From Seonamhaeicola aphaedonensis (GTDB taxonomy: Bacteria; Bacteroidota; Bacteroidia; Flavobacteriales; Flavobacteriaceae), in NCBI RefSeq assembly GCF_003386195.1, contig NZ_QRDX01000001.1:744001-808000 (forward strand): 64,000 nt of DNA, given 5' to 3'. This document shows positions 1 to 64,000 of this stretch, in pieces; within the stretch, counting starts at the first letter, position 1; each line of letters opens with the position of its first letter. Both the position numbers and the translations under genes were made by a program. Under the pieces are notes generated by a model. The model saw nothing but the letters and a program-made list of their open reading frames with translations. It searched no databases and had not been told where the DNA came from.

Positions 1-918
1 AAAGCGGTACAAACCTTCACCCATTCCTAATGACAAATGCCATTTTAACCGGGTTTGTTTCCAATGTTCATACCATTCTTTTTGAGTGCCTGGTTTAATA
101 AAAAACTGCATTTCCATTTGTTCAAACTCACGCATTCTAAAGATAAATTGTCTAGCTACAATTTCATTTCTAAACGCTTTACCTGTTTGAGCAATCCCAA
201 AAGGTATCTTTAATCGGCTCGTTTTTTGAACGTTTAAAAAGTTTACAAAAATACCTTGAGCCGTTTCAGGACGTAAATATAAGTCCATAGCACTGTCGGC
301 CGAAGCACCCAGCTTGGTATCAAACATTAAGTTAAACTGCTTAACATCTGTCCAGTTTTTAGAACCTGTTAATGGGTCTGCAATTTCTAATTCTTCAATA
401 AGGGCTTTAACATCGGCTAAATCTTCGTTCTCTAAAGACTTCGCCATACGTGATAACGTCTCGTCAATTTTCTTTTGATACCCTAAAACGCGCCCGTTTG
501 TTGTAATGAATTCTTCTTTATTAAAAGCTTCACCAAAACGCTTCTCTGCCTTGGCTACTTCTTTATCTATTTTAGCTTCAATTTTGGCACAATAATCTTC
601 AATTAAAACATCGGCTCTGTAACGTTTTTTGGAGTCTTTATTATCTATTAAGGGGTCGTTAAAAGCATCAACATGTCCAGACGCCTTCCAAGTAGTTGGA
701 TGCATAAAAATAGCAGCATCAATACCCACTATGTTTTCATGCATTTGCACCATAGCTTTCCACCAATAGTCACGTATGTTTTTCTTTAACTCTGCACCAT
801 TCTGAGCATAGTCATAAACTGCACTTAAACCATCATAAATTTCACTACTTTGAAACACATACCCGTACTCCTTTGCATGCGAAATAACCTTCTTGAATTT
901 ATCGTCTTGATTTGCCAT
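1..918 (-). CDS. glyS: glycine--tRNA ligase, C-terminal part missing (window edge)
   Basis: Charges tRNA-Gly with glycine in the cytoplasm. The 306 codons present start at the ATG at 918 and read open to base 1, so the anticodon-binding C-terminus is outside the window. The N-terminal part has the sequence typical of the single-chain, homodimeric class II GlyRS (not the alpha2beta2 glyQ/glyS type). Class II motif 2 is visible as FRNE followed by RMREFEQMEMQFF near residues 255-280. A -7 box TATTTTTG lies at 931-924 on the minus strand with only 5 nt between it and the ATG, so the mRNA may be nearly leaderless. Divergent from the ComF gene. High confidence in family; the missing end is only a window effect. 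Confidence 0.95.
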   Translation of the reverse strand, partial: MANQDDKFKKVISHAKEYGYVFQSSEIYDGLSAVYDYAQNGAELKKNIRDYWWKAMVQMHENIVGIDAAIFMHPTTWKASGHVDAFNDPLIDNKDSKKRYRADVLIEDYCAKIEAKIDKEVAKAEKRFGEAFNKEEFITTNGRVLGYQKKIDETLSRMAKSLENEDLADVKALIEELEIADPLTGSKNWTDVKQFNLMFDTKLGASADSAMDLYLRPETAQGIFVNFLNVQKTSRLKIPFGIAQTGKAFRNEIVARQFIFRMREFEQMEMQFFIKPGTQKEWYEHWKQTRLKWHLSLGMGEGLYRF

Positions 919-1024
919 AGGTGCAAAAATATAAAACCCCCTGAAACTAAAAGCTTTCTGTTATAAAAATTAAATCAAAATTCATATATTTTCATCTAAG
1001 TTTACCAAATCTATATTATCAAAT

Positions 1025-1705
1025 ATGTTTCAACCTTTAATAAACCTATTTTTTCCAAAAGTATGCTATGCTTGTCTTAATTTTTTAAATGACAATGAGG
1101 ATACTATTTGTGTTAGTTGCAGACATGATTTACCTATTACGAATTTTCATTTTGATAATGACCAGAGCATTAAAAAAGTACTTTATGGACGTGCCAATAT
1201 TGAAAACGGCACTGCGCTTTTTAGGTTTGAAAAGCAAGGGCTTGTTCAAAAACTTCTCCATGGTTTAAAATATAAGGGCTATGAGCCTGTAGGTTTTACT
1301 CTTGGAAATTGGCTTGGAGGTGAATTGAAAGAAATCGCAGCTTATCAAAATATAGATGTGGTTATTCCTGTGCCACTACATAAAAATAAATTACGCAAGC
1401 GTGGGTATAATCAAGTGGCCAAATTTGGGAAACAAATTGCGTTGGCCTTAAATGCTGTCTATACAGACAACGTTCTGGTTAAAATTACCAACACAAAATC
1501 TCAAACAAAAAAAACAAGATTGGCGCGTTGGAAAGATAGTAATGAACTCTTTGCTCTAAAAAATATGAGTTCAATTGAAAACAAACATATTTTATTGGTT
1601 GATGATATTATTACAACAGGTGCAACCATAGAGGCATGTGCTTTGGTATTAAACCAAGCAAACAATATTAAGATTAGTGTTGCTACCATGGCAATAGTAC
1701 CTTAA
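1025..1705 (+). CDS. ComF family phosphoribosyltransferase-like protein
   Basis: Member of the ComF/GntX family, cytoplasmic; the founder acts in DNA uptake in Bacillus, but in most bacteria the role is unproven. Residues 14-32 hold a four-cysteine zinc-finger-like motif (C14, C17, C29, C32). The C-terminal half is a type I phosphoribosyltransferase fold with the PRPP-binding loop LLVDDIITTGAT near residues 190-201. The segment IPVPLHKNKLRKRGYNQ in the middle is typical of the family. Length (226 aa) is normal. It lies divergent from glyS across a 106-bp gap and upstream of the Ig-like lipoprotein gene. The family is secure; whether this organism is naturally competent cannot be told from this gene. 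Confidence 0.9.
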   Translation: MFQPLINLFFPKVCYACLNFLNDNEDTICVSCRHDLPITNFHFDNDQSIKKVLYGRANIENGTALFRFEKQGLVQKLLHGLKYKGYEPVGFTLGNWLGGELKEIAAYQNIDVVIPVPLHKNKLRKRGYNQVAKFGKQIALALNAVYTDNVLVKITNTKSQTKKTRLARWKDSNELFALKNMSSIENKHILLVDDIITTGATIEACALVLNQANNIKISVATMAIVP

Positions 1706-1759
1706 ATTGCTCGTTATATTTCTAAATTTGTGTAGGTTTGTGCAAAACTAAAATTGGCA

Positions 1760-3379
1760 ATGGCTAAAAAGCTTTCAAAATTTATTTCAATACTTTTTTT
1801 ATGTTTTGCACTTGTTAATTGCGCAAACAAAGGTACTCCTGAGGGTGGTCCAAAAGATGAGGACCCACCAGTAATTGTTAAAGAATCTCCCCAAAATTAT
1901 ACTACCAATTTTAATGCTAAAGAAATTGAAATCACTTTTAACGAGTTTGTAAAAATAAAAGACTTGCAAAAACAGCTTATTATTTCTCCTCCCATGGATT
2001 ACAAACCTGAGGTAAAACCTTTAAGTGGAGCAAGTAAGAAGATTACCATTAAAATCATGGATACGTTGCAACCAAATACAACATACGCCTTTAATTTTGG
2101 GAATAGTATTACAGATAACAATGAAGGAAACCCTTATCCATATTACAGATATGTATTTTCTACTGGAAGTTATATAGACTCTTTAACTGTAAATGGAAAT
2201 ATCATAGACGCCTATAACAAAAAACCCGAAACCTTTGTGAATGTGGCTTTATATGAAGTAGATTCTACCTTTACAGATTCTATAATTTATAAAGAGGTCC
2301 CAAAATATATCACCAATACACTAGACAGTTTAACAACTTTTTCTATTGAAAACATAAAAGCTGGTAAGTATATGCTTATGGCTTTGAAAGATAACAACGG
2401 AGATAATAAATTTCAACAAAAAACCGATCAAATAGCTTTTCATGAAACCTTTATTACCGTTCCTACAGATTCGCTATATACCCTAAAATTGTTTCGTGAA
2501 GAATTAGATTTCAAGGCGGTTAAACCCAAAATGGAATCGGGTGAAAAAATAACGTTTGGCTATGAAGGAGACCATAAAAACATGAAGATTGATGTACTAT
2601 CTGAGGTTCCAGAAGATTTTGCCCATAGAATTATTAAAGATGAAACAACGGATACATTATACTATTGGTACAAACCTAAATTAGAGGTTGACTCCTTAGT
2701 TTTTAAAATATCTAATATTGGTTACGAAAAAGAATATACGCCTCGTATGAGACCTCAAGAAAGAGATTCATTGACTTTTAGTGCGGCTAATTCAGGAAAT
2801 GTAGGACTTCAAGAGTCTTTTAAAATTAGGGCTTCCACACCTATAATTTCTTTAGACACCTCAAAGGTCTCCCTTATGGATAAAGATTCAGTCAATGTAG
2901 AATTTAAAACAAAATTTGATACTATAAATAATACCTACGTTTTCGACTTCAAAAAAAGTTATGCAAACAAGTATGATTTCAACATTGAACCTGAAGCTTT
3001 TACTGACTTCTATGAAGATAAAAATATAGACACGCTTCAGTATTCTGTGAGAACCAAAAAAGAAGCCGATTATGGTTTTGTACGTTTAACCCTTGTTGGT
3101 GCTAAGTATCCAGTAATTATACAGCTAACAGACAGTAAAGGTGATGTTAAATATGAAAAATATGCTACTAAACCAGAACAAATTGATTTTCTAGATATAA
3201 ACCCTGGCAAATACGATATTAGAGTAATTCATGACGCTAATGGTAATAAAAAGTATGACACTGGAAGTTATTTAAAGAAGGTACAGCCCGAAAAAGTTAG
3301 TCATTTCATTTTTGATAATGACGAGCAAGTACGTGCTAGCTGGGAACATATTCAAACGCTCAACTTTCTTTCAGAGTAA
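1760..3379 (+). CDS. Ig-like domain lipoprotein (Bacteroidota family)
   Basis: Predicted envelope lipoprotein of 539 aa with unknown function. An in-frame TTG at 1754 exists, but the ATG at 1760 gives a clean signal peptide ending in the lipobox LVNC, with the cysteine near residue 21. The following GGPKDEDPP stretch and residues 35-125 match the bacterial Ig-like (SbsA-type) domain found at the N-terminus of many Bacteroidota lipoproteins; the rest has repeated beta-rich segments, one resembling a carboxypeptidase-like fold near residues 145-215 and one near 440-515. Two overlapping -7 boxes, TAAATTTG (1723-1730) and TAGGTTTG (1733-1740), sit upstream. The 3' end overlaps the convergent amidase gene by 20 bp. 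Confidence 0.82.
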   Translation: MAKKLSKFISILFLCFALVNCANKGTPEGGPKDEDPPVIVKESPQNYTTNFNAKEIEITFNEFVKIKDLQKQLIISPPMDYKPEVKPLSGASKKITIKIMDTLQPNTTYAFNFGNSITDNNEGNPYPYYRYVFSTGSYIDSLTVNGNIIDAYNKKPETFVNVALYEVDSTFTDSIIYKEVPKYITNTLDSLTTFSIENIKAGKYMLMALKDNNGDNKFQQKTDQIAFHETFITVPTDSLYTLKLFREELDFKAVKPKMESGEKITFGYEGDHKNMKIDVLSEVPEDFAHRIIKDETTDTLYYWYKPKLEVDSLVFKISNIGYEKEYTPRMRPQERDSLTFSAANSGNVGLQESFKIRASTPIISLDTSKVSLMDKDSVNVEFKTKFDTINNTYVFDFKKSYANKYDFNIEPEAFTDFYEDKNIDTLQYSVRTKKEADYGFVRLTLVGAKYPVIIQLTDSKGDVKYEKYATKPEQIDFLDINPGKYDIRVIHDANGNKKYDTGSYLKKVQPEKVSHFIFDNDEQVRASWEHIQTLNFLSE

Positions 3380-4145
3380 ACTCATCACGGTCGTCTAAAA
3401 ACTTTAACGTACTGCGGTATTTTTTTATATGTTGCTTTTGTAATATCACTGTTTCAGCTTGCTCCTTGTTCTGTTTTATTGCAGACATTTCTTGCCCTAA
3501 AACGTTATAAACAGCTGAGTGACCTGAATATTCTATATTCAAACCATCTACACCAACTCTGTTAACACCTACACAGTAACTCATGTTTTCTATGGCGCGA
3601 GCTTTCAAAAGAGCCTCCCAAGCTAAAACTCTTGGTTTCGGCCAGTTGGCAACGTAAAGCAAAACATCATAATTGTCGGTATTTCTTGCCCAAACAGGAA
3701 ATCGTAAATCATAACAAACCAAGGGGCAAATCTTCCAACCTTTATAATCTATGATAACCCTTTCATTTCCGCTAGCATAAACCATATCTTCACCAGCTAA
3801 AGTGAAGGTATGCCTTTTATCATAGTAATTTACCTCACCTGAAGGATATGTAAACAATAGTCTGTTATAAAACTTTTGGTTTTCTGAAATCACAATACTT
3901 CCAACAATAGCCGTATCGTAATTGAAGGCCATTTGCTTCATCCATTTTATAGTCTCTCCTTGCATAGTTTCAGCAACACTTTCGGCATTCATAGTAAAAC
4001 CCGTTGTGAACATTTCAGGAAGCACAATCAAGTCGACGTTTTCAGAGATTGAGGCAATTCTTTTCTCAAAATTGATTCTATTTTGTTTAGGGTTCTCCCA
4101 AATCAAATCAGATTGTATTAAGGTTACTTTTAACTGTTGTTGCAT
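3360..4145 (-). CDS. omega-amidase / nitrilase-family amidohydrolase
   Basis: Carbon-nitrogen hydrolase of the nitrilase superfamily, probably an omega-amidase that hydrolyses 2-oxoglutaramate or 2-oxosuccinamate to the oxoacid plus ammonia. The catalytic Glu-Lys-Cys triad is visible: E44 in LPEMF, K110 in YDKRHTF and C144 in VCYDLRFP. Length (261 aa) fits YafV/Nit2-like enzymes. It starts 2 bp downstream of the methionine-type aminotransferase gene, so the two are almost certainly one transcript. Glutamine-using transaminases make 2-oxoglutaramate, which omega-amidase removes, so the pairing makes biochemical sense. The substrate is inferred from family and context. Confidence 0.88.
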   Translation of the reverse strand: MQQQLKVTLIQSDLIWENPKQNRINFEKRIASISENVDLIVLPEMFTTGFTMNAESVAETMQGETIKWMKQMAFNYDTAIVGSIVISENQKFYNRLLFTYPSGEVNYYDKRHTFTLAGEDMVYASGNERVIIDYKGWKICPLVCYDLRFPVWARNTDNYDVLLYVANWPKPRVLAWEALLKARAIENMSYCVGVNRVGVDGLNIEYSGHSAVYNVLGQEMSAIKQNKEQAETVILQKQHIKKYRSTLKFLDDRDEFTLKES

Positions 4146-4147
4146 TT

Positions 4148-5293
4148 TTAAATAGCATTTAAAATATCTGCTGCTCGTTTTAAGGTGTCATCTTTTTTAG
4201 CAAAGCAAAAACGGAGAACTTTGTCATCCAAACCATTAGCATTAAAAACAGAAAGAGGTATGGAAGCTATTTTCTTCTCCATGGTCCATATTTTTGCTAA
4301 ATCTACGTCGTGTTCATCCGTGATTTCAGAATAATCTAGCAATTGAAAATAGGTTCCCTTCGCAGGAGTAAATTTAAACCTAGATTCTTTAATTAAGTCT
4401 AAAAAGTAATCCCGCCTTTCCTGATAGAAATCAGATAACCCTAAATAATGCTCTGGATTTTGCATATAATCTGCAATACCCTTTTGGGTAGGGTGATGAA
4501 TTCCAAACACACTATACTGATGTACCTTCACAAACTCATTCATCAGGTCTTTTGGAGCACAACAATAGCCAAGTCGCCATCCCGTATTATGAAATGTTTT
4601 ACAAAATGAAGCCACCACAAATGTCCTCGATTTTAAATCTGGAAATAAACAAGCGCTTTGGTGTTCCAACTCATCAAAAATCATATGTTCGTAAACCTCA
4701 TCACTTAATATAATGATACTTGTTTCTCTTGTTAACGCTTCTAAATTCTGCATATCTTCTTTAGAAAGTACTGACCCTGTAGGGTTGTGCGGTGAATTAA
4801 TAATAATCATTTTAGTCTTATCATTAATCTTGGTTCCAACGTCATTCCAATTCACCTTAAAATTATTTGTAACTTTTAATTGAACAGGAATTACAGTACC
4901 GCCATTTAGCTCAACCATGGGTTGATAACTATCATAAGCAGGCTGGAAAATAATAACTTCATCGTGCCTATTTATAAACGTTGTAATTATTGTGGATATA
5001 GCCTGAGTAGCTCCTGCCGTTATCGTGATTTCTTTCTCAGGATGATATGTGGTTCCATAAAGTGTGTCAAATTTTTTTGCAATCGTTTCTTTTAGTTCCA
5101 AAAGACCTCGCATAGGTGCATAGTGATTGTAACCTGTATTCATTGCCTTAGTTACAAGATATATTAACTTTTTATCACTTTCAAAATCAGGAAACCCTTG
5201 AGATAAATTAACGGCATTATGCTTTTTAGCTAAAGCACTCATCACCGTAAAAATGGTAGTCCCGACATTTGGTAATTTAGAAATGTACTGCAT
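4148..5293 (-). CDS. methionine-type aminotransferase (PLP, fold type I)
   Basis: Class I/II aminotransferase of 381 aa resembling the E. coli YbdL/methionine aminotransferase group, which converts 4-methylthio-2-oxobutanoate to methionine (last step of methionine salvage) and can use glutamine as donor. The N-terminal signature NLSQGFPDF is at residues 29-37, the PLP-phenol-binding SDEVY at 197-201, the Schiff-base lysine at K232 in SFCKTFHNTGWRLGY, and the carboxylate-binding Arg in VLRFCFAK near the end. Cotranscribed with the omega-amidase; S-adenosylhomocysteinase lies upstream on the same strand beyond a terminator. Substrate preference is by family and neighbourhood; kynurenine aminotransferase activity is an alternative within this family. 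Confidence 0.88.
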   Translation of the reverse strand: MQYISKLPNVGTTIFTVMSALAKKHNAVNLSQGFPDFESDKKLIYLVTKAMNTGYNHYAPMRGLLELKETIAKKFDTLYGTTYHPEKEITITAGATQAISTIITTFINRHDEVIIFQPAYDSYQPMVELNGGTVIPVQLKVTNNFKVNWNDVGTKINDKTKMIIINSPHNPTGSVLSKEDMQNLEALTRETSIIILSDEVYEHMIFDELEHQSACLFPDLKSRTFVVASFCKTFHNTGWRLGYCCAPKDLMNEFVKVHQYSVFGIHHPTQKGIADYMQNPEHYLGLSDFYQERRDYFLDLIKESRFKFTPAKGTYFQLLDYSEITDEHDVDLAKIWTMEKKIASIPLSVFNANGLDDKVLRFCFAKKDDTLKRAADILNAI

Positions 5294-5368
5294 TAAGTAA
5301 AGATAATATTAATCTGAAACACTTAGTACCTTTAATAAATTTTGCTCGTAATAGGTAGGTTCTTCCAT

Positions 5369-5396
5369 AAAAAAACCCAAGCATAATTACTTGGGA
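5369..5396 (-). terminator. intrinsic terminator after ahcY
   Basis: Inverted repeat CCCAAG (5376-5381) and CTTGGG (5390-5395) with an 8-nt loop; read on the minus strand it is followed by a run of T. It lies between the end of the S-adenosylhomocysteinase gene and the start of the aminotransferase gene, so it should separate them into two transcription units or attenuate read-through. Confidence 0.75.
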
Positions 5397-5435
5397 TTTT
5401 TAAATATCTAGAAGTCTATGACTCTAACAGTCTAA

Positions 5436-6752
5436 CTAATATCTGTAATGTTCTGGTTTGAAGGGGCCTTTAACCGTAACACCTATATACTCAGCTTGAT
5501 CTTCTCTAAGTTCTGTTAACTCAACGCCAATTTTTTCTAAGTGCAATTTAGCTACTTTTTCATCTAAGTGCTTTGGCAGCATGTACACTTTATTTTCGTA
5601 TGCTTCAGAATTATTCCAAAGTTCAATTTGCGCTAACGTTTGGTTGGTAAATGAGTTACTCATTACAAAACTAGGGTGACCTGTAGCACAACCTAAGTTT
5701 ACCAGACGTCCTTCGGCTAGAATGATAATATCTTTGCCGTTTAAGGTATATTTATCCACCTGAGGTTTTATTTCAACTTTTGTATTGCCGTAGTTAGCGT
5801 TTAACCAAGCCATATCAATTTCATTGTCAAAATGCCCTATGTTACAAACAATGGTTTTGTCTTTCATGGTTTTGAAATGATTGCCAGTAACAATATCTTT
5901 ATTTCCTGTAGTGGTAATGACAATATCTGCATTACCCACAACTGTCTCTAAACGTTTTACTTCAAAACCATCCATAGCTGCTTGTAAGGCACATATTGGA
6001 TCAATTTCAGTAACAGTTACAATGCTTCCCGCTCCCCTAAATGAAGCCGCTGTTCCTTTACCAACATCACCATAACCACAAACAACCACACGCTTACCAG
6101 CTAACATCACATCAGTGGCTCTACGAATAGCATCTACAGCGCTTTCTTTACATCCGTACTTGTTATCAAATTTAGATTTAGTCACAGAATCATTAACATT
6201 GATGGCAGGCATTGGTAGGGTTCCGTTTTTAACACGCTCGTATAAACGATGAACTCCAGTAGTAGTCTCTTCACTTAAACCTTTAATCCCAGGAACCAAT
6301 TCGGGGTATTTGTCTAAAACCATGTTGGTTAAATCTCCTCCATCATCAAGAATCATATTTAGTGGTTTTCTGTCATCACCAAAAAATAAGGTTTGTTCAA
6401 TACACCAGTCAAATTCTTCCTCGTTCATGTTTTTCCATGCATAAACAGCGGTTCCAGCAGCAGCTATGGCAGCAGCAGCATGATCTTGTGTAGAGAAAAT
6501 GTTACATGAACTCCAAGTTACCTCGGCACCCAAAGCTTGCAGCGTTTCAATTAAAACTGCTGTTTGAATCGTCATGTGTAAACACCCTGCAATACGTGCT
6601 CCTTTTAGTGGTTGAGAATCTTTATATTCTTCGCGTAGGCTCATAAGCCCAGGCATTTCAGCTTCAGCTAATTCAATTTCTTTTCTTCCCCAATCGGCTA
6701 AAGAAATATCTTTAACCTTATTAGGAATGTAAGCAACTGTTTTTGTACTCAT
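5436..6752 (-). CDS. ahcY: adenosylhomocysteinase
   Basis: Hydrolyses S-adenosyl-L-homocysteine to homocysteine and adenosine, clearing the product inhibitor of SAM-dependent methylation. 438 aa from the ATG at 6752. A longer frame reaches 6809, but its first codons read through the minus-strand -7 box TATCTTTG (6794-6787), so the shorter start is right. Key segments: [16 protein letters not shown] near 57-72, DDGGD at 136-140, the [10 protein letters not shown] stretch near 161-170, [12 protein letters not shown] near 186-197, the NAD-binding GYGDVGKG at 226-233, and the invariant C-terminus PEHYRY. Divergent from the phosphopantetheinyl transferase gene. Together with the downstream aminotransferase it forms a methionine-cycle neighbourhood. 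Confidence 0.97.
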
Positions 6753-6757
6753 ATTAT

Positions 6758-6794
6758 TATATTTGTGGGTCTTAAATTTTAGACTGCAAAGATA
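6758..6794. promoter_or_regulatory. divergent promoter pair ahcY / PPTase
   Basis: Two exact matches to the Bacteroidota -7 element TAnnTTTG face opposite ways: TATATTTG at 6758-6765 on the plus strand toward the phosphopantetheinyl transferase gene, and TATCTTTG at 6794-6787 on the minus strand toward ahcY. The two predicted transcription starts cross, so the 5' ends of the transcripts should overlap. The -33 elements are weak. Confidence 0.6.
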
Positions 6795-6817
6795 ACCAAT
6801 AACTTTCATAAAAGTAA

Positions 6818-7444
6818 ATGCCTCTTTATAAAACCATTACACCTAATTCACAAACTTGTGTTAAAATCTGGAAGATTTCTGAATCGTATATTGACTTAAT
6901 GAAACCACTGGCTTTAACAAAAGCTAGTTTAGAACGTGTTGAGGATATGAAAAGTGAAATTCACCAACGTGGGTTTTTGAGTGTACGTCATTTACTTAGG
7001 GAGTTTGGATATCAAGACGCCGACTTATATTATGATAATTTTGGTAAACCGCATTTAAAGGATGGTAAACATATTTCCATAACTCATTCTTTTAATTTTT
7101 CGGCTGTTATTGTTAGTGATCTAATTGTGGGAATTGATGTTGAAAAACAACGAGATAAAATCACAATTATTGCTCATAAGTTTATCGATTATGAAAATGA
7201 CTATTTAAATGAAGGTTCACCAGATTACATAAGAAAACTTACTATTCTCTGGTGTATAAAAGAATCATTATACAAACTTTTTTTAACACCGGGGTTAAGT
7301 TTTAAGAACCATTGTTTTGCTATTCCCTTTAATATTGAAGACCAAGAAACCATTGCTTGGATAGATTATAAAAACCAAAAGCACCGTTATAACATCCAAT
7401 TTTTGGAGTTTGAGGGTTTTTCTTGTGCTTATGCTATTGCTTAA
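6818..7444 (+). CDS. 4'-phosphopantetheinyl transferase superfamily protein
   Basis: Transfers the phosphopantetheine arm from coenzyme A to a serine of an acyl or peptidyl carrier protein. The 208-aa protein carries the family metal-binding motif GIDVEKQRD (D107, E109) and the second motif WCIKESLYK (145-153, with the glutamate and lysine of the W/FxxKEA/S-K type). Size and layout fit the Sfp/HetI-like (pseudo-dimeric) subgroup more than the short AcpS type. It ends one base before the next gene starts, so the two are coupled. The carrier protein it serves is not in this window. Confidence 0.9.
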
Positions 7445-8167
7445 ATGAGTGTTTACCAAAATATACAATCATCAATTTTAAAAGGTAAAAATCTGTTAGC
7501 TATATTAATAGACCCTGACAAAGTCTTGCTTCGCAATGTTGTTGGTTTTATGCTGAAGGTAAATCAATCAAAAGCCACCCATATATTTGTTGGCGGAAGT
7601 ACGGTTAACGGCAATGCTACTGATGTTTTGGTGAAAGAAATAAAAAAGCACACAAAACTACCTATTATTATATTCCCGGGTGATGTAAATCAAATAACCG
7701 ATGAAGCTGATGCTCTTTTATTTTTATCCCTCATTTCTGGAAGAAACCCGGAGTACTTAATAGGGAAGCATGTAGACTCTATCCCTAAATTAAGGGAAAC
7801 CCAACTTGAGGTAATCTCAACAGGATATATTTTAATAAATGGTGGAAAACAAACCGCTGTAGAGCGTGAGACAAATACCAAACCTTTGTCTGTAAACAAT
7901 ATTCAAGAGGTAGTAGATACCGCTAAAGCTGGGGAACTTTTAGGAATGAAACTCATTTATTTAGAAGCGGGTAGTGGAGCGGTCAATTCAGCTTCAAATG
8001 ATATTATAAAGGCGCTAAAAAAGGAATTAAACATACCACTTATTGTAGGAGGAGGTATAAGAACTGTTCAACAAATTAAGAACACTTACGAAAATGGTGC
8101 CGATATGGTAGTTATTGGAACTGTATTGGAAGAAGATGAATTATTTTTTGACGAATTAAGGAAGTAA
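7445..8167 (+). CDS. geranylgeranylglyceryl/heptaprenylglyceryl phosphate synthase family enzyme
   Basis: Joins a polyprenyl diphosphate to sn-glycerol-1-phosphate, making an ether bond; best known from archaeal lipids, with group II homologues in Flavobacteria. The 240-aa TIM barrel shows LIDPDK at residues 21-26, VGGSTVNG near 49-56, a phosphate-contacting EAGSGA near 179-184, VGGGIRT near 201-207 and the final ADMVVIGT strand. The length fits the group II enzymes. It abuts the transferase gene with no gap. Prenyl-chain length and the fate of the product are not visible from sequence, and no glycerol-1-phosphate dehydrogenase is present here. Confidence 0.9.
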   Translation: MSVYQNIQSSILKGKNLLAILIDPDKVLLRNVVGFMLKVNQSKATHIFVGGSTVNGNATDVLVKEIKKHTKLPIIIFPGDVNQITDEADALLFLSLISGRNPEYLIGKHVDSIPKLRETQLEVISTGYILINGGKQTAVERETNTKPLSVNNIQEVVDTAKAGELLGMKLIYLEAGSGAVNSASNDIIKALKKELNIPLIVGGGIRTVQQIKNTYENGADMVVIGTVLEEDELFFDELRK

Positions 8168-8169
8168 CT

Positions 8170-8200
8170 TGTCATTCTAAACTTGATTCAGCATCTTAAG
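8170..8200. repeat. interspersed intergenic repeat (fragment)
   Basis: A stretch beginning TTGTCATTCTAAACTTGATT and ending in CAGCATCTT. It closely matches, in opposite orientation, the segment at about 30970-30998 (GATTCTGAAATGAATTCAGA then ATGACAA). This is a dispersed GTCATTCTGAA-type intergenic repeat. It sits in the only gap of the 7445-9640 gene chain. Confidence 0.5.
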
Positions 8201-8215
8201 ATTTAATTAAAAACT

Positions 8216-8476
8216 ATGAAAATATCAGTAGAATTGACATTAACACCTTTGCAGGATGACTTTGAACCTGCTATCATTCATTTTATAAAAAAACTAAGAG
8301 TCTCCAATTTAAAGGTCATAGAAAACCCTTTAAGTACACAAGTATATGGTGATTATGATAAAGTGATGGAGGTTTTAAAAACTGAGATTAAAGAGGCTTT
8401 TGAACTTATAGATAAAGGCTTACTATATATGAAGATTGTAAAATCTGATAGATACGATTATGAACCCCATTTTTGA
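8216..8476 (+). CDS. thiamine-binding-like protein (MTH1187/YkoF type)
   Basis: Small cytoplasmic protein (86 aa) resembling the MTH1187/YkoF-type thiamine-binding domain: an opening beta strand ISVELTLTP, a central helix, then a VYGDYDKVMEVLKTEI segment like the family's GDxDxVxxxIxxA core. Members bind thiamine or its hydroxymethylpyrimidine precursor. It overlaps the PnuC-type transporter gene by 17 bp. A TPP riboswitch and its TonB receptor lie three kilobases downstream on the same strand, which supports a thiamine link. The sequence is short and the family match is by pattern, so moderate confidence. Confidence 0.65.
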   Translation: MKISVELTLTPLQDDFEPAIIHFIKKLRVSNLKVIENPLSTQVYGDYDKVMEVLKTEIKEAFELIDKGLLYMKIVKSDRYDYEPHF

Positions 8477-9092
8477 TTTTTTATTTGAACCCTATAGATA
8501 TAGAGAAACATATCTAGTTATTCTTGAAGCCATAGCTTTTGTTTTTGGAATTGCCAGTGTAGTATATGCCAAAAAAGAGAATATTTTGGTATATCCAACA
8601 GGTTTGTTGGCTACTGTTATTACTGTTTATATTTTTTTTAAGGATGAATTAATGGGTGATATGATGATTAATTTCTATTACTCTGTAATGAGTATTTATG
8701 GGTGGTGGAATTGGTCTAGAAAAAAAGAAAATACCTATGTTGTTCCTATTTCAAGGACTAACAAAAAAGAGAAACTAATTGGTTTTGGTATGTTTTTTTT
8801 AACTGTATTTGTTACCTATGGTGTTTACAAATGCTATGGTACAAACATAGAAACATCAAATTATATAGACATATTTACTTCGGGAATATTTTTTACCGCC
8901 ATGTGGTATATGGCCAATAAGAAAATTGAGAATTGGACCCTTTGGATATTTGCCGATATCATTACAGTACCATTATATGCCTACAGAGGCTGGGGCATGT
9001 TGTCTCTGCAATATTTAATCTTCACTATATTAGCAATTCAAGGATATTTTGCATGGAAAAAAACCTTAAACAACAACCAGCAGACTGTGTAA
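8460..9092 (+). CDS. PnuC-type vitamin transporter (PnuC or PnuT)
   Basis: Integral inner-membrane protein of 210 aa with about seven hydrophobic segments, of the PnuC/SemiSWEET-like fold. PnuC imports nicotinamide riboside, PnuT imports thiamine; both depend on a cytoplasmic kinase to trap the substrate. The early segment AIAFVFGIASVVYAKKENIL, the middle YGWWNW motif and the late ITVPLYAYRGW are typical of the family. It overlaps the thiamine-binding-like gene upstream and a NadR-like kinase gene downstream. The kinase points to nicotinamide riboside and the other neighbours to thiamine, so the substrate is left open. Confidence 0.85.
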   Translation: MNPIFDFLFEPYRYRETYLVILEAIAFVFGIASVVYAKKENILVYPTGLLATVITVYIFFKDELMGDMMINFYYSVMSIYGWWNWSRKKENTYVVPISRTNKKEKLIGFGMFFLTVFVTYGVYKCYGTNIETSNYIDIFTSGIFFTAMWYMANKKIENWTLWIFADIITVPLYAYRGWGMLSLQYLIFTILAIQGYFAWKKTLNNNQQTV

Positions 9093-9640
9093 AAGTAGTT
9101 TTGTTTGGCCCTGAATCTACCGGAAAAACCACATTATCCAGACAATTGGCCAGACATTATAATTCGGTTTGGGTGCCAGAATATGCTAGAGAGTATCTTC
9201 AAAACAAATGGAATAATCAACGTAAAACTTGTGAACCAAATGATTTATTACCAATTGCCGAGGGACAAATACGTCTTGAAAATGAATTAGCCCAAAAAAC
9301 AGATACCGTTTTGATTTGTGATACAGATTTATTAGAAACCAAAGTATATTCGGAAGCTTACTATGTAGGAAGTTGTGATCCAATTTTAGAGAAATATGCC
9401 ATAGAAAATACTTACGATTTATATTTTTTAACCTATATTGACGTGCCTTGGGAAGCAGATGATTTAAGGGATAAACCAACCGAAAGAGAAATAATGTTTG
9501 AAGCTTTTCACAATGAATTGATGAAACAAAAAAGACCATTTGTTTTACTAAAAGGAAATAAAAAAGAACGCTTACAGGAAGCTGTTAGACATATTGACGA
9601 ATTATTGCAAAGAAAAGAATGTTTTCAGAAAAAGATATAG
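9053..9640 (+). CDS. NadR-like P-loop kinase
   Basis: Predicted 195-aa cytoplasmic ATPase/kinase resembling the C-terminal ribosylnicotinamide kinase domain of NadR, without the N-terminal adenylyltransferase. The P-loop GPESTGKTT is at residues 19-27, followed by VWVPEYAREYL near 37-47 (typical of NadR-like kinases), and a Walker B-like strand TVLICDTDLLET near 83-94. I start at the ATG at 9053, inside the end of the PnuC-type gene (40-bp overlap), because longer versions would lie wholly in that gene. It should phosphorylate the vitamin imported by the transporter: nicotinamide riboside by family, possibly thiamine by context. Confidence 0.83.
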   Translation: MEKNLKQQPADCVKVVLFGPESTGKTTLSRQLARHYNSVWVPEYAREYLQNKWNNQRKTCEPNDLLPIAEGQIRLENELAQKTDTVLICDTDLLETKVYSEAYYVGSCDPILEKYAIENTYDLYFLTYIDVPWEADDLRDKPTEREIMFEAFHNELMKQKRPFVLLKGNKKERLQEAVRHIDELLQRKECFQKKI

Positions 9641-11169
9641 ATCAAATACATAGTAAAGGTATTACTATTGACCAATTAAATTTACAAGTTGAACGTTTAA
9701 AAAATGGCGTTTCGTATTCTAAATTATTGGCTGCAGCTACTATTGGTCGAGGCATAGAAAAATTTACCGAAAAAGACACAGACAGTTATATTAAGTTTTT
9801 TGAGAGCAAGAAAAATAATTTGTCAATGGTTAAGTTTGTTCCAGCTTCTGGAGCTGCTACCAGAATGTTTAAATTTTTATTTCAGTTTTTAAAAAAGTTT
9901 AATCCAAAAAAAGAAACCATTAACCAGTTTATAGACAGACAAAGTAATGATTTAGTAAAAACTTTTTTTTCAAATTTAGAAGCATTTCCGTTTTATAAAG
10001 AGGTAATTAGAACATTAAAAAAGAATAAGCCTGCTTTCAATCATATGTCGTATGATGAAACTTGTAAGTCCTTTGTAAAAGCTATGTTAGATCATAAAGC
10101 TCTAAACTATAGTTTTTTTCCAAAGGGATTGCTCCCATTTCATAAATATGGTGATGAGGTAGTTTCTGCTTTTAGAGAGCATTTGTTAGAAGCTACTTTA
10201 TATGCTAGCTCAAATAATTTAGCAAACCTTCATTTTACAGTTTCGAGTAATCATCTCAAGTATTTTGAATTTGAGTTTGAAAGCGTAAATAAAGGATTGA
10301 CAAAAGAAACAGGGGTTCAATTTAAAGTATCTTATTCATATCAAAAGGAAGCAACTGAAACGGTTGCTCTTACGCCTGATAATTCAATATGTAGAAAAGA
10401 AGATGGCTCCATTTTGTTTAGACCGGCAGGACATGGTGCGCTTTTAGAAAATTTAAACGATTTAGATTATGACCTTATCTTTATTAAAAACATAGATAAC
10501 ATAACTGTAGCTGATAAAAATGTTACTATTTCTGAATATAAAAAACTTCTTGGGGGAGTGCTACTACATATTCAAGAAAAAGTTTTTGTCTATTTAAACA
10601 AGCTAGATAAGAATGACTGTGATGATGAGGATTATAAAATAATGGCACTGTTTTTAATTCATAAATTAAATGTTGTCATAAAACCAGAATTTGACAATTT
10701 CAGTTCAGATAAAAAGGCAGCTTATTTAAAAGAAAAGCTCAACAGGCCAATTAGAGTTTGTGGTATGGTTAAGAACGAAGGTCAACCTGGTGGTGGTCCG
10801 TTTTGGGTAAAAGGAAAAGATAGTAATATTTCACTTCAAATAGTTGAGTTTGCACAAATTAACTTTAGCAGCAAAGAGCAACAAGGTATTGTTTATAAAG
10901 CCACCCATTTTAACCCAACAGATTTGGTTTGTGCAGTAAAGAATTATAAGGGCGAAAAGTTTAATCTTAAAAACTATGTTGATCATAATGCTTCCTTTAT
11001 TACCACAAAAACTCAAAATGGTGTTAATATAAAAGCTTTAGAACTACCTGGTCTATGGAATGGTAGTATGGCTGGTTGGATTTCTGTATTTGTAGAAGTA
11101 CCATTAGAAACCTTCAATCCTGTAAAAACTGTCAATGATTTGCTATTACCTGCTCACCAAGTTGAATAA
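9619..11169 (+). CDS. DUF4301 family protein
   Basis: 516-aa protein of unknown function, conserved in Bacteroidota. The N-terminal region with FVPASGAATRMFKFLFQFL (about residues 72-90) and the later FRPAGHGALLENLNDL segment (about 272-287) recall a nucleotidyltransferase-like fold with a GxGTR-like loop, but I do not assign activity. Near 381-395 it has VKNEGQPGGGPFWV. It overlaps the kinase gene by 22 bp and shares a TAATG stop/start with arfB, so it belongs to the same polycistronic unit. No signal peptide or membrane segment is visible. Confidence 0.8.
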   Translation: MFSEKDIDQIHSKGITIDQLNLQVERLKNGVSYSKLLAAATIGRGIEKFTEKDTDSYIKFFESKKNNLSMVKFVPASGAATRMFKFLFQFLKKFNPKKETINQFIDRQSNDLVKTFFSNLEAFPFYKEVIRTLKKNKPAFNHMSYDETCKSFVKAMLDHKALNYSFFPKGLLPFHKYGDEVVSAFREHLLEATLYASSNNLANLHFTVSSNHLKYFEFEFESVNKGLTKETGVQFKVSYSYQKEATETVALTPDNSICRKEDGSILFRPAGHGALLENLNDLDYDLIFIKNIDNITVADKNVTISEYKKLLGGVLLHIQEKVFVYLNKLDKNDCDDEDYKIMALFLIHKLNVVIKPEFDNFSSDKKAAYLKEKLNRPIRVCGMVKNEGQPGGGPFWVKGKDSNISLQIVEFAQINFSSKEQQGIVYKATHFNPTDLVCAVKNYKGEKFNLKNYVDHNASFITTKTQNGVNIKALELPGLWNGSMAGWISVFVEVPLETFNPVKTVNDLLLPAHQVE

Positions 11170-11576
11170 TGTTTGACAAAGAAGCCTTATTAAACGAAGT
11201 GTCTTTTAAAGCCATAAAAAGTTCTGGCAGTGGTGGTCAGCACGTTAATAAAGTAGCTACAAAGGTTGAATTGGATTTTAATGTAAATGAATCATCAATA
11301 CTTTCTGAAGAACAAAAACAAAAGCTTTTACAAAAACTTAAAAAGAGACTAACAAAGGAAGGCGTACTTATTCTTCAATGTGGTGAAACCAGGAGTCAAA
11401 TTAAAAATAAAACCTTAGTTATTAATCGTTTTTTAGAATTGATAAAAAACGCTTTGATAATTAAGAAAAAACGTATTCCCACAAAAACGCCGAAGTCTAT
11501 CATAAGAAAGCGATTAAAGGAGAAACAAAAACAGGCCGAAAAAAAGGCTCATAGAAGAAAACCCGATATAGACTAA
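11169..11576 (+). CDS. arfB: alternative ribosome-rescue factor ArfB
   Basis: Peptidyl-tRNA hydrolase that frees ribosomes stalled on mRNAs lacking a stop codon. The 135-aa protein has the catalytic GGQ loop at residues 22-24 within SSGSGGQHVNKVATKVEL, a release-factor domain 3 fold, and a lysine/arginine-rich C-terminal tail (KRIPTKTPKSIIRKRLKEKQ and beyond) that inserts into the empty mRNA channel in known homologues. Full length for the family. Start and upstream stop overlap by one base (TAATG). Confidence 0.95.
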   Translation: MFDKEALLNEVSFKAIKSSGSGGQHVNKVATKVELDFNVNESSILSEEQKQKLLQKLKKRLTKEGVLILQCGETRSQIKNKTLVINRFLELIKNALIIKKKRIPTKTPKSIIRKRLKEKQKQAEKKAHRRKPDID

Positions 11577-11629
11577 AAAAATCGAAATTACTACCCAGTA
11601 ATTTGTAATTCTAGCGTACATTTGCACTG

Positions 11630-11790
11630 TTCTCAAAAAGGGGTGCTTTTCAGTTAGCAGTTATCAGTTTTACAGTTGGCAGTCATGAAAAAATGACTTT
11701 TAACTTTTAACTTTTAACTTTTAACTCCAGAGAGGCTGAGATCATACCCATTGAACCTAGAACAGGTAATGCTGTTTAGGAAATTATAAT
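11630..11790 (+). promoter_or_regulatory. TPP riboswitch (THI element)
   Basis: Contains the conserved parts of a thiamine-pyrophosphate riboswitch: AGGGGTGCTTTT at 11639-11650, GGCTGAGATCATACCC at 11734-11749, TTGAACCT with ACAGGTAATGCTG at 11751-11774, then TTTAGGAAATT. The segment joining the two halves of P3 is lengthened to about 80 nt; it includes the hairpin AGTCAT-GAAAAA-ATGACT and four tandem copies of a 7-mer (CTTTTAA) at about 11696-11724. It lies about 100 nt upstream of the TonB receptor and should switch its expression off when thiamine is plentiful. No other gene in the 316-bp gap. Confidence 0.9.
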
Positions 11791-11892
11791 GCTGTTATGC
11801 TTAACTTATTTTAGCATCTCATTATTGAAAATCAATTTATTAATTTAAAGAATAATTACCTCTTTTTATTCGATTATAACTTTTTAATCGAC

Positions 11893-14025
11893 ATGAAAAA
11901 TTTATTTCTTTTTTTAACACTTTTAGTGTTATCAGTCGGCGTTAATGCGCAACAAAATCAAATTCAACAAGATTCAACCTCACGAGAAAAACTTGATGAA
12001 GTTTTGGTAAAAGCCGTTAGGGTTGATGCCGATTCTCCAATTACCCATTCCAATGTAGATAAGGAAGAGTTGGCAAAGCGTAATTTGGGTCAAGATATGC
12101 CTATTTTACTCAACTACCTACCATCTGTAGTAACTACTAGTGATGCAGGTGCAGGGATTGGATACACTGGAATTCGTGTGCGTGGTACTGATGCTACCAG
12201 AGTGAATGTAACCATTAATGGAATTCCATACAACGACCCAGAAAGCCAAGGTACTTTTTGGGTGAATTTAGGCGATTTTGCCTCGTCTACAGAAAGTTTA
12301 CAGTTACAACGTGGCGTAGGTACTTCTACAAATGGATCTGGTGCTTTTGGAGCTAGTTTGAATCTGTTGACTGATGCCTTTTCAAAAGAGGCTTTTGCTG
12401 AAATATCAAATAGTTTTGGTAGTTTTAATACTAGAAAGCATACTGTAAAAATAAGCACTGGTTTACTTAATGACCATTTTGAAATATCAGGACGTTTTTC
12501 AAAAATTGATTCTGATGGCTATGTAGATAGAGCTTTTACCGATTTAAAATCGTATTTCTTACAAGGTATTTATAAAGATGGTAATACTTTAATTAAGGCG
12601 CTAACCTTTGGAAATAAAGAATACACCTATCAATCTTGGTTTGGTTTAACTGCCGAACAGTTACAGCAAGATCGTCGTCAAAACCCTTACACTTATGATA
12701 ATGAAACCGATAATTACTGGCAAGACCATTATCAATTACATTGGAACCAGCGCTTAGACAATAATTGGTCTACTAATATTGGATTAAACTATACCAAAGG
12801 AAAAGGTTACTTTGAGCAGTTTAAAGAGGATGAATCTGCAGCAGGTTTTGCTAATTTAATTGAAGATGATTCTGATGTCATTGTTCGTCGTTGGTTGGAT
12901 AATGATTTTTATGTAATTAACATGAATACAACCTACAAAAAAAATGCTGTTGAAATTATATCTGGTTTATCTTATAGCGTTTATACTGGAGATCATTATG
13001 GTGAAGTAATTTGGGGTAGTGATTTAGCGCCTAATACCAACATCCGTGATCGCTATTATGAAGGTGATGCTACCAAAAATGACTTTAGTGTATTCTCAAA
13101 AGCAACATTTAAATTATCTGAAGCTATTACTGGATTTGTTGATATACAAGGGCGTTTTGTTAGTTATAAAACCAATGGGATAAATTCAGATTTAGTATCC
13201 TTTATAACTGATGCAGAGTTCAGCTTTTTCAACCCTAAAGTAGGTTTAACCTATCAAGCAAATCAAAATAACAGCTTCTATACTTCATATGCAAGAGCCA
13301 ACAGAGAACCAAATCGTGATGATTTTAAAAACGGTGTAACAGAACATGAAATCTTAAATGACATTGAATTGGGTTGGCGTCATAATACCAACAAGGTAGC
13401 ACTAAGCACTAATCTTTATTATATGTTCTACCAAAACCAGCTAGTATTAACTGGTGGTCTTGATGATGTAGGAAGCCCTCTAAGAGCAACTAGTGGAAAA
13501 AGTTATAGACTTGGCATTGAAGCTGATGCATCAATTCAGTTTTGTAACTCGTTCAGCACTTCAACAAATGTAGCTGTAAGTAGTAATAAAAATAAAGAGT
13601 TCAAAGCTTCAATTGATGGAGCCTTAGTTAATTTAGGAGATACAAATATTTCTTTTTCACCAGACTTAATAATTGGTAATGCGCTTAATTTTTTTCCAGC
13701 AGAAAACTTACAATTGTCTCTTTTGAGTAAGTATGTAGGTGAGCAATATATGGGTAATGTAGATTCTGAGTTTTCAAAATTGGATAGTTATTTTGTTAAT
13801 GATTTAAATGTTAATTATGAAATTAAACCCAAAAAACTATTTAAATCCATAATGTTATCTGCTTTGGTCAATAATATTTTCAACAAAGAATATGTCTCCA
13901 ATGGGTATTACTATACATATGATGATACATGGTCAGATGCTAATGCGGTAACTACCATTGAAGGAGCTGGTTATTATCCACAAGCAACAACCAACTTTTT
14001 AGTTGGAGCCACGTTGAGATTTTAA
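11893..14025 (+). CDS. TonB-dependent receptor, probably for thiamine
   Basis: Outer-membrane active transporter of 710 aa. A signal peptide (LFLFLTLLVLSVGVNAQ) ends near residue 20; a short TonB-box region follows, then the plug domain (SNVDKEELAKRN to about residue 150, with RVRGTDATRVNVTINGIPYN) and a 22-strand-type barrel ending in the aromatic C-terminus ATLRF. It lacks the carboxypeptidase-like N-terminal domain of the larger receptor at 40.8 kb. The TPP riboswitch directly upstream is strong evidence that the substrate is thiamine or a precursor. A perfect hairpin terminator follows. Confidence 0.92.
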   Translation: MKNLFLFLTLLVLSVGVNAQQNQIQQDSTSREKLDEVLVKAVRVDADSPITHSNVDKEELAKRNLGQDMPILLNYLPSVVTTSDAGAGIGYTGIRVRGTDATRVNVTINGIPYNDPESQGTFWVNLGDFASSTESLQLQRGVGTSTNGSGAFGASLNLLTDAFSKEAFAEISNSFGSFNTRKHTVKISTGLLNDHFEISGRFSKIDSDGYVDRAFTDLKSYFLQGIYKDGNTLIKALTFGNKEYTYQSWFGLTAEQLQQDRRQNPYTYDNETDNYWQDHYQLHWNQRLDNNWSTNIGLNYTKGKGYFEQFKEDESAAGFANLIEDDSDVIVRRWLDNDFYVINMNTTYKKNAVEIISGLSYSVYTGDHYGEVIWGSDLAPNTNIRDRYYEGDATKNDFSVFSKATFKLSEAITGFVDIQGRFVSYKTNGINSDLVSFITDAEFSFFNPKVGLTYQANQNNSFYTSYARANREPNRDDFKNGVTEHEILNDIELGWRHNTNKVALSTNLYYMFYQNQLVLTGGLDDVGSPLRATSGKSYRLGIEADASIQFCNSFSTSTNVAVSSNKNKEFKASIDGALVNLGDTNISFSPDLIIGNALNFFPAENLQLSLLSKYVGEQYMGNVDSEFSKLDSYFVNDLNVNYEIKPKKLFKSIMLSALVNNIFNKEYVSNGYYYTYDDTWSDANAVTTIEGAGYYPQATTNFLVGATLRF

Positions 14026-14042
14026 ACAAAATAAGAAAGTAT

Positions 14043-14072
14043 AGAAAAGCGACTCAAATGAGTCGCTTTTCT
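14043..14072. terminator. bidirectional intrinsic terminator
   Basis: Perfect 13-bp stem: AGAAAAGCGACTC at 14043-14055 and GAGTCGCTTTTCT at 14060-14072 with loop AAAT. It lies between the convergent TonB receptor and lipoprotein genes, with T-rich flanks in both directions, so it can end both transcripts. Confidence 0.85.
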
Positions 14073-14499
14073 AATTAAATATAGTGAGGTTGTTACCATT
14101 TTTCTCTACTCTATAGAATTTAAGAGAACAACGTAATGAAGTATTCTCTAAAGGGGCTCCTGTTATAAGACTATACTTATTATTGTCATCACACCCACAA
14201 GTGGCCTCTATACCAGAAGGAACCAAAGCAGAACAATTGTTGGGTATGTGATTGGGGTCACTTGCGTCCCAAGCTAAAAAATCAAAACCAGTACTAACAA
14301 CAATAACTCCTGCATTTCCCGCATTAGGGATATAAACCGAGTTTGCAGGAAACTGTAACTGACTATATTGTGGTAAACTTAAATTTATAGTTTCACTAAC
14401 CGTTACATTTAATAAAAACTTACAGTTTTCATCTTCCTCAGAATTTCCGCTACAAGCAGTTAAAACAAACAAAAAAATAAGACAGTAAATAAATCTCAT
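14071..14499 (-). CDS. Rieske-like-fold lipoprotein, unknown function
   Basis: 142-aa predicted lipoprotein: signal peptide then lipobox LTAC with cysteine near residue 16. The body resembles small Bacteroidota lipoproteins with a Rieske-like beta fold: GVIVVSTGFDFLAWDASDPN near 85-104 with NHIPNNCSAL after it, CGCDDNNKYSLITGAP near 120-135, and a final hydrophobic strand FYRVEKNGNNLTIF. The first half of the classical CxH...CxxH cluster motif is replaced (DPNH where a CxH is expected), so binding of a 2Fe-2S cluster is doubtful. I do not assign a function. Confidence 0.6.
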   Translation of the reverse strand: MRFIYCLIFLFVLTACSGNSEEDENCKFLLNVTVSETINLSLPQYSQLQFPANSVYIPNAGNAGVIVVSTGFDFLAWDASDPNHIPNNCSALVPSGIEATCGCDDNNKYSLITGAPLENTSLRCSLKFYRVEKNGNNLTIFN

Positions 14500-14557
14500 A
14501 GTAATTAAAAAACAACGGGTAATTTACAACAAAAAGTAAACCCACTTAAATATTTTG

Positions 14558-14565
14558 TATATTTG
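14558..14565 (+). promoter_or_regulatory. -7 promoter element of greA
   Basis: TATATTTG exactly matches the Bacteroidota -7 consensus TAnnTTTG. Transcription should start near 14572, leaving a greA leader of about 90 nt that contains the terminator-like hairpin at 14599-14625. I see no good -33 element. Confidence 0.6.
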
Positions 14566-14598
14566 TGTCAAAGACATATTAAACCAATATTTTATTTA

Positions 14599-14625
14599 GA
14601 TGCTGAACATGTTCAGCATCTTTTT
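14599..14625 (+). terminator. attenuator-like terminator in the greA leader
   Basis: A perfect 22-bp inverted repeat, GATGCTGAAC / AT / GTTCAGCATC (14599-14620), followed by TTTTT. It has the form of an intrinsic terminator on the plus strand, yet no plus-strand gene ends here: the preceding gene is on the minus strand and starts at 14499. It therefore lies between the promoter and the greA start and should truncate part of the transcripts. Confidence 0.7.
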
Positions 14626-14664
14626 AATTAAATAAGCCTCACATAGTGAGTAAACAATGAAGTT

Positions 14665-15138
14665 ATGAGTAAAGTATCTTACTACACAGCAGAAGGATTA
14701 AAAAAATTAAGAGCAGAGTTAAACCAGTTAAAAGATGTTGAGCGTCCCAAAGCCTCGCAAGCTATTGCAGAGGCTAGAGATAAAGGTGATTTAAGTGAGA
14801 ATGCAGAGTATGATGCTGCCAAGGAGGCTCAGGGGCTTTTAGAAATGAAAATTTCTAAATTAGAAGAAACCCTATCCAATGCAAGGCTAATTGATGAATC
14901 CCAGCTTGATAATTCTAAAGTATTGGTGTTGTCTACAGTTAAAATAAAGAATCAAACCAACGGTATGGAAATGAGTTATACATTGGTTGCTGAGAGTGAA
15001 GCTGATTTAAAAAGCGGAAAAATTTCAGTAAACTCACCAATAGGTAAAGGATTGCTTGGAAAATCTGTTGGTGATGTTGCCGAAATACAAGTCCCTAATG
15101 GAGTAATGAAATTTGATATTATTGAAATAACTAGATAA
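14665..15138 (+). CDS. greA: transcription elongation factor GreA
   Basis: Rescues backtracked RNA polymerase by stimulating cleavage of the nascent RNA. The 157-aa protein is full length: an N-terminal antiparallel coiled coil (about 1-75) with the acidic tip DKGDLSENAEYDAA (D42, E45), then the FKBP-like C-terminal domain with SPIGKGLLGKSVGD near 128-141. It is followed 12 bp later by a HIT-family gene, likely in one operon. Its leader carries a terminator-like hairpin, which suggests attenuation or production of a short leader RNA. Confidence 0.96.
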   Translation: MSKVSYYTAEGLKKLRAELNQLKDVERPKASQAIAEARDKGDLSENAEYDAAKEAQGLLEMKISKLEETLSNARLIDESQLDNSKVLVLSTVKIKNQTNGMEMSYTLVAESEADLKSGKISVNSPIGKGLLGKSVGDVAEIQVPNGVMKFDIIEITR

Positions 15139-15150
15139 TAACATAGGGTA

Positions 15151-15540
15151 ATGGCTTCTATATTTACAAAAATCATTAATGGTGATATTCCTTGTTATAA
15201 AATTGCTGAAACCGAGGATTTTTTTGCCTTTCTTGATATTAATCCTAATAGCAAAGGACACACACTATGTATACCCAAAAAGGAAGTTGATAAGATTTTT
15301 GATTTAGACGAAGCTACTTATAATGGTTTGATGAGTTTCTCAAGAACCGTTGCTAAAGCCATTGAAAAAGCTATTCCTTGTAAACGTGTTGGTATATCGG
15401 TTATCGGTTTAGAAGTACCACATGTACATGTGCACTTAATTCCTTTACATTCTATGGAAGATGCTCGGTTTATTCAAAAAGCTAAAGTGTCTTCAGAGGA
15501 GTTTATAAAAATAGCAGACGCCATAAAATTACATTTATAA
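15151..15540 (+). CDS. HIT family nucleotide-binding protein
   Basis: Histidine-triad protein of 129 aa that acts on nucleoside phosphoramidates or related nucleotide conjugates. The catalytic triad HVHVH is at residues 91-95 in PHVHVHLIPLH; the N-terminus IFTKIINGDIPCYKI is typical of the HinT group. It is downstream of greA by 12 bp. The last 6 bp overlap a convergent gene. Confidence 0.93.
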   Translation: MASIFTKIINGDIPCYKIAETEDFFAFLDINPNSKGHTLCIPKKEVDKIFDLDEATYNGLMSFSRTVAKAIEKAIPCKRVGISVIGLEVPHVHVHLIPLHSMEDARFIQKAKVSSEEFIKIADAIKLHL

Positions 15541-15885
15541 ACTCGTATAGATTGCTAAAATAGCAATTATAATTGCTATTAGGATAAAAAATAAAACAGC
15601 AATCCAAGAAGCCTTTTTCAAGTATTTTGAAGTCTTTTTAGGTTTTATTGTTTTTTGCTGATATTCAAAAACACGTTCTATATCATCAGTCCATTGTACA
15701 GGGTAGATAATTGTATTGCAAACAAGACATTCTAAAGAATGATTAACGTTTGGTGTAATAGACTTGTAAAATTTAGTCTCTACTATTTTTTGCTCAAAAG
15801 TGAGTTGTAACCCCTTATTATTATAACATTCAGGACAGTTGTTTTTTAAAGAAACTTGTTTTAAAGTTATAAAAGATTCTTTCAT
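15535..15885 (-). CDS. zinc-ribbon membrane protein, unknown function
   Basis: 116-aa protein with two CxxC pairs (CPEC near 18-21, CLVC near 53-56) that look like a zinc ribbon, a KPKKTSKYLKK basic linker, and one strongly hydrophobic C-terminal helix (about 92-113). It would sit in the inner membrane with the ribbon in the cytoplasm. It starts 3 bp downstream of the histidine kinase gene on the same strand, so it is probably cotranscribed with it. No family recognised. Confidence 0.65.
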   Translation of the reverse strand: MKESFITLKQVSLKNNCPECYNNKGLQLTFEQKIVETKFYKSITPNVNHSLECLVCNTIIYPVQWTDDIERVFEYQQKTIKPKKTSKYLKKASWIAVLFFILIAIIIAILAIYTSL

Positions 15886-15888
15886 AAA

Positions 15889-17040
15889 TTAAGCAGTTTT
15901 CATACTTATTTGAATGGTTGTGCCTTTATCTTTTTCAGAATGAAGTATTTTTATTTTTCCATTATGAAAATCTTCAATAATACGTTTAGTTAGAGATAAA
16001 CCTAGTCCCCAGCCTCTTTTTTTAGTAGTAAAGCCAGGCTCAAAAATTTTATTAAAGTGCTTTTTAGAGATGCCTTTGCCTGTATCGGTTACTTTTACTT
16101 TCACATTGTCTTCTAATTGGGATATTTCTATAGTTATTTTTCCACGCCCTTTCATAGCATCAATGGCATTTTTAACCAAGTTTTCAATGGTCCAACTATA
16201 GAGCTGTTTGTTCATTTTTACTGGAATGGCATTATTTGGGGCAATAAGATCGAATACTATAGAACTAGAAGCTCTAGCCTTTAAATAATCATACGAATTA
16301 ATGGTTTCTTCAACAATATTGGCAATTTCTAAAGTTGGTAAAGACCCTATTTTACTAAAACGTTCTGTAATAATTTTTAACCTATCAATATCCTTTTCTA
16401 TTTCGGCAATGTAATCAGGATTGATGTTTTCACTTTTTAAAATTTCGGTCCAACCAATAAGAGACGATAACGGGGTTCCAATTTGATGAGCCGTTTCTTT
16501 AGCCATTCCAGACCACAATTTGTTTTGAGTAGCATTTTTGTTGCTACTATAAAAGAAGAATATAACTGCCCCAAATAACACTACAATTAAGATTAATGCT
16601 AAGGGGTAATATTTGAGTTTATTTAAAAGCTCAGAATTACCATAGTAAATGGTACTGTAAAGTTTTCCATCAAACCTAACCTCAATAGGTTTGTTTTCTT
16701 TTTTAAACTTTACAATCAGATTATTAATATATGTTGTGTCCTGAATTTTTTTAGGATTCAAGTTATTGTGGTCTACAGAGCCATCTCTATTAACCATAAT
16801 CATAGGTGTAGTTTTATTACTAGTAATTACTTGTAAAGGTAAATCACCCATGTTCTCGTTTAGGTTATTGGTCTTTACCAAATCAGATTGAGCAAATGAC
16901 CAATTTTCCATTTTTACTCGTTCTTCATGTTTAAAATGTTGAAAAAACTCATAAGTTTTCCATAAAATGACAGAAACAATAATAAACGATAAAACCACAA
17001 TGGCCCAACGAAAGGTGTTTTGATATTTAGTTAAAATCAT
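15889..17040 (-). CDS. sensor histidine kinase (orphan)
   Basis: Two-component sensor of 383 aa. Two membrane helices (about 11-27 and 146-164) bracket an extracytoplasmic domain of about 120 residues. The phosphoacceptor histidine is H185 in KETAHQIGTPLSSLIGW, the variant H-box seen in many Bacteroidota kinases; there is no HAMP domain. The ATPase part shows the N-box ENLVKNAIDAM, the G1 box DTGKGISK and the G2-like GWGLGLSL. No response regulator lies next to it; the only same-strand neighbour is the zinc-ribbon membrane protein. The signal sensed is unknown. Confidence 0.92.
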   Translation of the reverse strand: MILTKYQNTFRWAIVVLSFIIVSVILWKTYEFFQHFKHEERVKMENWSFAQSDLVKTNNLNENMGDLPLQVITSNKTTPMIMVNRDGSVDHNNLNPKKIQDTTYINNLIVKFKKENKPIEVRFDGKLYSTIYYGNSELLNKLKYYPLALILIVVLFGAVIFFFYSSNKNATQNKLWSGMAKETAHQIGTPLSSLIGWTEILKSENINPDYIAEIEKDIDRLKIITERFSKIGSLPTLEIANIVEETINSYDYLKARASSSIVFDLIAPNNAIPVKMNKQLYSWTIENLVKNAIDAMKGRGKITIEISQLEDNVKVKVTDTGKGISKKHFNKIFEPGFTTKKRGWGLGLSLTKRIIEDFHNGKIKILHSEKDKGTTIQISMKTA

Positions 17041-17251
17041 TAAACTTAATTTAACGTGTAATATAATGCAAATCTGTTAATATTATTGTGCTAGTTGTTA
17101 GTAAATCGGTTTTTGATTGCCCGTGATATTGGTTACATTTACTTTGATAGTTTGTGTTTTCTAAATTATTGACAGCGACAAACCAATGTTGAAAATTAGT
17201 TTAACTTTTCAGCTTTTTTTTGATTAGTTTTGTTGAAACTAAAAGCGTTTC

Positions 17252-18124
17252 ATGGCGTCATTTGAACCAAAAGAATTGACAACTGGTAAATTGCATAGTT
17301 ATTTACTAAGTGCTGTTGCACCCAGACCAATAGCTTTTGCAAGTACGGTTGATGAAAAAGGAGTTCCAAATTTATCGCCTTTTAGTTTTTTTAATGTTTT
17401 TAGTTCCAATCCACCAGTGATGGTTTTTTCACCGTCAAGGCGGGTTAGAAATAACACTACAAAGCACACTTTAGACAATGTTAAAGCAACTAAAGAAGTA
17501 GTCATAAATGTGGTGAATTTTGATATAGTGCATCAAATGTCGTTGAGTAGTTCAGAATACCCTAAAGGTGTTAATGAATTTGATAAAGCAGGTTTAACTA
17601 TGCTGAAATCTGATTTAGTCAAACCATTTAGAGTGGCAGAATCACCCGTTCAGTTTGAATGTAAAGTAAATAGTGTGGTGGCTTTGGCTGAAAAAGGAGG
17701 TGCAGGAAATTTAGTCATCTGTGAGGTGCTTAAGTTTCATATTGATGACGCTATTTTGAATGATGATAGCACTATAAATCAAACCAAATTAGATTTGGTA
17801 GCACGTGCTGGAGGAAGTTTTTACAGCAGAGCCAAAGAAGGCTTTTTTGAAATACCTAAGCCTATATCTGCCTTAGGGATAGGGGTAGACAATATGCCAG
17901 AGGATATTAAGAATAGTATGGTTTTAACAGGAAACGATCTGGGAATGTTAGGCAATGTTGAGGCGTTGCCAACCGATACAGAAGTAGAAAAATTCATGAA
18001 CGAATTAGCTAAAAATCGTAATACTAAAAAAATAACCTCACAAAGAGACAAACACAAGTTGGCGCGTAATTATTTAAGCTTTGGTGATGTAGATAGTGCT
18101 TGGAAAATATTGTTAAGTAAATAA
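17252..18124 (+). CDS. flavin reductase-like FMN-binding protein
   Basis: 290-aa protein of the flavin reductase-like (FMN-binding split barrel) family. The N-terminal 190 residues hold the fold, with APRPIAFASTVDEKGVPNLS near 23-42 and SNPPVMVFSPSRR near 52-64. The remaining about 100 residues are a helical C-terminal extension commonly seen in the longer members. Probably reduces or binds FMN for an unknown partner. The -7 box TAGTTTTG lies at 17225-17232. DUF3127 follows 26 bp downstream. Confidence 0.85.
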   Translation: MASFEPKELTTGKLHSYLLSAVAPRPIAFASTVDEKGVPNLSPFSFFNVFSSNPPVMVFSPSRRVRNNTTKHTLDNVKATKEVVINVVNFDIVHQMSLSSSEYPKGVNEFDKAGLTMLKSDLVKPFRVAESPVQFECKVNSVVALAEKGGAGNLVICEVLKFHIDDAILNDDSTINQTKLDLVARAGGSFYSRAKEGFFEIPKPISALGIGVDNMPEDIKNSMVLTGNDLGMLGNVEALPTDTEVEKFMNELAKNRNTKKITSQRDKHKLARNYLSFGDVDSAWKILLSK

Positions 18125-18150
18125 GTGTAATTAGATATAAATAGAAATTA

Positions 18151-18528
18151 ATGGAAGTTCAAGGAAGAATTAAAGTTATTGGAGAAACTCAAACCTTTGG
18201 GGCTAATGGGTTTAGAAAACGAGAAGTAGTTGTAACCACAGAAGAGCAATATCCACAACATATTATGGTGGAATTTGTTCAAGATAAAACGGATTTATTG
18301 AATAACTATCAAGTAGGTCAACAAGTAAAAATTAACATCAATTTACGTGGTAGAGAATGGGTGAATCCTCAGGGTGAAACTAAGTATTTTAATTCTATTC
18401 AAGGTTGGCGTATTGAAGCCTTGCAACAGGAGCCTGCTTCTGGCAATGTACCTCCTGTACCTCCAATGGATGCCTTTGAGCCTGCTGGAGAATTAAACGA
18501 AGATGAGCACGACGATTTACCGTTTTAA
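18151..18528 (+). CDS. DUF3127 domain protein
   Basis: 125-aa Bacteroidota protein with a predicted OB-like beta barrel (about 1-95: VQGRIKVIGETQTFG, FRKREVVVTTEEQYPQHIMV, VKININLRGREW) and a flexible, proline- and acid-rich tail ending DEHDDLPF. The acidic tail ending in a hydrophobic residue recalls single-stranded-DNA-binding proteins, which is suggestive but unproven. Probably cotranscribed with the flavin reductase gene. Confidence 0.82.
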   Translation: MEVQGRIKVIGETQTFGANGFRKREVVVTTEEQYPQHIMVEFVQDKTDLLNNYQVGQQVKININLRGREWVNPQGETKYFNSIQGWRIEALQQEPASGNVPPVPPMDAFEPAGELNEDEHDDLPF

Positions 18529-18602
18529 AAGTACCTTTTAAGCGTCTCTTTTTAAATATAGACGGCTTTTAGTTTTAAAATTGAAAGCGTGAAGGATTAG
18601 TT

Positions 18603-18635
18603 AAACCTCAACAAAGTTTTGTTGAGGTTTATTAT
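18603..18635 (+). terminator. intrinsic terminator
   Basis: Perfect inverted repeat AAACCTCAACAAA (18603-18615) and TTTGTTGAGGTTT (18618-18630), followed by ATTATTTTT. Ends the flavin reductase/DUF3127 unit. A -7 box TATTTTTG (18633-18640) for aat directly follows the stem. Confidence 0.75.
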
Positions 18636-18691
18636 TTTTGCACAGTTGAAAAGTTTGATTTTTTAAAAGTATCTATTAAGAAATCTTAAAA

Positions 18692-19321
18692 ATGTATTTC
18701 CTAAACGAGGATTTATGGTTTCCAAATGTAAATGAAGCTACACCTGATGGTTTATTGGCAATAGGAGGAGATTTATCTGTTGAGCGTTTGTTACTAGCCT
18801 ACAGGTCTGGTATTTTTCCTTGGTTTGAATCTGAAGAACCTTTACTTTGGTGGAGTCCAGACCCTAGATTTGTGTTGTTTCCAGAAAAATTGAAGGTATC
18901 AAAAAGCATGAAACAACTGCTTAGAAACTCTAATTTTGTACTTACTGTAAATAAAGCTTTTAAAGACGTTATTAAAGAATGTTCTAAAATAAACCGAGCA
19001 GGTCAATTAGGAACTTGGATTACCAGCAACATGATTGAAGCGTATACTGAACTACATAAATTAGGTTACGCAAAGTCTATTGAAGTGTGGAAAGATAATG
19101 AATTAGTTGGAGGGCTTTATGGAGTAGATTTAAACAATGGTGTGTTTTGTGGAGAAAGCATGTTTTCTAAAGTGAGTAATGCAAGTAAAGTTGGTTTCAT
19201 TAGTTTTGTTCAGAACACTAACTACAAACTTATAGATTGTCAAGTCTACACCAACCATTTAGGTAGTTTAGGAGCCGAAGATATATCAAGAGCCAAATTT
19301 TTATCTTATTTAAAAGTTTGA
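18692..19321 (+). CDS. aat: leucyl/phenylalanyl-tRNA--protein transferase
   Basis: Adds Leu or Phe to N-terminal Arg or Lys, creating N-degrons for ClpS/ClpAP. The 209-aa protein has the family start FLNEDLWFPNVNEATPDGLL and AIGGDLSVERLLLAYRSGIF, then PLLWWSPDPRFVLFP, and the acyl-transferase core VGGLYGVDLNNGVFCGESMF. Full length. A TATTTTTG -7 box lies at 18633-18640. Confidence 0.95.
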   Translation: MYFLNEDLWFPNVNEATPDGLLAIGGDLSVERLLLAYRSGIFPWFESEEPLLWWSPDPRFVLFPEKLKVSKSMKQLLRNSNFVLTVNKAFKDVIKECSKINRAGQLGTWITSNMIEAYTELHKLGYAKSIEVWKDNELVGGLYGVDLNNGVFCGESMFSKVSNASKVGFISFVQNTNYKLIDCQVYTNHLGSLGAEDISRAKFLSYLKV

Positions 19322-19339
19322 TTTTAATTTTAGAAACTT

Positions 19340-20023
19340 CTAGAGCTTACAAATAGCGCCAGACAACACAAACAAGCTATTTCTTGCAACTGCATTATAG
19401 CCCTCTAATCTATATTCTAAACCAGTTTGTAGTTTTAATTTCTCATTAATTTGCCAACCAATTTGCGTAGTAAGACGTTGATCTATGAGCGACTTTTGTT
19501 TTTTACTAACACTAAATAAAGCCTCTGTGCTACCAATAAAATATGGTTCTCCAATATCCAGTTTTTCACCATTTAAAGGAAAATCTACTGCAAAACGATA
19601 ACGTTGCCTAAATGAAGTAAAGCTATCAAATATTCGCTGCTCTAACCTAAAACGATGTCCGTAGCGTACACCTAATTGTTGATGGGTATAATTGAATTGT
19701 TGGGTAAAGCGTAGCTCGTCACTACCAGTTTCAAACCAATCTCGATTTCTATAATAAACACCAAAACTAAGATTGTGCACATAATTTAACTTGAATGTTG
19801 AAAAATGAAAAAAGTCTATTTGCTGCTGCTTGTAAGTAACATAATCTTCATGAAGAAAATATCTACTCCTAAAAGCAAAATTTACACTATAGTTTTGAGA
19901 CACATTATGGTTTAAAGCCACCGAAGACTCACCCAAAACATTGAAATTATCTTGAGAGAAGGCGATAAAATTTACTAAAAAAAGGGCTAAATAAAGTGTA
20001 GACTTAATATAATGCATGCTCAT
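19340..20023 (-). CDS. DUF2490 family outer-membrane beta-barrel protein
   Basis: 227-aa secreted protein; signal peptide to about residue 23 (IAFSQ). The body is made of alternating aromatic strands (FRSRYFLHEDY, FSFGVYYRNRDWF-like, RYGHRFRLEQRIF) typical of DUF2490 barrels, which are predicted outer-membrane proteins without known function. The start overlaps the upstream gene by 20 bp on the same strand, so the three genes tag, the next one and this one form an operon. Confidence 0.8.
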   Translation of the reverse strand: MSMHYIKSTLYLALFLVNFIAFSQDNFNVLGESSVALNHNVSQNYSVNFAFRSRYFLHEDYVTYKQQQIDFFHFSTFKLNYVHNLSFGVYYRNRDWFETGSDELRFTQQFNYTHQQLGVRYGHRFRLEQRIFDSFTSFRQRYRFAVDFPLNGEKLDIGEPYFIGSTEALFSVSKKQKSLIDQRLTTQIGWQINEKLKLQTGLEYRLEGYNAVARNSLFVLSGAICKL

Positions 20024-20579
20024 AAGAAGCGGAGGTGACTATTCTTGATTTTTCAAAGGTTCCATCTTTGTCAAATGTTAATTCACGTAACTGATGGTGT
20101 TTTTTTGTTTTTATTTCGGCTATAATTTCAAAATGAGTGTGTTTATTATTTGGTTTATTTAATATGTAGTCTATAAATTGCTTATCAGTTTTTTGAGTAG
20201 TATTTATAAATTGTTTTTGAATTTTTATAAATCTAGCCTTTTCGAAATTTTTATCGAAATGTTTTGAAATATTGTGTAATACAATTTTGGGAATATCTTT
20301 TTCTCTTATTACAATTTCTATATCTTCAAGATTTCCAATAGTGTCAAACTCTACACTGTAGTGTTGTTTATTGTACTTAAATTTAACTTCATAACTTTTT
20401 TTCATGCCATCTGTTTCTTTGTAAAACTTTAGATATTTTACTTTGTCAGAAATGGTATTAAAATAATTTTGAGCTATTTCTGGAAATTCAGAAGGTTTTA
20501 TACGTTCTTCTTTTTCGTTTTTAGTTTGCGAAAAAGAAAAAGAAATAAACATTAAAAAAAATATAATACTATACCTCAT
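20004..20579 (-). CDS. secreted PepSY-like protein, unknown function
   Basis: 191-aa protein with a signal peptide (IIFFLMFISFSFS) and about 170 charged residues. Repeated segments such as SYEVKFKYNKQHYSVEFDTIGNLEDIE resemble PepSY-like (BLIP-like) domains found in Bacteroidota periplasmic proteins; the match is by pattern only. It overlaps tag upstream by 11 bp and the DUF2490 gene downstream by 20 bp. Confidence 0.6.
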   Translation of the reverse strand: MRYSIIFFLMFISFSFSQTKNEKEERIKPSEFPEIAQNYFNTISDKVKYLKFYKETDGMKKSYEVKFKYNKQHYSVEFDTIGNLEDIEIVIREKDIPKIVLHNISKHFDKNFEKARFIKIQKQFINTTQKTDKQFIDYILNKPNNKHTHFEIIAEIKTKKHHQLRELTFDKDGTFEKSRIVTSASYEHALY

Positions 20580-21135
20580 TGTACCTAAAACAATTGATTG
20601 TATGATCGTTTACCATACCTGTTGCTTGCATGTGTGCATAAACAACTGTGGTGCCTACAAATTTAAACCCGCGCTTTTTCAAGTCTTTACTTATAGAGTC
20701 ACTTAAAAGGGTATTTGCTGGGATATCATTTAAACATTTAAAGGTGTTTTTAATGGGTTTACCATCAACAAACCCCCATATGTATTTGGCGAAACTACCA
20801 AATTCTTCCTGTATTTCAATAAAAGCCCTTGCATTACTAATGGTTGCGTTTACTTTTAATCTGTTTCTAATAATTCCAGAGTCTTGCAATAAAGTATCTA
20901 TTTTATCTTGGTTGTAATTAGCAATTGTCTTATAATTAAAATCATCAAAAGCTTTTCTGAAATTCTCGCGTTTTCTTAAAACAGTAATCCAACTTAACCC
21001 TGCTTGAAAGGTTTCAAGAATTAAAAATTCAAATAATTTATTGTCGTCATAAACAAGAACACCCCATTCTTCATCATGATATTTTTCATAAAGTGGATCA
21101 CCTTTGCACCAAGTACATCTATGTTTTTCGGGCAT
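20569..21135 (-). CDS. tag: DNA-3-methyladenine glycosylase I
   Basis: Removes 3-methyladenine from alkylated DNA (base excision repair). 188 aa, full length: N-terminal CTWCKGDPLYEKYHDEEWG, LFEFLILETFQAGLSW, and the C-terminal zinc ligands in YAHMQATGMVNDHTINCF together with the N-terminal cysteine. It is first in an overlapping three-gene minus-strand operon whose other members are envelope proteins, an odd partnership. Confidence 0.95.
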   Translation of the reverse strand: MPEKHRCTWCKGDPLYEKYHDEEWGVLVYDDNKLFEFLILETFQAGLSWITVLRKRENFRKAFDDFNYKTIANYNQDKIDTLLQDSGIIRNRLKVNATISNARAFIEIQEEFGSFAKYIWGFVDGKPIKNTFKCLNDIPANTLLSDSISKDLKKRGFKFVGTTVVYAHMQATGMVNDHTINCFRYNEV

Positions 21136-21224
21136 ATGTAAGTTTTATTCTTGCCTTATGACAAATATCATCTTATTAGGAAACCCAAGATACTAAATTT
21201 GTACCGTTATCAAAAGTTCATATC

Positions 21225-21842
21225 ATGAATACCATTATAAAAGCAGCATTAGAAAATAGTATGTCATATGAGTCTTATCGTACCTTAATGACTCATTTGG
21301 CAGAGCATGGAGAAACTACGGGTGATGAAAAAAGTGACACACGTATTAATTTTACCAAGTTAAATAACAGACGTATGAAACGCTGGGATAAAACATTAAA
21401 GGTTAGCGAAAAGGCTAAAAAGCGTTTAATGACTTTTGAAACAGATGTTACATGGCTAGTAATTACAGAAAGTTGGTGTGGTGATGCTGCTCACGTAATG
21501 CCAGCTTTGAATAAAATAGCTGAAATGAATCCCAAAATAACAATGCACATAGTTATTAGAGATAATAATAAGGAACTTATAAATATGTTTTTAACAGACG
21601 GTAATCAAGCAGTTCCTAAACTAATAATGATTGATGACGAAAGTGGTACCGTGCTAGATACTTACGGACCTAGACCAAGTGAGGCAACAGGTTATGTAAA
21701 TAGATTTAAAGCTGCAAATGGAGCTTTAACACCCCAGTTTAAGGAAGATTTACAACATTGGTACAACAATGATAGAGGGATGACAATAGTTGAAGATATT
21801 ACCGAAATGTTATGCCGATTTCAACCTAGTTTTTGCCAATAA
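21225..21842 (+). CDS. thioredoxin-fold protein lacking the second active-site cysteine
   Basis: 205-aa cytoplasmic protein (no signal peptide) of the Bacteroidota thioredoxin-like family. Where thioredoxin has WCGPC it has WCGDAAH (C85), so only one redox cysteine remains; a disulfide reductase cycle is not possible by the normal route. AVPKLIMID near 146-154 supplies the cis-proline loop. Promoter -7 box TAAATTTG at 21194-21201. The last 17 bp overlap the convergent TonB-like gene. Confidence 0.8.
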   Translation: MNTIIKAALENSMSYESYRTLMTHLAEHGETTGDEKSDTRINFTKLNNRRMKRWDKTLKVSEKAKKRLMTFETDVTWLVITESWCGDAAHVMPALNKIAEMNPKITMHIVIRDNNKELINMFLTDGNQAVPKLIMIDDESGTVLDTYGPRPSEATGYVNRFKAANGALTPQFKEDLQHWYNNDRGMTIVEDITEMLCRFQPSFCQ

Positions 21843-22548
21843 AATTAAATGTGATAGACCCTATTTGGGAAACTTTTGAAGCATCACCACTAAAAACAGA
21901 TTCCTTAGCATATTCAAGAGCATGTTCAATTAAACATTCATTTTCAGAATTTGAAGTAGTATTTACATAGGCGTCAACTACACTGCCTTGAGCGTTTACT
22001 GTAATGTTCACTACAATTGTACCACTGTTCTCACAAAGATAAACGGGTATGGGTATGTGAACTTTAGTTCTTCCTTTTAAAGAAAAACCAATAGTGCTTT
22101 TACTATTATTACCTTCCTCTAACTGCTTTTTTAAAACATCATTAGCCTTATCAAATTTAGACAATGCTTCATTATCCAATTCATCTTTATGCTCGTTTTT
22201 ATATTTGTCTTTTAAGCTGTTTAATGTTTCATCGCTATTAAAATCACTAGTGTTGGGAACGTAATCTTCAGGGGGAGCAATGGTTTTATAAGCTTGAGCA
22301 AATTTGTTGGCACTTTTATTTTGATTAAAAGCCGCATTGGTTTCTGCTTTAGAATTATTAAGCTTTTCTAAAGCTTCTATAACTTTTAATTCTTCTTCGG
22401 TAAGTTCCTCTTCGGGTTCAATTTCATAGTAGCTTTCGGCAATGCCTTTTTGTTTTTGTTTAAGGCTTAAACTAAAAACTAACATTACCACTGTTCCCGC
22501 AATCAGAAACGTTATAAGTAGGGCTTTATGTTGATCTGAGAGACGCAA
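21826..22548 (-). CDS. TonB-like protein, single-pass membrane
   Basis: 240-aa protein with an N-terminal membrane helix (about 10-29), a long charged linker (about 40-150) and a C-terminal TonB-like domain (about 155-240: RTKVHIPIPVYLCENSGTIV, VNITVNAQGSVVDAYV). It resembles energy transducers that link the inner membrane to TonB receptors, but the C-terminal domain is divergent and carries a cysteine pair. ExbB/ExbD are not adjacent. It is upstream of truB on the same strand with a 43-bp gap read in the other order (truB ends after it), so it may be cotranscribed. Confidence 0.7.
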   Translation of the reverse strand: MRLSDQHKALLITFLIAGTVVMLVFSLSLKQKQKGIAESYYEIEPEEELTEEELKVIEALEKLNNSKAETNAAFNQNKSANKFAQAYKTIAPPEDYVPNTSDFNSDETLNSLKDKYKNEHKDELDNEALSKFDKANDVLKKQLEEGNNSKSTIGFSLKGRTKVHIPIPVYLCENSGTIVVNITVNAQGSVVDAYVNTTSNSENECLIEHALEYAKESVFSGDASKVSQIGSITFNFIGKN

Positions 22549-22591
22549 TTATTTATATATTCTACACCCAATATACGCAAAAAAATAGAGT

Positions 22592-23305
22592 TTAGTCTTT
22601 TAAACTATTTATGAAGTCTTCTATGGTTGCGGCTTTATCTATGCTAAAATCACCTATTTTGGTGCGTCTTAATACCGCTAGATGAGCACCAGAATTTAGT
22701 GCTTTCCCAAAATCATGTGCCAAAGAACGTATGTAAGTACCTTTGCTACAAACCACTCTAAATTCAACAATAATGCTACTTGTTTTTTTTGAATTGGAAA
22801 TATCAATTTTTGTGATTTCGAACTCAGAGATATGGACAATTCTTGATTTTATCTCAACCGCCTTACCTTCTCGCGCAAATTCGTACAAACGTTTTCCATC
22901 CTTTTTTATAGCAGAAAATACAGGCGGATATTGTTCTATATGTCCAATGAATTGTTTGGTAGTTTCAAAAATTAAACTTTCAGTAATATGCTCAGTTGGA
23001 AAATGTTGATTGATTTCGGTTTCCAAATCATAAGACGGTGTAGTGCTACCCAAAACAAAAGTTCCTGTATACTCCTTTATTTGGCCTTGGTAGGTGCTAA
23101 TTTCTTTTGTCTTCTTTCCAGTACAGATTACTAATAAACCAGAGGCTAGAGGATCTAAAGTTCCAGCATGTCCTACCTTGATTTTTTTGATATTAAAGGC
23201 TTGTCTTATTTCCCAACGCAGTTTATTAACTACTTGAAATGAGGTCCAGTTAAGAGGTTTATCAATAAGTATTATCTGTCCGGAAAGGAAGTCTTCAGCA
23301 GTCAT
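22592..23305 (-). CDS. truB: tRNA pseudouridine(55) synthase
   Basis: Isomerises U55 to pseudouridine in the T-loop of tRNAs. 237 aa: LIDKPLNWTSFQVVNKLR near 13-30 and the catalytic aspartate D51 in HAGTLDPLASGLL, then YPPVFSAIKKDGKRLYEFAR, and SKGTYIRSLAHDFG. Lacks the C-terminal PUA domain, as is usual in Bacteroidota. Starts 3 bp downstream of uppP, so cotranscribed. Confidence 0.96.
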   Translation of the reverse strand: MTAEDFLSGQIILIDKPLNWTSFQVVNKLRWEIRQAFNIKKIKVGHAGTLDPLASGLLVICTGKKTKEISTYQGQIKEYTGTFVLGSTTPSYDLETEINQHFPTEHITESLIFETTKQFIGHIEQYPPVFSAIKKDGKRLYEFAREGKAVEIKSRIVHISEFEITKIDISNSKKTSSIIVEFRVVCSKGTYIRSLAHDFGKALNSGAHLAVLRRTKIGDFSIDKAATIEDFINSLKD

Positions 23306-23308
23306 TAT

Positions 23309-24103
23309 CTAATTTAAAATTGAAACAATAATAGCAATAACTCCAACAATTAAACAGTAAATAGCAAAATAGGATAGCTTACTTTTTCTAACCAAGGTAA
23401 TCATCCAAGTACAAGCAAATAATCCCGAAATAAAAGCCGCAATAAAACCAACAGATAATGCTGTGAAATTTTGGCTTTCTGTAGATATTTCTCCACTCAA
23501 AATATCTTTAGCTATTTTTCCAAAAATCAATGGTACAACCATTAAAAATGAAAAGCGCGCTGCTTTGGTTTTGTCGTTCCCTAACAAAACAGATGTTGAA
23601 ATAGTAGCTCCAGAGCGCGAAATACCAGGCAGCATAGCAATAGCTTGCGATATACCTATAACAAAAGCATTCTTAAAACTTACTTTCTTACTAGTGTCTT
23701 TTGCTTTATCTGCAAGGTAGAGCAATAAAGCCGTTATAATAAGCATAAATCCAACTAATAGTATATTTTCATCAAAAAGAGATTCTAATTGCTCCTCGAA
23801 TAAAACTCCAACAATAACTGCAGGAATCATAGATATAGCAATTTTTGAGACAAATTGAAGGTCTTGATTCCGCTTAAACTTTAAACAACCTCTAATGATA
23901 TCCAATACGTCTTTTCTAAAAACTACAATCGTGCTCAAAGCTGTGGCAAAATGAAGCACTACGGTAAACAATAAACTTTCTTCGGGGACAGAATGATCTC
24001 CTAAAATAGCCTTCCCCAATTCCAAATGTCCACTTGAAGAAACGGGTAAAAATTCAGTAAGGCCTTGAATGATTCCTAATATAATTGAGTCGATAATATC
24101 CAT
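23309..24103 (-). CDS. uppP: undecaprenyl-diphosphate phosphatase
   Basis: Inner-membrane enzyme that dephosphorylates C55 diphosphate to recycle the lipid carrier of cell-wall synthesis; overproduction gives bacitracin resistance in E. coli. 264 aa, eight or so membrane helices; the N-terminal catalytic motif GLTEFLPVSSSGHL (about 15-28) and the second conserved GISRSGATIS (about 160-169) are intact. A TATTTTTG -7 box (24115-24108 on the minus strand) lies only 4 nt from the ATG. Confidence 0.96.
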   Translation of the reverse strand: MDIIDSIILGIIQGLTEFLPVSSSGHLELGKAILGDHSVPEESLLFTVVLHFATALSTIVVFRKDVLDIIRGCLKFKRNQDLQFVSKIAISMIPAVIVGVLFEEQLESLFDENILLVGFMLIITALLLYLADKAKDTSKKVSFKNAFVIGISQAIAMLPGISRSGATISTSVLLGNDKTKAARFSFLMVVPLIFGKIAKDILSGEISTESQNFTALSVGFIAAFISGLFACTWMITLVRKSKLSYFAIYCLIVGVIAIIVSILN

Positions 24104-24179
24104 GGCGCAAAAATATTAAAATAGGAATATAATCCGAGCCTCTTAAGAGTATTAATGATTTATTAATAATTTTGAAACT
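24104..24179. promoter_or_regulatory. divergent promoters uppP / glycerate kinase, both close to the start codons
   Basis: Two -7 boxes point outward: TATTTTTG at 24115-24108 (minus, 4 nt before the uppP ATG) and TAATTTTG at 24167-24174 (plus, 5 nt before the glycerate kinase ATG). With starts of transcription expected 5-7 nt after the box, both mRNAs would begin at or next to the start codon. Confidence 0.55.
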
Positions 24180-25304
24180 ATGAAAATAGTATTGGCCCCA
24201 GATAAGTTTAAAAATTCTCTAACCGGATTGCAGTTTTGTGATGCCGTATCGAAAGGTTTAGAAGCTGTTTTACCTAATGCTGAAATAATTACACTGCCGC
24301 TTGCTGATGGAGGTGATGGAACTATTGAGGTTATCAATTACTATCTGCAAGGAAAAGAGATTCAAGTAATTGTCAACAATCCTTTTTTTCAACCTGTCCA
24401 GGCTACTTATTTGTTCTCAGAAAAATCTAAAACGGCATTTGTTGTAATGGCCGAAGCTTCTGGGGTAAAGTTGTTAAGGCAAGAACAATTTGATTGCAAA
24501 AATGCGACTACACTTGGTACGGGAGAGATGATAGTGGATGCCATTGAAAAAGGGGCGTCTAAAATAATTTTGGGGATTGGTGGTAGTGCAACCAATGACT
24601 GTGGCATTGGTATGGCAACAGCTTTAGGTTACAGGTTTTTAGGTAAAAATAATTCTGAGGTAAATCCTATTGGTGAAAATCTTTCCAAAATAAAATTTAT
24701 AGATGTCTCTAATGTTAATCCTAAGCTACATGAGATAGACTTTCAAGTGGCTTGTGATGTCACAAATCCGTTATATGGAGAGCATGGTGCTGCTAGCGTG
24801 TACGCAGCACAAAAGGGAGCTACCAAGGAGGATGTAAAAATGTTAGATAAAGGTTTAACCGATTTTTCTAAAATAATAGAAGAAACCTTTAATGTAAATC
24901 CGCAATCTGTGAAAGGAGCAGGAGCGGCTGGCGGGATGGGAATTGCTTCTAAAGTATTCTTAAAAGGTGAGTTGATGCCGGGTATTGAATTGATAAAAAA
25001 ATTGGCCCAATTTGATAAAAAAATTATTGGAGCCGATTGGATAATTACGGGCGAGGGGAAGCTAGATTCTCAAACCTTGTCCGGAAAAACTATTCAAGGC
25101 ATTTTATCGTCTGCAAAAGCTCAAAAGATTAAAGTAGCCGCATTTTGTGGGGCCATTGATATTTCGGAAGAAGAAATGTTCACTATGGGAATAAACTACT
25201 TAGACGCAGTGATTAAAAGAGCAGAGTCTTTGGAAGATGCTATGCAAAATGGGTATGGCTATGTGAAGCAAATTGCTGAAGAGTTTGCCGCAAAAATAAA
25301 ATGA
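24180..25304 (+). CDS. glycerate kinase
   Basis: Phosphorylates D-glycerate (type I GarK/GlxK family). 374 aa: N-terminal LAPDKFKNSLTGLQ, LADGGDGTIEVI near 41-52, GIGGSATNDCGIGMATALG near 138-156, GAGAAGGMG near 242-250 and DWIITGEGKLDSQTLSGK near 282-299. It lies on the plus strand between uppP and DUF3098, splitting a minus-strand cell-envelope cluster. No glyoxylate-pathway partners are nearby. Confidence 0.93.
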   Translation: MKIVLAPDKFKNSLTGLQFCDAVSKGLEAVLPNAEIITLPLADGGDGTIEVINYYLQGKEIQVIVNNPFFQPVQATYLFSEKSKTAFVVMAEASGVKLLRQEQFDCKNATTLGTGEMIVDAIEKGASKIILGIGGSATNDCGIGMATALGYRFLGKNNSEVNPIGENLSKIKFIDVSNVNPKLHEIDFQVACDVTNPLYGEHGAASVYAAQKGATKEDVKMLDKGLTDFSKIIEETFNVNPQSVKGAGAAGGMGIASKVFLKGELMPGIELIKKLAQFDKKIIGADWIITGEGKLDSQTLSGKTIQGILSSAKAQKIKVAAFCGAIDISEEEMFTMGINYLDAVIKRAESLEDAMQNGYGYVKQIAEEFAAKIK

Positions 25305-25350
25305 TATTGGCAGTTAGCTGATTTAGAAGTATGAGAAATTGTGTTGAGAA

Positions 25351-25605
25351 CTACTTCTTATCCGGGTTCAACAAAATAGCATAAATCTGAATACCAAAAC
25401 CAATAAGTACTAAGGCAGGTGCTAAACGGATGCGTCTCCAAGAAAAAATTTCAGGGTTAAAAACATTTGGGTCATCACTACCGCCACCAGTCATTAAAAT
25501 AAAACCAAGAGCAATAAACCCTAAGCCTATAAACATGAATTTATAGTTTTTTTTACCAAAAATAAATATTGGTTTAGCGTTCTCCTTTCGTTTTTTTTCT
25601 CCCAT
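25351..25605 (-). CDS. DUF3098 small membrane protein
   Basis: 84-aa protein with two membrane helices (about 24-42 and 57-76) and a polar GGGSDDPNVFNPEIFSWRRI loop between them. The family is confined to Bacteroidota and typically lies between ftsX and uppP, as it nearly does here. Function unknown; the context suggests cell division or envelope growth. Confidence 0.85.
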   Translation of the reverse strand: MGEKKRKENAKPIFIFGKKNYKFMFIGLGFIALGFILMTGGGSDDPNVFNPEIFSWRRIRLAPALVLIGFGIQIYAILLNPDKK

Positions 25606-25722
25606 AGTTTCAAATAGAATAAGTGCAAATTAAAGCTTTTATTTAAAATAAATATGTTAATGGATTTCTAATTTACAGGATATCTCTGGTCTTCGGTCTG
25701 ATGTCATCCGGCATTTATCTAA

Positions 25723-26601
25723 CTAATAATAAAGTTCGTCTGTTTTTAAATTTAAAAAGCGCTGCGTAGCAACATGAGTACTTATCCAAGTGATGATAAT
25801 ACCAAGTGCAAAAACAACCACAAATAAGAGGATAACTAAAACAATATTAGCCATTAACTCCAATTCAGGGAAAGTTTGGTTAATATAATAGAATACAATT
25901 GCCATTCCTATTAAAGCCAAAGTAGCTCCAATGATTCCTAAACGAATACTTTTCCAAATAAAGGGTTTGCGTATAAACTGTTTTGTGGCACCAACCATTT
26001 GCATGGTTTTAATCGTGAAACGTTTAGAATAAACCGATAATCTTAACGAACTATTTATTAATAAAACGGCTATTACAGTAAATAAAGCACTTATAACCAA
26101 AACCCAAAAACTTATCTTTTTTACATTATCATTCATCAGATTTACTAGGTCGTTATCGTAACTTACTTCCTCAACAAATTTTTTATTCATGGCTTCTGCA
26201 GTCACCTTTTCAAGATGTTCGGTAGTAACATAATCTGCCTTTAAGTATACATCAATAGAATTTTGTAAAGGGTTATAGCCTACAAAATCCATAAAATCCT
26301 CTCCGGTTTCGGCTCTCATAAATTCAGCCGCTTGTTCTTTAGAAACGAATTCGGTAGATTTTACGTAATCGCTCATTGCCAAACTCTTTTCAAGTTGTTT
26401 TACCTCAACATCTTTAGCATTCTCTTTTAAGTAAATGGTAACCACTACTTGTTCTTTAAAATGGTCTGAAACTTTTTTCGCATTTAAGAGCAGCATTCCT
26501 AGTAAGCCCAATAAAAACAGTACCAAAGCAATACTCAACACTACAGAAAAATAGGAAGAAATCAGTCGACGCTTTTGTTGCTTTTCGTAATAAGAACTCA
26601 T
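25723..26601 (-). CDS. ftsX: cell-division permease FtsX
   Basis: Inner-membrane partner of the ATPase FtsE; the pair links divisome activity to septal peptidoglycan hydrolysis. 292 aa with an N-terminal helix (about 15-36), a periplasmic domain (about 40-160) and three C-terminal helices (about 168-190, 218-240, 250-275). VGATKQFIRKPFIWKSIRLG is the typical cytoplasmic coupling loop. ftsE is not adjacent. Read toward DUF3098 on the same strand with a 117-bp gap. Confidence 0.93.
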   Translation of the reverse strand: MSSYYEKQQKRRLISSYFSVVLSIALVLFLLGLLGMLLLNAKKVSDHFKEQVVVTIYLKENAKDVEVKQLEKSLAMSDYVKSTEFVSKEQAAEFMRAETGEDFMDFVGYNPLQNSIDVYLKADYVTTEHLEKVTAEAMNKKFVEEVSYDNDLVNLMNDNVKKISFWVLVISALFTVIAVLLINSSLRLSVYSKRFTIKTMQMVGATKQFIRKPFIWKSIRLGIIGATLALIGMAIVFYYINQTFPELELMANIVLVILLFVVVFALGIIITWISTHVATQRFLNLKTDELYY

Positions 26602-26696
26602 AAATTACAATTAATCATGTAAAAATAATAAAGTAAATGACATGTCTATTTATATAAACCAAAACATTTTAGTATTGTTGTTTCAGGCTTTTATTT

Positions 26697-27608
26697 TTAA
26701 CCACCTTTTGGTTTTTTGCTAATAAGATAAACCCCAATAATAACCAAAAAGCAACTAATGATTTTTACAAAATCAATATCTTTATTATAAATGTCATTAT
26801 GGAAAACGAAGGATAGTATAAGAACAATAATGAAACTTACCGCAGGTTGAACATAGCTATAACTCCCAGCCACCGCAGGAGATACTTGTCGCAAGCCATA
26901 AATATTAAATAAGAAAGTAAAAAAGGTTGTAAATACTATAATGTAAGCAATAGCCATATTTGTATTGAGATCAAAAGCGCTGTAGTTTGTATTGTAAAAA
27001 ACTTCCTTTAAGCCAAAAGGAATTACGAATATGAACCCAAATAGAAAAACCCAACTTATAATCGTTATGAAATGATAAGTTCGCATGAGTGGTTTTACAA
27101 TGACTTGATATAACGAATAAAATAGTACATTAATAAAAATAAAAAGATTCCCTAAAAATGAACTGTTGTTCTCTGAAACCTGTCCATACCAAATTAAGCT
27201 GATGGCACCCAAAGCGCCAATACTAAGCCCCAATAGTTTAGCTCCTGTTACCCGTTCTTTTAAAACGATAACACTCATAATAAAAACAACTGTAGGGGCA
27301 GATGTCATTATTATTGATGTATCTATGGGTGATGTTAAATTAAGGCCATGAAAAAAAGACAATTGATTCATGGAGGCTCCAAATAAACCACACAAAGCCA
27401 GTTTAAAAAAGTCTTTTTTTGCTACTTTTTCCTTAATAAAAAACTTGATACCCCAAAAAAGTAAACCAGCACCAACCACTCTGAAAATAACCAGTGCATT
27501 AGGGTTGACTTTTTCGGGCATGATGTCTTTGGCAATAAAATGATTTGCGGCATAAATAACATGACCTGCAAACAGCGCCAAATGTGCTTTTATAATATGA
27601 CTTCGCAA
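26697..27608 (-). CDS. DMT superfamily transporter (EamA)
   Basis: Inner-membrane exporter or permease of the drug/metabolite transporter superfamily; substrate unknown. 303 aa with ten hydrophobic helices in two EamA repeats (about 5-140 and 150-295), and conserved PxVVFIMSVIVLKERVTGAK-like and SPAVAGSYSYVQPAV motifs at the ends of the repeats. Same strand as ftsX but separated by about 95 bp. Confidence 0.88.
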   Translation of the reverse strand: MRSHIIKAHLALFAGHVIYAANHFIAKDIMPEKVNPNALVIFRVVGAGLLFWGIKFFIKEKVAKKDFFKLALCGLFGASMNQLSFFHGLNLTSPIDTSIIMTSAPTVVFIMSVIVLKERVTGAKLLGLSIGALGAISLIWYGQVSENNSSFLGNLFIFINVLFYSLYQVIVKPLMRTYHFITIISWVFLFGFIFVIPFGLKEVFYNTNYSAFDLNTNMAIAYIIVFTTFFTFLFNIYGLRQVSPAVAGSYSYVQPAVSFIIVLILSFVFHNDIYNKDIDFVKIISCFLVIIGVYLISKKPKGG

Positions 27609-27720
27609 TGTTTAAGTTTTATCCAAAGGAATTTAAAACTCAAAAGTAAACCTATTATTTTACAAATATTTAGGCGTTCCATTTTTTAGGGATTAAACAC
27701 ACATATTTCTATTTAAAGCT

Positions 27721-27728
27721 TAAATTTG
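27721..27728 (+). promoter_or_regulatory. -7 promoter element of leuS
   Basis: TAAATTTG, an exact match to TAnnTTTG. Transcription would start near 27735, which puts the interspersed repeat at 27739-27827 entirely in the leuS 5' leader. Confidence 0.55.
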
Positions 27729-27738
27729 CACCCTTGAA

Positions 27739-27827
27739 GCCGTCATTACAAGAAGCAAAACAACGTGGTAATGTTTTAAATTGCTAGATTGCTTCTCCCG
27801 ATAGCCATCGGGATTCGCAATGACGTT
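27739..27827. repeat. interspersed intergenic repeat with inverted ends
   Basis: About 89 bp bounded by CGTCATTAC at the left and GCAATGACG at the right (imperfect inverted ends). Inside are AGAAGCAAAA and ATTGCTTCT arms and a tight hairpin CCCGAT-AGCC-ATCGGG at 27799-27814. The GTCATTGCGAA...ATCGGG pattern is a recognisable dispersed repeat type in flavobacterial genomes. Here it forms most of the leader of leuS. Confidence 0.6.
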
Positions 27828-27845
27828 AATTTTTTTAAAATAGTT

Positions 27846-30821
27846 ATGAAATATAATTTCAACGAGATAGAAGCCAAATGGCAAAAATACTGGGCGGAGA
27901 ATCAAACGTTTAAAGCTGAGAATAATAGTGAGAAACCTAAGTACTATGTGTTAGATATGTTTCCTTACCCAAGTGGTGCGGGGTTGCATGTAGGCCATCC
28001 GCTAGGTTATATTGCTTCAGATATTTATGCACGTTATAAACGTCATAAAGGTTTTAATGTATTGCACCCCCAAGGGTATGATTCTTTCGGTTTGCCTGCA
28101 GAACAATATGCTATTCAAACAGGACAGCACCCTGCCATTACAACCGCTGAAAATATAAAAACTTATCGCCGTCAGTTAGATCAAATTGGGTTTTCTTTCG
28201 ATTGGTCTCGTGAAGTGAGAACCTCAGATCCTAAATATTACAAATGGACCCAATGGATTTTCATTCAATTATTCGAATCGTGGTTTAATTATGATACTAG
28301 TAAGGCTGAAGATATTTCAGATTTAATCAAAATATTTGAAGCCGAAGGTAATACCAATGTCAACGCTGCTTGTGACGATGACGTTTCAAATTTTACTGCT
28401 CAAGATTGGCAAAACTTCTCTTCTGAAGAAAAACAAAAAATACTACTTCAATATCGTTTAACTTATTTGGCCGAAACTGAAGTAAACTGGTGTCCCGCTT
28501 TAGGAACTGTGTTAGCAAATGATGAAATCGTCAATGGTGTTTCAGAGCGTGGCGGCCATCCCGTTATCAGAAAGAAAATGACACAATGGAGTATGCGCAT
28601 TTCGGCGTATGCTGAACGCTTACTTCAAGGATTAGACACCATTGATTGGACCGATTCATTAAAAGAAAGTCAACGTAATTGGATAGGAAAATCGGTTGGA
28701 GCTTCAGTTACTTTTAATATTAATGGACACGACGAAACTATTGAAGTTTTCACCACACGCCCCGACACCATTTTTGGAGTCAGTTTTATGACACTCGCTC
28801 CAGAACATGATTTAGTCTCCAAAATCACAACGCCTGAGCAAAAAGCTGAAGTAGAGGCTTATGTTGAGGCCACATCTAAACGCAGTGAACGTGATAGAAT
28901 GTCAGATGTAAAGACCATTTCTGGTGTGTTTACAGGAGCATATGCAGAACACCCGTTTACAAAAGAACTTATTCCCATCTGGACTGGCGATTACGTGTTA
29001 GCAAGTTACGGAACCGGTGCGGTTATGGCGGTGCCTTGTGGTGACCAACGTGATTACGATTTTGCAAAACATTTCGGGATTGACATTCCTAATATTTTTG
29101 AGGGCGTTGATATTTCTGAAGAAGCATTCGCCGATAAAGATAAGACGATTATTGCCAATAGTGATTTTATTAACGGCATGAACTATAAACAGGCTACCAA
29201 ACGTGTTATATACGAATTGGAGCAAATTGGACAAGGCAAAGGAAAGACTAACTACCGCTTGCGTGATGCGGTATTCAGTCGTCAGCGCTATTGGGGAGAA
29301 CCATTTCCGGTGTATTATGTAAATGGCTTACCGCAAATGATTGCTACAGAACATTTACCCATTGAACTGCCGGAAGTTGAAAAATATTTACCAACCGAAA
29401 CCGGTGAGCCTCCATTAGGAAATGCCACCGTTTGGGCTTGGGACCGCCTCAAGGCGGAAGTAGTGTCAAATGATGAAATCGATAATGAGAACGTCTTCCC
29501 TTTGGAATTAAATACCATGCCAGGTTGGGCTGGAAGTAGCCAGTACTTTAACCGCTATATGGATCCACATAATGAGGAGGCCATCTTTTCAAAAGAAGCC
29601 ATTAATTATTGGCAACAAGTAGATTTGTACATCGGTGGTTCAGAGCATGCCACGGGACATTTATTATACTCTCGCTTTTGGCAAAAGTTTATGTTCGATA
29701 AAGGCTATGTCAACCATGATGAGTATGCTAAAAAACTGATTAACCAAGGGATGATTTTGGGGACTAGTGGTTATATTAACATGGCAATTTGTGCAATAAA
29801 GTTTAATACTCCAGCGGGCACTGGTTCAAAAGCAATAACTTACTTTGTACCAATAGATTCAGTTGATGCTAATAATGAACTAAAGGAAGAGTATAAAAAA
29901 CTTTTACGTGATAAAACCATGCTTGGTTATGAATATCATGATGTAAAAGAAAGTGAAATAATTGAAGAGACATTTTCAGTTCATAAAACTATTGTTCCTG
30001 TTAATGCTATTGATAATTCTGATAAATTAATTATTGAGAATTTTTATAAATGGAAATATCCAAATTCAGATAGTAAGAAAGCTAGAATTATTGAATTTAT
30101 AAGTTTAGGAGAGGGGATTAAAGTTGGTCGTGAAGTCGAAAAAATGTCCAAATCCAAATACAACGTCGTCAACCCAGACAATATTTGTGAGGATTATGGT
30201 GCAGATAGTTTACGTTTATATGAAATGTTTTTAGGGCCTTTAGAACAATACAAGCCTTGGAATACTGCTGGTATTACAGGAGTGCACTCTTTCTTAAAAA
30301 AGTTATGGAAACTGTATTTTGATGATAACGGACTAAAAGTTACTGATGAAGAACCTTCAAAAGACAGTTTAAAAACACTTCATAAAACCATTAAAAAAGT
30401 AGAGGAAGATATTGAGAATTTCTCATTCAATACCTCCGTATCCACCTTTATGATTGCGGTTAATGAATTAACAGCGCAAAAGTGCAACAGCAAAGCTATT
30501 TTAGAGCCTTTATTGGTTTTAATATCTCCTTATGCGCCGCATATTGCCGAAGAACTTTGGAGCGCCTTAGGAAATTCAGAGTCCATTTCAATAGCAACTT
30601 TTCCAAAATTTGATGAAAGTCATTTGGTAGAGAGCAGCAAAAATTACCCTATATCGTTTAATGGTAAAATGCGTTTCACCATGGAATTACCATTAGATTT
30701 GAGTAAAGAGGATATAGAAAAAGCCGTTTTAGATTTTGAGAAAACTAAAGATCAATTACAAGGGCGTACTCCTAAAAAGGTGATTGTAGTACCTGGTAAG
30801 ATTGTGAATATAGTAGGGTAA
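27846..30821 (+). CDS. leuS: leucine--tRNA ligase with enlarged leucine-specific domain
   Basis: Charges tRNA-Leu; class I synthetase with CP1 editing domain. 991 aa from the ATG at 27846; the frame extends upstream only through the repeat. Visible: HIGH-type PYPSGAGLHVGHPLGY near 37-52, the Bacteroidota insert DISDLIKIFEAEGNTNV near 156-172, editing-site TTRPDTIFG near 302-310, and KMSKSKYN near 767-774. The stretch about 645-760 just before KMSKS, where the leucine-specific insertion domain sits, is long and visibly more AT-rich than its flanks. No T-box-like leader is seen. Confidence 0.95.
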   Translation: MKYNFNEIEAKWQKYWAENQTFKAENNSEKPKYYVLDMFPYPSGAGLHVGHPLGYIASDIYARYKRHKGFNVLHPQGYDSFGLPAEQYAIQTGQHPAITTAENIKTYRRQLDQIGFSFDWSREVRTSDPKYYKWTQWIFIQLFESWFNYDTSKAEDISDLIKIFEAEGNTNVNAACDDDVSNFTAQDWQNFSSEEKQKILLQYRLTYLAETEVNWCPALGTVLANDEIVNGVSERGGHPVIRKKMTQWSMRISAYAERLLQGLDTIDWTDSLKESQRNWIGKSVGASVTFNINGHDETIEVFTTRPDTIFGVSFMTLAPEHDLVSKITTPEQKAEVEAYVEATSKRSERDRMSDVKTISGVFTGAYAEHPFTKELIPIWTGDYVLASYGTGAVMAVPCGDQRDYDFAKHFGIDIPNIFEGVDISEEAFADKDKTIIANSDFINGMNYKQATKRVIYELEQIGQGKGKTNYRLRDAVFSRQRYWGEPFPVYYVNGLPQMIATEHLPIELPEVEKYLPTETGEPPLGNATVWAWDRLKAEVVSNDEIDNENVFPLELNTMPGWAGSSQYFNRYMDPHNEEAIFSKEAINYWQQVDLYIGGSEHATGHLLYSRFWQKFMFDKGYVNHDEYAKKLINQGMILGTSGYINMAICAIKFNTPAGTGSKAITYFVPIDSVDANNELKEEYKKLLRDKTMLGYEYHDVKESEIIEETFSVHKTIVPVNAIDNSDKLIIENFYKWKYPNSDSKKARIIEFISLGEGIKVGREVEKMSKSKYNVVNPDNICEDYGADSLRLYEMFLGPLEQYKPWNTAGITGVHSFLKKLWKLYFDDNGLKVTDEEPSKDSLKTLHKTIKKVEEDIENFSFNTSVSTFMIAVNELTAQKCNSKAILEPLLVLISPYAPHIAEELWSALGNSESISIATFPKFDESHLVESSKNYPISFNGKMRFTMELPLDLSKEDIEKAVLDFEKTKDQLQGRTPKKVIVVPGKIVNIVG

Positions 30822-30837
30822 CAAAAGAACATCATTC

Positions 30838-31003
30838 TAGAGGAGTCTCTATGATGTGGACACTACGTGGAAATCTGTTAATTGAGATTTCTCACTGCGT
30901 TCGAAACAACAGCTATTTGTTACACTGAGCGCAGTTGAAGTGTTATTTCAGGTTTTCATATTTGGATAAGATTCTGAAATGAATTCAGAATGACAACGAA
31001 ATT
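30838..31003. repeat. interspersed intergenic repeat, composite
   Basis: A gene-free 193-bp gap filled by repeat-like sequence. It includes GAGATTTCTCACTGCGTTCG (30920s), CACTGAGCGCAGTTGAAGTG about 30 bp later, and GATTCTGAAATGAATTCAGA followed by ATGACAA (about 30971-30997). The last part is the reverse complement of the fragment at 8170-8200 with few changes. With the repeat at 27739 this means leuS has such elements on both sides. Confidence 0.5.
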
Positions 31004-31014
31004 TAAGAGGAAAT

Positions 31015-31290
31015 ATGGAAGGCTTTAACATAGACTATATTGAAATTATAGGTTTAATAGCAGCTGTATTAACCACGGCGGCCTTTTTGCCCCAAGTATA
31101 TAAAACCTGGAAAACAAAAGACGTGGAGTCCTTTTCCTTACCCATGTTTCTTATCTTTTTTATTGGGATTTTATTTTGGCTCATCTATGGTATTTTGGTA
31201 AAAAGTATAGCCATGATTTTAGCCAATTCCATTACTATCATTTCTTCGTTTTTATTGCTTTACTTCAAAATTAAGTATAGCAAACCTTAA
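31015..31290 (+). CDS. SemiSWEET family sugar transporter
   Basis: 91-aa inner-membrane protein made of one three-helix bundle; homologues dimerise to move sugars passively. The PQ motif lies in the first helix (TAAFLPQVYKTWKTKDVESFS starts near residue 22; P26-Q27), and the second and third helices are at about 44-62 and 67-86. Full length for the family. No sugar-metabolism neighbours; substrate unknown. Confidence 0.92.
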   Translation: MEGFNIDYIEIIGLIAAVLTTAAFLPQVYKTWKTKDVESFSLPMFLIFFIGILFWLIYGILVKSIAMILANSITIISSFLLLYFKIKYSKP

Positions 31291-31402
31291 TTCATCATTT
31301 TTAATGTATCTGCTAGATAGCAGTAGAGTCGTTTTTCTTATTAAGAAAGTGTAGGATTCATCTTTGAAGTTGTCCGTTTATTCATATTCATAATGAAACG
31401 TT

Positions 31403-31472
31403 AAATTTGATATTGAATAGTCAAATATCAAATTTTTATTAAATAGAATACAAAACTTTTATTATAAATTTG
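31403..31472 (+). promoter_or_regulatory. hairpin and promoter upstream of ald
   Basis: A perfect 12-bp inverted repeat, AAATTTGATATT (31403-31414) and AATATCAAATTT (31424-31435) with a 9-nt loop, is followed by the -7 box TAAATTTG (31465-31472) of the alanine dehydrogenase gene. The stem ends about 30 bp upstream of the box, where an activator or operator would lie; it might instead be the terminator of the SemiSWEET gene (TTTTATT follows). The rest of the 220-bp gap shows nothing. Confidence 0.5.
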
Positions 31473-31510
31473 TAACCGTTTTTAAAAAATGACTTTAAAA
31501 TTATAACAAT

Positions 31511-32611
31511 ATGAAAATTGGTGTTCCTATTGAAATAAAAAACCACGAGAATCGTGTTGGTATGACACCTTCGGGCGTGTTTGAATTAACGAAAAGAAAT
31601 CATACTGTTTTTGTCCAGAAAAATGCAGGTTTTGGTAGTGGATTTTTTGATAGCGACTATGTAAAAGCAGGAGCCACTATTCTTGACACCATTGAGGAAG
31701 TGTATGATGCAGCCGAAATGATTGTTAAGGTTAAGGAACCCATTGAAAAGGAATACACTTTAATAAAATCACATCATACGGTATTTACCTATTTTCATTT
31801 TGCATCTAGTGAAGCCTTAACAAAGGCAATGATTAAAAGTAAATCGGTTTGTATTGCTTCCGAAACAGTTGAAAACGCTGATGGGTCGTTACCTCTTTTA
31901 ATTCCTATGTCTGAAGTAGCTGGGAGAATGTCGATTCAGCAAGGCGCTAAATATCTAGAAAAACCTATCAAAGGTCGTGGTATTCTTTTGGGTGGTGTAC
32001 CAGGAGTTCCACCAGCAAAAGTGTTGGTATTGGGAGCTGGAATAGTTGGTTATCAGGCAGCAAAAATGGCAGCTGGTCTAGGAGCACTTGTAATTATCAT
32101 GGATATTAATATGAAAGCACTTAGGTATGTAAGTGACTCAATGCCTAATAATGTTATTAGTGAATTTTCCAGTGAATATAACATAAGGAAACATATAAAG
32201 GATGCTGATTTAATTATTGGAGGCGTGTTAATTAAGGGTGCTAAAGCTCCTAAATTAATTACAAGAGATATGTTAAAAGAGATGCGTCCTGGTACGGTGA
32301 TTGTTGATGTAGCAGTAGATCAAGGTGGCTGTTTTGAAACGACAAGACCAACAACGCATGAGGAACCAACCTACATCATTGATGATGTGGTACATTACTC
32401 TGTTGCCAATATGCCAGGAGCTGTTCCTTACACCTCAACAATGGCTTTAACAAATGTAACCTTACCTTATGTTATAAAGTTGGCAAACGAAGGATGGGAA
32501 AAAGCTTGCGAACATAGTGCGCCTTTGGCAAAAGGATTAAATGTTGTAAAAGGAAAAATTGTCTATAAAGAAATTGCTGATGCCTTCGATTTACAATTTG
32601 AAATGGCTTAA
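31511..32611 (+). CDS. ald: alanine dehydrogenase
   Basis: NAD-dependent interconversion of L-alanine and pyruvate plus ammonia. 366 aa: N-terminal MKIGVPIEIKNHENRVGMTP, YFHFASSE near 95-102, the NAD-binding VLVLGAGIVGYQAAKMAAGLG near 172-192, IGGVLIKGAKAPKLIT near 237-252, and GTVIVDVAVDQGGCFETTRP near 262-281. The catalytic Lys and His regions are intact. A strong terminator follows. Confidence 0.95.
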   Translation: MKIGVPIEIKNHENRVGMTPSGVFELTKRNHTVFVQKNAGFGSGFFDSDYVKAGATILDTIEEVYDAAEMIVKVKEPIEKEYTLIKSHHTVFTYFHFASSEALTKAMIKSKSVCIASETVENADGSLPLLIPMSEVAGRMSIQQGAKYLEKPIKGRGILLGGVPGVPPAKVLVLGAGIVGYQAAKMAAGLGALVIIMDINMKALRYVSDSMPNNVISEFSSEYNIRKHIKDADLIIGGVLIKGAKAPKLITRDMLKEMRPGTVIVDVAVDQGGCFETTRPTTHEEPTYIIDDVVHYSVANMPGAVPYTSTMALTNVTLPYVIKLANEGWEKACEHSAPLAKGLNVVKGKIVYKEIADAFDLQFEMA

Positions 32612-32638
32612 TTAGTAGTTGAATTGATTAATAGCGAA

Positions 32639-32672
32639 AAGACTCTGGTAAATAATTTATCAGAGTCTTTTT
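32639..32672 (+). terminator. intrinsic terminator of ald
   Basis: AAGACTCTG (32639-32647) pairs with CAGAGTCTT (32661-32669); the 13-nt loop can itself pair partly. TTTTTT follows. Confidence 0.85.
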
Positions 32673-32791
32673 TAATGAGAGCCTAAGTTAAAATTTGTTA
32701 AATAATTTATTTTTTTAATCTGACAAAGTTTCAGAAGCTAGAACATGGTTCAATTATTGCTATCTTTACCTTGTAATGAAAAATTGAAAAT

Positions 32792-33484
32792 ATGATTGGA
32801 TATTATATATTAATTGGAGGTATAGCCCTAGTAAGTTGGGCGGTAAGTAATACCCTAAAACGAAAGTTTGATAAGTATTCTAAAACACCTTTACGAAATA
32901 GTATGAGTGGTGCAGAAATAGCCCAAAAGATGCTATCAGACCATGGGATTTATGATGTGGAGGTTATTTCAACACCTGGAAGATTAACAGATCACTATAA
33001 TCCAAAAAATAAAACAGTAAACTTAAGTGAATCTGTGTATCATCAGCGTAATGCTGCAGCGGCAGCAGTAGCAGCACATGAATGTGGTCATGCGGTTCAG
33101 CACGCTCAGGCTTATAGCTGGTTGCAAATGCGTTCTACTTTAGTGCCTGTAGTGAGTGTAAGTTCCGGCATGTCTCAGTGGTTAATTATTGGCGGTCTCG
33201 TTTTGGGTGGAGCTGCCGGATTAGGCCTAGGATGGTGGGTTGCTGTAGCTGGATTAGTCATGATGGGCTTCGCTACACTATTTAGTTTTATAACACTTCC
33301 TGTAGAATACGATGCGAGTAACAGAGCATTGGCATGGTTAAAGAATAAGAATGTTGTAACTCCAGATGAATATAAGGGTTCTGAGGATGCCTTAAAATGG
33401 GCCGCTAGAACCTATTTAGTAGCAGCCATTGGCGCTCTAGCGAATTTATTATATTGGGCGTTACAAGTTTTTGGTAGAGATTAA
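32792..33484 (+). CDS. YugP-type membrane zinc metallopeptidase
   Basis: 230-aa inner-membrane protein of the neutral zinc metallopeptidase (YugP) family. The zinc motif HECGH is at residues 96-100, after an alanine run (NAAAAAVAA). Helices: one at the N-terminus (about 2-20), two in the middle (about 128-165) and one at the C-terminus. EYDASNRALAWL near 173-184 probably holds the third zinc ligand. Substrate unknown. Ends with its own terminator. Confidence 0.92.
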   Translation: MIGYYILIGGIALVSWAVSNTLKRKFDKYSKTPLRNSMSGAEIAQKMLSDHGIYDVEVISTPGRLTDHYNPKNKTVNLSESVYHQRNAAAAAVAAHECGHAVQHAQAYSWLQMRSTLVPVVSVSSGMSQWLIIGGLVLGGAAGLGLGWWVAVAGLVMMGFATLFSFITLPVEYDASNRALAWLKNKNVVTPDEYKGSEDALKWAARTYLVAAIGALANLLYWALQVFGRD

Positions 33485-33504
33485 TTTAAAAACTATAACA
33501 CTAT

Positions 33505-33532
33505 AAAAGCTCTGAAATATCAGAGCTTTTTT
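33505..33532 (+). terminator. intrinsic terminator
   Basis: AAAAGCTCTG (33505-33514) with CAGAGCTTTT (33521-33530), loop AAATAT, followed by T residues. Ends the metallopeptidase transcript. Confidence 0.85.
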
Positions 33533-33557
33533 GTTTCTTTAAGACACATTCATTTAA

Positions 33558-35327
33558 GTGAAAAATCCTTTAGAATATTACAAAGAACACTCAGAAATCT
33601 ATCGATTAAAGGCTAGGTCCTGTAATAAACGAATGACTTCTTTAAGTTTATTACGACTACTAGTTTTTGTTTTAACAGGTTTAGGTATATATATCGCTTT
33701 CAATATTTGGCAATTAACTGTAGCGATAACCATTATCGGCATTATCATATTTTTAAAATTACTTTCAAGATATACTGATGTAAAGTATAAAAAAGCCTTT
33801 AACGAAGCTTTGGTTAAAATTAATGAAGATGAAATAAAAATAGCATCGGGTGATTTTCATGACAGAGACAAAGGAGAACCATTTCAAGAACCCAATCACT
33901 TTTATAGTTTGGATATTGATTTGTTCGGTCGGGGCTCGTTTTTCCAGTTCATTAATAGAACAACTATTAAGGAAGGAACAGAAACACTTGCCTTCTTATT
34001 GAAGGAAAATAATATTAAAGAGATTCCCATTAGGCAAAAAGCTATTGAAGAACTTTCAAAAAAAGTGGAATGGCGTCAACATTATGCTGCTACATCTAGT
34101 TTGGTTAAAGTAGAAACACCTGCCATAGACATTGTTTATTGGTTAAAAAATTACCACACATTTTTACCAAATTTCGCAAAGTGGCTACCACCAGTTTTTA
34201 CAGCCTTTACCTTAGTTTTATTGGGACTAACATTAACAAATCTCCTTGAGATCTCTTTTATTGGGTATTGGTTATTAGTAGGTCTAGCTTTTACAGGACG
34301 TTATATAAAAAAGATAAATGCTTTATCGCTACATACAGATAAAGTGAAAGATACGTTTAGGCAATATGCACAATTGTTACAGTTGATCGAATCAGAAACT
34401 TTTTCTTCAGAACTTCTTATTAAAAAACAAAAACAAATTAAATCTGAAACTAAAGAAGCTTCTATCATTTTTAAGGAACTCTCTAGAGCATTAGATGCTT
34501 TAGATAATAGAAATAATATCATTGGAGCCATTTTTGGCAATGGTTATTTTTTAACCGATATAAAAAACAGTTATCGCATTGAAAAGTGGATTAAAAAATA
34601 TGCCAACAAGGTTGAAGATTGGTTTGAAGTAGTCTCGTTTTTTGATGCTTATAACTCATTAGGAAATTATGCTTTTAATCACCCAGAACATATGTATCCT
34701 GAAATTTTAGAGAATAATATAGTCATTAAAGCCACAGGATTAGGGCATCCACTTTTAGATAAATCAAAACGTATCGATAGTGATTTAATTATTGAAAGCG
34801 AACAATTTTTTATTGTTACAGGAGCGAATATGGCCGGAAAGAGTACGTTTTTAAGAACCGTATCATTGCATATTGTTATGGCAAATGTTGGATTACCTAT
34901 TTGTGCTAAAACCAGTCAGTATACACCAGTAAAACTTATTACCAGTATGCGAACCACAGACTCATTAACCGATGATAGTTCATATTTCTTTTCAGAGTTA
35001 ACGAGGCTTAAATTTATTGTCGATACTATTAATAGAGAGCCTTATTTTATAGTTTTAGATGAAATATTGAAAGGAACCAATAGCACTGATAAAGCTATTG
35101 GCTCTAAAAAGTTTGTTGAAAAATTAGTAACATCGAAGGCAACAGGAATCATTGCTACTCATGACTTAAATTTATGCGAGATAGAGAAGCAATTAGATGA
35201 CGTGAAGAATTATTATTTTGATGCTGAAATTATTAATGATGAGCTTCATTTTGATTATAAATTAAAGAAAGGGATTTGCCAAAACATGAATGCTTCATTT
35301 CTACTTAAAAAAATGGATATTGTTTAA
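33558..35327 (+). CDS. membrane-anchored MutS-family ATPase
   Basis: 589-aa protein joining membrane helices to a MutS ATPase. Two helices lie at about 28-68 and a second hairpin at about 207-250. The C-terminal ATPase has Walker A in TGANMAGKSTFLRT (about 420-433), DSLTDDSSYFFSEL near 472-485 (the MutS signature region), Walker B in YFIVLDEILKGTNS (about 495-508) and the ATHDLNL switch. The N-terminal mismatch-binding domain of MutS1 is absent, so it is not the canonical repair protein. Start codon is GTG at 33558. Followed by lhgO after 12 bp. Confidence 0.88.
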   Translation: MKNPLEYYKEHSEIYRLKARSCNKRMTSLSLLRLLVFVLTGLGIYIAFNIWQLTVAITIIGIIIFLKLLSRYTDVKYKKAFNEALVKINEDEIKIASGDFHDRDKGEPFQEPNHFYSLDIDLFGRGSFFQFINRTTIKEGTETLAFLLKENNIKEIPIRQKAIEELSKKVEWRQHYAATSSLVKVETPAIDIVYWLKNYHTFLPNFAKWLPPVFTAFTLVLLGLTLTNLLEISFIGYWLLVGLAFTGRYIKKINALSLHTDKVKDTFRQYAQLLQLIESETFSSELLIKKQKQIKSETKEASIIFKELSRALDALDNRNNIIGAIFGNGYFLTDIKNSYRIEKWIKKYANKVEDWFEVVSFFDAYNSLGNYAFNHPEHMYPEILENNIVIKATGLGHPLLDKSKRIDSDLIIESEQFFIVTGANMAGKSTFLRTVSLHIVMANVGLPICAKTSQYTPVKLITSMRTTDSLTDDSSYFFSELTRLKFIVDTINREPYFIVLDEILKGTNSTDKAIGSKKFVEKLVTSKATGIIATHDLNLCEIEKQLDDVKNYYFDAEIINDELHFDYKLKKGICQNMNASFLLKKMDIV

Positions 35328-35339
35328 AATAAATCAACT

Positions 35340-36563
35340 TTGAGCACTCAAAAAACCTATGATATTACCATAGTTGGAGGCGGCATAGTTGGTACAGCCT
35401 CTGCATATAAACTGCAGTTAAAGTATCCATCCTTAAAAATTTTACTTATTGAAAAGGAGGAGAAATTGGCAGCACACCAAACGGGTAACAACTCGGGGGT
35501 TATTCATTCTGGGTTATATTACAAACCAGGTTCCTTAAAAGCAAAAAATTGTGTTGATGGTAGACACCAATTAGTGGCTTTTGCAAAAAAGTACAAAGTA
35601 AAACATGAGGTGTGTGGAAAGGTTGTAGCTGCCGTAGATGAAAACGAATTACCTTTTCTAAATAAAATCTTCAACAATGGGCTTGCTAATAATACCGAAA
35701 GCATTGAAAAAATTAATACCAATCAGTTAAAAGATATTGAGCCACATGTGAAAAGCATTGGTGGTATTTGGGTGCCTTGTACTGGAATCATCGATTTTAA
35801 AGGCACCACAGAAACCCTAGCAGAATTGGTAATTGCTCATCAACCAAAAAGCAAAATAGTTTTAGGAGAGGAAGTGTTAAATTATGTGCATGGAAGCGAA
35901 ACCTCTCAAGTAATTACGGCTAAAAACAGGTACACCACTAAGCACATGATTTTTTGTGGTGGTTTACAGGCAGACCGACTGGCCAAAAAGGATAATGTAA
36001 CCTTAAATGAACGCGTTGTGGGCTTTAGAGGTGACTATTATAACCTTACTGAAAAAGCGAAAACTAAAGTTAGAAATTTAATTTATCCAGTACCCAATCC
36101 TGCTTTTCCTTTTTTGGGAGTTCATTTTACCAGAATGGTAAATGGCGATGTAGAGTGCGGGCCAAATGCGGTATTAACTTTCAAGAGAGAAGGTTATGGC
36201 AAAACTGATTTCGATTTAAGAGATACCATGAATGCCTTGTCTTATTCAGGAACTTGGAACCTACTTAAAAACCACACAGGTTTTGCTCTCAACGAATACA
36301 GAAGAGCATTTTCTAAGAGAAGGTTTTTAAAGACTTTACAAAGACTTATTCCAACTTTAACTATGAGTGATATAGAGCCTGGAAGAGCAGGTGTAAGAGC
36401 TATGCTGTTAAAAGAAGATGGTACTATGCAAGATGACTTTAGGATTGAATACAATGATAAAAGTATTCATGTGCTTAATGCCCCCTCCCCTGCGGCCACC
36501 GCCTGTTTAGCTATTGGAGATAAAATTTGTGAAATGGCTACCAAACATTTTAGTTTAAAATAA
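35340..36563 (+). CDS. lhgO: L-2-hydroxyglutarate oxidase
   Basis: FAD enzyme oxidising L-2-hydroxyglutarate to 2-oxoglutarate and feeding electrons to the membrane quinone pool; a metabolite-repair reaction. 407 aa: ITIVGGGIVGTASAY near 9-23 (FAD), AHQTGNNSGVIHSGLYYKPG near 45-64 (family signature), IIYPVPNPAFPFLGVHFTRM-like region near 240-262, and AGVRAMLLKED near 348-358. The start is TTG at 35340; no ATG precedes the FAD motif in frame. Just 12 bp after the MutS relative. Confidence 0.93.
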   Translation: MSTQKTYDITIVGGGIVGTASAYKLQLKYPSLKILLIEKEEKLAAHQTGNNSGVIHSGLYYKPGSLKAKNCVDGRHQLVAFAKKYKVKHEVCGKVVAAVDENELPFLNKIFNNGLANNTESIEKINTNQLKDIEPHVKSIGGIWVPCTGIIDFKGTTETLAELVIAHQPKSKIVLGEEVLNYVHGSETSQVITAKNRYTTKHMIFCGGLQADRLAKKDNVTLNERVVGFRGDYYNLTEKAKTKVRNLIYPVPNPAFPFLGVHFTRMVNGDVECGPNAVLTFKREGYGKTDFDLRDTMNALSYSGTWNLLKNHTGFALNEYRRAFSKRRFLKTLQRLIPTLTMSDIEPGRAGVRAMLLKEDGTMQDDFRIEYNDKSIHVLNAPSPAATACLAIGDKICEMATKHFSLK

Positions 36564-36595
36564 GGATTAGCTAGGCTATATAGTAATGTAAAAAT

Positions 36596-37039
36596 CTATA
36601 CCTTTTTAATCACATTGGTAACAATACCCCAAATAACAAAACTATTTTCTGGTGTTACTTTAATGATAGGGTAATCAGGGTTTTCTGGTTGTAACCAAAT
36701 CTCACCATTTTGAACTTTTAATCGTTTTACAGTAAACTCGCCATCTAAAAAGCATACAGCAATTTTATTATTTTCAGGCTCAAGACTTCGATCAATCACT
36801 AATAAATCATTATCTTCTAATCCAGCACCTATCATTGATTGACCACTTACCCGCGCAAAAAAGGTAGCTTCTTTATTTTTAACAAGTTCCCTATCTAAAG
36901 ACAACCGTTGTTCTTTAAAATCCTCGGCAGGAGATGGAAACCCAGCTGAAATTCCTGCATCGAAGAATAAAGCTCCTAGTGAATCGTTTACATCTTCGGG
37001 TGTGAAGAATGTTAAGTTTGTAGATTTATGTAATATCAT
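36596..37039 (-). CDS. umuD: UmuD-type autoproteolytic LexA-fold protein
   Basis: 147-aa S24 peptidase-fold subunit that, after RecA-stimulated self-cleavage, partners UmuC in error-prone translesion synthesis. The cleavage site is probably Ala-Gly in ISAGFPSPAEDF (near residue 33); the nucleophile serine is in SGQSMIGAG (about 65-73) and the general-base lysine in GEFTVKRL (about 104-111). Its ATG overlaps the umuC stop (ATGA), so it is translated after umuC, the reverse of the enterobacterial umuDC order. Confidence 0.93.
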   Translation of the reverse strand: MILHKSTNLTFFTPEDVNDSLGALFFDAGISAGFPSPAEDFKEQRLSLDRELVKNKEATFFARVSGQSMIGAGLEDNDLLVIDRSLEPENNKIAVCFLDGEFTVKRLKVQNGEIWLQPENPDYPIIKVTPENSFVIWGIVTNVIKKV

Positions 37040-38292
37040 TTTACTTTAATAATGTCGTTAATATTAGTAGTATATCTTGGTGATAAGCGTTCTTGTCGCA
37101 TTTTCCATGTCCGTTCTAGGTCTTGATTTGCAATTTTTATTTTATAGTCACCGTATTTAGTGTTCAGTTTATCAATTGACTTCATTAAGGGTTGATGCTT
37201 AGGGTCTTCTTTTTCAAACATATTAAGTTGAAAATTATCTGTTGGAACTAATCCTGATACTACAACACCAGCTCTTTTGTACTTAATACCCTTTTTAAAT
37301 ATAGAAGTGACAGCTTTTACGGCTTCTCTACTAATCACCAGCGATGAATTGGTTGGATATGCTAAGTTTACTACCATACTACCACGGTGTTGTTCCATAT
37401 CTTTTTTGTGTCTATCACTACTCAACATTACATAAATAATATAACAACTAGAATCTTGTTTGCGTAATTTTTCAGCGCAATTTGAAGCAAAAGTTGAAAT
37501 GCGTTCTTTTATATAGTCTAAATCATCATAGGTATAATCAAAACTACGGGTAGTGGCAATAGCTCTTTTGGTTTTTATTTCGTCTAACTTTAATATTGGA
37601 ATACCCTCCAGTTCCTTTTTTAGTTTAAATCCTGTTGATCCAAAGTTTTTTCGGACCCAACTATCGGAAAGGTTTGTAAAATCTATTGCCTTTGTGCAAC
37701 CTTTGGCTTTTAATTGTTTTTGTAGCCCCCTGCCTATCCCCCACACAGATTCTAATTGAATCCACTGTAGTGCTTTTAGGCGCTTTTCTTCAGAATCAAT
37801 GACATAAACCCCTTTTGTTTTATCTGGAAATTTACGTGCTATTTTATTAGCTACTTTACTAAGCGCTTTAGTAGGAGCAATTCCAACGCAAGTAGGTATT
37901 CCAGTCCATTTTAAAATACGTTGTCGCATTTGGAAACCGTATTCCTCAAAATCGACATACTTAAAGCCTTTAAATGCAACAAAAGCTTCATCAATACTAT
38001 AAACTTCAATATCTGGAGTAAATTGTTCCAGTATTTTCATAACCCGATTACTCATGTCGCCATATAGTGGATAGTTTGAAGAAAGCACAGTAATATTATG
38101 AGCCTTACAAAAGCTTTCCCATTTAAAAATAGGCGCTCCCATAGGCAAACTTAACGCCTTAGCTTCGTCACTTCGTGCGATAACGCACCCATCGTTATTT
38201 GATAGAATAGCAATGGGCTTTCCTTGTAAGTTAGGGTTAAAAACGCGTTCGCAAGAAGCATAGAAATTGTTACAATCTATTAACGCAAACAT
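37036..38292 (-). CDS. umuC: Y-family DNA polymerase V catalytic subunit
   Basis: Error-prone translesion polymerase. 418 aa: ALIDCNNFYASCERVFNP at the start with the first metal-binding Asp, VYSIDEAFVAFKGF near 96-109 with the catalytic DE, and VGIAPTKALSKVANKIARK near 136-154; the C-terminal little-finger domain is complete. A TATCTTTA box lies 6 nt from the ATG (38306-38299, minus strand). I see no clear LexA operator. First gene of a umuC-umuD operon. Confidence 0.94.
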   Translation of the reverse strand: MFALIDCNNFYASCERVFNPNLQGKPIAILSNNDGCVIARSDEAKALSLPMGAPIFKWESFCKAHNITVLSSNYPLYGDMSNRVMKILEQFTPDIEVYSIDEAFVAFKGFKYVDFEEYGFQMRQRILKWTGIPTCVGIAPTKALSKVANKIARKFPDKTKGVYVIDSEEKRLKALQWIQLESVWGIGRGLQKQLKAKGCTKAIDFTNLSDSWVRKNFGSTGFKLKKELEGIPILKLDEIKTKRAIATTRSFDYTYDDLDYIKERISTFASNCAEKLRKQDSSCYIIYVMLSSDRHKKDMEQHRGSMVVNLAYPTNSSLVISREAVKAVTSIFKKGIKYKRAGVVVSGLVPTDNFQLNMFEKEDPKHQPLMKSIDKLNTKYGDYKIKIANQDLERTWKMRQERLSPRYTTNINDIIKVK

Positions 38293-38424
38293 ACTTTGTA
38301 AAGATACAAGAAAATGATATGAAAGCGAATAGATTTTCTATTTCACAGTATAAAATAATTATGAAAGAGAGGCAGACTAAATTAAATACTTAGCCTACAC
38401 TAACACAAAAACTTCTTAAATGTC

Positions 38425-38544
38425 TTAAAAAGAAGATTGTTGGAAATTATCTGTAGAAGAAGAGATATTAGTCATATCAGAAACCACTAATGTACATGCG
38501 TAAGCAAGAAAAATAATAACTAAAATACCTAATATTTTTTTCAT
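38425..38544 (-). CDS. small secreted or lipid-anchored peptide, unknown
   Basis: A 39-codon frame: ATG at 38544, stop at 38425. It has two lysines, a hydrophobic core (ILGILVIIFLAYA) and then CTLVVSDMTNISS and a polar end SSF. AYA before the cysteine fits signal peptidase I (AxA); a lipobox reading (LAYAC) is weaker. The mature part would be about 22 residues rich in Ser/Thr/Asn. It fills the otherwise gene-free 338-bp gap between dgt (whose stop is at 38631) and umuC on the same strand. No family recognised; the only support is the signal-like N-terminus and position. Confidence 0.45.
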   Translation of the reverse strand: MKKILGILVIIFLAYACTLVVSDMTNISSSTDNFQQSSF

Positions 38545-38630
38545 GGTAGAATTATTTTGAGACTGCTAACTTAGGAAAAACATCGTTTAAATGAAATATT
38601 TTTACGATTAAATGAATTTTCAACACTAAA

Positions 38631-39953
38631 TTAAAAAGTAACGCCTTCAATAGTTTTAAAATTCAAAATAGCTTTACTATCTGAAAGTAATGACACATAA
38701 TGACAAACCGCCAATAATCGTTCGTATAAATTTTCGCTTTTAAAATCAATGGTTTTTGGTAATCGTTCTAAAACCAGTTTATCATAATTAGAGGCTTTTC
38801 CATCAAAATTATGGTTTACAGCATTGGTGTAAACCCCTAGAAGTTTATTAATAATTTGATAACCAGCAATTTCTTTATCAATCACTTCTTCAGATTGATA
38901 AATATTGTCAATACTAATTTTTATAATGTCCTTTATTTGAGCTTCGTACTTACTCTTGTCTAGAAGCGCACAATCAAAAGTTCCATTTAAAATGGCATCT
39001 TCATTTGTCATAAAAATATCAACAGCCTCATCAATTAGAGTCCCGATAGCTAGCGCTCTCAAATAACCAATGCGTTCTTGCTTGCTAGATAAATTATAAT
39101 AATTTTCAGGTATGATAGTATTCCTAATAATTTTAGACAAATACTCTAGGGCAAACTCTTCATCTATAAGCCCTAGGTTAATTCCGTCTTCAAAATCTAT
39201 GATGGTATAACAGATATCATCAGCGGCCTCAACCAAAAAGGTTAACGGGTGTCGTGTATAGCTAATATCTGATTTATTTCGCTTTAAAAGACCTAAATCT
39301 TTGGCTACATTGTCAAACAATTTCTTTTCCGATTGAAAAAAACCATACTTCTTGTCGGCAATATGAGACGTTGGTTTTTTTGGTAAGGACTCTTTAGGAT
39401 ACTTCATAAAAGCTCCTAAAGTAGCGTAACTCAATCTCAGATTTTTTTGGGTTATAATTTTAAATCCGTTAGCATTACCCTCAAAATCACATAAATCTTG
39501 ATACTCCTTGTCGGTTAATTGGCCCTTATATTTAAGACCTGCTCCTGTTTTAAAGAATTCTCCAATAGCTTTTTCCCCCGAATGCCCAAACGGCGGATTA
39601 CCTATATCATGCGCTAAAGCTGCTGCGGCAACAATGGCACCAAAATCGTTTACTTGATAGCCAAAAACTTCTTTTAAATGTGGATATTTTTCAAGTAACT
39701 TCTTCCCTACTTTGCGCCCTAAAGAGCGCCCTACAACACTCACCTCTAAACTATGGGTTAAACGTGTATGCACAAAATCTGTTTGAGATAGTGGAATAAC
39801 TTGGGTTTTATCCTGTAGGCTTCTAAACTCTGAGGAGAAAATAATTCTATCATAATCAACTTCAAAACCTACTCGAGTTTCATCTTGTTCTTTTCGTAAC
39901 CGTTTATTGGTGTCACCAAAGCGTTTTAAGGAGAGTAATTGTTCCCAATTCAT
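38631..39953 (-). CDS. dgt: deoxyguanosinetriphosphate triphosphohydrolase
   Basis: HD-domain enzyme removing triphosphate from dGTP (or other dNTPs) to adjust nucleotide pools. 440 aa: FSSEFRSLQDKTQV near 39-52, RLTHSLEVS near 65-73 (first His), AAALAHDIGNPPFGHSGE near 110-127 (HD pair), and FLVEAADDICYTIIDFEDG near 233-251 (last Asp). Start by ATG at 39953. It is divergent from the first gene of the phosphate block. Confidence 0.94.
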   Translation of the reverse strand: MNWEQLLSLKRFGDTNKRLRKEQDETRVGFEVDYDRIIFSSEFRSLQDKTQVIPLSQTDFVHTRLTHSLEVSVVGRSLGRKVGKKLLEKYPHLKEVFGYQVNDFGAIVAAAALAHDIGNPPFGHSGEKAIGEFFKTGAGLKYKGQLTDKEYQDLCDFEGNANGFKIITQKNLRLSYATLGAFMKYPKESLPKKPTSHIADKKYGFFQSEKKLFDNVAKDLGLLKRNKSDISYTRHPLTFLVEAADDICYTIIDFEDGINLGLIDEEFALEYLSKIIRNTIIPENYYNLSSKQERIGYLRALAIGTLIDEAVDIFMTNEDAILNGTFDCALLDKSKYEAQIKDIIKISIDNIYQSEEVIDKEIAGYQIINKLLGVYTNAVNHNFDGKASNYDKLVLERLPKTIDFKSENLYERLLAVCHYVSLLSDSKAILNFKTIEGVTF

Positions 39954-40014
39954 AGTTGTAATTTAAAGCCTTGGCAAGATAAATAAATTCAATAAAAAGA
40001 AAACCAAAATTCTC

Positions 40015-40092
40015 TTAACATTAAAGTAACCTAAAAATGAAATAGCATTAACAATTTAGTAACATTAAAAACTGGATTATATCGGTTATTTG
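40015..40092 (+). promoter_or_regulatory. putative Pho box and promoter of the 40.1-kb gene
   Basis: Hexamers TTAACA (40015), GTAACC (40026), TTAACA (40048) and GTAACA (40059) lie on an 11-bp grid; the slots at 40037 and 40070 are weak. The -7 element TTTG starts at 40089, exactly 30 bp after the last clear hexamer. The 11-bp direct-repeat layout is that of known PhoB/PhoP sites; the assignment to PhoB is inferred. Confidence 0.65.
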
Positions 40093-40115
40093 CAGAAATA
40101 ATTATCCGTTTTAAA

Positions 40116-40511
40116 ATGAAACAATTAGTAGTATTATTTTTCATCCTTTTTTCAGTAAGCTTGTTTGCCCAAAACACAGGTTTAGTTGTTGGAAAGATTT
40201 TGGATAAAGAAATGGATAATACACCTTTAGCATTTGCGAATGTTTATGTTAAGGGAAGCTCATCAAAAGCTACTTCTGATTTCTCAGGCATGTTTCTTTT
40301 AGAAAACCTACAAGATGGAGAATATACTTTGGTTTGTAATTTTCCTGGGTATGAAAGTAAGGAGATTAATATTACAGTTGATTCTGCTGAACCCACAGAA
40401 ATCAAGTTAGCTTTAGGCGCTTTTACCTTACCATCTCAAATGGAAACGGCATTAGTTGAGAGCCCTTTAGAAAAGAAAACACTTAAGCAGACAGCTACTT
40501 CACTAAATTAA
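40116..40511 (+). CDS. secreted stand-alone carboxypeptidase-regulatory-like domain protein
   Basis: 131 aa: signal peptide to FAQ near residue 19, then one carboxypeptidase-like regulatory (beta-sandwich) domain (about 20-108) and a short polar tail. It is clearly related to the first 110 residues of the TonB receptor that follows (both read MKQ, signal peptide, AQNTG, then PLAFANV, TSDF, GEYTLV), but it stops before any plug or barrel. It is therefore a free copy of the receptor's N-terminal domain, with its own putative Pho-box promoter. Not frame-shifted relative to the receptor: a stop is followed by 258 bp of gap. Role unknown. Confidence 0.75.
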   Translation: MKQLVVLFFILFSVSLFAQNTGLVVGKILDKEMDNTPLAFANVYVKGSSSKATSDFSGMFLLENLQDGEYTLVCNFPGYESKEINITVDSAEPTEIKLALGAFTLPSQMETALVESPLEKKTLKQTATSLN

Positions 40512-40668
40512 CTTTTAGTTTTTTACCTAAATCACACTTTATTTAATTTTTAGGCATTAACTTATCAGAAGGTTTTTACTCTCTGAATGAGCATTGAAAA
40601 TTATTCATTTAAAGAATATTTTCAATGTTAAGAAATTGTTTAGAATAGATTTCGCATACTTCCATTTC

Positions 40669-40746
40669 GTAACATTATCATAACTCTTTTATTACTGTAC
40701 TTTAATCTGTAGATAACACGGTATTTACATAATGTGCATTTCTTTG
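40669..40746 (+). promoter_or_regulatory. putative six-repeat Pho box and promoter of the TonB receptor
   Basis: Six hexamers in perfect 11-bp register: GTAACA (40669), ATAACT (40680), ATTACT (40691), TTAATC (40702), ATAACA (40713), TTTACA (40724). The -7 TTTG begins at 40743, which is 19 bp after the last and 30 bp after the fifth. The best example of the motif in the window. The remaining part of this 258-bp gap shows nothing else. Confidence 0.7.
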
Positions 40747-40769
40747 CAGCGAGAAATTAAAATGAAATA

Positions 40770-43580
40770 ATGAAACAATTTATACTATTATTATTACTCT
40801 TTACAACGGTATTTGGTTATGCGCAAAATACGGGTTCGGTAAAAGGAAAACTTACCGATAAGGAATATAATAATGAACCATTAGCCTTTGCAAACGTATT
40901 GGTAAAAGGAACTACTAAAGGAACCACTTCAGATTTTGATGGATTATATCAGTTATTAGATTTAGAAATAGGTGAGTATACCTTAGTATTTAGTTTTGTA
41001 GGTTACGAAACACAAGAAATTAAAGTTACTATTAGTGCTGGTAAAACAGTTGAACTTAATGTTGAAATGGGAGCTAGTGCTGCAGCTCTAGACGCTGTTA
41101 TACTTGCGCCTGTAACTACAAAACGTGAAAGTGAGACAGCTTTATTGTTGGAACAAAAAAAGGCTGTAGAAATAAAGCAAAGTATTGGAGCTCAAGAATT
41201 ATCTAGAAAAGGGGTTAGTGATGCTGCTGGTGCAGTTGCTAAGATTTCTGGTGTGTCAAAACAAGAAGGGTCAAGTAATGTTTATGTACGTGGACTTGGG
41301 GACAGATACTTAAATACCTCCATGAATGGTTTATCCTTACCATCTAATGATGTAAATAAAAAGAATATAGATTTAAACTTATTTTCATCAGATGTTATTC
41401 AAAATGTATCTATTAGTAAAGCTTACAGTGCCAAATTTTATGGAGATTTTGCTGCTGGAAATGTAGATATTACTTCAAAAGAGCACAAAGGAAGTTTTTT
41501 TGTAGATGTCGTATCGGGTACAGGTTTCAATACCAATGCTATAGGTGAAAATTTTGTACGTAGCGAAGGCACTGGTTACTTTGGGTATTACGGAAGGTAT
41601 GCTCATAACCCATTTGCTGTTGTCTTGTCTCATGGTGTAGATCCAGAAGCTGCAAGTACGCCAATTAATGTTTCCTATGGAGGGTCTTTAGGACACTCAT
41701 TTAAATTTGAAAATGGCTCTAAATTAAGCCTGTTCTTAACTGGTAGTTTTGAAAATGGTTACGAATATAGAAATGGTAAAAACGTAGACTTCACTACTGT
41801 AGAAAAGAAGGCTTTTGAAGTCTCTGAAGAATACGAGTATAGCACCACTACAACAGCTATGGCTAATGTAAACTACAGAATAGATAGTGACAATAGTTTA
41901 ATCTTTAATTCTGTATTCATTAATAGTTCTTCTGATGAAGTTGGTTACTACGGGATAGATGGTAAAGGTAGAAACAGAGATGCTATTTTAGATACAGACC
42001 AGGGTTTTTACCAACAGAACATTCAGTTTGACCAAACAAGAATGTTCGTAAATCAGTTGTTAGGTAAACACAAATCTGGGAAACTAGAATTAGATTGGGG
42101 ATTTGGTTATAATAAGGTGTTCTCTGATCAACCAGATAGAAAACGTTTTAGTGTTGAAAACTATCAATTTGCTTTAGATAATGACGAGACAACTTTCCCT
42201 ACCTTCTATAGCAATGTGGTATTTGATAATCAACGTTATTTTCAAAATATTGAAGATGATGAGTATAACGGGCGTTTAAACTTAGCTTACGAAGTAAAAG
42301 AAAACCTAAAATTCAACATTGGATATAACGGACGTCACAAAACAAGACAGTTTAATAATATAAGATACGGTTATGATATTGTTGATGGTGATTACCAAAT
42401 TACAGATATTAATAATCTTAATGCGGTTTTCAATCTTGAAAATCTTAATATCAATGATGATTCTAACGGTATTTACGAGTTAAAAGTTATTAATCCCTAC
42501 CCAACATTATCAAACACGAACAGACCCGGCTTATTCGAAAATACTTACAGTGGAGAATTAGACGTTCATGCCGGTTATGTTGATGCTGAAATTAAGGCAG
42601 GTGAAAAATGGTTGTTTGTTCCTGGAGTGAGACTAGAGAGATTCGAGCAAAAGATAGATTACGATGTAATCAACCTAGGAAATAATGGCGTAGATTCTAA
42701 ATCATCTGAAGAGACATTTGTCCTACCAAGTTTAAACATTAAATATACTTTAAACGAAGATCAAAACTTACGTTTTTCTGCAAGTAAAACAGTATCTACT
42801 CCAGAGTTTAAGGAAATTGCACCTTTCGTTTACGAAGACGTATCTACAAGAATTGGAGGTAACCCAGATGTGCTTGGATATTCAGATATATTGAATATTG
42901 ATTTTAAATACGAATGGTTCTTTGGTAAAAGTGAAATCTTTTCAGCAGGTGTTTTTACTAAACAGATTGATAACCCAATTAACTTGGTTGTTGTTGGTGA
43001 TGCTACTGGAACACAACGTTATGTAAGAACTGGTAATCAAGCAACTATATATGGCTTTGAGGTAGAGTTAAGAAAAAATCTTTTAGTAGATGAAGATGAA
43101 AATGCCAATTTATCTTTTGGAATTAATGCGACCTATATGAAAACCGAACAAGATTTATATGAAACTATAGATGGTACCTTCGATTTAGCTTTCAATAGAA
43201 CTGAAGATGAATTACAAGGTGCTTCTCCATTCTTATTAAATGCAGACGTTAGTTATTCTCCAACATCGTTCGAAAATTACAAACCCGTAGCCAACTTAGT
43301 GTTCTCTTATTTTTCAGATCGTATTGATGCTCTAGGGTCTGGTGATTTAGGGAATATTATAGAAAAAAGTGTTCCAACTTTAGACTTTATCTGGAAAAAT
43401 ACGATTAAAGAAAATTTCGAAATCAATTTTAGTGCTAAAAACCTACTTAACCCAACGATTCAGTACGTAAGAGAAGATCAAAACTTAGGCGATGTTCTTG
43501 TTGTATCTGCAAATGGAAAAGGTGTTACAGATTACAAAAGAGGTATGAATATAGGACTTCAACTTAAATATAAATTTTAA
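40770..43580 (+). CDS. TonB-dependent receptor with carboxypeptidase-like domain, probably for a phosphate compound
   Basis: Outer-membrane receptor of 936 aa. Signal peptide to about residue 19, carboxypeptidase-regulatory-like domain (about 20-108), plug domain (about 135-240, with YVRGLGDRYLNTSMNGL), then the barrel ending GLQLKYKF. Under a six-repeat putative Pho box and followed by a lipoprotein 41 bp downstream, as in receptor/surface-lipoprotein pairs. Genes for porin and two phosphate carriers lie just beyond. Substrate is therefore likely phosphate or an organophosphate; that is inference from context, since the sequence itself does not name it. Confidence 0.88.
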   Translation: MKQFILLLLLFTTVFGYAQNTGSVKGKLTDKEYNNEPLAFANVLVKGTTKGTTSDFDGLYQLLDLEIGEYTLVFSFVGYETQEIKVTISAGKTVELNVEMGASAAALDAVILAPVTTKRESETALLLEQKKAVEIKQSIGAQELSRKGVSDAAGAVAKISGVSKQEGSSNVYVRGLGDRYLNTSMNGLSLPSNDVNKKNIDLNLFSSDVIQNVSISKAYSAKFYGDFAAGNVDITSKEHKGSFFVDVVSGTGFNTNAIGENFVRSEGTGYFGYYGRYAHNPFAVVLSHGVDPEAASTPINVSYGGSLGHSFKFENGSKLSLFLTGSFENGYEYRNGKNVDFTTVEKKAFEVSEEYEYSTTTTAMANVNYRIDSDNSLIFNSVFINSSSDEVGYYGIDGKGRNRDAILDTDQGFYQQNIQFDQTRMFVNQLLGKHKSGKLELDWGFGYNKVFSDQPDRKRFSVENYQFALDNDETTFPTFYSNVVFDNQRYFQNIEDDEYNGRLNLAYEVKENLKFNIGYNGRHKTRQFNNIRYGYDIVDGDYQITDINNLNAVFNLENLNINDDSNGIYELKVINPYPTLSNTNRPGLFENTYSGELDVHAGYVDAEIKAGEKWLFVPGVRLERFEQKIDYDVINLGNNGVDSKSSEETFVLPSLNIKYTLNEDQNLRFSASKTVSTPEFKEIAPFVYEDVSTRIGGNPDVLGYSDILNIDFKYEWFFGKSEIFSAGVFTKQIDNPINLVVVGDATGTQRYVRTGNQATIYGFEVELRKNLLVDEDENANLSFGINATYMKTEQDLYETIDGTFDLAFNRTEDELQGASPFLLNADVSYSPTSFENYKPVANLVFSYFSDRIDALGSGDLGNIIEKSVPTLDFIWKNTIKENFEINFSAKNLLNPTIQYVREDQNLGDVLVVSANGKGVTDYKRGMNIGLQLKYKF

Positions 43581-43621
43581 AAATAAATCTAATCAAAAAA
43601 TCAAATAAAAAATTAATAACA

Positions 43622-44788
43622 ATGAAAAAACAATTAATCTTAGCCTTAGCATTAGTTTCAATGGTATTCTCTTGTACCACAGACGATACTGCAGATATTA
43701 TAATTAATGACAACAGCATAACTAACAACGGTGGTGGTTCAACAGATCCTAGAACTATTTTCTTGTCAGGTACTTATACTGAAGATTTAACTTTAGATGC
43801 CAATAACACCTATAAATTAAATGGGTCATTAATTATGACCGATGGGACTACATTAACAATTCCTGCAGGTATGACCATTGAGGCTTTAGCTTCTGGAGCC
43901 GATGTTTATATCGCTATTTCACAAGGTGCTAAAATCGTTGCTAATGGTACTGCCGATAATCCAATAGTATTAACTTCTGATGCTTCTAGTCCTGCGGCTG
44001 GAGATTGGGGCGGTTTAATCATTTTAGGTAAGGCACCTATTAACTCTGTTACTGGAACTGCAACTGCAACATCAGAAATTGCAAGTTTACCTTATGGAGG
44101 TCAAACAACAGATGATAACTCTGGATCGTTAAACTACGTAAGAGTTGAATACTCTGGTGGTGCAGCAGATGGTCAATCTGAAAACAACGGATTTTCTTTT
44201 TACGGTGTAGGTAGCGGCACAGTTGTTAACTACATTCAAGCTTATGCTGGTAAAGATGATGGTATTGAGTTTTTTGGAGGAACAGTAAACGCAAGCTATG
44301 TTTCTGTTATCAATGCCGAAGATGATTCTGTAGATTGGACCGAAGGTTATGCAGGTACATTAACTAACGTTTATATTTCTAATAGAACTACAGATGATAA
44401 GGCTATTGAGGCAGATGGTTATAATACAGATTTCAGTAACGCTACTGGTGTATTCTCTAAACCAACTGTAACTAATTTAACCATTGTAGGTGAAGGAACT
44501 GCTGCTGGTCATTCTGAAGCTGTTAGGTTAAGAGCAGGTACTCAAGGCATCTTTACTAATGTACACATTACAGGTTACATTGAAGGATTTGACCTTGATG
44601 ATACTGATACTGGAAATGGAGTAGTAAGTGATGATTTACAAGTAACAGGCGTTACTTTCGTGGATGTTACTACTAAAATGAAAAATGATACATCAGTATC
44701 TTTTACAGATTCAGATTTTTACACTGGAGAAGGTTCGGGTACAGCAACGGATTATGCTACTTGGGGAGCTGGGTGGACAAAACAATAA
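43622..44788 (+). CDS. beta-helix-like lipoprotein partnered with the TonB receptor
   Basis: 388-aa lipoprotein: signal peptide and lipobox VFSC with cysteine near residue 18, a low-complexity linker (TDDTADIIINDNSITNNGGG), then a repetitive, Gly/Asp/Thr-rich body with strands such as GTYTEDLTLDANNTYKLNG, DWGGLIILGKAPIN, LNYVRVEYSGG and DDGIEFFGGT. This looks like a right-handed parallel beta-helix. It probably sits on the cell surface and hands substrate to the receptor encoded 41 bp upstream. No catalytic motif recognised. Confidence 0.75.
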   Translation: MKKQLILALALVSMVFSCTTDDTADIIINDNSITNNGGGSTDPRTIFLSGTYTEDLTLDANNTYKLNGSLIMTDGTTLTIPAGMTIEALASGADVYIAISQGAKIVANGTADNPIVLTSDASSPAAGDWGGLIILGKAPINSVTGTATATSEIASLPYGGQTTDDNSGSLNYVRVEYSGGAADGQSENNGFSFYGVGSGTVVNYIQAYAGKDDGIEFFGGTVNASYVSVINAEDDSVDWTEGYAGTLTNVYISNRTTDDKAIEADGYNTDFSNATGVFSKPTVTNLTIVGEGTAAGHSEAVRLRAGTQGIFTNVHITGYIEGFDLDDTDTGNGVVSDDLQVTGVTFVDVTTKMKNDTSVSFTDSDFYTGEGSGTATDYATWGAGWTKQ

Positions 44789-44808
44789 ACTCTTTCTTTC
44801 AAAACAAA

Positions 44809-44838
44809 AAAGCATTCTCATGTAGAGAATGCTTTTTT
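44809..44838. terminator. bidirectional intrinsic terminator
   Basis: AGCATTCTC (44811-44819) pairs with GAGAATGCT (44825-44833), loop ATGTA, with A-rich sequence on the left and TTTTTT on the right. Ends both the lipoprotein transcript and the convergent MORN gene. Confidence 0.85.
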
Positions 44839-44858
44839 GTTTATTTTAAGACTATTAA

Positions 44859-45206
44859 TTACAAGGCACCATCATTATTTACCTTAGCAACTTTGGTGAT
44901 TTTAGAATCTTCATAATTTACTTCATTTGCTTCACCATTTACCCAAAATGTCCACTTTCCTTGCTTTTTACCATTCTTATAATTTCCAATAGCCACTTTG
45001 TTTCCTTGGGCATCAAAACTAGTCCAAGTACCATGTAATTGCCCTTCTTTATTGAAAGTTCCTTTTTGTTGTATGCTTCCATCAGCATAAAAGTAGGTCG
45101 TCTCAATTAAATCACCTTTTTGCTCATGTTTTACTTTATTTGTGTCTTGAGCAAAGGCTGATATTCCTATAAATAAAACTGCTAGTATAAAAATATATTT
45201 TTTCAT
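44859..45206 (-). CDS. MORN-repeat-variant protein (YwqK-like), secreted
   Basis: 115 aa: signal peptide to FAQ near residue 20, then three MORN-variant repeats (TYFYADGSIQQKGTFNKEG, GTWTSFDAQGNKVAIGNYKN, GKWTFWVNGE). Such proteins are sometimes labelled YwqK-type antitoxins, but no toxin is adjacent. It is on the minus strand inside the phosphate block, and its upstream gap is rich in TTAAC hexamers, so it may be phosphate-regulated. Function unknown. Confidence 0.8.
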   Translation of the reverse strand: MKKYIFILAVLFIGISAFAQDTNKVKHEQKGDLIETTYFYADGSIQQKGTFNKEGQLHGTWTSFDAQGNKVAIGNYKNGKKQGKWTFWVNGEANEVNYEDSKITKVAKVNNDGAL

Positions 45207-45250
45207 TTTGTATGGCTTTTAACTAATTATTAATCGAATTTACAAATTAC

Positions 45251-45289
45251 TTAACTTTTAAACAACACTGACTTAACGTTATCTTAACA
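45251..45289 (+). promoter_or_regulatory. further 11-bp hexamer array
   Basis: TTAACT (45251), ACAACA (45262), TTAACG (45273) and TTAACA (45284) in 11-bp register, in the plus orientation, 45 bp upstream of the MORN gene start. No TTTG is found at the +19 or +30 position (45314 reads CTGT), so whether it serves the plus-strand transcript or the minus-strand MORN gene is unclear. Confidence 0.45.
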
Positions 45290-45359
45290 TTAAAATTTTA
45301 AATAACTAATAATCTGTGTATTATGTATTCAAAAAAAATTAAAACTTAACATTAGAATA

Positions 45360-45415
45360 TTAATGAAAACTTAATATTGAGGTCATATTAAGATTAACTT
45401 GAACCTTGATATTTG
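45360..45415 (+). promoter_or_regulatory. putative promoter of a small RNA with partial Pho box
   Basis: TTTG of TGATATTTGCA begins at 45412. Hexamers on the same grid as the other sites: TTAATG (45360, -52), TTAATA (45371, -41), a poor GTCATA (45382, -30), and TTAACT one base out of place (45394, -18). The 11-mer TGATATTTGCA is the same as at the PiT promoter. Confidence 0.45.
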
Positions 45416-45419
45416 CATT

Positions 45420-45523
45420 TGTCTTAGGACATTTAATTAGTATTTCATATAATTTATTAGTTTTTGTCGACTACATTATTATGATTTCTAATGAGACTGC
45501 CTCGAACAAGGCAGTCTTTTTTT
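45420..45523 (+). ncRNA. candidate phosphate-responsive small RNA
   Basis: About 100 nt between the promoter-like site at 45412-45415 and a strong intrinsic terminator, AGACTGCCT (45494-45502) with AGGCAGTCT (45509-45517) and seven T. No plus-strand gene ends here: the preceding one has its own terminator at 44809-44838. The transcript has no convincing ORF (a 16-codon frame from 45481 reads through the terminator stem). A leader-independent sRNA is the simplest explanation; the exact start is inferred. Confidence 0.5.
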
Positions 45524-45532
45524 GTTCTTAAA

Positions 45533-45577
45533 TTAATCATTTAGAAACATTAAGTTAACATTGATTTTAGTTCTTTA
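45533..45577 (+). promoter_or_regulatory. putative Pho box and promoter of the porin gene
   Basis: TTAATC (45533), GAAACA (45544), TTAACA (45555) at 11-bp steps; the TTTA of TTCTTTACAGCGA begins at 45574, so the hexamers lie 41, 30 and 19 bp upstream as at the TonB receptor. The TCTTT-CAGCGA context is shared with 40741-40752. Confidence 0.65.
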
Positions 45578-45603
45578 CAGCGACAAAAATTAATAAATTT
45601 CTA

Positions 45604-46806
45604 ATGAAACTTAGACTTACCCTTGTGCTTTTAGTAAGCACTTTTATTTCTATTTCTGCTCAAGAAATAAGCGACACCTCTTTTGGAAAAGGTCTTATAA
45701 ATTTCACTGCTAAAGACAGTTCGTTTAGCATAAAATTTGCACCTCGTTTTCAAATGCGATACATTTCATCATGGGATCATAACGGTGACCAATATGGTTC
45801 GCCCGAACATAATTTTATCATAAGACGAGCCCGATTAAAATTTGATGGTTTTGCTTACAGTCCGAAATTAAGGTATAAGATTGAGTTAGGGCTATCTAAC
45901 CGTGACTTGTCTGGTGGAAACCAATTTAACCGAAACACCCCACGTTATATACTTGATGCCGTATTGATGTGGCACTTTGCAAAAAACTGGGAACTTTGGG
46001 CTGGCCAGACTAAATTACCTGGAAATGTAGAGCGCGTAATATCTTCAGGAGACCTGCAACTTGTAGACCGTTCATTACTCAATAGCAGATTCACTTTAGA
46101 CCGTGATATAGGGCTTCAATTACGTCATAAATTTTATTTGGGCAATGATTTTTTAGTTCGTGAAAAATTGGCTCTTTCCCAAGGTGAAGGTAGAAACGTA
46201 ACCGAAGGTAATGAAGGAGGATTACAATATACAGCACGATTAGAATTGTTACCTTTTGGAGCTTTTAAGTCTAAGGGTGATTATAAGGGGTCTGATTTAA
46301 AAAGAGAAGAAAAACCAAAGCTATCTTTAACATTTACGTATAACTTTAACGAAAATGCTGTTAGAGAAAGAGGTTTTGCCGGTGATTATATGATTAGAAC
46401 CGATGGTTCCATTTACGAAACAGATCAAACAACCATATTTATTGATGCCATGTATAAACATAACGGTTTTTCATTTATGGGAGAATACGCAAAACGTACT
46501 GCCGATGATGAAATTGCTACTGAATTAGATGGCATTACACCTACCGGAGATGTAGTTTTAACCGGTAATGCCTTAAACTTACAAGCTGGATATTTATTTG
46601 AAAGTAACTTTGAAATTGCTGGCAGATACACAACTTTAGACTATGAAGCCATTACAAATGCACTTCCTGTAAAACAATATACTTTAGGTTTAAATAAGTT
46701 TATACACGGACACAAGCTAAAAGTGCAAAGTGATATCAGTTACACATCTTTAGATGGAAACGACGATAATATTAGGTTTAGATTAGGGTTTGATTTCCAT
46801 TTCTAA
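45604..46806 (+). CDS. phosphate-selective porin (OprP/OprO-like)
   Basis: 400-aa outer-membrane porin. Signal peptide to ISAQ near residue 19; the early FAPRFQMRYISSWDHNGDQY, FIIRRARLKFDGFAYSP and WAGQTKLPGNVERV segments fit the phosphate-selective porin O/P family; ends in the aromatic FDFHF. It lies under its own putative Pho box and 71 bp before the PiT gene. Family is clear; phosphate selectivity is inferred. Confidence 0.88.
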   Translation: MKLRLTLVLLVSTFISISAQEISDTSFGKGLINFTAKDSSFSIKFAPRFQMRYISSWDHNGDQYGSPEHNFIIRRARLKFDGFAYSPKLRYKIELGLSNRDLSGGNQFNRNTPRYILDAVLMWHFAKNWELWAGQTKLPGNVERVISSGDLQLVDRSLLNSRFTLDRDIGLQLRHKFYLGNDFLVREKLALSQGEGRNVTEGNEGGLQYTARLELLPFGAFKSKGDYKGSDLKREEKPKLSLTFTYNFNENAVRERGFAGDYMIRTDGSIYETDQTTIFIDAMYKHNGFSFMGEYAKRTADDEIATELDGITPTGDVVLTGNALNLQAGYLFESNFEIAGRYTTLDYEAITNALPVKQYTLGLNKFIHGHKLKVQSDISYTSLDGNDDNIRFRLGFDFHF

Positions 46807-46809
46807 AAA

Positions 46810-46854
46810 ATAACGATAACATAACAATATAATCAAGAATAGTCATGATATTTG
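46810..46854 (+). promoter_or_regulatory. putative Pho box and promoter of the PiT gene
   Basis: ATAACG (46810) and ATAACA (46821) lie 41 and 30 bp upstream of the TTTG at 46851 (in TGATATTTGCAG). The -19 slot is poor. The ATG at 46845 lies within this promoter region, so it is unlikely to be the start of the PiT protein; the next ATG is 46878. Confidence 0.6.
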
Positions 46855-46877
46855 CAGATATACTACAATTAAACACA

Positions 46878-49184
46878 ATGGATAATATTTATTTGTACAT
46901 GTTGATTGCCTTAACAATTTTGGCAGTTGCAGATATTGTTGTTGGCGTTAGTAATGATGCCATTAACTTCTTAAACTCAGCTATTGGCTCCAAAGCTCTC
47001 TCATTAAGAACTATTATGATTGTTGCTAGTTTGGGTATTTTTATTGGAGCTGTATATTCTAGTGGACTTATGGAAGTAGCCAGAAAAGGTATTTTTGTAC
47101 CTGCCCAGTTTAGTTTCCATGAGATTATGCTCATTTTTATGACCGTAATGATAACAGATATTCTACTGCTAGACTTTTTCAATACCTTGGGGTTACCAAC
47201 ATCTACTACAGTTTCTATTGTATTTAACTTGCTGGGAGCTGCTGTAATAATGGCTGTTATCAAAGTAGGTGCATCAGACACTCAAACCTTCGCAGATTTA
47301 GGTTCTTATATAAATACTAAAAAAGCTATTGAAATTATAAGTGGGATCTTGCTTTCTGTTGTTATAGCCTTTAGTATTGGAGCGATTGTTCAATGGTTTT
47401 CCCGTTTAATTTTTACCTTTTATTACACTGAAAAAATTAAAAGTTTTGGAGCTATTTTTGGTGGTTTAGCCCTTACAGCAATACTTTATTTCATTTTCAT
47501 GAAAGGACTTAAAGGAACTCCTTATTACAATGAAATAAAAGATGTAATTGAAGGCAATGAGTTATACATTATCCTTGGTGGGTTTGTTGTTTTTACTTTA
47601 ATATCTTTTGCATTTCAACGTATAACCAAGAAAAGTATCCTTCTAATAGTTATTGCCGTTGGTACTTTTGGTTTAGCATTAGCTTTCTCTGGTAATGACT
47701 TAGTCAACTTTATTGGTGTTCCCATGGCTGCTTATCATTCTTATGAAGCATGGTCTGTATCAGGTATAGATGCAACTGAATTTACTATGGGGGTTCTGAA
47801 TAAAAAAATGCCAGCAGAACCATTCTTATTGTTCATAGCCGGAAGTATTATGGTGATTACCTTATGGTTCTCCAAAAAAGCTAAAACTGTGGCAGAAACA
47901 GAAATTAGTTTATCAAGGCAAAGTGAAACTCATGAAAAGTTCAAGCCGAATTTACTTTCAAGAAGTATTGTTAAAGGAACTACGGCTCTATCAAATGCAT
48001 TGGCATCAATTATACCCAAATCTACTCAAGAAAAAGTAAACGCAAGTTTCCAAAAACCAGATTCTACCTTAATCACAAAAGATCAAAGTGTTAATGCTCC
48101 AGCATTTGATATGATTAGGGCTTCTGTAAACTTAATGGTAGCGGGAGTTTTAATTTCTATTGCAACCACCATGAAGTTACCACTATCAACTACTTATGTA
48201 ACGTTTATGGTAGCTATGGGAACCTCTTTAGCTGATAGAGCTTGGGGAGCAGAAAGTGCTGTTTACAGGGTTGCTGGTGTTCTTAACGTTATAGGTGGAT
48301 GGTTTTTAACCGCACTTGGAGCTTTTGCCGGAGCAGGAATAGTTGTATTCTTAATCAATTGGCATCCAGCTGTAATGACTCCCATATTGTTATTACTAAC
48401 AGTTCTTTTATTGGTAAGAAATTATCTTTCCCATAAAAGAAAATCTTCTCTTTCAAAAAGTGAGGACAGCCTTAAAAGTGCAGAAAGCAGCTCTGTTCAG
48501 GGTGTTATTCATGAAAGTGCAGCTAATATAGCCAATGTTGTTAAACGTGGAAACAAGATTTACTCCAATGCCATTAATGGTTTGGCAAAACAAGATTTAG
48601 CATCTCTTAAAAAGAACCAAAAACAGATAACAAAATTATCTTTGGAAGTTGATGAACTAAGAGACAATATTTTTTACTTTATTAAGAATTTAGATGAATC
48701 TAGTGTTGGTGCAAGTAATTTTTATATTAATATCTTAGGATACTTGCAAGACATGACACAATCTTTAGAGTATATCTCAAAGGCGAGTCATAAACACGTA
48801 AATAATAATCATAAAAAACTTAAGTTTAATCAGATTAAAGAATTGAAAGAAGTAGACGAAGCCATTGAACATTTATTCAGTGATACGAAAGCTGCTTTTG
48901 ATTCTCGTTCTTTTGAACACATAGGTAATATTATTAGCAGGGAAGAAAATGTGGTTTCTGTGGTTTCAGATAAAATTCAAAAACAGGTAGAGCGTACACG
49001 TAAAGAAGAATCTAGTCCTAAAAACACAACTCTTTATTTTGGACTACTTTTAGAAACAAAAGATTTATTGAAAGCTACCATGAATCTTTTAGAAGAATAT
49101 CACAATGCTCATGATGCTTCTGTTATTCCAGCAAAAATATCAGATGATTCTATTATTTCTGCAGAATTATCGGAAGAAGAATAA
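46878..49184 (+). CDS. PiT-family inorganic phosphate transporter with PhoU-like C-terminal domain
   Basis: Inner-membrane phosphate carrier. From the ATG at 46878, 768 aa; an upstream in-frame ATG at 46845 is set aside because it overlaps the promoter. PiT signature GVSNDAINFLNSAIGS at 23-38 and its second copy FSGNDLVNFIGVPMAAY near 271-287 mark the two halves, with about ten to twelve helices up to residue 525. Residues about 540-755 are charged and helical, resembling a PhoU-like regulator fused to the transporter. Own putative Pho box. A convergent Na/Pi symporter gene follows. Confidence 0.93.
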   Translation: MDNIYLYMLIALTILAVADIVVGVSNDAINFLNSAIGSKALSLRTIMIVASLGIFIGAVYSSGLMEVARKGIFVPAQFSFHEIMLIFMTVMITDILLLDFFNTLGLPTSTTVSIVFNLLGAAVIMAVIKVGASDTQTFADLGSYINTKKAIEIISGILLSVVIAFSIGAIVQWFSRLIFTFYYTEKIKSFGAIFGGLALTAILYFIFMKGLKGTPYYNEIKDVIEGNELYIILGGFVVFTLISFAFQRITKKSILLIVIAVGTFGLALAFSGNDLVNFIGVPMAAYHSYEAWSVSGIDATEFTMGVLNKKMPAEPFLLFIAGSIMVITLWFSKKAKTVAETEISLSRQSETHEKFKPNLLSRSIVKGTTALSNALASIIPKSTQEKVNASFQKPDSTLITKDQSVNAPAFDMIRASVNLMVAGVLISIATTMKLPLSTTYVTFMVAMGTSLADRAWGAESAVYRVAGVLNVIGGWFLTALGAFAGAGIVVFLINWHPAVMTPILLLLTVLLLVRNYLSHKRKSSLSKSEDSLKSAESSSVQGVIHESAANIANVVKRGNKIYSNAINGLAKQDLASLKKNQKQITKLSLEVDELRDNIFYFIKNLDESSVGASNFYINILGYLQDMTQSLEYISKASHKHVNNNHKKLKFNQIKELKEVDEAIEHLFSDTKAAFDSRSFEHIGNIISREENVVSVVSDKIQKQVERTRKEESSPKNTTLYFGLLLETKDLLKATMNLLEEYHNAHDASVIPAKISDDSIISAELSEEE

Positions 49185-49204
49185 TTATTAATATAAATCT
49201 AACT

Positions 49205-49233
49205 AAAAAAGCTCCTAGTTGGGAGCTTTTTTA
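49205..49233. terminator. bidirectional intrinsic terminator
   Basis: AGCTCC (49210-49215) and GGAGCT (49222-49227) with an A-run on the left and T-run on the right; lies between the convergent PiT and Na/Pi symporter genes. Confidence 0.8.
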
Positions 49234-50997
49234 TTGATGATCTTCTAGCAATGGGTCTGTTTTACCATATAATAATTCGGCTACTTCAATCAGCTTTTTT
49301 ATCATATCGTTTACATTGGAATAATCATTAAAAAGTGAGGATGCCATTTCAACGGTTATCAAGTCTTTTCTAATTAATTTATCTATAGATTTATTACCAG
49401 ACCTCATGCTTTCTCTGGCCTCTTGCTTTAATTTTTTAAGCTGTAGCTCATACTTTTTGCTATCGCCATTGCTATCTTTCCTAAATAGATAAATTACGCG
49501 AAGCACCTTGGCCATTTTTTTTCTTAAGTCATCATACGCACTATGCAAATGTGTATTTTCACTATGACTTGCATAAATTACATTTTTATTAAGCTCTTTG
49601 GCCTCTTTTATGATTTCAACCATTTTCCTGTTGGCTATTTTAATTTCGCCAATCATGTTAGTTTGCACTTTATTTAAATTCAACTTACTTTGAGCTGTGG
49701 TAGCAAACCTTATTATCTCTCCATAAATAGATTTTACCTTGGTGTAATAAAGCTCATCTACATTGGTCTTTAAATCTTCTTGAGAATTGTTTACCAATTG
49801 TTTCAGTTTCATCTTAGATTTTATATCCTCTCTATGAATATTCAAAGCATGAGCTACAATCTCAAAAACAGTGTTCTTATACAAGTACTGAGATTCTTGA
49901 ACTAGGGCTGTTATAGCAGACCCTGGAAATTTTAATACGGCTGGGTTAAGAAATTTAGGTTCATCAACTTCTTTAGTGATTTTCTCTTTAAAAAAGCGTA
50001 ATAAAAAGCGCTCTAACCTACTTATAAACGGAATCATTAAAACAACTCCCAACACGTTAAAAATGGTATGAAACAAAGCCAACTTTAAGGTATAATTTGT
50101 TGAAGCTATTTGAAATGCTTCTGATAGGTTGTTTACCAATTTAGCCAATGGAAATATTAAAGCCATGGTTACCAACCCCGTTACAACATTAAAAATAAAA
50201 TGAGCCACTGCTAATCGCTTACCGGCACTGTTTGAACCTAAGGCTCCTAAAACAGCTGTTATTGTAGTGCCAATATTGGCTCCAATTGCCAATGCTAGTG
50301 CGTTCTCATATTCAATTTGTCCTGCCGAGAGAGCTGTTAATATAAGTGCCAATGTAGCGCTACTAGATTGTAAAATTGTAGTAACAACAATTCCAAGACC
50401 TGTATAAATAAGCACTCCTAGAAACCCTGAAACAGCATATTCAGATAAATCAATGTATTCTTTAAACACATCAAAACCTTCCTTCATATAATGAATGCCC
50501 AAAAAGAAAAACCCTAAACCTGCTAGTACATTACCAATACCTTTATAAACCACTTGCTTCTGAAAAGAAAACACAATTCCAAACACAAGCATGGGTAATG
50601 CTAAAGCAGATATTTTAATTTTTAGACCAAAACCTGCCACCAACCAAGCAGTAGCTGTGGTTCCTATATTGGCTCCAAATATTAAACCTAAACCACCACC
50701 AAGTGATATTAATCCTGCACTTATGAATGATATGGTGATTACTGATACTAATGAACTTGATTGAATTAACGCTGTAACTGCTGCTCCAGTTGGAATACTT
50801 TTGTAAAGTTTATTGGTGACATTTTTTAAGATAGTCTGTAAAGGTCCTTTGGTAAAAACCCTAAACCCTTCTTCAAGCATAATCATACCAAAAAGCAAAA
50901 TAGCAACTCCGGCAGAAATTGTTTTAAAATTGGAGTTTAAATAAAGAGTTACTCCTAAAACAAGTAAAAGCCCAAAGAAAATAGACTTTCTAATCAT
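49231..50997 (-). CDS. Na/Pi cotransporter family protein with PhoU-like domain
   Basis: 588-aa inner-membrane symporter of the NptA/PNaS family. The duplicated QSSS motif is at 79-82 and 210-213, with GANIGTTATAWLV near 108-120 and its repeat GANIGTTITAVLG in the second half. About eight to ten helices up to residue 330; residues 360-580 are a helical PhoU-like extension. It faces the PiT gene. No Pho box of the kind seen elsewhere is found on the minus strand upstream of it. Confidence 0.92.
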   Translation of the reverse strand: MIRKSIFFGLLLVLGVTLYLNSNFKTISAGVAILLFGMIMLEEGFRVFTKGPLQTILKNVTNKLYKSIPTGAAVTALIQSSSLVSVITISFISAGLISLGGGLGLIFGANIGTTATAWLVAGFGLKIKISALALPMLVFGIVFSFQKQVVYKGIGNVLAGLGFFFLGIHYMKEGFDVFKEYIDLSEYAVSGFLGVLIYTGLGIVVTTILQSSSATLALILTALSAGQIEYENALALAIGANIGTTITAVLGALGSNSAGKRLAVAHFIFNVVTGLVTMALIFPLAKLVNNLSEAFQIASTNYTLKLALFHTIFNVLGVVLMIPFISRLERFLLRFFKEKITKEVDEPKFLNPAVLKFPGSAITALVQESQYLYKNTVFEIVAHALNIHREDIKSKMKLKQLVNNSQEDLKTNVDELYYTKVKSIYGEIIRFATTAQSKLNLNKVQTNMIGEIKIANRKMVEIIKEAKELNKNVIYASHSENTHLHSAYDDLRKKMAKVLRVIYLFRKDSNGDSKKYELQLKKLKQEARESMRSGNKSIDKLIRKDLITVEMASSLFNDYSNVNDMIKKLIEVAELLYGKTDPLLEDHQ

Positions 50998-51172
50998 GTA
51001 AATTATTTTATCTAATTATTAGTAAGCTTCAATATAGCGCAAAGTAATTACAAAAAAAATAACCTATGCAAGCCAAATAAAATATTTGTGTACAAAGGTT
51101 TAATTAATGCAACATTTTTTAACGAAAGTTAAACAACCAAAAAACTGTACCTTAGTGAAAACACCTTTTTCT

Positions 51173-51892
51173 ATGAAAAAATTGATTCTCTGTTCTTGCT
51201 TTTTACTAGTAACCATGACTCATTCAAGCCAAAATATATCTGGTTTAGAATTATTAAACAAAGCTATTAACTATCACGACCCCAACAATAAATGGCCCTC
51301 ATTTAATGGGCAATTAAGCATTACTTCGGAAATACCCGAGAGAACCTCAAGATATAGTGCTATTGAAATAAATTTACCCAACGAGTTTTTTCAAGTTATT
51401 ACTAAAAGAGACTCTATTTCGACCCAAATGACTGTTGATAAAAACCATTGTGCTTTTGCTTTAAATAATTCTAAAATTATTTCAGAGGAAGACACTGAAA
51501 AATATAATCTAAATTGTAAACGTGCCAATCTCTATAAAAACTACTACACCTATTTGTACGGGTTGCCCATGAAGTTAAAAGATGTTGGAACCAACATTCA
51601 TCCTAAGGTTGAAAAGAAAACCTTTAAAGGAAAAGATTATTTAGTTCTAAAAGTTTCTTACGACGAAAGCGTTGGAAATGATATTTGGTATTTTTATTTT
51701 GACCCCAAAACGTATGCCATGGAAATATATCGGTTCTACAAAACTGATAACAATGGAAATCAAAAAAATGATTCTGGAGAGTATATTCTTTTAACTGAGG
51801 AAAAGCTTATTAACGGCATTAAAATGCCAAAGAATAGAGCTTGGTTCTATAATAAAAATGATAAACTTTTAGGCGTTGATATTTTAAACTAA
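51173..51892 (+). CDS. DUF6503-type secreted protein
   Basis: 239-aa secreted protein starting at the ATG at 51173, which gives a signal peptide (LILCSCFLLVTMTHSS); an upstream in-frame ATG at 51107 would add 22 polar residues and destroy it. The body is a beta-rich domain like LolA (WPSFNGQLSITSEIP, KVSYDESVGNDIWYFYFDP, LINGIKMPKNRAWFY). Members are common in Flavobacteriaceae and of unknown function. Own terminator downstream. Confidence 0.78.
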   Translation: MKKLILCSCFLLVTMTHSSQNISGLELLNKAINYHDPNNKWPSFNGQLSITSEIPERTSRYSAIEINLPNEFFQVITKRDSISTQMTVDKNHCAFALNNSKIISEEDTEKYNLNCKRANLYKNYYTYLYGLPMKLKDVGTNIHPKVEKKTFKGKDYLVLKVSYDESVGNDIWYFYFDPKTYAMEIYRFYKTDNNGNQKNDSGEYILLTEEKLINGIKMPKNRAWFYNKNDKLLGVDILN

Positions 51893-51926
51893 AGAAAAAG
51901 CATCATAATTATGATGCTTTTTCTTA
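51893..51926 (+). terminator. intrinsic terminator
   Basis: AGAAAAAGCATCAT and ATGATGCTTTTTCT form a 14-bp stem around AATT, followed by TATAAA. It directly follows the stop codon. Because the stem is symmetric it can also serve the convergent nrdA transcript. Confidence 0.85.
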
Positions 51927-51978
51927 TAAAACTTAAGTCCCTTTTGAGAAAAACTATTAAATAAAATTAGTTTTTAAA

Positions 51979-53775
51979 TTATCCTTCGCAGCTCGCACAT
52001 TCTTTTTTCTGCTTAAATTTCTGCGCTGCATTCATACTGTGTTGATAGTATAATGACTTTAAGCCTAATTTCCATGCAGTAACATAAATTTTGTTAATGT
52101 CCTTGACAGGCATATCAGGATGTACTATAATATTTACAGACTGTCCTTGATCTATGTGGTTTTGTCTGTTTGCTGCCTGATATACAATAGTCAACTGATC
52201 TATTTCAGAATAGGTTTTAAACACATCGCGTTCATGCTCCGTTAGTTCCTCTTCTAAATGCTGAACAGAACCATCATGATCTCGAATACTACGCCATATT
52301 TCTGGAGTATTTAATCCTTTTTCTTCCAAAAGGTTTAATAAATATGGGTTCTTTATAGTGGTCTTAATTTTAGCAATATCTTTAACATAAATATTAGACC
52401 AAATTGGTTCGATGCCTTGAGAAACCTGACCAAGAATAAATGCTGAAGATGTAGTAGGTGCAATAGCGTTTAATGTAGCATTACGTCTTCCATAACCTTT
52501 TAAAACTTCTGGCTCTCCAAAACGCTCTGCTAATTCTTCAGAAGCTTTATATGATTTCTCTTTAATAACTTTAAAGATTTCACTATTTAATTCGTAAGCT
52601 TCAGCACTATCAAAAGGCAACATTTTAGACTGTAGCAAAGAATGCCATCCTAAAGCACCTAAACCTAATGCTCTATTTGCTTTTGCAAAATTATAAGCAC
52701 GCTCCATAAACATGAATGTTTGTCTGTCATCTAAATCACTAGAATCTCTAAACTCTTCAAGTTTATCAATAAACTCGGTAATTACAGCATCTAGGAAATA
52801 CACCATCGTTTCAACAGCATCGGTATCTTTCCATTTATCGTAGTGTAATAGGTTTATTGAAGAAAGTACACAAACAAACGACCATTTTTCATTAGAAGGC
52901 AACATGATTTCGGTACATAAATTACTTGCTACAATCTTATGGCCATTCTCTTTATATACCTCTGGTGCTTGATTGTTAGCATGGTCATTAAAGAAAATAT
53001 AAGGATACCCTATTTCACCTCTACGCTGAATTACCTTGGCCCATATAGAGCGCTTATCAACATCACCATCAATCATTTCCTGCATCCATTTATCACTAAC
53101 AGTAACCCCATGGGTTAACTCTTGTATAGAATTCCCTTCGGTACCAATTTCTAAAAACTCATTAATATCTGGGTGCTCTACTGGCAAGTAGGGAGAAAAA
53201 CGCCCTCGTCTTACAGAACCTTGACTTACTACATCGACCATTTTTTCGAAAAGCTGCATGATATGGACAGCCCCCGAAGACGCTCCATTATTTTTTACAG
53301 GAGCCCCTCTATGTCTTAAGTTTCCAAAATATCCAGAGGTACCACCTCCTAGTTTAGACATCATTCCAACTTCTGATTGTGTGTATAGGATATTACCCAT
53401 ATCATCAGCAATGTTAGAACCAAAACAACTAATTGGTAAGCCTCTTTTCTTCCCGAAATTAGACCAAACTGGGGAGGCTAATGAAAAGAACCCTTCAGAC
53501 ATATACTTATAAAACTTGTCTGAGTAACCTTCTATTTGAAGAATTTGTTCAGCTCTATCGGCTATTTCACGAATTCTTTCTTCTGGAGTTGCACCTTCAG
53601 TTAGGTATCCAGAAGCCAAAAACTTACGGCTATTTTCGGTTAACCATTCAAATTTTAAGTCTTCAGAAGAATTATTGACACTTTTAATTTGCTCTTTTCT
53701 AGCATTAATTAATTGGTCATAATTAGATTGTTGTTCAGTGGTCTGGTGGTCTGGTTGCTGTGTATTAATTTTCAT
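51979..53775 (-). CDS. nrdA: class I ribonucleotide reductase, alpha subunit, without ATP-cone
   Basis: Reduces ribonucleoside diphosphates to deoxy forms. 598 aa, shorter than E. coli NrdA because the N-terminal ATP-cone is missing; the catalytic core starts near residue 40. Active-site residues: the first redox cysteine in LPISCFGS (about 115-121), NLCTEI with the Asn-Cys-Glu triad (about 285-290), the second redox cysteine in SFVCVLSS (about 299-306), and the C-terminal CASC pair (593-597). It is 3 bp downstream of nrdB. The specificity loop GGGTSGYFG is intact. Confidence 0.96.
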   Translation of the reverse strand: MKINTQQPDHQTTEQQSNYDQLINARKEQIKSVNNSSEDLKFEWLTENSRKFLASGYLTEGATPEERIREIADRAEQILQIEGYSDKFYKYMSEGFFSLASPVWSNFGKKRGLPISCFGSNIADDMGNILYTQSEVGMMSKLGGGTSGYFGNLRHRGAPVKNNGASSGAVHIMQLFEKMVDVVSQGSVRRGRFSPYLPVEHPDINEFLEIGTEGNSIQELTHGVTVSDKWMQEMIDGDVDKRSIWAKVIQRRGEIGYPYIFFNDHANNQAPEVYKENGHKIVASNLCTEIMLPSNEKWSFVCVLSSINLLHYDKWKDTDAVETMVYFLDAVITEFIDKLEEFRDSSDLDDRQTFMFMERAYNFAKANRALGLGALGWHSLLQSKMLPFDSAEAYELNSEIFKVIKEKSYKASEELAERFGEPEVLKGYGRRNATLNAIAPTTSSAFILGQVSQGIEPIWSNIYVKDIAKIKTTIKNPYLLNLLEEKGLNTPEIWRSIRDHDGSVQHLEEELTEHERDVFKTYSEIDQLTIVYQAANRQNHIDQGQSVNIIVHPDMPVKDINKIYVTAWKLGLKSLYYQHSMNAAQKFKQKKECASCEG

Positions 53776-53778
53776 TTT

Positions 53779-55053
53779 TTAAAAAAGGTCGTCGCTAGTT
53801 ATACTTTTTGTTCTTTTACTATAGTTAATGGATCTTTTTACAAAGAAATCTCCGTGTTTGGTTCCAATTATTTCATCATCAAACCATTCAGTTTGAGCTA
53901 CTAATGCTTCATTTATATCAAATACCTTGTCTATTCCAATACTTTCTAATGAATTATTAAACCTGTTTTTAATAAACTCATTTACCACATCTTTGGGCAA
54001 GAAATCTAATTCGCCTTCCTCAAAAATCCAGTCTACAATATCACTTTCGGCCTTAAAAGCTTCTTTACATATTTCTTGAATTTTTAACCCGTAATCGTCT
54101 CCAAACCAAGCTGGATTTTCCTTTTTGATAATTTTGATAACATCAATTCCAAAATCCCCATGAATTTGTTCTTCTTTTGAAGTAGCTTCAACAACATTAG
54201 AAATACCTTTAAGCATATTTTTATGTTTGTTGAAAGCCATTATAATTAAGAACTGAGAGAATAATGACACATGTTCTATAAACAGAGAGAATAATAAAAT
54301 GGATTCTGCATACTCTTGGATATTTTCACTTTTAGAATTTTTAAGAGCCGTTTCTAAATAGTGCACGCGTCTCATAATTACTGGCTTCTTTTTAAGTGCC
54401 TTGAACTCTGCATTTAAACCTAAAATCTCCAATAAATGTGAATAGGCATCATGATGACGTACTTCACTCTCTGCAAAAGTTGCTCCCACAGATCCAATTT
54501 CTGGCTTGGGCATTTTTTGATATATGTCTCCCCAAAAAGTTTTAACGGCTACCTCTATTTGAGATATGGCCAACATGGTGTTTTTTATGGCTGATTTTTC
54601 TACTGAGTTAAGCTGGGCTTTAAAATCCTGAATATCACTTGTAAAATTAAACTCGGTGTGTATCCAATAAGAATGTCTAATGGCGTTCACATACTCATAT
54701 AAATCTGGATATTCATAGGGCTTTAAGTTAATACGCTTTTCAAATATATTAGCCTGTCTCTTTCTGGCTTGTTCATCTCTATAAAGAATATAGGCCTTAG
54801 CAGCATCATGAAATGCACTATCCATTAATTTATCCTCAACAATATCCTGTACCTGCTCTACGGTTGGAATATATCGAGCATCCATGGCTTTTCTGGCTAG
54901 AAGCGATTCAAAAACCCTGTCTGAGATTTCACTGGCATCTTCTCTAGATCCATGATTTACAGAAAGCATTGCTTTTTCAACGGCATTCGTGATTTTGTCT
55001 AAAACGAAAGGGGTCGTTTCGTAATCTCGTTTAATAATATGCGTTATTTCCAT
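53779..55053 (-). CDS. nrdB: class I ribonucleotide reductase, beta subunit with N-terminal ATP-cone
   Basis: Radical-bearing subunit. 424 aa, about 90 longer than usual because residues 4-98 form an ATP-cone (VLDKITNAVEKAM, the AKAYILYRDEQARKR end), the allosteric domain normally carried by NrdA. The core has metal ligands E167, E197 and H200, and tyrosine Y204 at the radical position (in RHHDAYSH); further ligands in SLFIEHVSLF and KEEQIHGDFG. This layout is the one established for Leeuwenhoekiella NrdB, where dATP acts on the beta subunit. First gene of nrdB-nrdA. Confidence 0.95.
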   Translation of the reverse strand: MEITHIIKRDYETTPFVLDKITNAVEKAMLSVNHGSREDASEISDRVFESLLARKAMDARYIPTVEQVQDIVEDKLMDSAFHDAAKAYILYRDEQARKRQANIFEKRINLKPYEYPDLYEYVNAIRHSYWIHTEFNFTSDIQDFKAQLNSVEKSAIKNTMLAISQIEVAVKTFWGDIYQKMPKPEIGSVGATFAESEVRHHDAYSHLLEILGLNAEFKALKKKPVIMRRVHYLETALKNSKSENIQEYAESILLFSLFIEHVSLFSQFLIIMAFNKHKNMLKGISNVVEATSKEEQIHGDFGIDVIKIIKKENPAWFGDDYGLKIQEICKEAFKAESDIVDWIFEEGELDFLPKDVVNEFIKNRFNNSLESIGIDKVFDINEALVAQTEWFDDEIIGTKHGDFFVKRSINYSKRTKSITSDDLF

Positions 55054-55470
55054 ATTGTTGGTTTAGTTAAAAATTGACATACAAAACCTTGCAGGATAAT
55101 CCTGAAAACACACTGAAGTAATTCCGTGCGCCTTAAAAACTTTGTTAAAAAATCTTCAAATTGATAAATTCAACAAAGATTAAAATTTGTTTAATGTATC
55201 TTTTTACTCAGAATTGAGTTTCACAAAGATTGTAAAATGATTGATACGTTTTTGGACAGTTAAAAAAACGTTTTCAACAAGTTTTTAACAAAGAAAAAAA
55301 TGCCTGTTTTTCAAGAAGTTGACAAGAAAAAACATTTATGTTGTTGATTTTCAATATTTTAATTATTTTTCAACACAAAAAAGTTTACAAAAAATAATAT
55401 ACACTTAACTTTAAAAAACCCTTTAAATCCCTGTGTTTTTTGAGTTTTATTTAATAAAATTTAAAGATGT
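55054..55470. other. gene-free AT-rich region upstream of nrdB
   Basis: 417 bp without a gene. Within 55 bp of the nrdB start lies the palindrome CAGGATAATCCTG (55092-55104), a possible operator. Further out are the inverted pair CTTTGTT/AACAAAG (55139-55178) and three copies of TTTT[CT]AACA (55271, 55282, 55367), two of them 11 bp apart. I see no NrdR box matching the known consensus. The function of the rest is unclear. Confidence 0.4.
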
Positions 55471-56034
55471 TTATAACGTTTTAGCAACTTTTTCTAGCTC
55501 AGCATACCAATCTTCTCCAAATTTTCTTATGAGTGCTTCCTTTACAAATTTATAAACTGGAACACCTAGTTCTTCACCCAATTCACAAGCGTCGTCGCAA
55601 ATCTGCCACTTATGATAATTCACCGCCGAAAATTCGGTGTAATCCCTAACTCTAATAGGGTATAAATGACAAGAAACTGGTTTTTTCCACTTAATTTCAC
55701 CTTGATTATAAGCTTCTTCAATAGCGCACATAGCCACATTATTCTCATCAAAAACAACATAGGCGCAATCTGCATTGTCAATCAACGGGGTTTCAAGTTC
55801 GCCGTCTTCAGTAGTTATATAAGTTCCTTGAGCTTCGATAGCAGCAATTCCTTCTTTACGTAGAAAAGGTTTTACCTTCGGATAGATAGATTCAAGAATT
55901 TCTATTTCTTCCTTATCTAAAGGGGCTCCAGCATCACCGTCTATACAACAAGCGCCTTTGCATGCAGATAAATTACACACAAAGTCTTTCTTAATAACAT
56001 CATCAGATATAATGGTTTTACCTAACTGAAACAT
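55471..56034 (-). CDS. DUF3109 cysteine-rich protein
   Basis: 187 aa from the ATG at 56034 (a TTG three codons upstream is less likely). It has many cysteines in conserved places: CNLSACKGACC near the N-terminus (about 20-30), CAYVVFDENNVAMC in the middle, CHLYPIR and CDDACELG later. Members of DUF3109 resemble Fe-S or zinc-binding proteins of the YkgJ type; function is unknown. A TATCTTTG -7 box lies at 56062-56055 on the minus strand, divergent from marC. Confidence 0.85.
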   Translation of the reverse strand: MFQLGKTIISDDVIKKDFVCNLSACKGACCIDGDAGAPLDKEEIEILESIYPKVKPFLRKEGIAAIEAQGTYITTEDGELETPLIDNADCAYVVFDENNVAMCAIEEAYNQGEIKWKKPVSCHLYPIRVRDYTEFSAVNYHKWQICDDACELGEELGVPVYKFVKEALIRKFGEDWYAELEKVAKTL

Positions 56035-56127
56035 GAAACTCAAAAATTAGGCTGCAAAGATAAACTTTCAAATTGTTATGTATTGCGATTTAATAATAAA
56101 TACAGACCTTTGCACAAAATTTTAATC

Positions 56128-56712
56128 ATGACGCCACTTAATTTTAAGGAAATTATCACAGCCTTTATGGTTTTGTTTGCTGTTATAGATATCGTTGGAA
56201 ACATTCCGATAGTGATTGACCTAAGAAAAAAAGTTGGTCATATACAAAGTGGTAAAGCTTCTCTCATTGCGGGGTTAATTATGATTGTTTTCCTGTTCCT
56301 TGGTAAAAGCATTTTAAACCTTATTGGTATAGATGTAAACTCTTTTGCAGTTGCAGGAGCCTTTATACTTTTCTTTATTGCCTTAGAAATGATATTGGGC
56401 ATCACCCTTTATAAACAAGAAGAAACTAACCCCTTGACTGCCTCAGTGTTTCCTTTAGCATTTCCATTAATGGCGGGCCCTGGTAGCTTAACTACACTTT
56501 TATCTTTACGTGCCGAATTTAGAGTTGAAAATATTATTGTTGCTATTTTATTAAATGTAATTGTAATTTTTATCGTTTTAAAGACCTCTAAAAAAATTGA
56601 GCGTTTTTTAGGTGCTAATGGTATTAGTATTATTAGAAAAGTATTTGGAGTTGTTTTATTAGCTATTGCGGTAAAACTATTTACTGAAAACATAAAAATT
56701 TTATTTGACTAG
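56128..56712 (+). CDS. MarC family integral membrane protein
   Basis: 194-aa inner-membrane protein with six helices, of the MarC (UPF0056) family; despite the name it is not shown to act in multiple resistance. The ATG at 56128 is preferred over the frame opening at 56083, whose first codons lie over a likely -7 box (GACCTTTG, 56106-56113). AVIDIVGNIPIVIDL (about 15-29) and PLAFPLMAGPGSLTTLL (about 110-126) are family motifs. A small membrane protein follows after 2 bp. Confidence 0.9.
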   Translation: MTPLNFKEIITAFMVLFAVIDIVGNIPIVIDLRKKVGHIQSGKASLIAGLIMIVFLFLGKSILNLIGIDVNSFAVAGAFILFFIALEMILGITLYKQEETNPLTASVFPLAFPLMAGPGSLTTLLSLRAEFRVENIIVAILLNVIVIFIVLKTSKKIERFLGANGISIIRKVFGVVLLAIAVKLFTENIKILFD

Positions 56713-56714
56713 TT

Positions 56715-56918
56715 ATGAGATTTATTTCAACAATAATCATTGTATTAGCAACAGCTATGGCCATTTTCAATGCCACTAAAATTGATTTCGAAAGGCCTTT
56801 CGAAGGTGATAGTATGATAGCTATAATCACAATTCTGGCAGCCTTGTGTGCTATTGCTTTGATGCTAATATTGAAAATATCAAAACGTATTGAACAAAAA
56901 GTAAAACAAAAAAAGTAG
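56715..56918 (+). CDS. small two-helix membrane protein
   Basis: 67 aa with two membrane helices (about 3-19 and 34-53) and a basic C-terminal tail (KISKRIEQKVKQKK). Lies 2 bp after the MarC gene and 1 bp before the flavoprotein gene, so all three are one operon. No family recognised. Confidence 0.7.
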   Translation: MRFISTIIIVLATAMAIFNATKIDFERPFEGDSMIAIITILAALCAIALMLILKISKRIEQKVKQKK

Positions 56919-56919
56919 T

Positions 56920-57525
56920 ATGTTTGATGCACTTATTGTTGGTGGTGGTGCCGCAGGTTTATCATGTGCTTTAGTCTTGGGCTCTGCTAAAGAAAAGACT
57001 TTTGCAAATGATAAACGCATAGGCATTATTGTACACCAAAAAACTTCGCATTTACAAACAGCCCTGTTTAACAATGTTCTGGGACTTACTCCTGGCACTA
57101 CTGGCGCATCCATTTTAGAAAGTGGGAAACAAAAATTACTTGATTTGTACCCGCATATTGAACAAATAGAAAAGGAAAAGGTTTTAGAAATTTCTAAAAC
57201 TAATTTCGGATTTGAGGTTAAAACCAACAAAAAAACTTATCAAACTAGAATTGTAGTGGTAGCAGTAGGCTATACCAATTTAATGCGGATAAAGGGACTT
57301 GAACGCTATGTGGAGGCTCACCCTAGAGATGTTGTTGAAAAAGAACGTATATGGTTAAAAAATACGGATCATTTAATTGAGGAAAACCTTTATGTAGCAG
57401 GAACACTTGCCGGTTGGCGTTCTCAATTTGCTATTGCCTCTGGAAGTGGTGCCCACGTAGCAACCGATATTTTAACCCTTTGGAACAACGGAAAGCATAC
57501 TAAGGTTCACGATAAAATAGAATAA
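56920..57525 (+). CDS. short FAD-dependent oxidoreductase, TrxR-like without NADPH domain
   Basis: 201 aa. N-terminal FAD-binding motif LIVGGGAAGLSCAL near 5-18, then IVVVAVGYTNLM near 111-122 and the C-terminal AGTLAGWRSQFAIASGSGAHVA (about 166-187) with the second FAD contact. It resembles thioredoxin reductase-type flavoproteins but lacks the inserted NADPH domain and any CxxC, and is about 100 residues shorter than they are. Electron donor unknown. Confidence 0.8.
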   Translation: MFDALIVGGGAAGLSCALVLGSAKEKTFANDKRIGIIVHQKTSHLQTALFNNVLGLTPGTTGASILESGKQKLLDLYPHIEQIEKEKVLEISKTNFGFEVKTNKKTYQTRIVVVAVGYTNLMRIKGLERYVEAHPRDVVEKERIWLKNTDHLIEENLYVAGTLAGWRSQFAIASGSGAHVATDILTLWNNGKHTKVHDKIE

Positions 57526-57529
57526 AAAC

Positions 57530-57556
57530 ACAGGTTTTATTAACCTGTTTCTATTT
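57530..57556 (+). terminator. intrinsic terminator
   Basis: ACAGGTT (57530-57536) pairs with AACCTGT (57542-57548), loop TTATT, followed by TTCTATTTTTAT. Ends the MarC operon. Confidence 0.7.
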
Positions 57557-57583
57557 TTATTCTCTGTAAGTTATCTTGAGTCT

Positions 57584-58042
57584 CTACCAGAATTTCCACC
57601 AAGGCTTTTTGGTATCAGGAGTAACCAATTCAAGTTCTTTAGTAGCATCTTTCATCGTTGTTGCTAAAACTGTATAAACTTCAACCCAAGCGTTTTTTAC
57701 ATCTGGGGTGAAACTCTTTTTTCCTAACCCTGTTTCCAATGTATATATGAGAGCAGTACCAACCGTTTCATAATGACTGTCTTTAACACCATATCCCACG
57801 TGATTTCTACCCAGATTTTGAACCGCTGGAACAATAGCTTCCAAATTGTTCAGTCCGTTTACCGCAGTGCCTATCATAGTCATTAATTTTTTCCCCTGTT
57901 CTTTCATATCTCCCTTAAATAAAGGTTTAAGACTAGGGTCTAAATCAAATAACTTATCATAAAATATCTCAGCAGCCTTATCTGCAATAGGAACAACCTT
58001 CTCAAATGTTCCCTGCACTAATTTAATAGTTTTGGAATCCAT
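57584..58042 (-). CDS. single-domain globin
   Basis: 152-aa cytoplasmic heme protein related to Vitreoscilla-type haemoglobin. Proximal histidine H90 in KDSHYETVG and a distal glutamine Q49 in KEQGKKLM are in place. After the globin fold there is an unusual ending, PDTKKPWWKFW, with three tryptophans in the last five residues. No reductase domain is attached. Promoter TAGTTTTG at 58079-58072 on the minus strand. Confidence 0.88.
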   Translation of the reverse strand: MDSKTIKLVQGTFEKVVPIADKAAEIFYDKLFDLDPSLKPLFKGDMKEQGKKLMTMIGTAVNGLNNLEAIVPAVQNLGRNHVGYGVKDSHYETVGTALIYTLETGLGKKSFTPDVKNAWVEVYTVLATTMKDATKELELVTPDTKKPWWKFW

Positions 58043-58155
58043 ATTTTCGTTTTGTTTGAATTTAATATTGGCAAAACTAATGCGTATTTAAGAAATTAAA
58101 TATGGATAAAAACAGGTAAGAATATGATAAATCGTAGGTTTAAGGGTAATTGTAT

Positions 58156-59748
58156 TTAACGCCCTTCACTCAACTTAATTACCTCATCAATCATGATATC
58201 GGTTTGGTTGAAGACTTCCTCAAAAGCTCCATTGCCAAAAAGTTGATCGGCTAGAGTAGCCTTGAGGTATTGTTTTACTTCATCATTATAGGCTACAAAA
58301 GTTATTTTGTGCCGTGTTTGGGTATTTACGTAGTCTTGAAATTTTACTACAAGATCATCATCTATCTTAAAACTATCTATAAAATCTCGTCTTGAAATTC
58401 CGTCGTAGGCATGTCGATCTAAATCTAACTGCCTAAAAATAAAATTATCAAAGAATTGATACTGCTCAATATATTGCAGGGTTTCATTATGTAAGCTATT
58501 ATCTATAGGCACAAACACATCTGGAATAATACCTCCCCCTCCGTAAACCGTTTTTCCTTTGGGAGTTTTAAATTTTAACGAATCTGCCACTTCAATTTTA
58601 CTTGGATTTAATAATTCACCACTGTCTAATCTATCAAAATATTCCTCAAAATAATCTTTATGTCCGTTCTTTTCATAAGGCCTTTGTATGGATCTACCGG
58701 TAGGTGTAAAATAACGTGACACTGTTAAACGCACAGCACTACCATCGCCTAAATCCATTTCTCGTTGTACTAACCCTTTACCGTAACTTCTTCGCCCTAC
58801 AATAGTACCCTTATCATTATCTTGAAGTGCCCCAGCAACAATCTCACTGGCAGATGCGGAGTTTTCATCAATAAGGACAAAAACTTTCCCCTCTTCAAAA
58901 CTACCCTTTCGGGTAGCATAACTTTTTTCTACATCACCTCGCTTATTTTTAGTAAAAAGAATAAGTTTATCCTTGCTTAAAAACTCGTCTGCTAGTTGTT
59001 CTGCTATATGTAAAAACCCGCCTGGGTTACCTCTTAAATCTAAAGCAATTTCTGAAGCACCTAAATCAAGAAGTTTTTTAAGTCCTTTTTTAAATTCTCT
59101 GTATGTAGATTCAGCAAATCTATTAACTTTTATATAGCCCAGTTTTTCGGTAAGCATGTAAGCAGCATCCACACTCTTTATTGGTATAACACCACGCTTT
59201 ACTGTAAAATTTAAAAGTTCTGGCTCTCCTTTTCTCAGTATAGTTAAATTCACTTTAGAATTAACGGGCCCTCTTAATCTGTTAAGAATATCATCATCCT
59301 CTACTCCTTTGCCATAAAGGGAATCGCCATTGGCCATCAAAATTCGGTCACCTCCTTTTATACCCGCCTTTTCACTTGGTCCACCTTCAACGGTTTTAAT
59401 AACCGTAATGGTATCTCTAAAGGTGTAAAAACTCACTCCAATTCCAACAAAGTCTCCCTTCATATTTTCAGTACTACGCTGCATATCTTTTTTTGGAATA
59501 TACACCGAATGCGGGTCCAGATTATCTAAAATACCATTAACAGTAACGTCTACAATACTATCGGTATTAACGTCTTCAACATAATCATAATCAATATAGT
59601 CGATAAGTCTATTAAGTTTATCTTTTTTACTGTTTGTGGTAAACAACCTATCTGGAGCATCACTGAAATTTAATTTACCACCAATAAAAATACCGGCTGC
59701 AATTGCAATTCCCAGAACCAAAGGCAAATATTTTTTTTGATAGGACAT
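58156..59748 (-). CDS. S41 C-terminal processing protease (CtpA-like)
   Basis: 530-aa periplasmic or lipid-facing protease. N-terminal membrane anchor (LPLVLGIAIAAGIFIGG), a PDZ domain (about 85-180), then the S41 protease domain: catalytic Ser in DENSASASEIVAGAL (about 293-307) and Lys in GRRSYGKGLVQ (about 317-327). GDRILMANGDSLYG is the PDZ loop. The start codon overlaps the stop of the dCMP deaminase gene by one base (TAATG), so the two are translationally coupled. Confidence 0.93.
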   Translation of the reverse strand: MSYQKKYLPLVLGIAIAAGIFIGGKLNFSDAPDRLFTTNSKKDKLNRLIDYIDYDYVEDVNTDSIVDVTVNGILDNLDPHSVYIPKKDMQRSTENMKGDFVGIGVSFYTFRDTITVIKTVEGGPSEKAGIKGGDRILMANGDSLYGKGVEDDDILNRLRGPVNSKVNLTILRKGEPELLNFTVKRGVIPIKSVDAAYMLTEKLGYIKVNRFAESTYREFKKGLKKLLDLGASEIALDLRGNPGGFLHIAEQLADEFLSKDKLILFTKNKRGDVEKSYATRKGSFEEGKVFVLIDENSASASEIVAGALQDNDKGTIVGRRSYGKGLVQREMDLGDGSAVRLTVSRYFTPTGRSIQRPYEKNGHKDYFEEYFDRLDSGELLNPSKIEVADSLKFKTPKGKTVYGGGGIIPDVFVPIDNSLHNETLQYIEQYQFFDNFIFRQLDLDRHAYDGISRRDFIDSFKIDDDLVVKFQDYVNTQTRHKITFVAYNDEVKQYLKATLADQLFGNGAFEEVFNQTDIMIDEVIKLSEGR

Positions 59749-60182
59749 TATGATGCTGTTAAATCTTCAATTAACTTTAATTCAATTCCTGCTTTTTTTA
59801 AAAATTTCAACCCAGAATCGTCCTTATAGGCTTTATTATAAACAACTCTTACAATTCCTGCCTGATGAATCAACTTACTACACTCTTTACAAGGAGATAA
59901 AGTGATATACAACGTAGCTCCTTTACAAGATTGAGTAGATGCTGCTACTTTTAAAATAGCATTCGCTTCGGCATGCAGTACGTACCATTTTGTGTAACCT
60001 TCTTCATCTTCACAAAAGTTTTCAAAACCCGATGGTGTTCCGTTATACCCATCTGATATTATCATTCTATCTTTTACTATCAGTGCTCCAACCTGCTTTC
60101 GTTTACAGTAGGAGAGCTTCCCCCATTCTTGAGCAATTCTTAAATAAGCTTTATCGTACTTTAATTGTTTCTCTTTTGGCAT
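59748..60182 (-). CDS. dCMP deaminase family protein (ComEB-like)
   Basis: 144-aa zinc deaminase, converting dCMP to dUMP in pyrimidine deoxynucleotide supply. Zinc ligands H70 in HAEANAI with catalytic E72, and C98/C101 in SPCKEC. NGTPSGFENFCED near 47-59 is typical. Upstream of the CtpA-like protease gene in the same operon. Confidence 0.92.
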   Translation of the reverse strand: MPKEKQLKYDKAYLRIAQEWGKLSYCKRKQVGALIVKDRMIISDGYNGTPSGFENFCEDEEGYTKWYVLHAEANAILKVAASTQSCKGATLYITLSPCKECSKLIHQAGIVRVVYNKAYKDDSGLKFLKKAGIELKLIEDLTAS

Positions 60183-60419
60183 TAATCTTTCAATAATATA
60201 GCGTGTGTCAAAACGTTATAAAGGGTTTTATTCTTGGTTTTTAATAATTTATGAATAAATATCATTAATGGAGTATTATGTGTTCAATATAAAACTCTTA
60301 AGCAAGACACAAAAGAAACTCATACCTTAACACCTCATACAAAATTTAACAACGAATATACTTGGTTAGTATTTTAATTACAACGTAGTTGCTTAAAGTT
60401 TTATAAAAGTTTAACGTTT

Positions 60420-61010
60420 CTAAGATAAAAAATCACTGTCCATTATCATAGGTATAACCAACCCAACCACAATAGCCGATATTACCATGACCCAATCTCT
60501 CTTGGAAAACCTAAAAATAGTTTGACCTATATAGCCTAAAAATAAAACCACAAATACGATGATGATTTGAGCTATTTCTATTCCTAATGCAAACTCAAGT
60601 AATAGCAGAAATTTGTTATTGGAATCTCCAGAAAAAATATGAAACTCACGAGCAAAACCTAGACCATGTATTAACCCAAAAAACAAAGTTGACAAAAACA
60701 ACACACCTACTTTTTCATTTTGAGCACCTTTTCCTGCCGTAAACACATTAAAAAGGGCTACTATTAAAATGGTAATAGGTATTAAAAACTCTACCACCTG
60801 TCCGTTTATCCTCACTGCACCATAGGCTGCCAATACTAAGGATAATGTATGCCCCAAAGTAAAAGTAGACACCAACAATAAAACTCGTTTCCAATCTTTA
60901 AATAAATAAGGAACTGTTAAAACCATTAAAAATAGTACATGGTCATAACCATTTATATCAAGCACATGATTGACACCATATTCTACATTAAACCAAAAAT
61001 TTTCGAGCAT
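60420..61010 (-). CDS. HupE/UreJ-like membrane protein
   Basis: 196-aa inner-membrane protein with about six helices, resembling the HupE/UreJ family (some members move nickel or cobalt). GYDHVLFLMVL near 21-31, TFTLGHTLSLVLA near 49-61 and FGLIHGLGFA near 111-120 place conserved histidines in helices. No hydrogenase or urease genes are near, so the substrate is uncertain. The upstream 61011-61122 gap also carries the promoter of the next gene. Confidence 0.8.
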   Translation of the reverse strand: MLENFWFNVEYGVNHVLDINGYDHVLFLMVLTVPYLFKDWKRVLLLVSTFTLGHTLSLVLAAYGAVRINGQVVEFLIPITILIVALFNVFTAGKGAQNEKVGVLFLSTLFFGLIHGLGFAREFHIFSGDSNNKFLLLLEFALGIEIAQIIIVFVVLFLGYIGQTIFRFSKRDWVMVISAIVVGLVIPMIMDSDFLS

Positions 61011-61122
61011 ATTTTTATTTTAATTTAAATTCAGGGACTTTCAAAAGTACATGAATTTTTATTAATTAAATAAAAAATAAACTATTCCCATATATTTGCG
61101 TTATACATGTAAAAAATGTTTT

Positions 61123-61638
61123 ATGAGTAGATTATTTTTTAGCGCCCTATGTTTAACTTTTGTTCTTTTTTCGTGTAAAAACTCTAATGAAAATGAAGGT
61201 AATCTTACTACAAAAAAAGATAATCAAGAAATAACAGAAAAAGATATTTCTAACATTGATTATATAGAGTTTTTGTTAGACGAAAAAACCGAAAAACACA
61301 CCAACAATTGGTTGGAATACAAACAAATACAAGAAATAATTAGCAATATAAAAAAAGGCGATTTAACTTTCCTATATGACAATAGAGCTGTTGTTGATTC
61401 AACCTTAACAGAATTAAAATTATATATTCCAGAGCCCTTAAATTCGCCTTCAATAAGTGCCAGAATAAATGCTTTTGAAACCAAAATGTTAAAACTAGAA
61501 AGCATATACAACCTAAATACAACCAAAAATGATGAACTTTTAGAGGCACTAAAAGATTTTTTTATAGCTTTCTCCAACTTAAACCTACAAATGAATAAAA
61601 AAGTAGAGTTTGATAATCTAGATATTCAAAAGCCCTAA
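61123..61638 (+). CDS. short lipoprotein, unknown function
   Basis: 171 aa from the ATG at 61123: signal peptide with lipobox LFSC (cysteine near 18), then a charged, helical body. The frame opens at 61096, but that lies inside the -7 box TATATTTG (61091-61098), so it cannot be the start. Only 3 bp separate it from the large secreted protein that follows. No family recognised. Confidence 0.7.
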   Translation: MSRLFFSALCLTFVLFSCKNSNENEGNLTTKKDNQEITEKDISNIDYIEFLLDEKTEKHTNNWLEYKQIQEIISNIKKGDLTFLYDNRAVVDSTLTELKLYIPEPLNSPSISARINAFETKMLKLESIYNLNTTKNDELLEALKDFFIAFSNLNLQMNKKVEFDNLDIQKP

Positions 61639-61641
61639 AGT

Positions 61642-64000
61642 ATGAAAAGAAACCTGCTGTATGTTGCTATTTTTTTTCTTACCCACTTTGTACAGGCTCA
61701 ATACAATCCTGATGCTCCTTGGATGAAATCCTTAAAACAAAGCAAAAAAACACTCTCCAAAAGTATAGATTCTCCTGTAACTTTTAATGAAATTGTTAAT
61801 GCATTCAACACTTTTTGGAAAGACAAGAATGCTAACAAAAAGGGAAGTGGACACAAGCCATTTAAAAGATGGGAAAACCACTGGAAGAATTTTGTAAAAG
61901 AAGACGGCACGCTTCCTACTTCAAGAGAATTATGGGATGTATGGACAAGCACACAACAATATAAGCAAAGTAGCCTTAATGCAGACCTAAGTAATTGGCA
62001 ACCTATTGGTCCTACAGATTTCACCAATACAGGTTCTTGGAGTTCAGGTATTGGCAGAATTAATGCTATAATTGTAGACCCTAATGACTCAAACACCTAT
62101 TACGCTGGTGCGCCAGCTGGTGGTATCTGGAAATCTACAAATTTAGGGGCTTCTTGGACGCCCTTATCTGATGATTTACCTCAGATTGGGGTTTCTGGTA
62201 TTGCGATTGATTATTCTGATTCTGATACTATTTATATAGCTACTGGCGATGATGATAATGGTGACACTTTTAGCGTAGGAGTTATGAAGTCTACAGATGG
62301 TGGCACTACTTGGAATACAACTGGTTTGTCTGCAATCACAAGTGAGCAGTTATTAATGAACGATATTTATATACATCCTTCAAATTCAAATATTTTATGG
62401 GTTGCCACAAGCCGAGGTGTATATAAAACGATTGACGCAGGTGTTAACTGGAGTAATATTAATGGTACTCAGAATCTAAACATCAAAGATATTAAACTTA
62501 AACCAGGAGATCCTGATACTATTTACGCTGTAACCACAAATACGTTTTATGTTTCAACAGACGCTGGAGAAACATTTACCAACTCTGGCTTTGGAACAGG
62601 TTTACCATTATCTTCCAACCGCCTAGTTATTGATGTTACTCCAGACAACAATAATGTCATTTATGTTTTAAGTAGTGCCTCAGACGATAGCTTTCAGGGA
62701 CTTTACAAATCAACTGACTCTGGAGTAACCTTTATTGAAATGAATGCAACGGTTCCTGCTACGAAAACTGAATACCCAGATTATAATGATGATCTTTTTG
62801 ATCATAGTACACAAGCATGGTTTGATATGGCCTTAGCTGTATCCGAAACAGATGAGAATGAAATTTATGTAGGTGTTCTTAATATTTGGAAATCAACAAA
62901 TGGGGGTGATAATTTTGAAGAAGTAAATGAATGGCATCAACCAAGCACAGCATCGTATTCTCATGCCGATATTCATCTTTTACGATTTTATAATGGTGCT
63001 CTTTTTGCTGGAACTGATGGTGGATTCTATAGAACTGTTAACGGAGGCACAAACTTTACAGACCTCACAGCAGGCATGCAAATAGGGCAGTTTTATAGGC
63101 TCTCTGTTTCTGAGGAGTCCTCTGAAAAAATGATTGGAGGTTTACAAGATAACGGAGGCTACGCTTATAACAACAACAATACTTGGTTAAACTATTATGG
63201 TGCTGACGGTATGGATACTGCTATCAATCCTGATGACTCTAATTTAATGTATGGTTTTATTCAATATGGCAGTGGTCTATATGGTTCTGCCAATGGTGGC
63301 AATAGTAGAAATTTAGTTATTGATGCTCCTGCTGACGAGGTGGACGAAGGGAATAGTGATCAAGGCGGTAATTGGGTAACCCCCTTAATGATGAATAGAG
63401 ATGGGAACTTGTATGCAGCTTATTCAAGTTTATATGAACTTTGTGGAGGTTATTGGTCTGGAATTTCATCTAACTTTGGAAGTAATAACAATATTGACGT
63501 TTTAGAAATAGATGAAGTAAACCCTGACAATATTTTCATTGCTCTTAATAATAACCTACATAAAAGTTCTGATAAAGGAAGTTCTTTTACCAATGTTGAA
63601 ACATTCCCATCTAATATTACATCTATTGAAGTTAATAATAACACTAACAATATTGTGTATGTAACCACTTCAGGACCAACAGGAGGCGTTTATAAATCCA
63701 TTGATGGCGGATTAACTTTTAGCAACATAACGGGTTCGCTTCCTAACATCACCAAAAACATTATTAAACATCAAAACTTACACAGCCAAAACCCTTTATT
63801 TTTAGGAACCAGCCTTGGTGTTTACAGATATGATGATTCCGTTGGAGATTGGGAAACCTTTGAAAATAACCTACCTAACGTTTCTGTAACAGATTTAGAG
63901 ATAAATATTAACGATGGCAATATAACAGCGGCAACCTATGGCAGAGGGGTTTGGCAAACAACTATTCCAACTGAAACCATTTCTGATGAAATAAGCTTGG
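61642..64000 (+). CDS. secreted Asp-box (BNR/sortilin-like) protein, C-terminus beyond window
   Basis: The frame starts at ATG 61642 and is open to the end (786 codons). Signal peptide FLTHFVQAQ, a basic helical region with KRWENHWKNF, then repeated Asp-box motifs typical of beta-propellers: KSTNLGASW, KSTDGGTTW, KTIDAGVNW, VSTDAGETF, KSTDSGVTF, KSTNGGDNF, RTVNGGTNF, KSSDKGSSF, KSIDGGLTF. The family often ends in a type IX secretion sorting domain, which would lie outside the window. Substrate unknown. Confidence 0.88.
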   Translation, partial: MKRNLLYVAIFFLTHFVQAQYNPDAPWMKSLKQSKKTLSKSIDSPVTFNEIVNAFNTFWKDKNANKKGSGHKPFKRWENHWKNFVKEDGTLPTSRELWDVWTSTQQYKQSSLNADLSNWQPIGPTDFTNTGSWSSGIGRINAIIVDPNDSNTYYAGAPAGGIWKSTNLGASWTPLSDDLPQIGVSGIAIDYSDSDTIYIATGDDDNGDTFSVGVMKSTDGGTTWNTTGLSAITSEQLLMNDIYIHPSNSNILWVATSRGVYKTIDAGVNWSNINGTQNLNIKDIKLKPGDPDTIYAVTTNTFYVSTDAGETFTNSGFGTGLPLSSNRLVIDVTPDNNNVIYVLSSASDDSFQGLYKSTDSGVTFIEMNATVPATKTEYPDYNDDLFDHSTQAWFDMALAVSETDENEIYVGVLNIWKSTNGGDNFEEVNEWHQPSTASYSHADIHLLRFYNGALFAGTDGGFYRTVNGGTNFTDLTAGMQIGQFYRLSVSEESSEKMIGGLQDNGGYAYNNNNTWLNYYGADGMDTAINPDDSNLMYGFIQYGSGLYGSANGGNSRNLVIDAPADEVDEGNSDQGGNWVTPLMMNRDGNLYAAYSSLYELCGGYWSGISSNFGSNNNIDVLEIDEVNPDNIFIALNNNLHKSSDKGSSFTNVETFPSNITSIEVNNNTNNIVYVTTSGPTGGVYKSIDGGLTFSNITGSLPNITKNIIKHQNLHSQNPLFLGTSLGVYRYDDSVGDWETFENNLPNVSVTDLEININDGNITAATYGRGVWQTTIPTETISDEISL

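Follow-up and report, generated by a model that had tools for sequence, protein, structure and literature searches.

A probable PhoB operator of 11-bp repeats in Flavobacteriaceae and a predicted small RNA complementary to the neighbouring porin mRNA

The hexamers that recur every 11 bp upstream of the phosphate-uptake genes of Seonamhaeicola aphaedonensis are best read as a tandem PhoB operator of Flavobacteriaceae, and one of the promoters equipped with them would drive a small RNA that pairs with the mRNA of the adjacent porin and caps its production. We give this reading a probability of roughly 0.8. Sequence comparison makes it very likely that the grid is the binding site by which marine flavobacteria turn on phosphate-uptake genes. 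In the window, the whole stretch of 64,000 nucleotides that was analysed, the arrays and the genes that they precede are the following.

40015..40092 (+), array before the small gene at 40.1 kb: TTAACA at 40015, GTAACC at 40026, a degenerate slot at 40037, TTAACA at 40048, GTAACA at 40059; TTTG at 40089
40116..40511 (+), small CarboxypepD_reg-like secreted protein resembling the receptor N-terminus (Pfam PF13715, 4e-17)
40669..40746 (+), six-unit array before the TonB receptor: units at 40669, 40680, 40691, 40702, 40713 and 40724; TTTG at 40743
40770..43580 (+), TonB-dependent receptor (Pfam PF00593/PF07715/PF13715)
43622..44788 (+), lipoprotein in the FII position, a label taken from gene order and not from orthology to Fjoh_0546
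45533..45577 (+), porin array: TTAATC at 45533, GAAACA at 45544, TTAACA at 45555; TTTA at 45574
45604..46806 (+), phosphate-selective porin O/P (PF07396, 4.9e-11)
46810..46854 (+), PiT array: ATAACG at 46810, ATAACA at 46821; TTTG at 46851
46878..49184 (+), PiT phosphate transporter (PF01384, 3.3e-28)

The lipoprotein gave no Pfam or NCBIfam match. Because the first ATG of the PiT open reading frame (46845) lies upstream of the -7 box, the start codon is probably 46878 (MDNIY). The first-pass annotation had assigned hexamers to four promoters of this block at set distances from the TTTG or TTTA at 40089, 40743, 45574 and 46851, and all of its coordinates and distances were confirmed. All four promoters stand, but a fifth, that of the small RNA described below, had been overlooked. 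The proposed class [ATG]TAAC[ATC] covers 9 of the 15 named hexamers (4/4 for the 40.1-kb gene, 3/6 for the receptor, 1/3 for the porin and 1/2 for PiT) and misses six, namely ATTACT at 40691, TTAATC at 40702 and TTTACA at 40724 before the receptor, TTAATC at 45533 and GAAACA at 45544 before the porin, and ATAACG at 46810 before PiT; the true sites are broader.

Simple counting is insufficient to detect the grid, which stands out only once relatives supply the true unit. Across the whole window the strict hexamer forms 4 pairs at spacing 11, which is not striking beside the 1-5 pairs seen at spacings 7-15, and three TAAC units at 11 bp with one mismatch are not enriched in the whole genome (35 matches versus 55 in the reversed control); genome-wide enrichment of a strict hexamer array is not a defining trait of a Pho box. 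Four exact TAAC units gave 18 matches in 149 genomes against 3 in the control, many of them simple repeats. When a unit matrix from 30 receptor promoters, the window's own among them, was used to rank all 3,056 TTTG/TTTA sites of the window on both strands, the four promoters came 1st, 2nd, 3rd and 12th, with the 40.1-kb gene array at rank 2 and the small RNA promoter at rank 6.

Comparison with relatives establishes both the arrays and their phase, and the register of all four (40.1-kb gene, receptor, porin and PiT) is kept. Six slots at -74 to -19 from the TTTG are conserved in the receptor promoters of 30 loci from 30 genera, with TAAC at -30 in every genus; this alignment left out L052 (poor anchoring) and L004 (a near copy of the window's genus). 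Column autocorrelation in these promoters was 0.16, 0.12 and 0.18 at lags 11, 22 and 33, compared with at most 0.03 at other lags from 5 to 37 and 0.09 at lag 38. In further receptors, out of sample, period 11 beat periods 8-10 and 12-14 in 18/18. The slots of the 40.1-kb gene array (-74, -63, -41, -30) recur in L133, L140 and L144 and the proximal two in L141, slot -41 there being a weak TTAAA/TTAAT; in all four loci open reading frames of CarboxypepD_reg-like kind, judged by eye, occupy the same place. Porin arrays were recognisable in 10/10 of the closest loci (L011 being the weakest), and period 11 was best in 55/60 of the genus set. A first pass over porins had returned period 11 as best in only 11/22, because the longest open reading frame was often PiT or the porin was a distant paralogue. 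PiT units lay at -41/-30 to the TTTG in 8 of 9 loci anchored by script; the ninth (L003) has the unit pair but is unanchored. The PhoX family PF05787, in which period 11 was best in 9/23 loci after exclusion of 7 of the 30 fetched (open reading frame starting at or near the locus end), was rejected as a test class, since the family mixes different enzymes.

In relatives, direct repeats of at least two units at 11 bp stand before phosphate-acquisition genes at more than one locus. They lie immediately upstream of the core promoter at set distances, with slots at -74 to -19 from TTTG; this constancy of position is a weaker result than the period, as anchoring partly relies on the register itself. 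The suggestion that this is the probable Pho box of the lineage is supported by these arrays, and a search for lack of enrichment before the phosphate genes of relatives, which would have counted against it, found enrichment instead.

A profile built from the array promoters (R1; L146 and L148 were left out of its alignment for poor anchoring) was scanned against 41 held-out genomes. In all 14 whose top match was given as a locus, the match lay before a receptor (4), a lipoprotein (6) or a porin (4), at E values of 7e-8 to 1.7e-5. The lipoprotein class was absent from R1 training and still supplied six top matches. Lipoprotein homologues (31-37% identical) in six held-out genera each had their own array. 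Among 20 further R1 matches in relatives, hand-picked beyond the 14, six stood before other genes or none. In its own genome R1 is unspecific: of 29 matches at E<=10, those below 0.01 were the three training sites only, 12 of the other 26 lay inside open reading frames, and the 40.1-kb gene scored E 1.6.

Just upstream of the porin, the overlooked fifth promoter precedes a previously unannotated candidate small RNA, whose features, as predicted, are these.

45251..45289 (+), distal array upstream of the small RNA promoter: units at 45251, 45273 and 45284 with unit scores 6.5, 7.0 and 7.8
45360..45415 (+), small RNA promoter: slots TTAATG at 45360, TTAATA at 45371 and GTCATA at 45382 (-52, -41, -30); TTTG at 45412
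45420..45524 (+), predicted small RNA of ~105 nt with a hairpin at its 5' end, a central one that displays UUUUGUC, and an intrinsic terminator; fold z -5.2
45456..45468 (+), small RNA seed ATTAGTTTTTGTC, complementary to the porin mRNA 5' end
45493..45523 (+), intrinsic terminator of the small RNA, identified from the sequence, with a T run
45582..45603 (+), porin mRNA leader with predicted +1 at 45582; GACAAAAATTAATAAATT is the part complementary to the small RNA

By prediction, the RNA has its own promoter and intrinsic terminator, and comparison bears both out. Period 11 was best in 71/83 proximal promoter regions of relatives (51/60 of the genus set), compared with 2/51 control stretches of open reading frame, and the best distal triplet fell 138-141 bp upstream of the TTTG in 41/83 loci. 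Two-sided compensatory changes occur in 7 of 8 predicted terminator pairs. A profile of the RNA (R2) matched at E<=1e-6 in 65 of 149 genera, 11 of which had given rows to the model; the five Rfam matches (E 3.6 to 9.7) all fell short of the gathering threshold. For the genus set, 8 of 70 loci were dropped for a missing core, leaving 62; from the other, larger set of loci L274 was dropped as too short and L301 for lack of a usable leader. The seed sits in a hairpin loop in 46 of 62 folds; the remaining 16 do not show it as a six-base loop, and in most of them it is paired to the 5' region. RNAalifold recovered only four inner pairs of the central hairpin and the terminator, and the central hairpin rests on single-sequence folds, the MAFFT alignment being misaligned there and its pair-change counts unusable. 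The RNA adjoins a porin in tandem on the same strand in 51/62 loci by tblastn and in three further Porin_O_P loci; it is without a neighbouring porin in 6/62, and 2 are ambiguous. In L271 the porin leader occurs with no small RNA nearby.

The complementarity begins at nucleotide +1 of the predicted porin mRNA and, in the window, forms 18 contiguous pairs, wobble included. Predicted duplex energy was -24.1 kcal/mol for the porin leader versus -8.2 to -11.9 for four other leaders. Across 54 genera, matched pairs gave -20.0 against -17.2 for permuted ones (sd 0.3), and 0/10,000 permutations did as well, a count that is not a probability because related sequences are not independent. Outside this set stood 7/62 loci in which the pattern found no leader, as well as L359, a second copy within its genome. 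Fourteen genera have a changed seed. In 11 of these the leader has changed too, and in 13 the best pairing is with the own partner (own pairs -22.3, crosses -15.0 and -15.9; 0/10,000 shuffles among them as good); in three the leader is still the consensus one, and for L367 the own partner gives no better pairing. The same outcome came from 82 pairs, a larger set that shares some members with this one, in which ten have runs of only 9-11 and eight a one-base shift. Leader and RNA stay together even in L323, L330 and L388, whose porin is a distant member of Porin_O_P. This co-evolution supports base-pairing with the porin mRNA leader. A search of the own genome for second targets (leader 14-mer, one mismatch) returned 8 matches, as many as the reversed control (8). 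The complement of the RNA itself is one of them, and the porin leader alone lies at a predicted mRNA start.

The mechanism that we propose starts from phosphorylated PhoB, which would bind head to tail on 11-bp units of consensus about DTAAC[ACT]-N5 (variants TTTAC, GAAAC and TTAAT), two to six per promoter and the last 19-30 bp before the -7 box, so placed that bound PhoB may replace a weak -33 contact. At low phosphate it would activate the small CarbopepD protein, the TonB receptor-lipoprotein pair, the porin, PiT and probably also a PlcP-like phosphoesterase, together with the ~105-nt RNA encoded directly upstream of the porin. This RNA, presumed to be made from its predicted promoter, could show UUUUGUC in a hairpin loop and pair with the porin mRNA from the first nucleotide over ~13-18 nt of the 22-nt leader. 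Pairing would most likely block translation start there and cap porin synthesis, yielding an incoherent feed-forward loop under one regulator.

We infer the sign of the effect and consider repression reasonably likely. Alternatively, the RNA might shield the 5' end of the porin mRNA and thereby protect or activate the message, giving a coherent loop: pairing from +1 would be expected to mask that end from 5'-end-dependent decay, and in the window the AUG, at +23, is not part of the contiguous duplex. We regard this as unlikely: the leader is very short, and the duplex takes up most of the space on which the ribosome has to land; the porin pattern of F. johnsoniae would fit repression if that strain has the RNA. 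In that species low phosphate did not induce OprP, encoded beside phoBR (-1.3, n.s.), against a rise of 7.6-9.9 log2 for the receptor and two lipoproteins from the same cluster (PMC8115612, table 1).

It is improbable that the small RNA region is in fact part of the porin leader, with transcripts from 45420 reading through the terminator and a seed-leader hairpin tuning termination or translation in cis. The tandem same-strand position in 51/62 loci and the three further ones would suit such an arrangement, but the two are divided by a terminator that has a T run and by a second, conserved Pho promoter, and the distance between the core and the TTTG of the porin ranges from 99 to 204 nt.

PhoB itself is proposed as the binder from sequence. 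The best model for the genome's candidate is TIGR02154, and the protein lies below both equivalog cut-offs (218.7 of 296.2; 209.1 of 270). Direct repeats at 11 bp are common to the OmpR/PhoB class of regulators, and with PhoB below its cut-offs another OmpR-type response regulator or a different tandem binder could govern the block; we judge this quite improbable. Two matches in the genome span the PhoB model, and PhoB is far the better (218 vs 146 bits). A further array of four units lies ~70 bp from its gene. Five relatives have a PhoB-like gene facing the arrayed receptor promoter, with PhoB the best model for the three scored, and the arrays precede phosphate genes. The unit also resembles the cyanobacterial SphR box CTTAACCT, at least three tandem repeats with a TTAACC core (PMC1906773), which belongs to another phylum, whereas here the hexamer varies (TTTAC, GAAAC, TTAAT) and its slots are fixed relative to the -7 box. 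Very improbable is a reading of the complementarity as a DNA-level inverted repeat (a protein site or gene-conversion product): the distance between its arms is short, mostly about 110-130 bp, but the seed lies in a hairpin loop in most folds, the predicted mRNA start is also where the other arm begins, and in 11 genera the two arms have both changed, to sequences that differ, which is incompatible with a fixed protein site.

That the genes served fit phosphate uptake is upheld by Pfam for the porin and PiT and, for receptor and lipoprotein, by F. johnsoniae counterparts, matched by gene order and not by sequence, which lie beside phoBR, are strongly phosphate-repressed in its Pho regulon/PUS clusters and gained 8.0 and 9.9 log2 when phosphate was depleted (PMC8115612, table 1); in the main text of that paper the words 'promoter', 'motif', 'sRNA' and 'small RNA' are absent. 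The Pho boxes of PhoB/PhoP in E. coli, Bacillus and Streptomyces are likewise 11-bp direct repeats, variable in number and order, upstream of phosphate genes, but their unit is CTGTCAT in E. coli and GTTCACC in Streptomyces (PMC4415409) as opposed to about TTAACAT here, where up to six units are phased to the Bacteroidota TTTG box. In B. fragilis, PhoB gave a gel shift on the pstC promoter, and low phosphate induces one porin O gene and lowers another; the phosphate genes are different ones, and the excerpts of the paper contain no binding consensus (PMC3547664). The first-pass annotation knew of no Bacteroidota consensus, and among the matches listed in the literature searched we saw none either.

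MicF is encoded next to a porin gene and acts together with the OmpR circuit. Like enterobacterial porin RNAs of the MicF/MicC type, the candidate RNA would pair with a porin mRNA leader; it differs in its predicted PhoB-type operators, its loop-displayed seed and its target, the adjacent porin's leader from +1. Homology to MicC was not found (Rfam MicC 17.2 bits, E 5.2, threshold 90). To our knowledge, Hfq is absent from Bacteroidota, and we know of few small RNA circuits in this phylum.

Together, these comparisons make it likely that porin and RNA form an old PhoB-driven module of Flavobacteriaceae, in which the porin and a small RNA devoted to it, whose seed lies in a loop, expressed from tandem promoters of the same design, have co-evolved through dozens of genera in a feed-forward arrangement. 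The arrays would provide a testable Pho-box consensus for Bacteroidota, from which the phosphate-stress genes of marine flavobacteria may be predicted from sequence, and a conserved small RNA whose target has the support of covariation would make RNA control of outer-membrane nutrient uptake in Bacteroidota directly testable.

The window, part of a 3.5-Mb genome, carries in order a dGTPase gene (minus strand), genes for a small CarbopepD protein, a TonB receptor, a lipoprotein and a MORN-repeat protein (the last on the minus strand), porin O/P, PiT, and a Na/Pi cotransporter gene (minus strand); the nearest named porins are from Flavobacteriaceae. Before the receptor, the 40.1-kb gene, the porin and PiT, the first-pass annotation had read hexamers at 11-bp steps, at set distances to the first T of a TTTG or TTTA -7 box, as a probable Pho box. 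Checked on the sequence, all positions and distances were as it had given them, and its letter class fitted 9 of 15 hexamers, the remainder being variants such as TTTACA, GAAACA and TTAATC. The first ATG of the PiT ORF precedes the promoter -7 box (window 46845-46878), and the true start is therefore probably 46878. Upstream of the receptor array, a minus-strand pair TAAACA-N5-TTAACA (window 40626-40642) faces the dGTPase side, with similar pairs seen by eye in loci L027, L029 and L031; through it, the dGTPase gene may belong to the Pho regulon.

Spacing 11 was not remarkable when letters were counted in the window, and strict triple TAAC arrays were not enriched across the genome. As judged from alignments, it is by comparison with relatives, not by letter counts, that the grid exceeds chance. 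For the receptor, the upstream regions of 30 loci (30 genera) were anchored with an iterative matrix; they aligned without gaps over six slots at -74, -63, -52, -41, -30 and -19 from TTTG, with L052, L044 and L043 as the poorest fits. Slot -30 was TAAC in 30/30 and slot -52 was the weakest; autocorrelation reached 0.16, 0.12 and 0.18 at lags 11, 22 and 33 and 0.09 at lag 38, with at most 0.03 at the remaining lags from 5 to 37. With the unit matrix from this alignment, period 11 came out best of the seven periods tested in 18/18 more distant receptors. With anchors picked by register, arrays were discernible in 10/10 porin loci inspected and units at -41/-30 in 8/9 PiT loci. The 40.1-kb gene array was found again in three loci (L133, L140, L144), with the proximal part alone in L141. 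The four promoters take ranks 1, 2, 3 and 12 among the 3,056 TTTG/TTTA sites of the window.

The first-pass annotation had also proposed a matrix scan of relatives for the grid before phosphate-type genes. We searched 60 genomes with R1, a gapless profile of 61 array promoters (48 columns starting at -41, no lipoprotein promoters in training), and found a match at E<=0.1 in 54; 19 genomes had contributed rows and 41 were held out. The scan bore the proposal out: in all 14 held-out genomes whose best match was available as a locus (E 7e-8 to 1.7e-5), it lay before a receptor (4), an FII-kind lipoprotein (6) or a porin (4). Another 23 places were hand-picked, 3 of which repeat the 14; of the 20 new ones, 14 lie before a gene of one of these kinds, the other 6 not.

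Two matches in the own genome span the PhoB model, at 218 and 146 bits, both below the equivalog cut-off, and the phoB gene of the 218-bit match has a four-unit array about 70 bp away. In five relatives, by eye, an arrayed receptor promoter stands opposite a PhoB-like gene, and PhoB was the best model for the three of these that were scored. In excerpts of PMC8115612, the F. johnsoniae receptor and lipoprotein adjoining phoBR rise by 8.0 and 9.9 log2 at low phosphate. R1 is, however, unspecific in the own genome, which counts against PhoB as the binder: of 29 matches at E<=10, only the three training sites fall under 0.01, and 12 of the other 26 lie within ORFs. Because of the genes behind the R1 matches, the F. 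johnsoniae data, the array near phoB and the facing PhoB-like genes, PhoB is very likely the protein that binds the grid. Within L151 (2179-2217; G000:C10, about 76.18 kb), a four-unit array lies between phoB (minus strand) and a small T9SS-sorted protein, behind which comes a T9SS-sorted protein carrying an LTD domain; the closest TTTG is about 2 bp out of the usual register.

By layout, the operator is a Pho box. Its unit is close to the cyanobacterial CTTAACCT (excerpts of PMC1906773) and unlike the E. coli and Streptomyces units (excerpts of PMC4415409). No Bacteroidota consensus was found in the open-access literature among the matches listed: excerpts of PMC4796936 give no sequence for the Pho boxes that were predicted at the plcP clusters of marine isolates, and those of PMC3547664 report B. 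fragilis PhoB gel-shifted on pstC, with no consensus given.

In many relatives, a second array stands about 250-310 bp before that of the porin. Between it and the porin, intervals read in relatives revealed a conserved element consisting of TTTG, a small 5' hairpin, ATTAGTATTTCATATAATCTATTAGTTTTTGTCGACT... and a terminator that directly precedes the porin's own array. In the window, it corresponds to:

45420-45524, plus strand: predicted small RNA (from sequence; fold z -5.2)

Its promoter, the fifth of the block, has TTAAT, TTAAT and xTTAC at slots -52, -41 and -30 and ranks 6 among the 3,056 sites. Period 11 was best for the proximal promoter region in 71/83 loci (75/83 in a broader count that takes in the distal array) and in 51/60 of the one-per-genus set, as against 55/60 porin promoters and 2/51 control ORF stretches. 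Profile R2 of this RNA detects it at E<=1e-6 in 65/149 genera by our own count, 11 of which supplied model rows; the raw tally of 111/149 at E<=0.01 contains weak matches, which we took for noise. The RNA had no Rfam match above threshold and no counterpart among the open-access matches listed, the F. psychrophilum RNA list being outside this scope, nor in the excerpts of PMC7366714, PMC9723704 and PMC5069720. L376 (G096) has two facing R2 matches and no porin seen adjoining, L382 (G098) has one match with the complement of the core further on, and in L338 (G128) PiT is directly behind the small RNA, the porin being absent from its usual place.

We set the porin mRNA +1 at TTTG+8, after the placing of F. 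psychrophilum TAnnTTTG at -12 to -5 (excerpts of PMC9723704). The predicted message start, GACAAAAACTAAT in most relatives and GACAAAAATTAAT in the window, is the complement of ATTAGTTTTTGTC in the small RNA. The core of the small RNA is present in 83 of 96 porin loci (79 of 80 named plus 17 others), and the profile adds L287 and L268. In two marine MAG loci, L272 and L273 (one titled Formosa), the small RNA appears decayed (20 and 33 bits) with its terminator remaining, and the porin retains the GACAAAAACTAAT leader.

Matched duplexes averaged -15.7 over 82 usable pairs (77 unique; contiguous runs of just 9-11 in ten, a one-base shift in eight) versus -14.1 (sd 0.16) when permuted, with 0/10,000 as good. 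The one-per-genus set of 70 loci has the core in 62, a porin by tblastn in 51 of these and Porin_O_P by Pfam in 3 more, with L359 and L360 ambiguous; six core loci had no visible porin (L338, L371, L376, L378, L382, L385), the fetched DNA for five of them being only about 650 nt behind the small RNA. A leader was detected in 55 loci, and the 54 pairs left after dropping L359 gave -20.0 versus -17.2 permuted (sd 0.3; 0/10,000 as good). In 14 genera whose seed is unlike ATTAGTTTTTGTC, own pairs averaged -22.3, compared with -15.0 and -15.9 for crosses with consensus partners and -15.5 (sd 1.0; 0/10,000 as good) for shuffles within the 14. The leader is altered too in 11 of them, as in CTTTA with TAAAG (L366), CTGTA with TACAG (L384) and CAAAG with CTTTG (L387), and CTAAT is retained in L357, L364 and L367; 13/14 outdo both mean crosses, L367 being no better with its own partner. 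In the own genome, the small RNA paired with the porin leader at -24.1, versus -11.9 to -8.2 for the receptor, small gene, PiT and PlcP-like leaders, and 0/500 shuffled porin leaders matched this value.

The seed forms a six-base loop in 46/62 folds, and in most of the other 16 it is base-paired to the 5' region of the RNA; display in a loop is a classical arrangement for fast pairing. Predicted pairing in the window spans +1 to about +18 of the 22-nt porin leader. Flavobacteria are described as lacking Shine-Dalgarno sequences in excerpts of PMC9723704, and the ribosome would have to load on a leader mostly under the duplex, which makes translational repression of the porin the most likely action. 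The small RNA would then be a brake on a porin that the same PhoB would turn on. In excerpts of PMC8115612, low phosphate induces the receptor and lipoproteins adjoining phoBR in F. johnsoniae but not OprP, which adjoins phoBR too; this would fit repression if that strain has the small RNA.

Elsewhere in the genome, a minus-strand metallophosphoesterase gene, which we name PlcP-like (L175; G000:C2, about 220.7 kb), is preceded by the complete 74/63/52/41/30/19 grid, with weak middle units. An array before this gene would tie lipid remodelling to the same switch.
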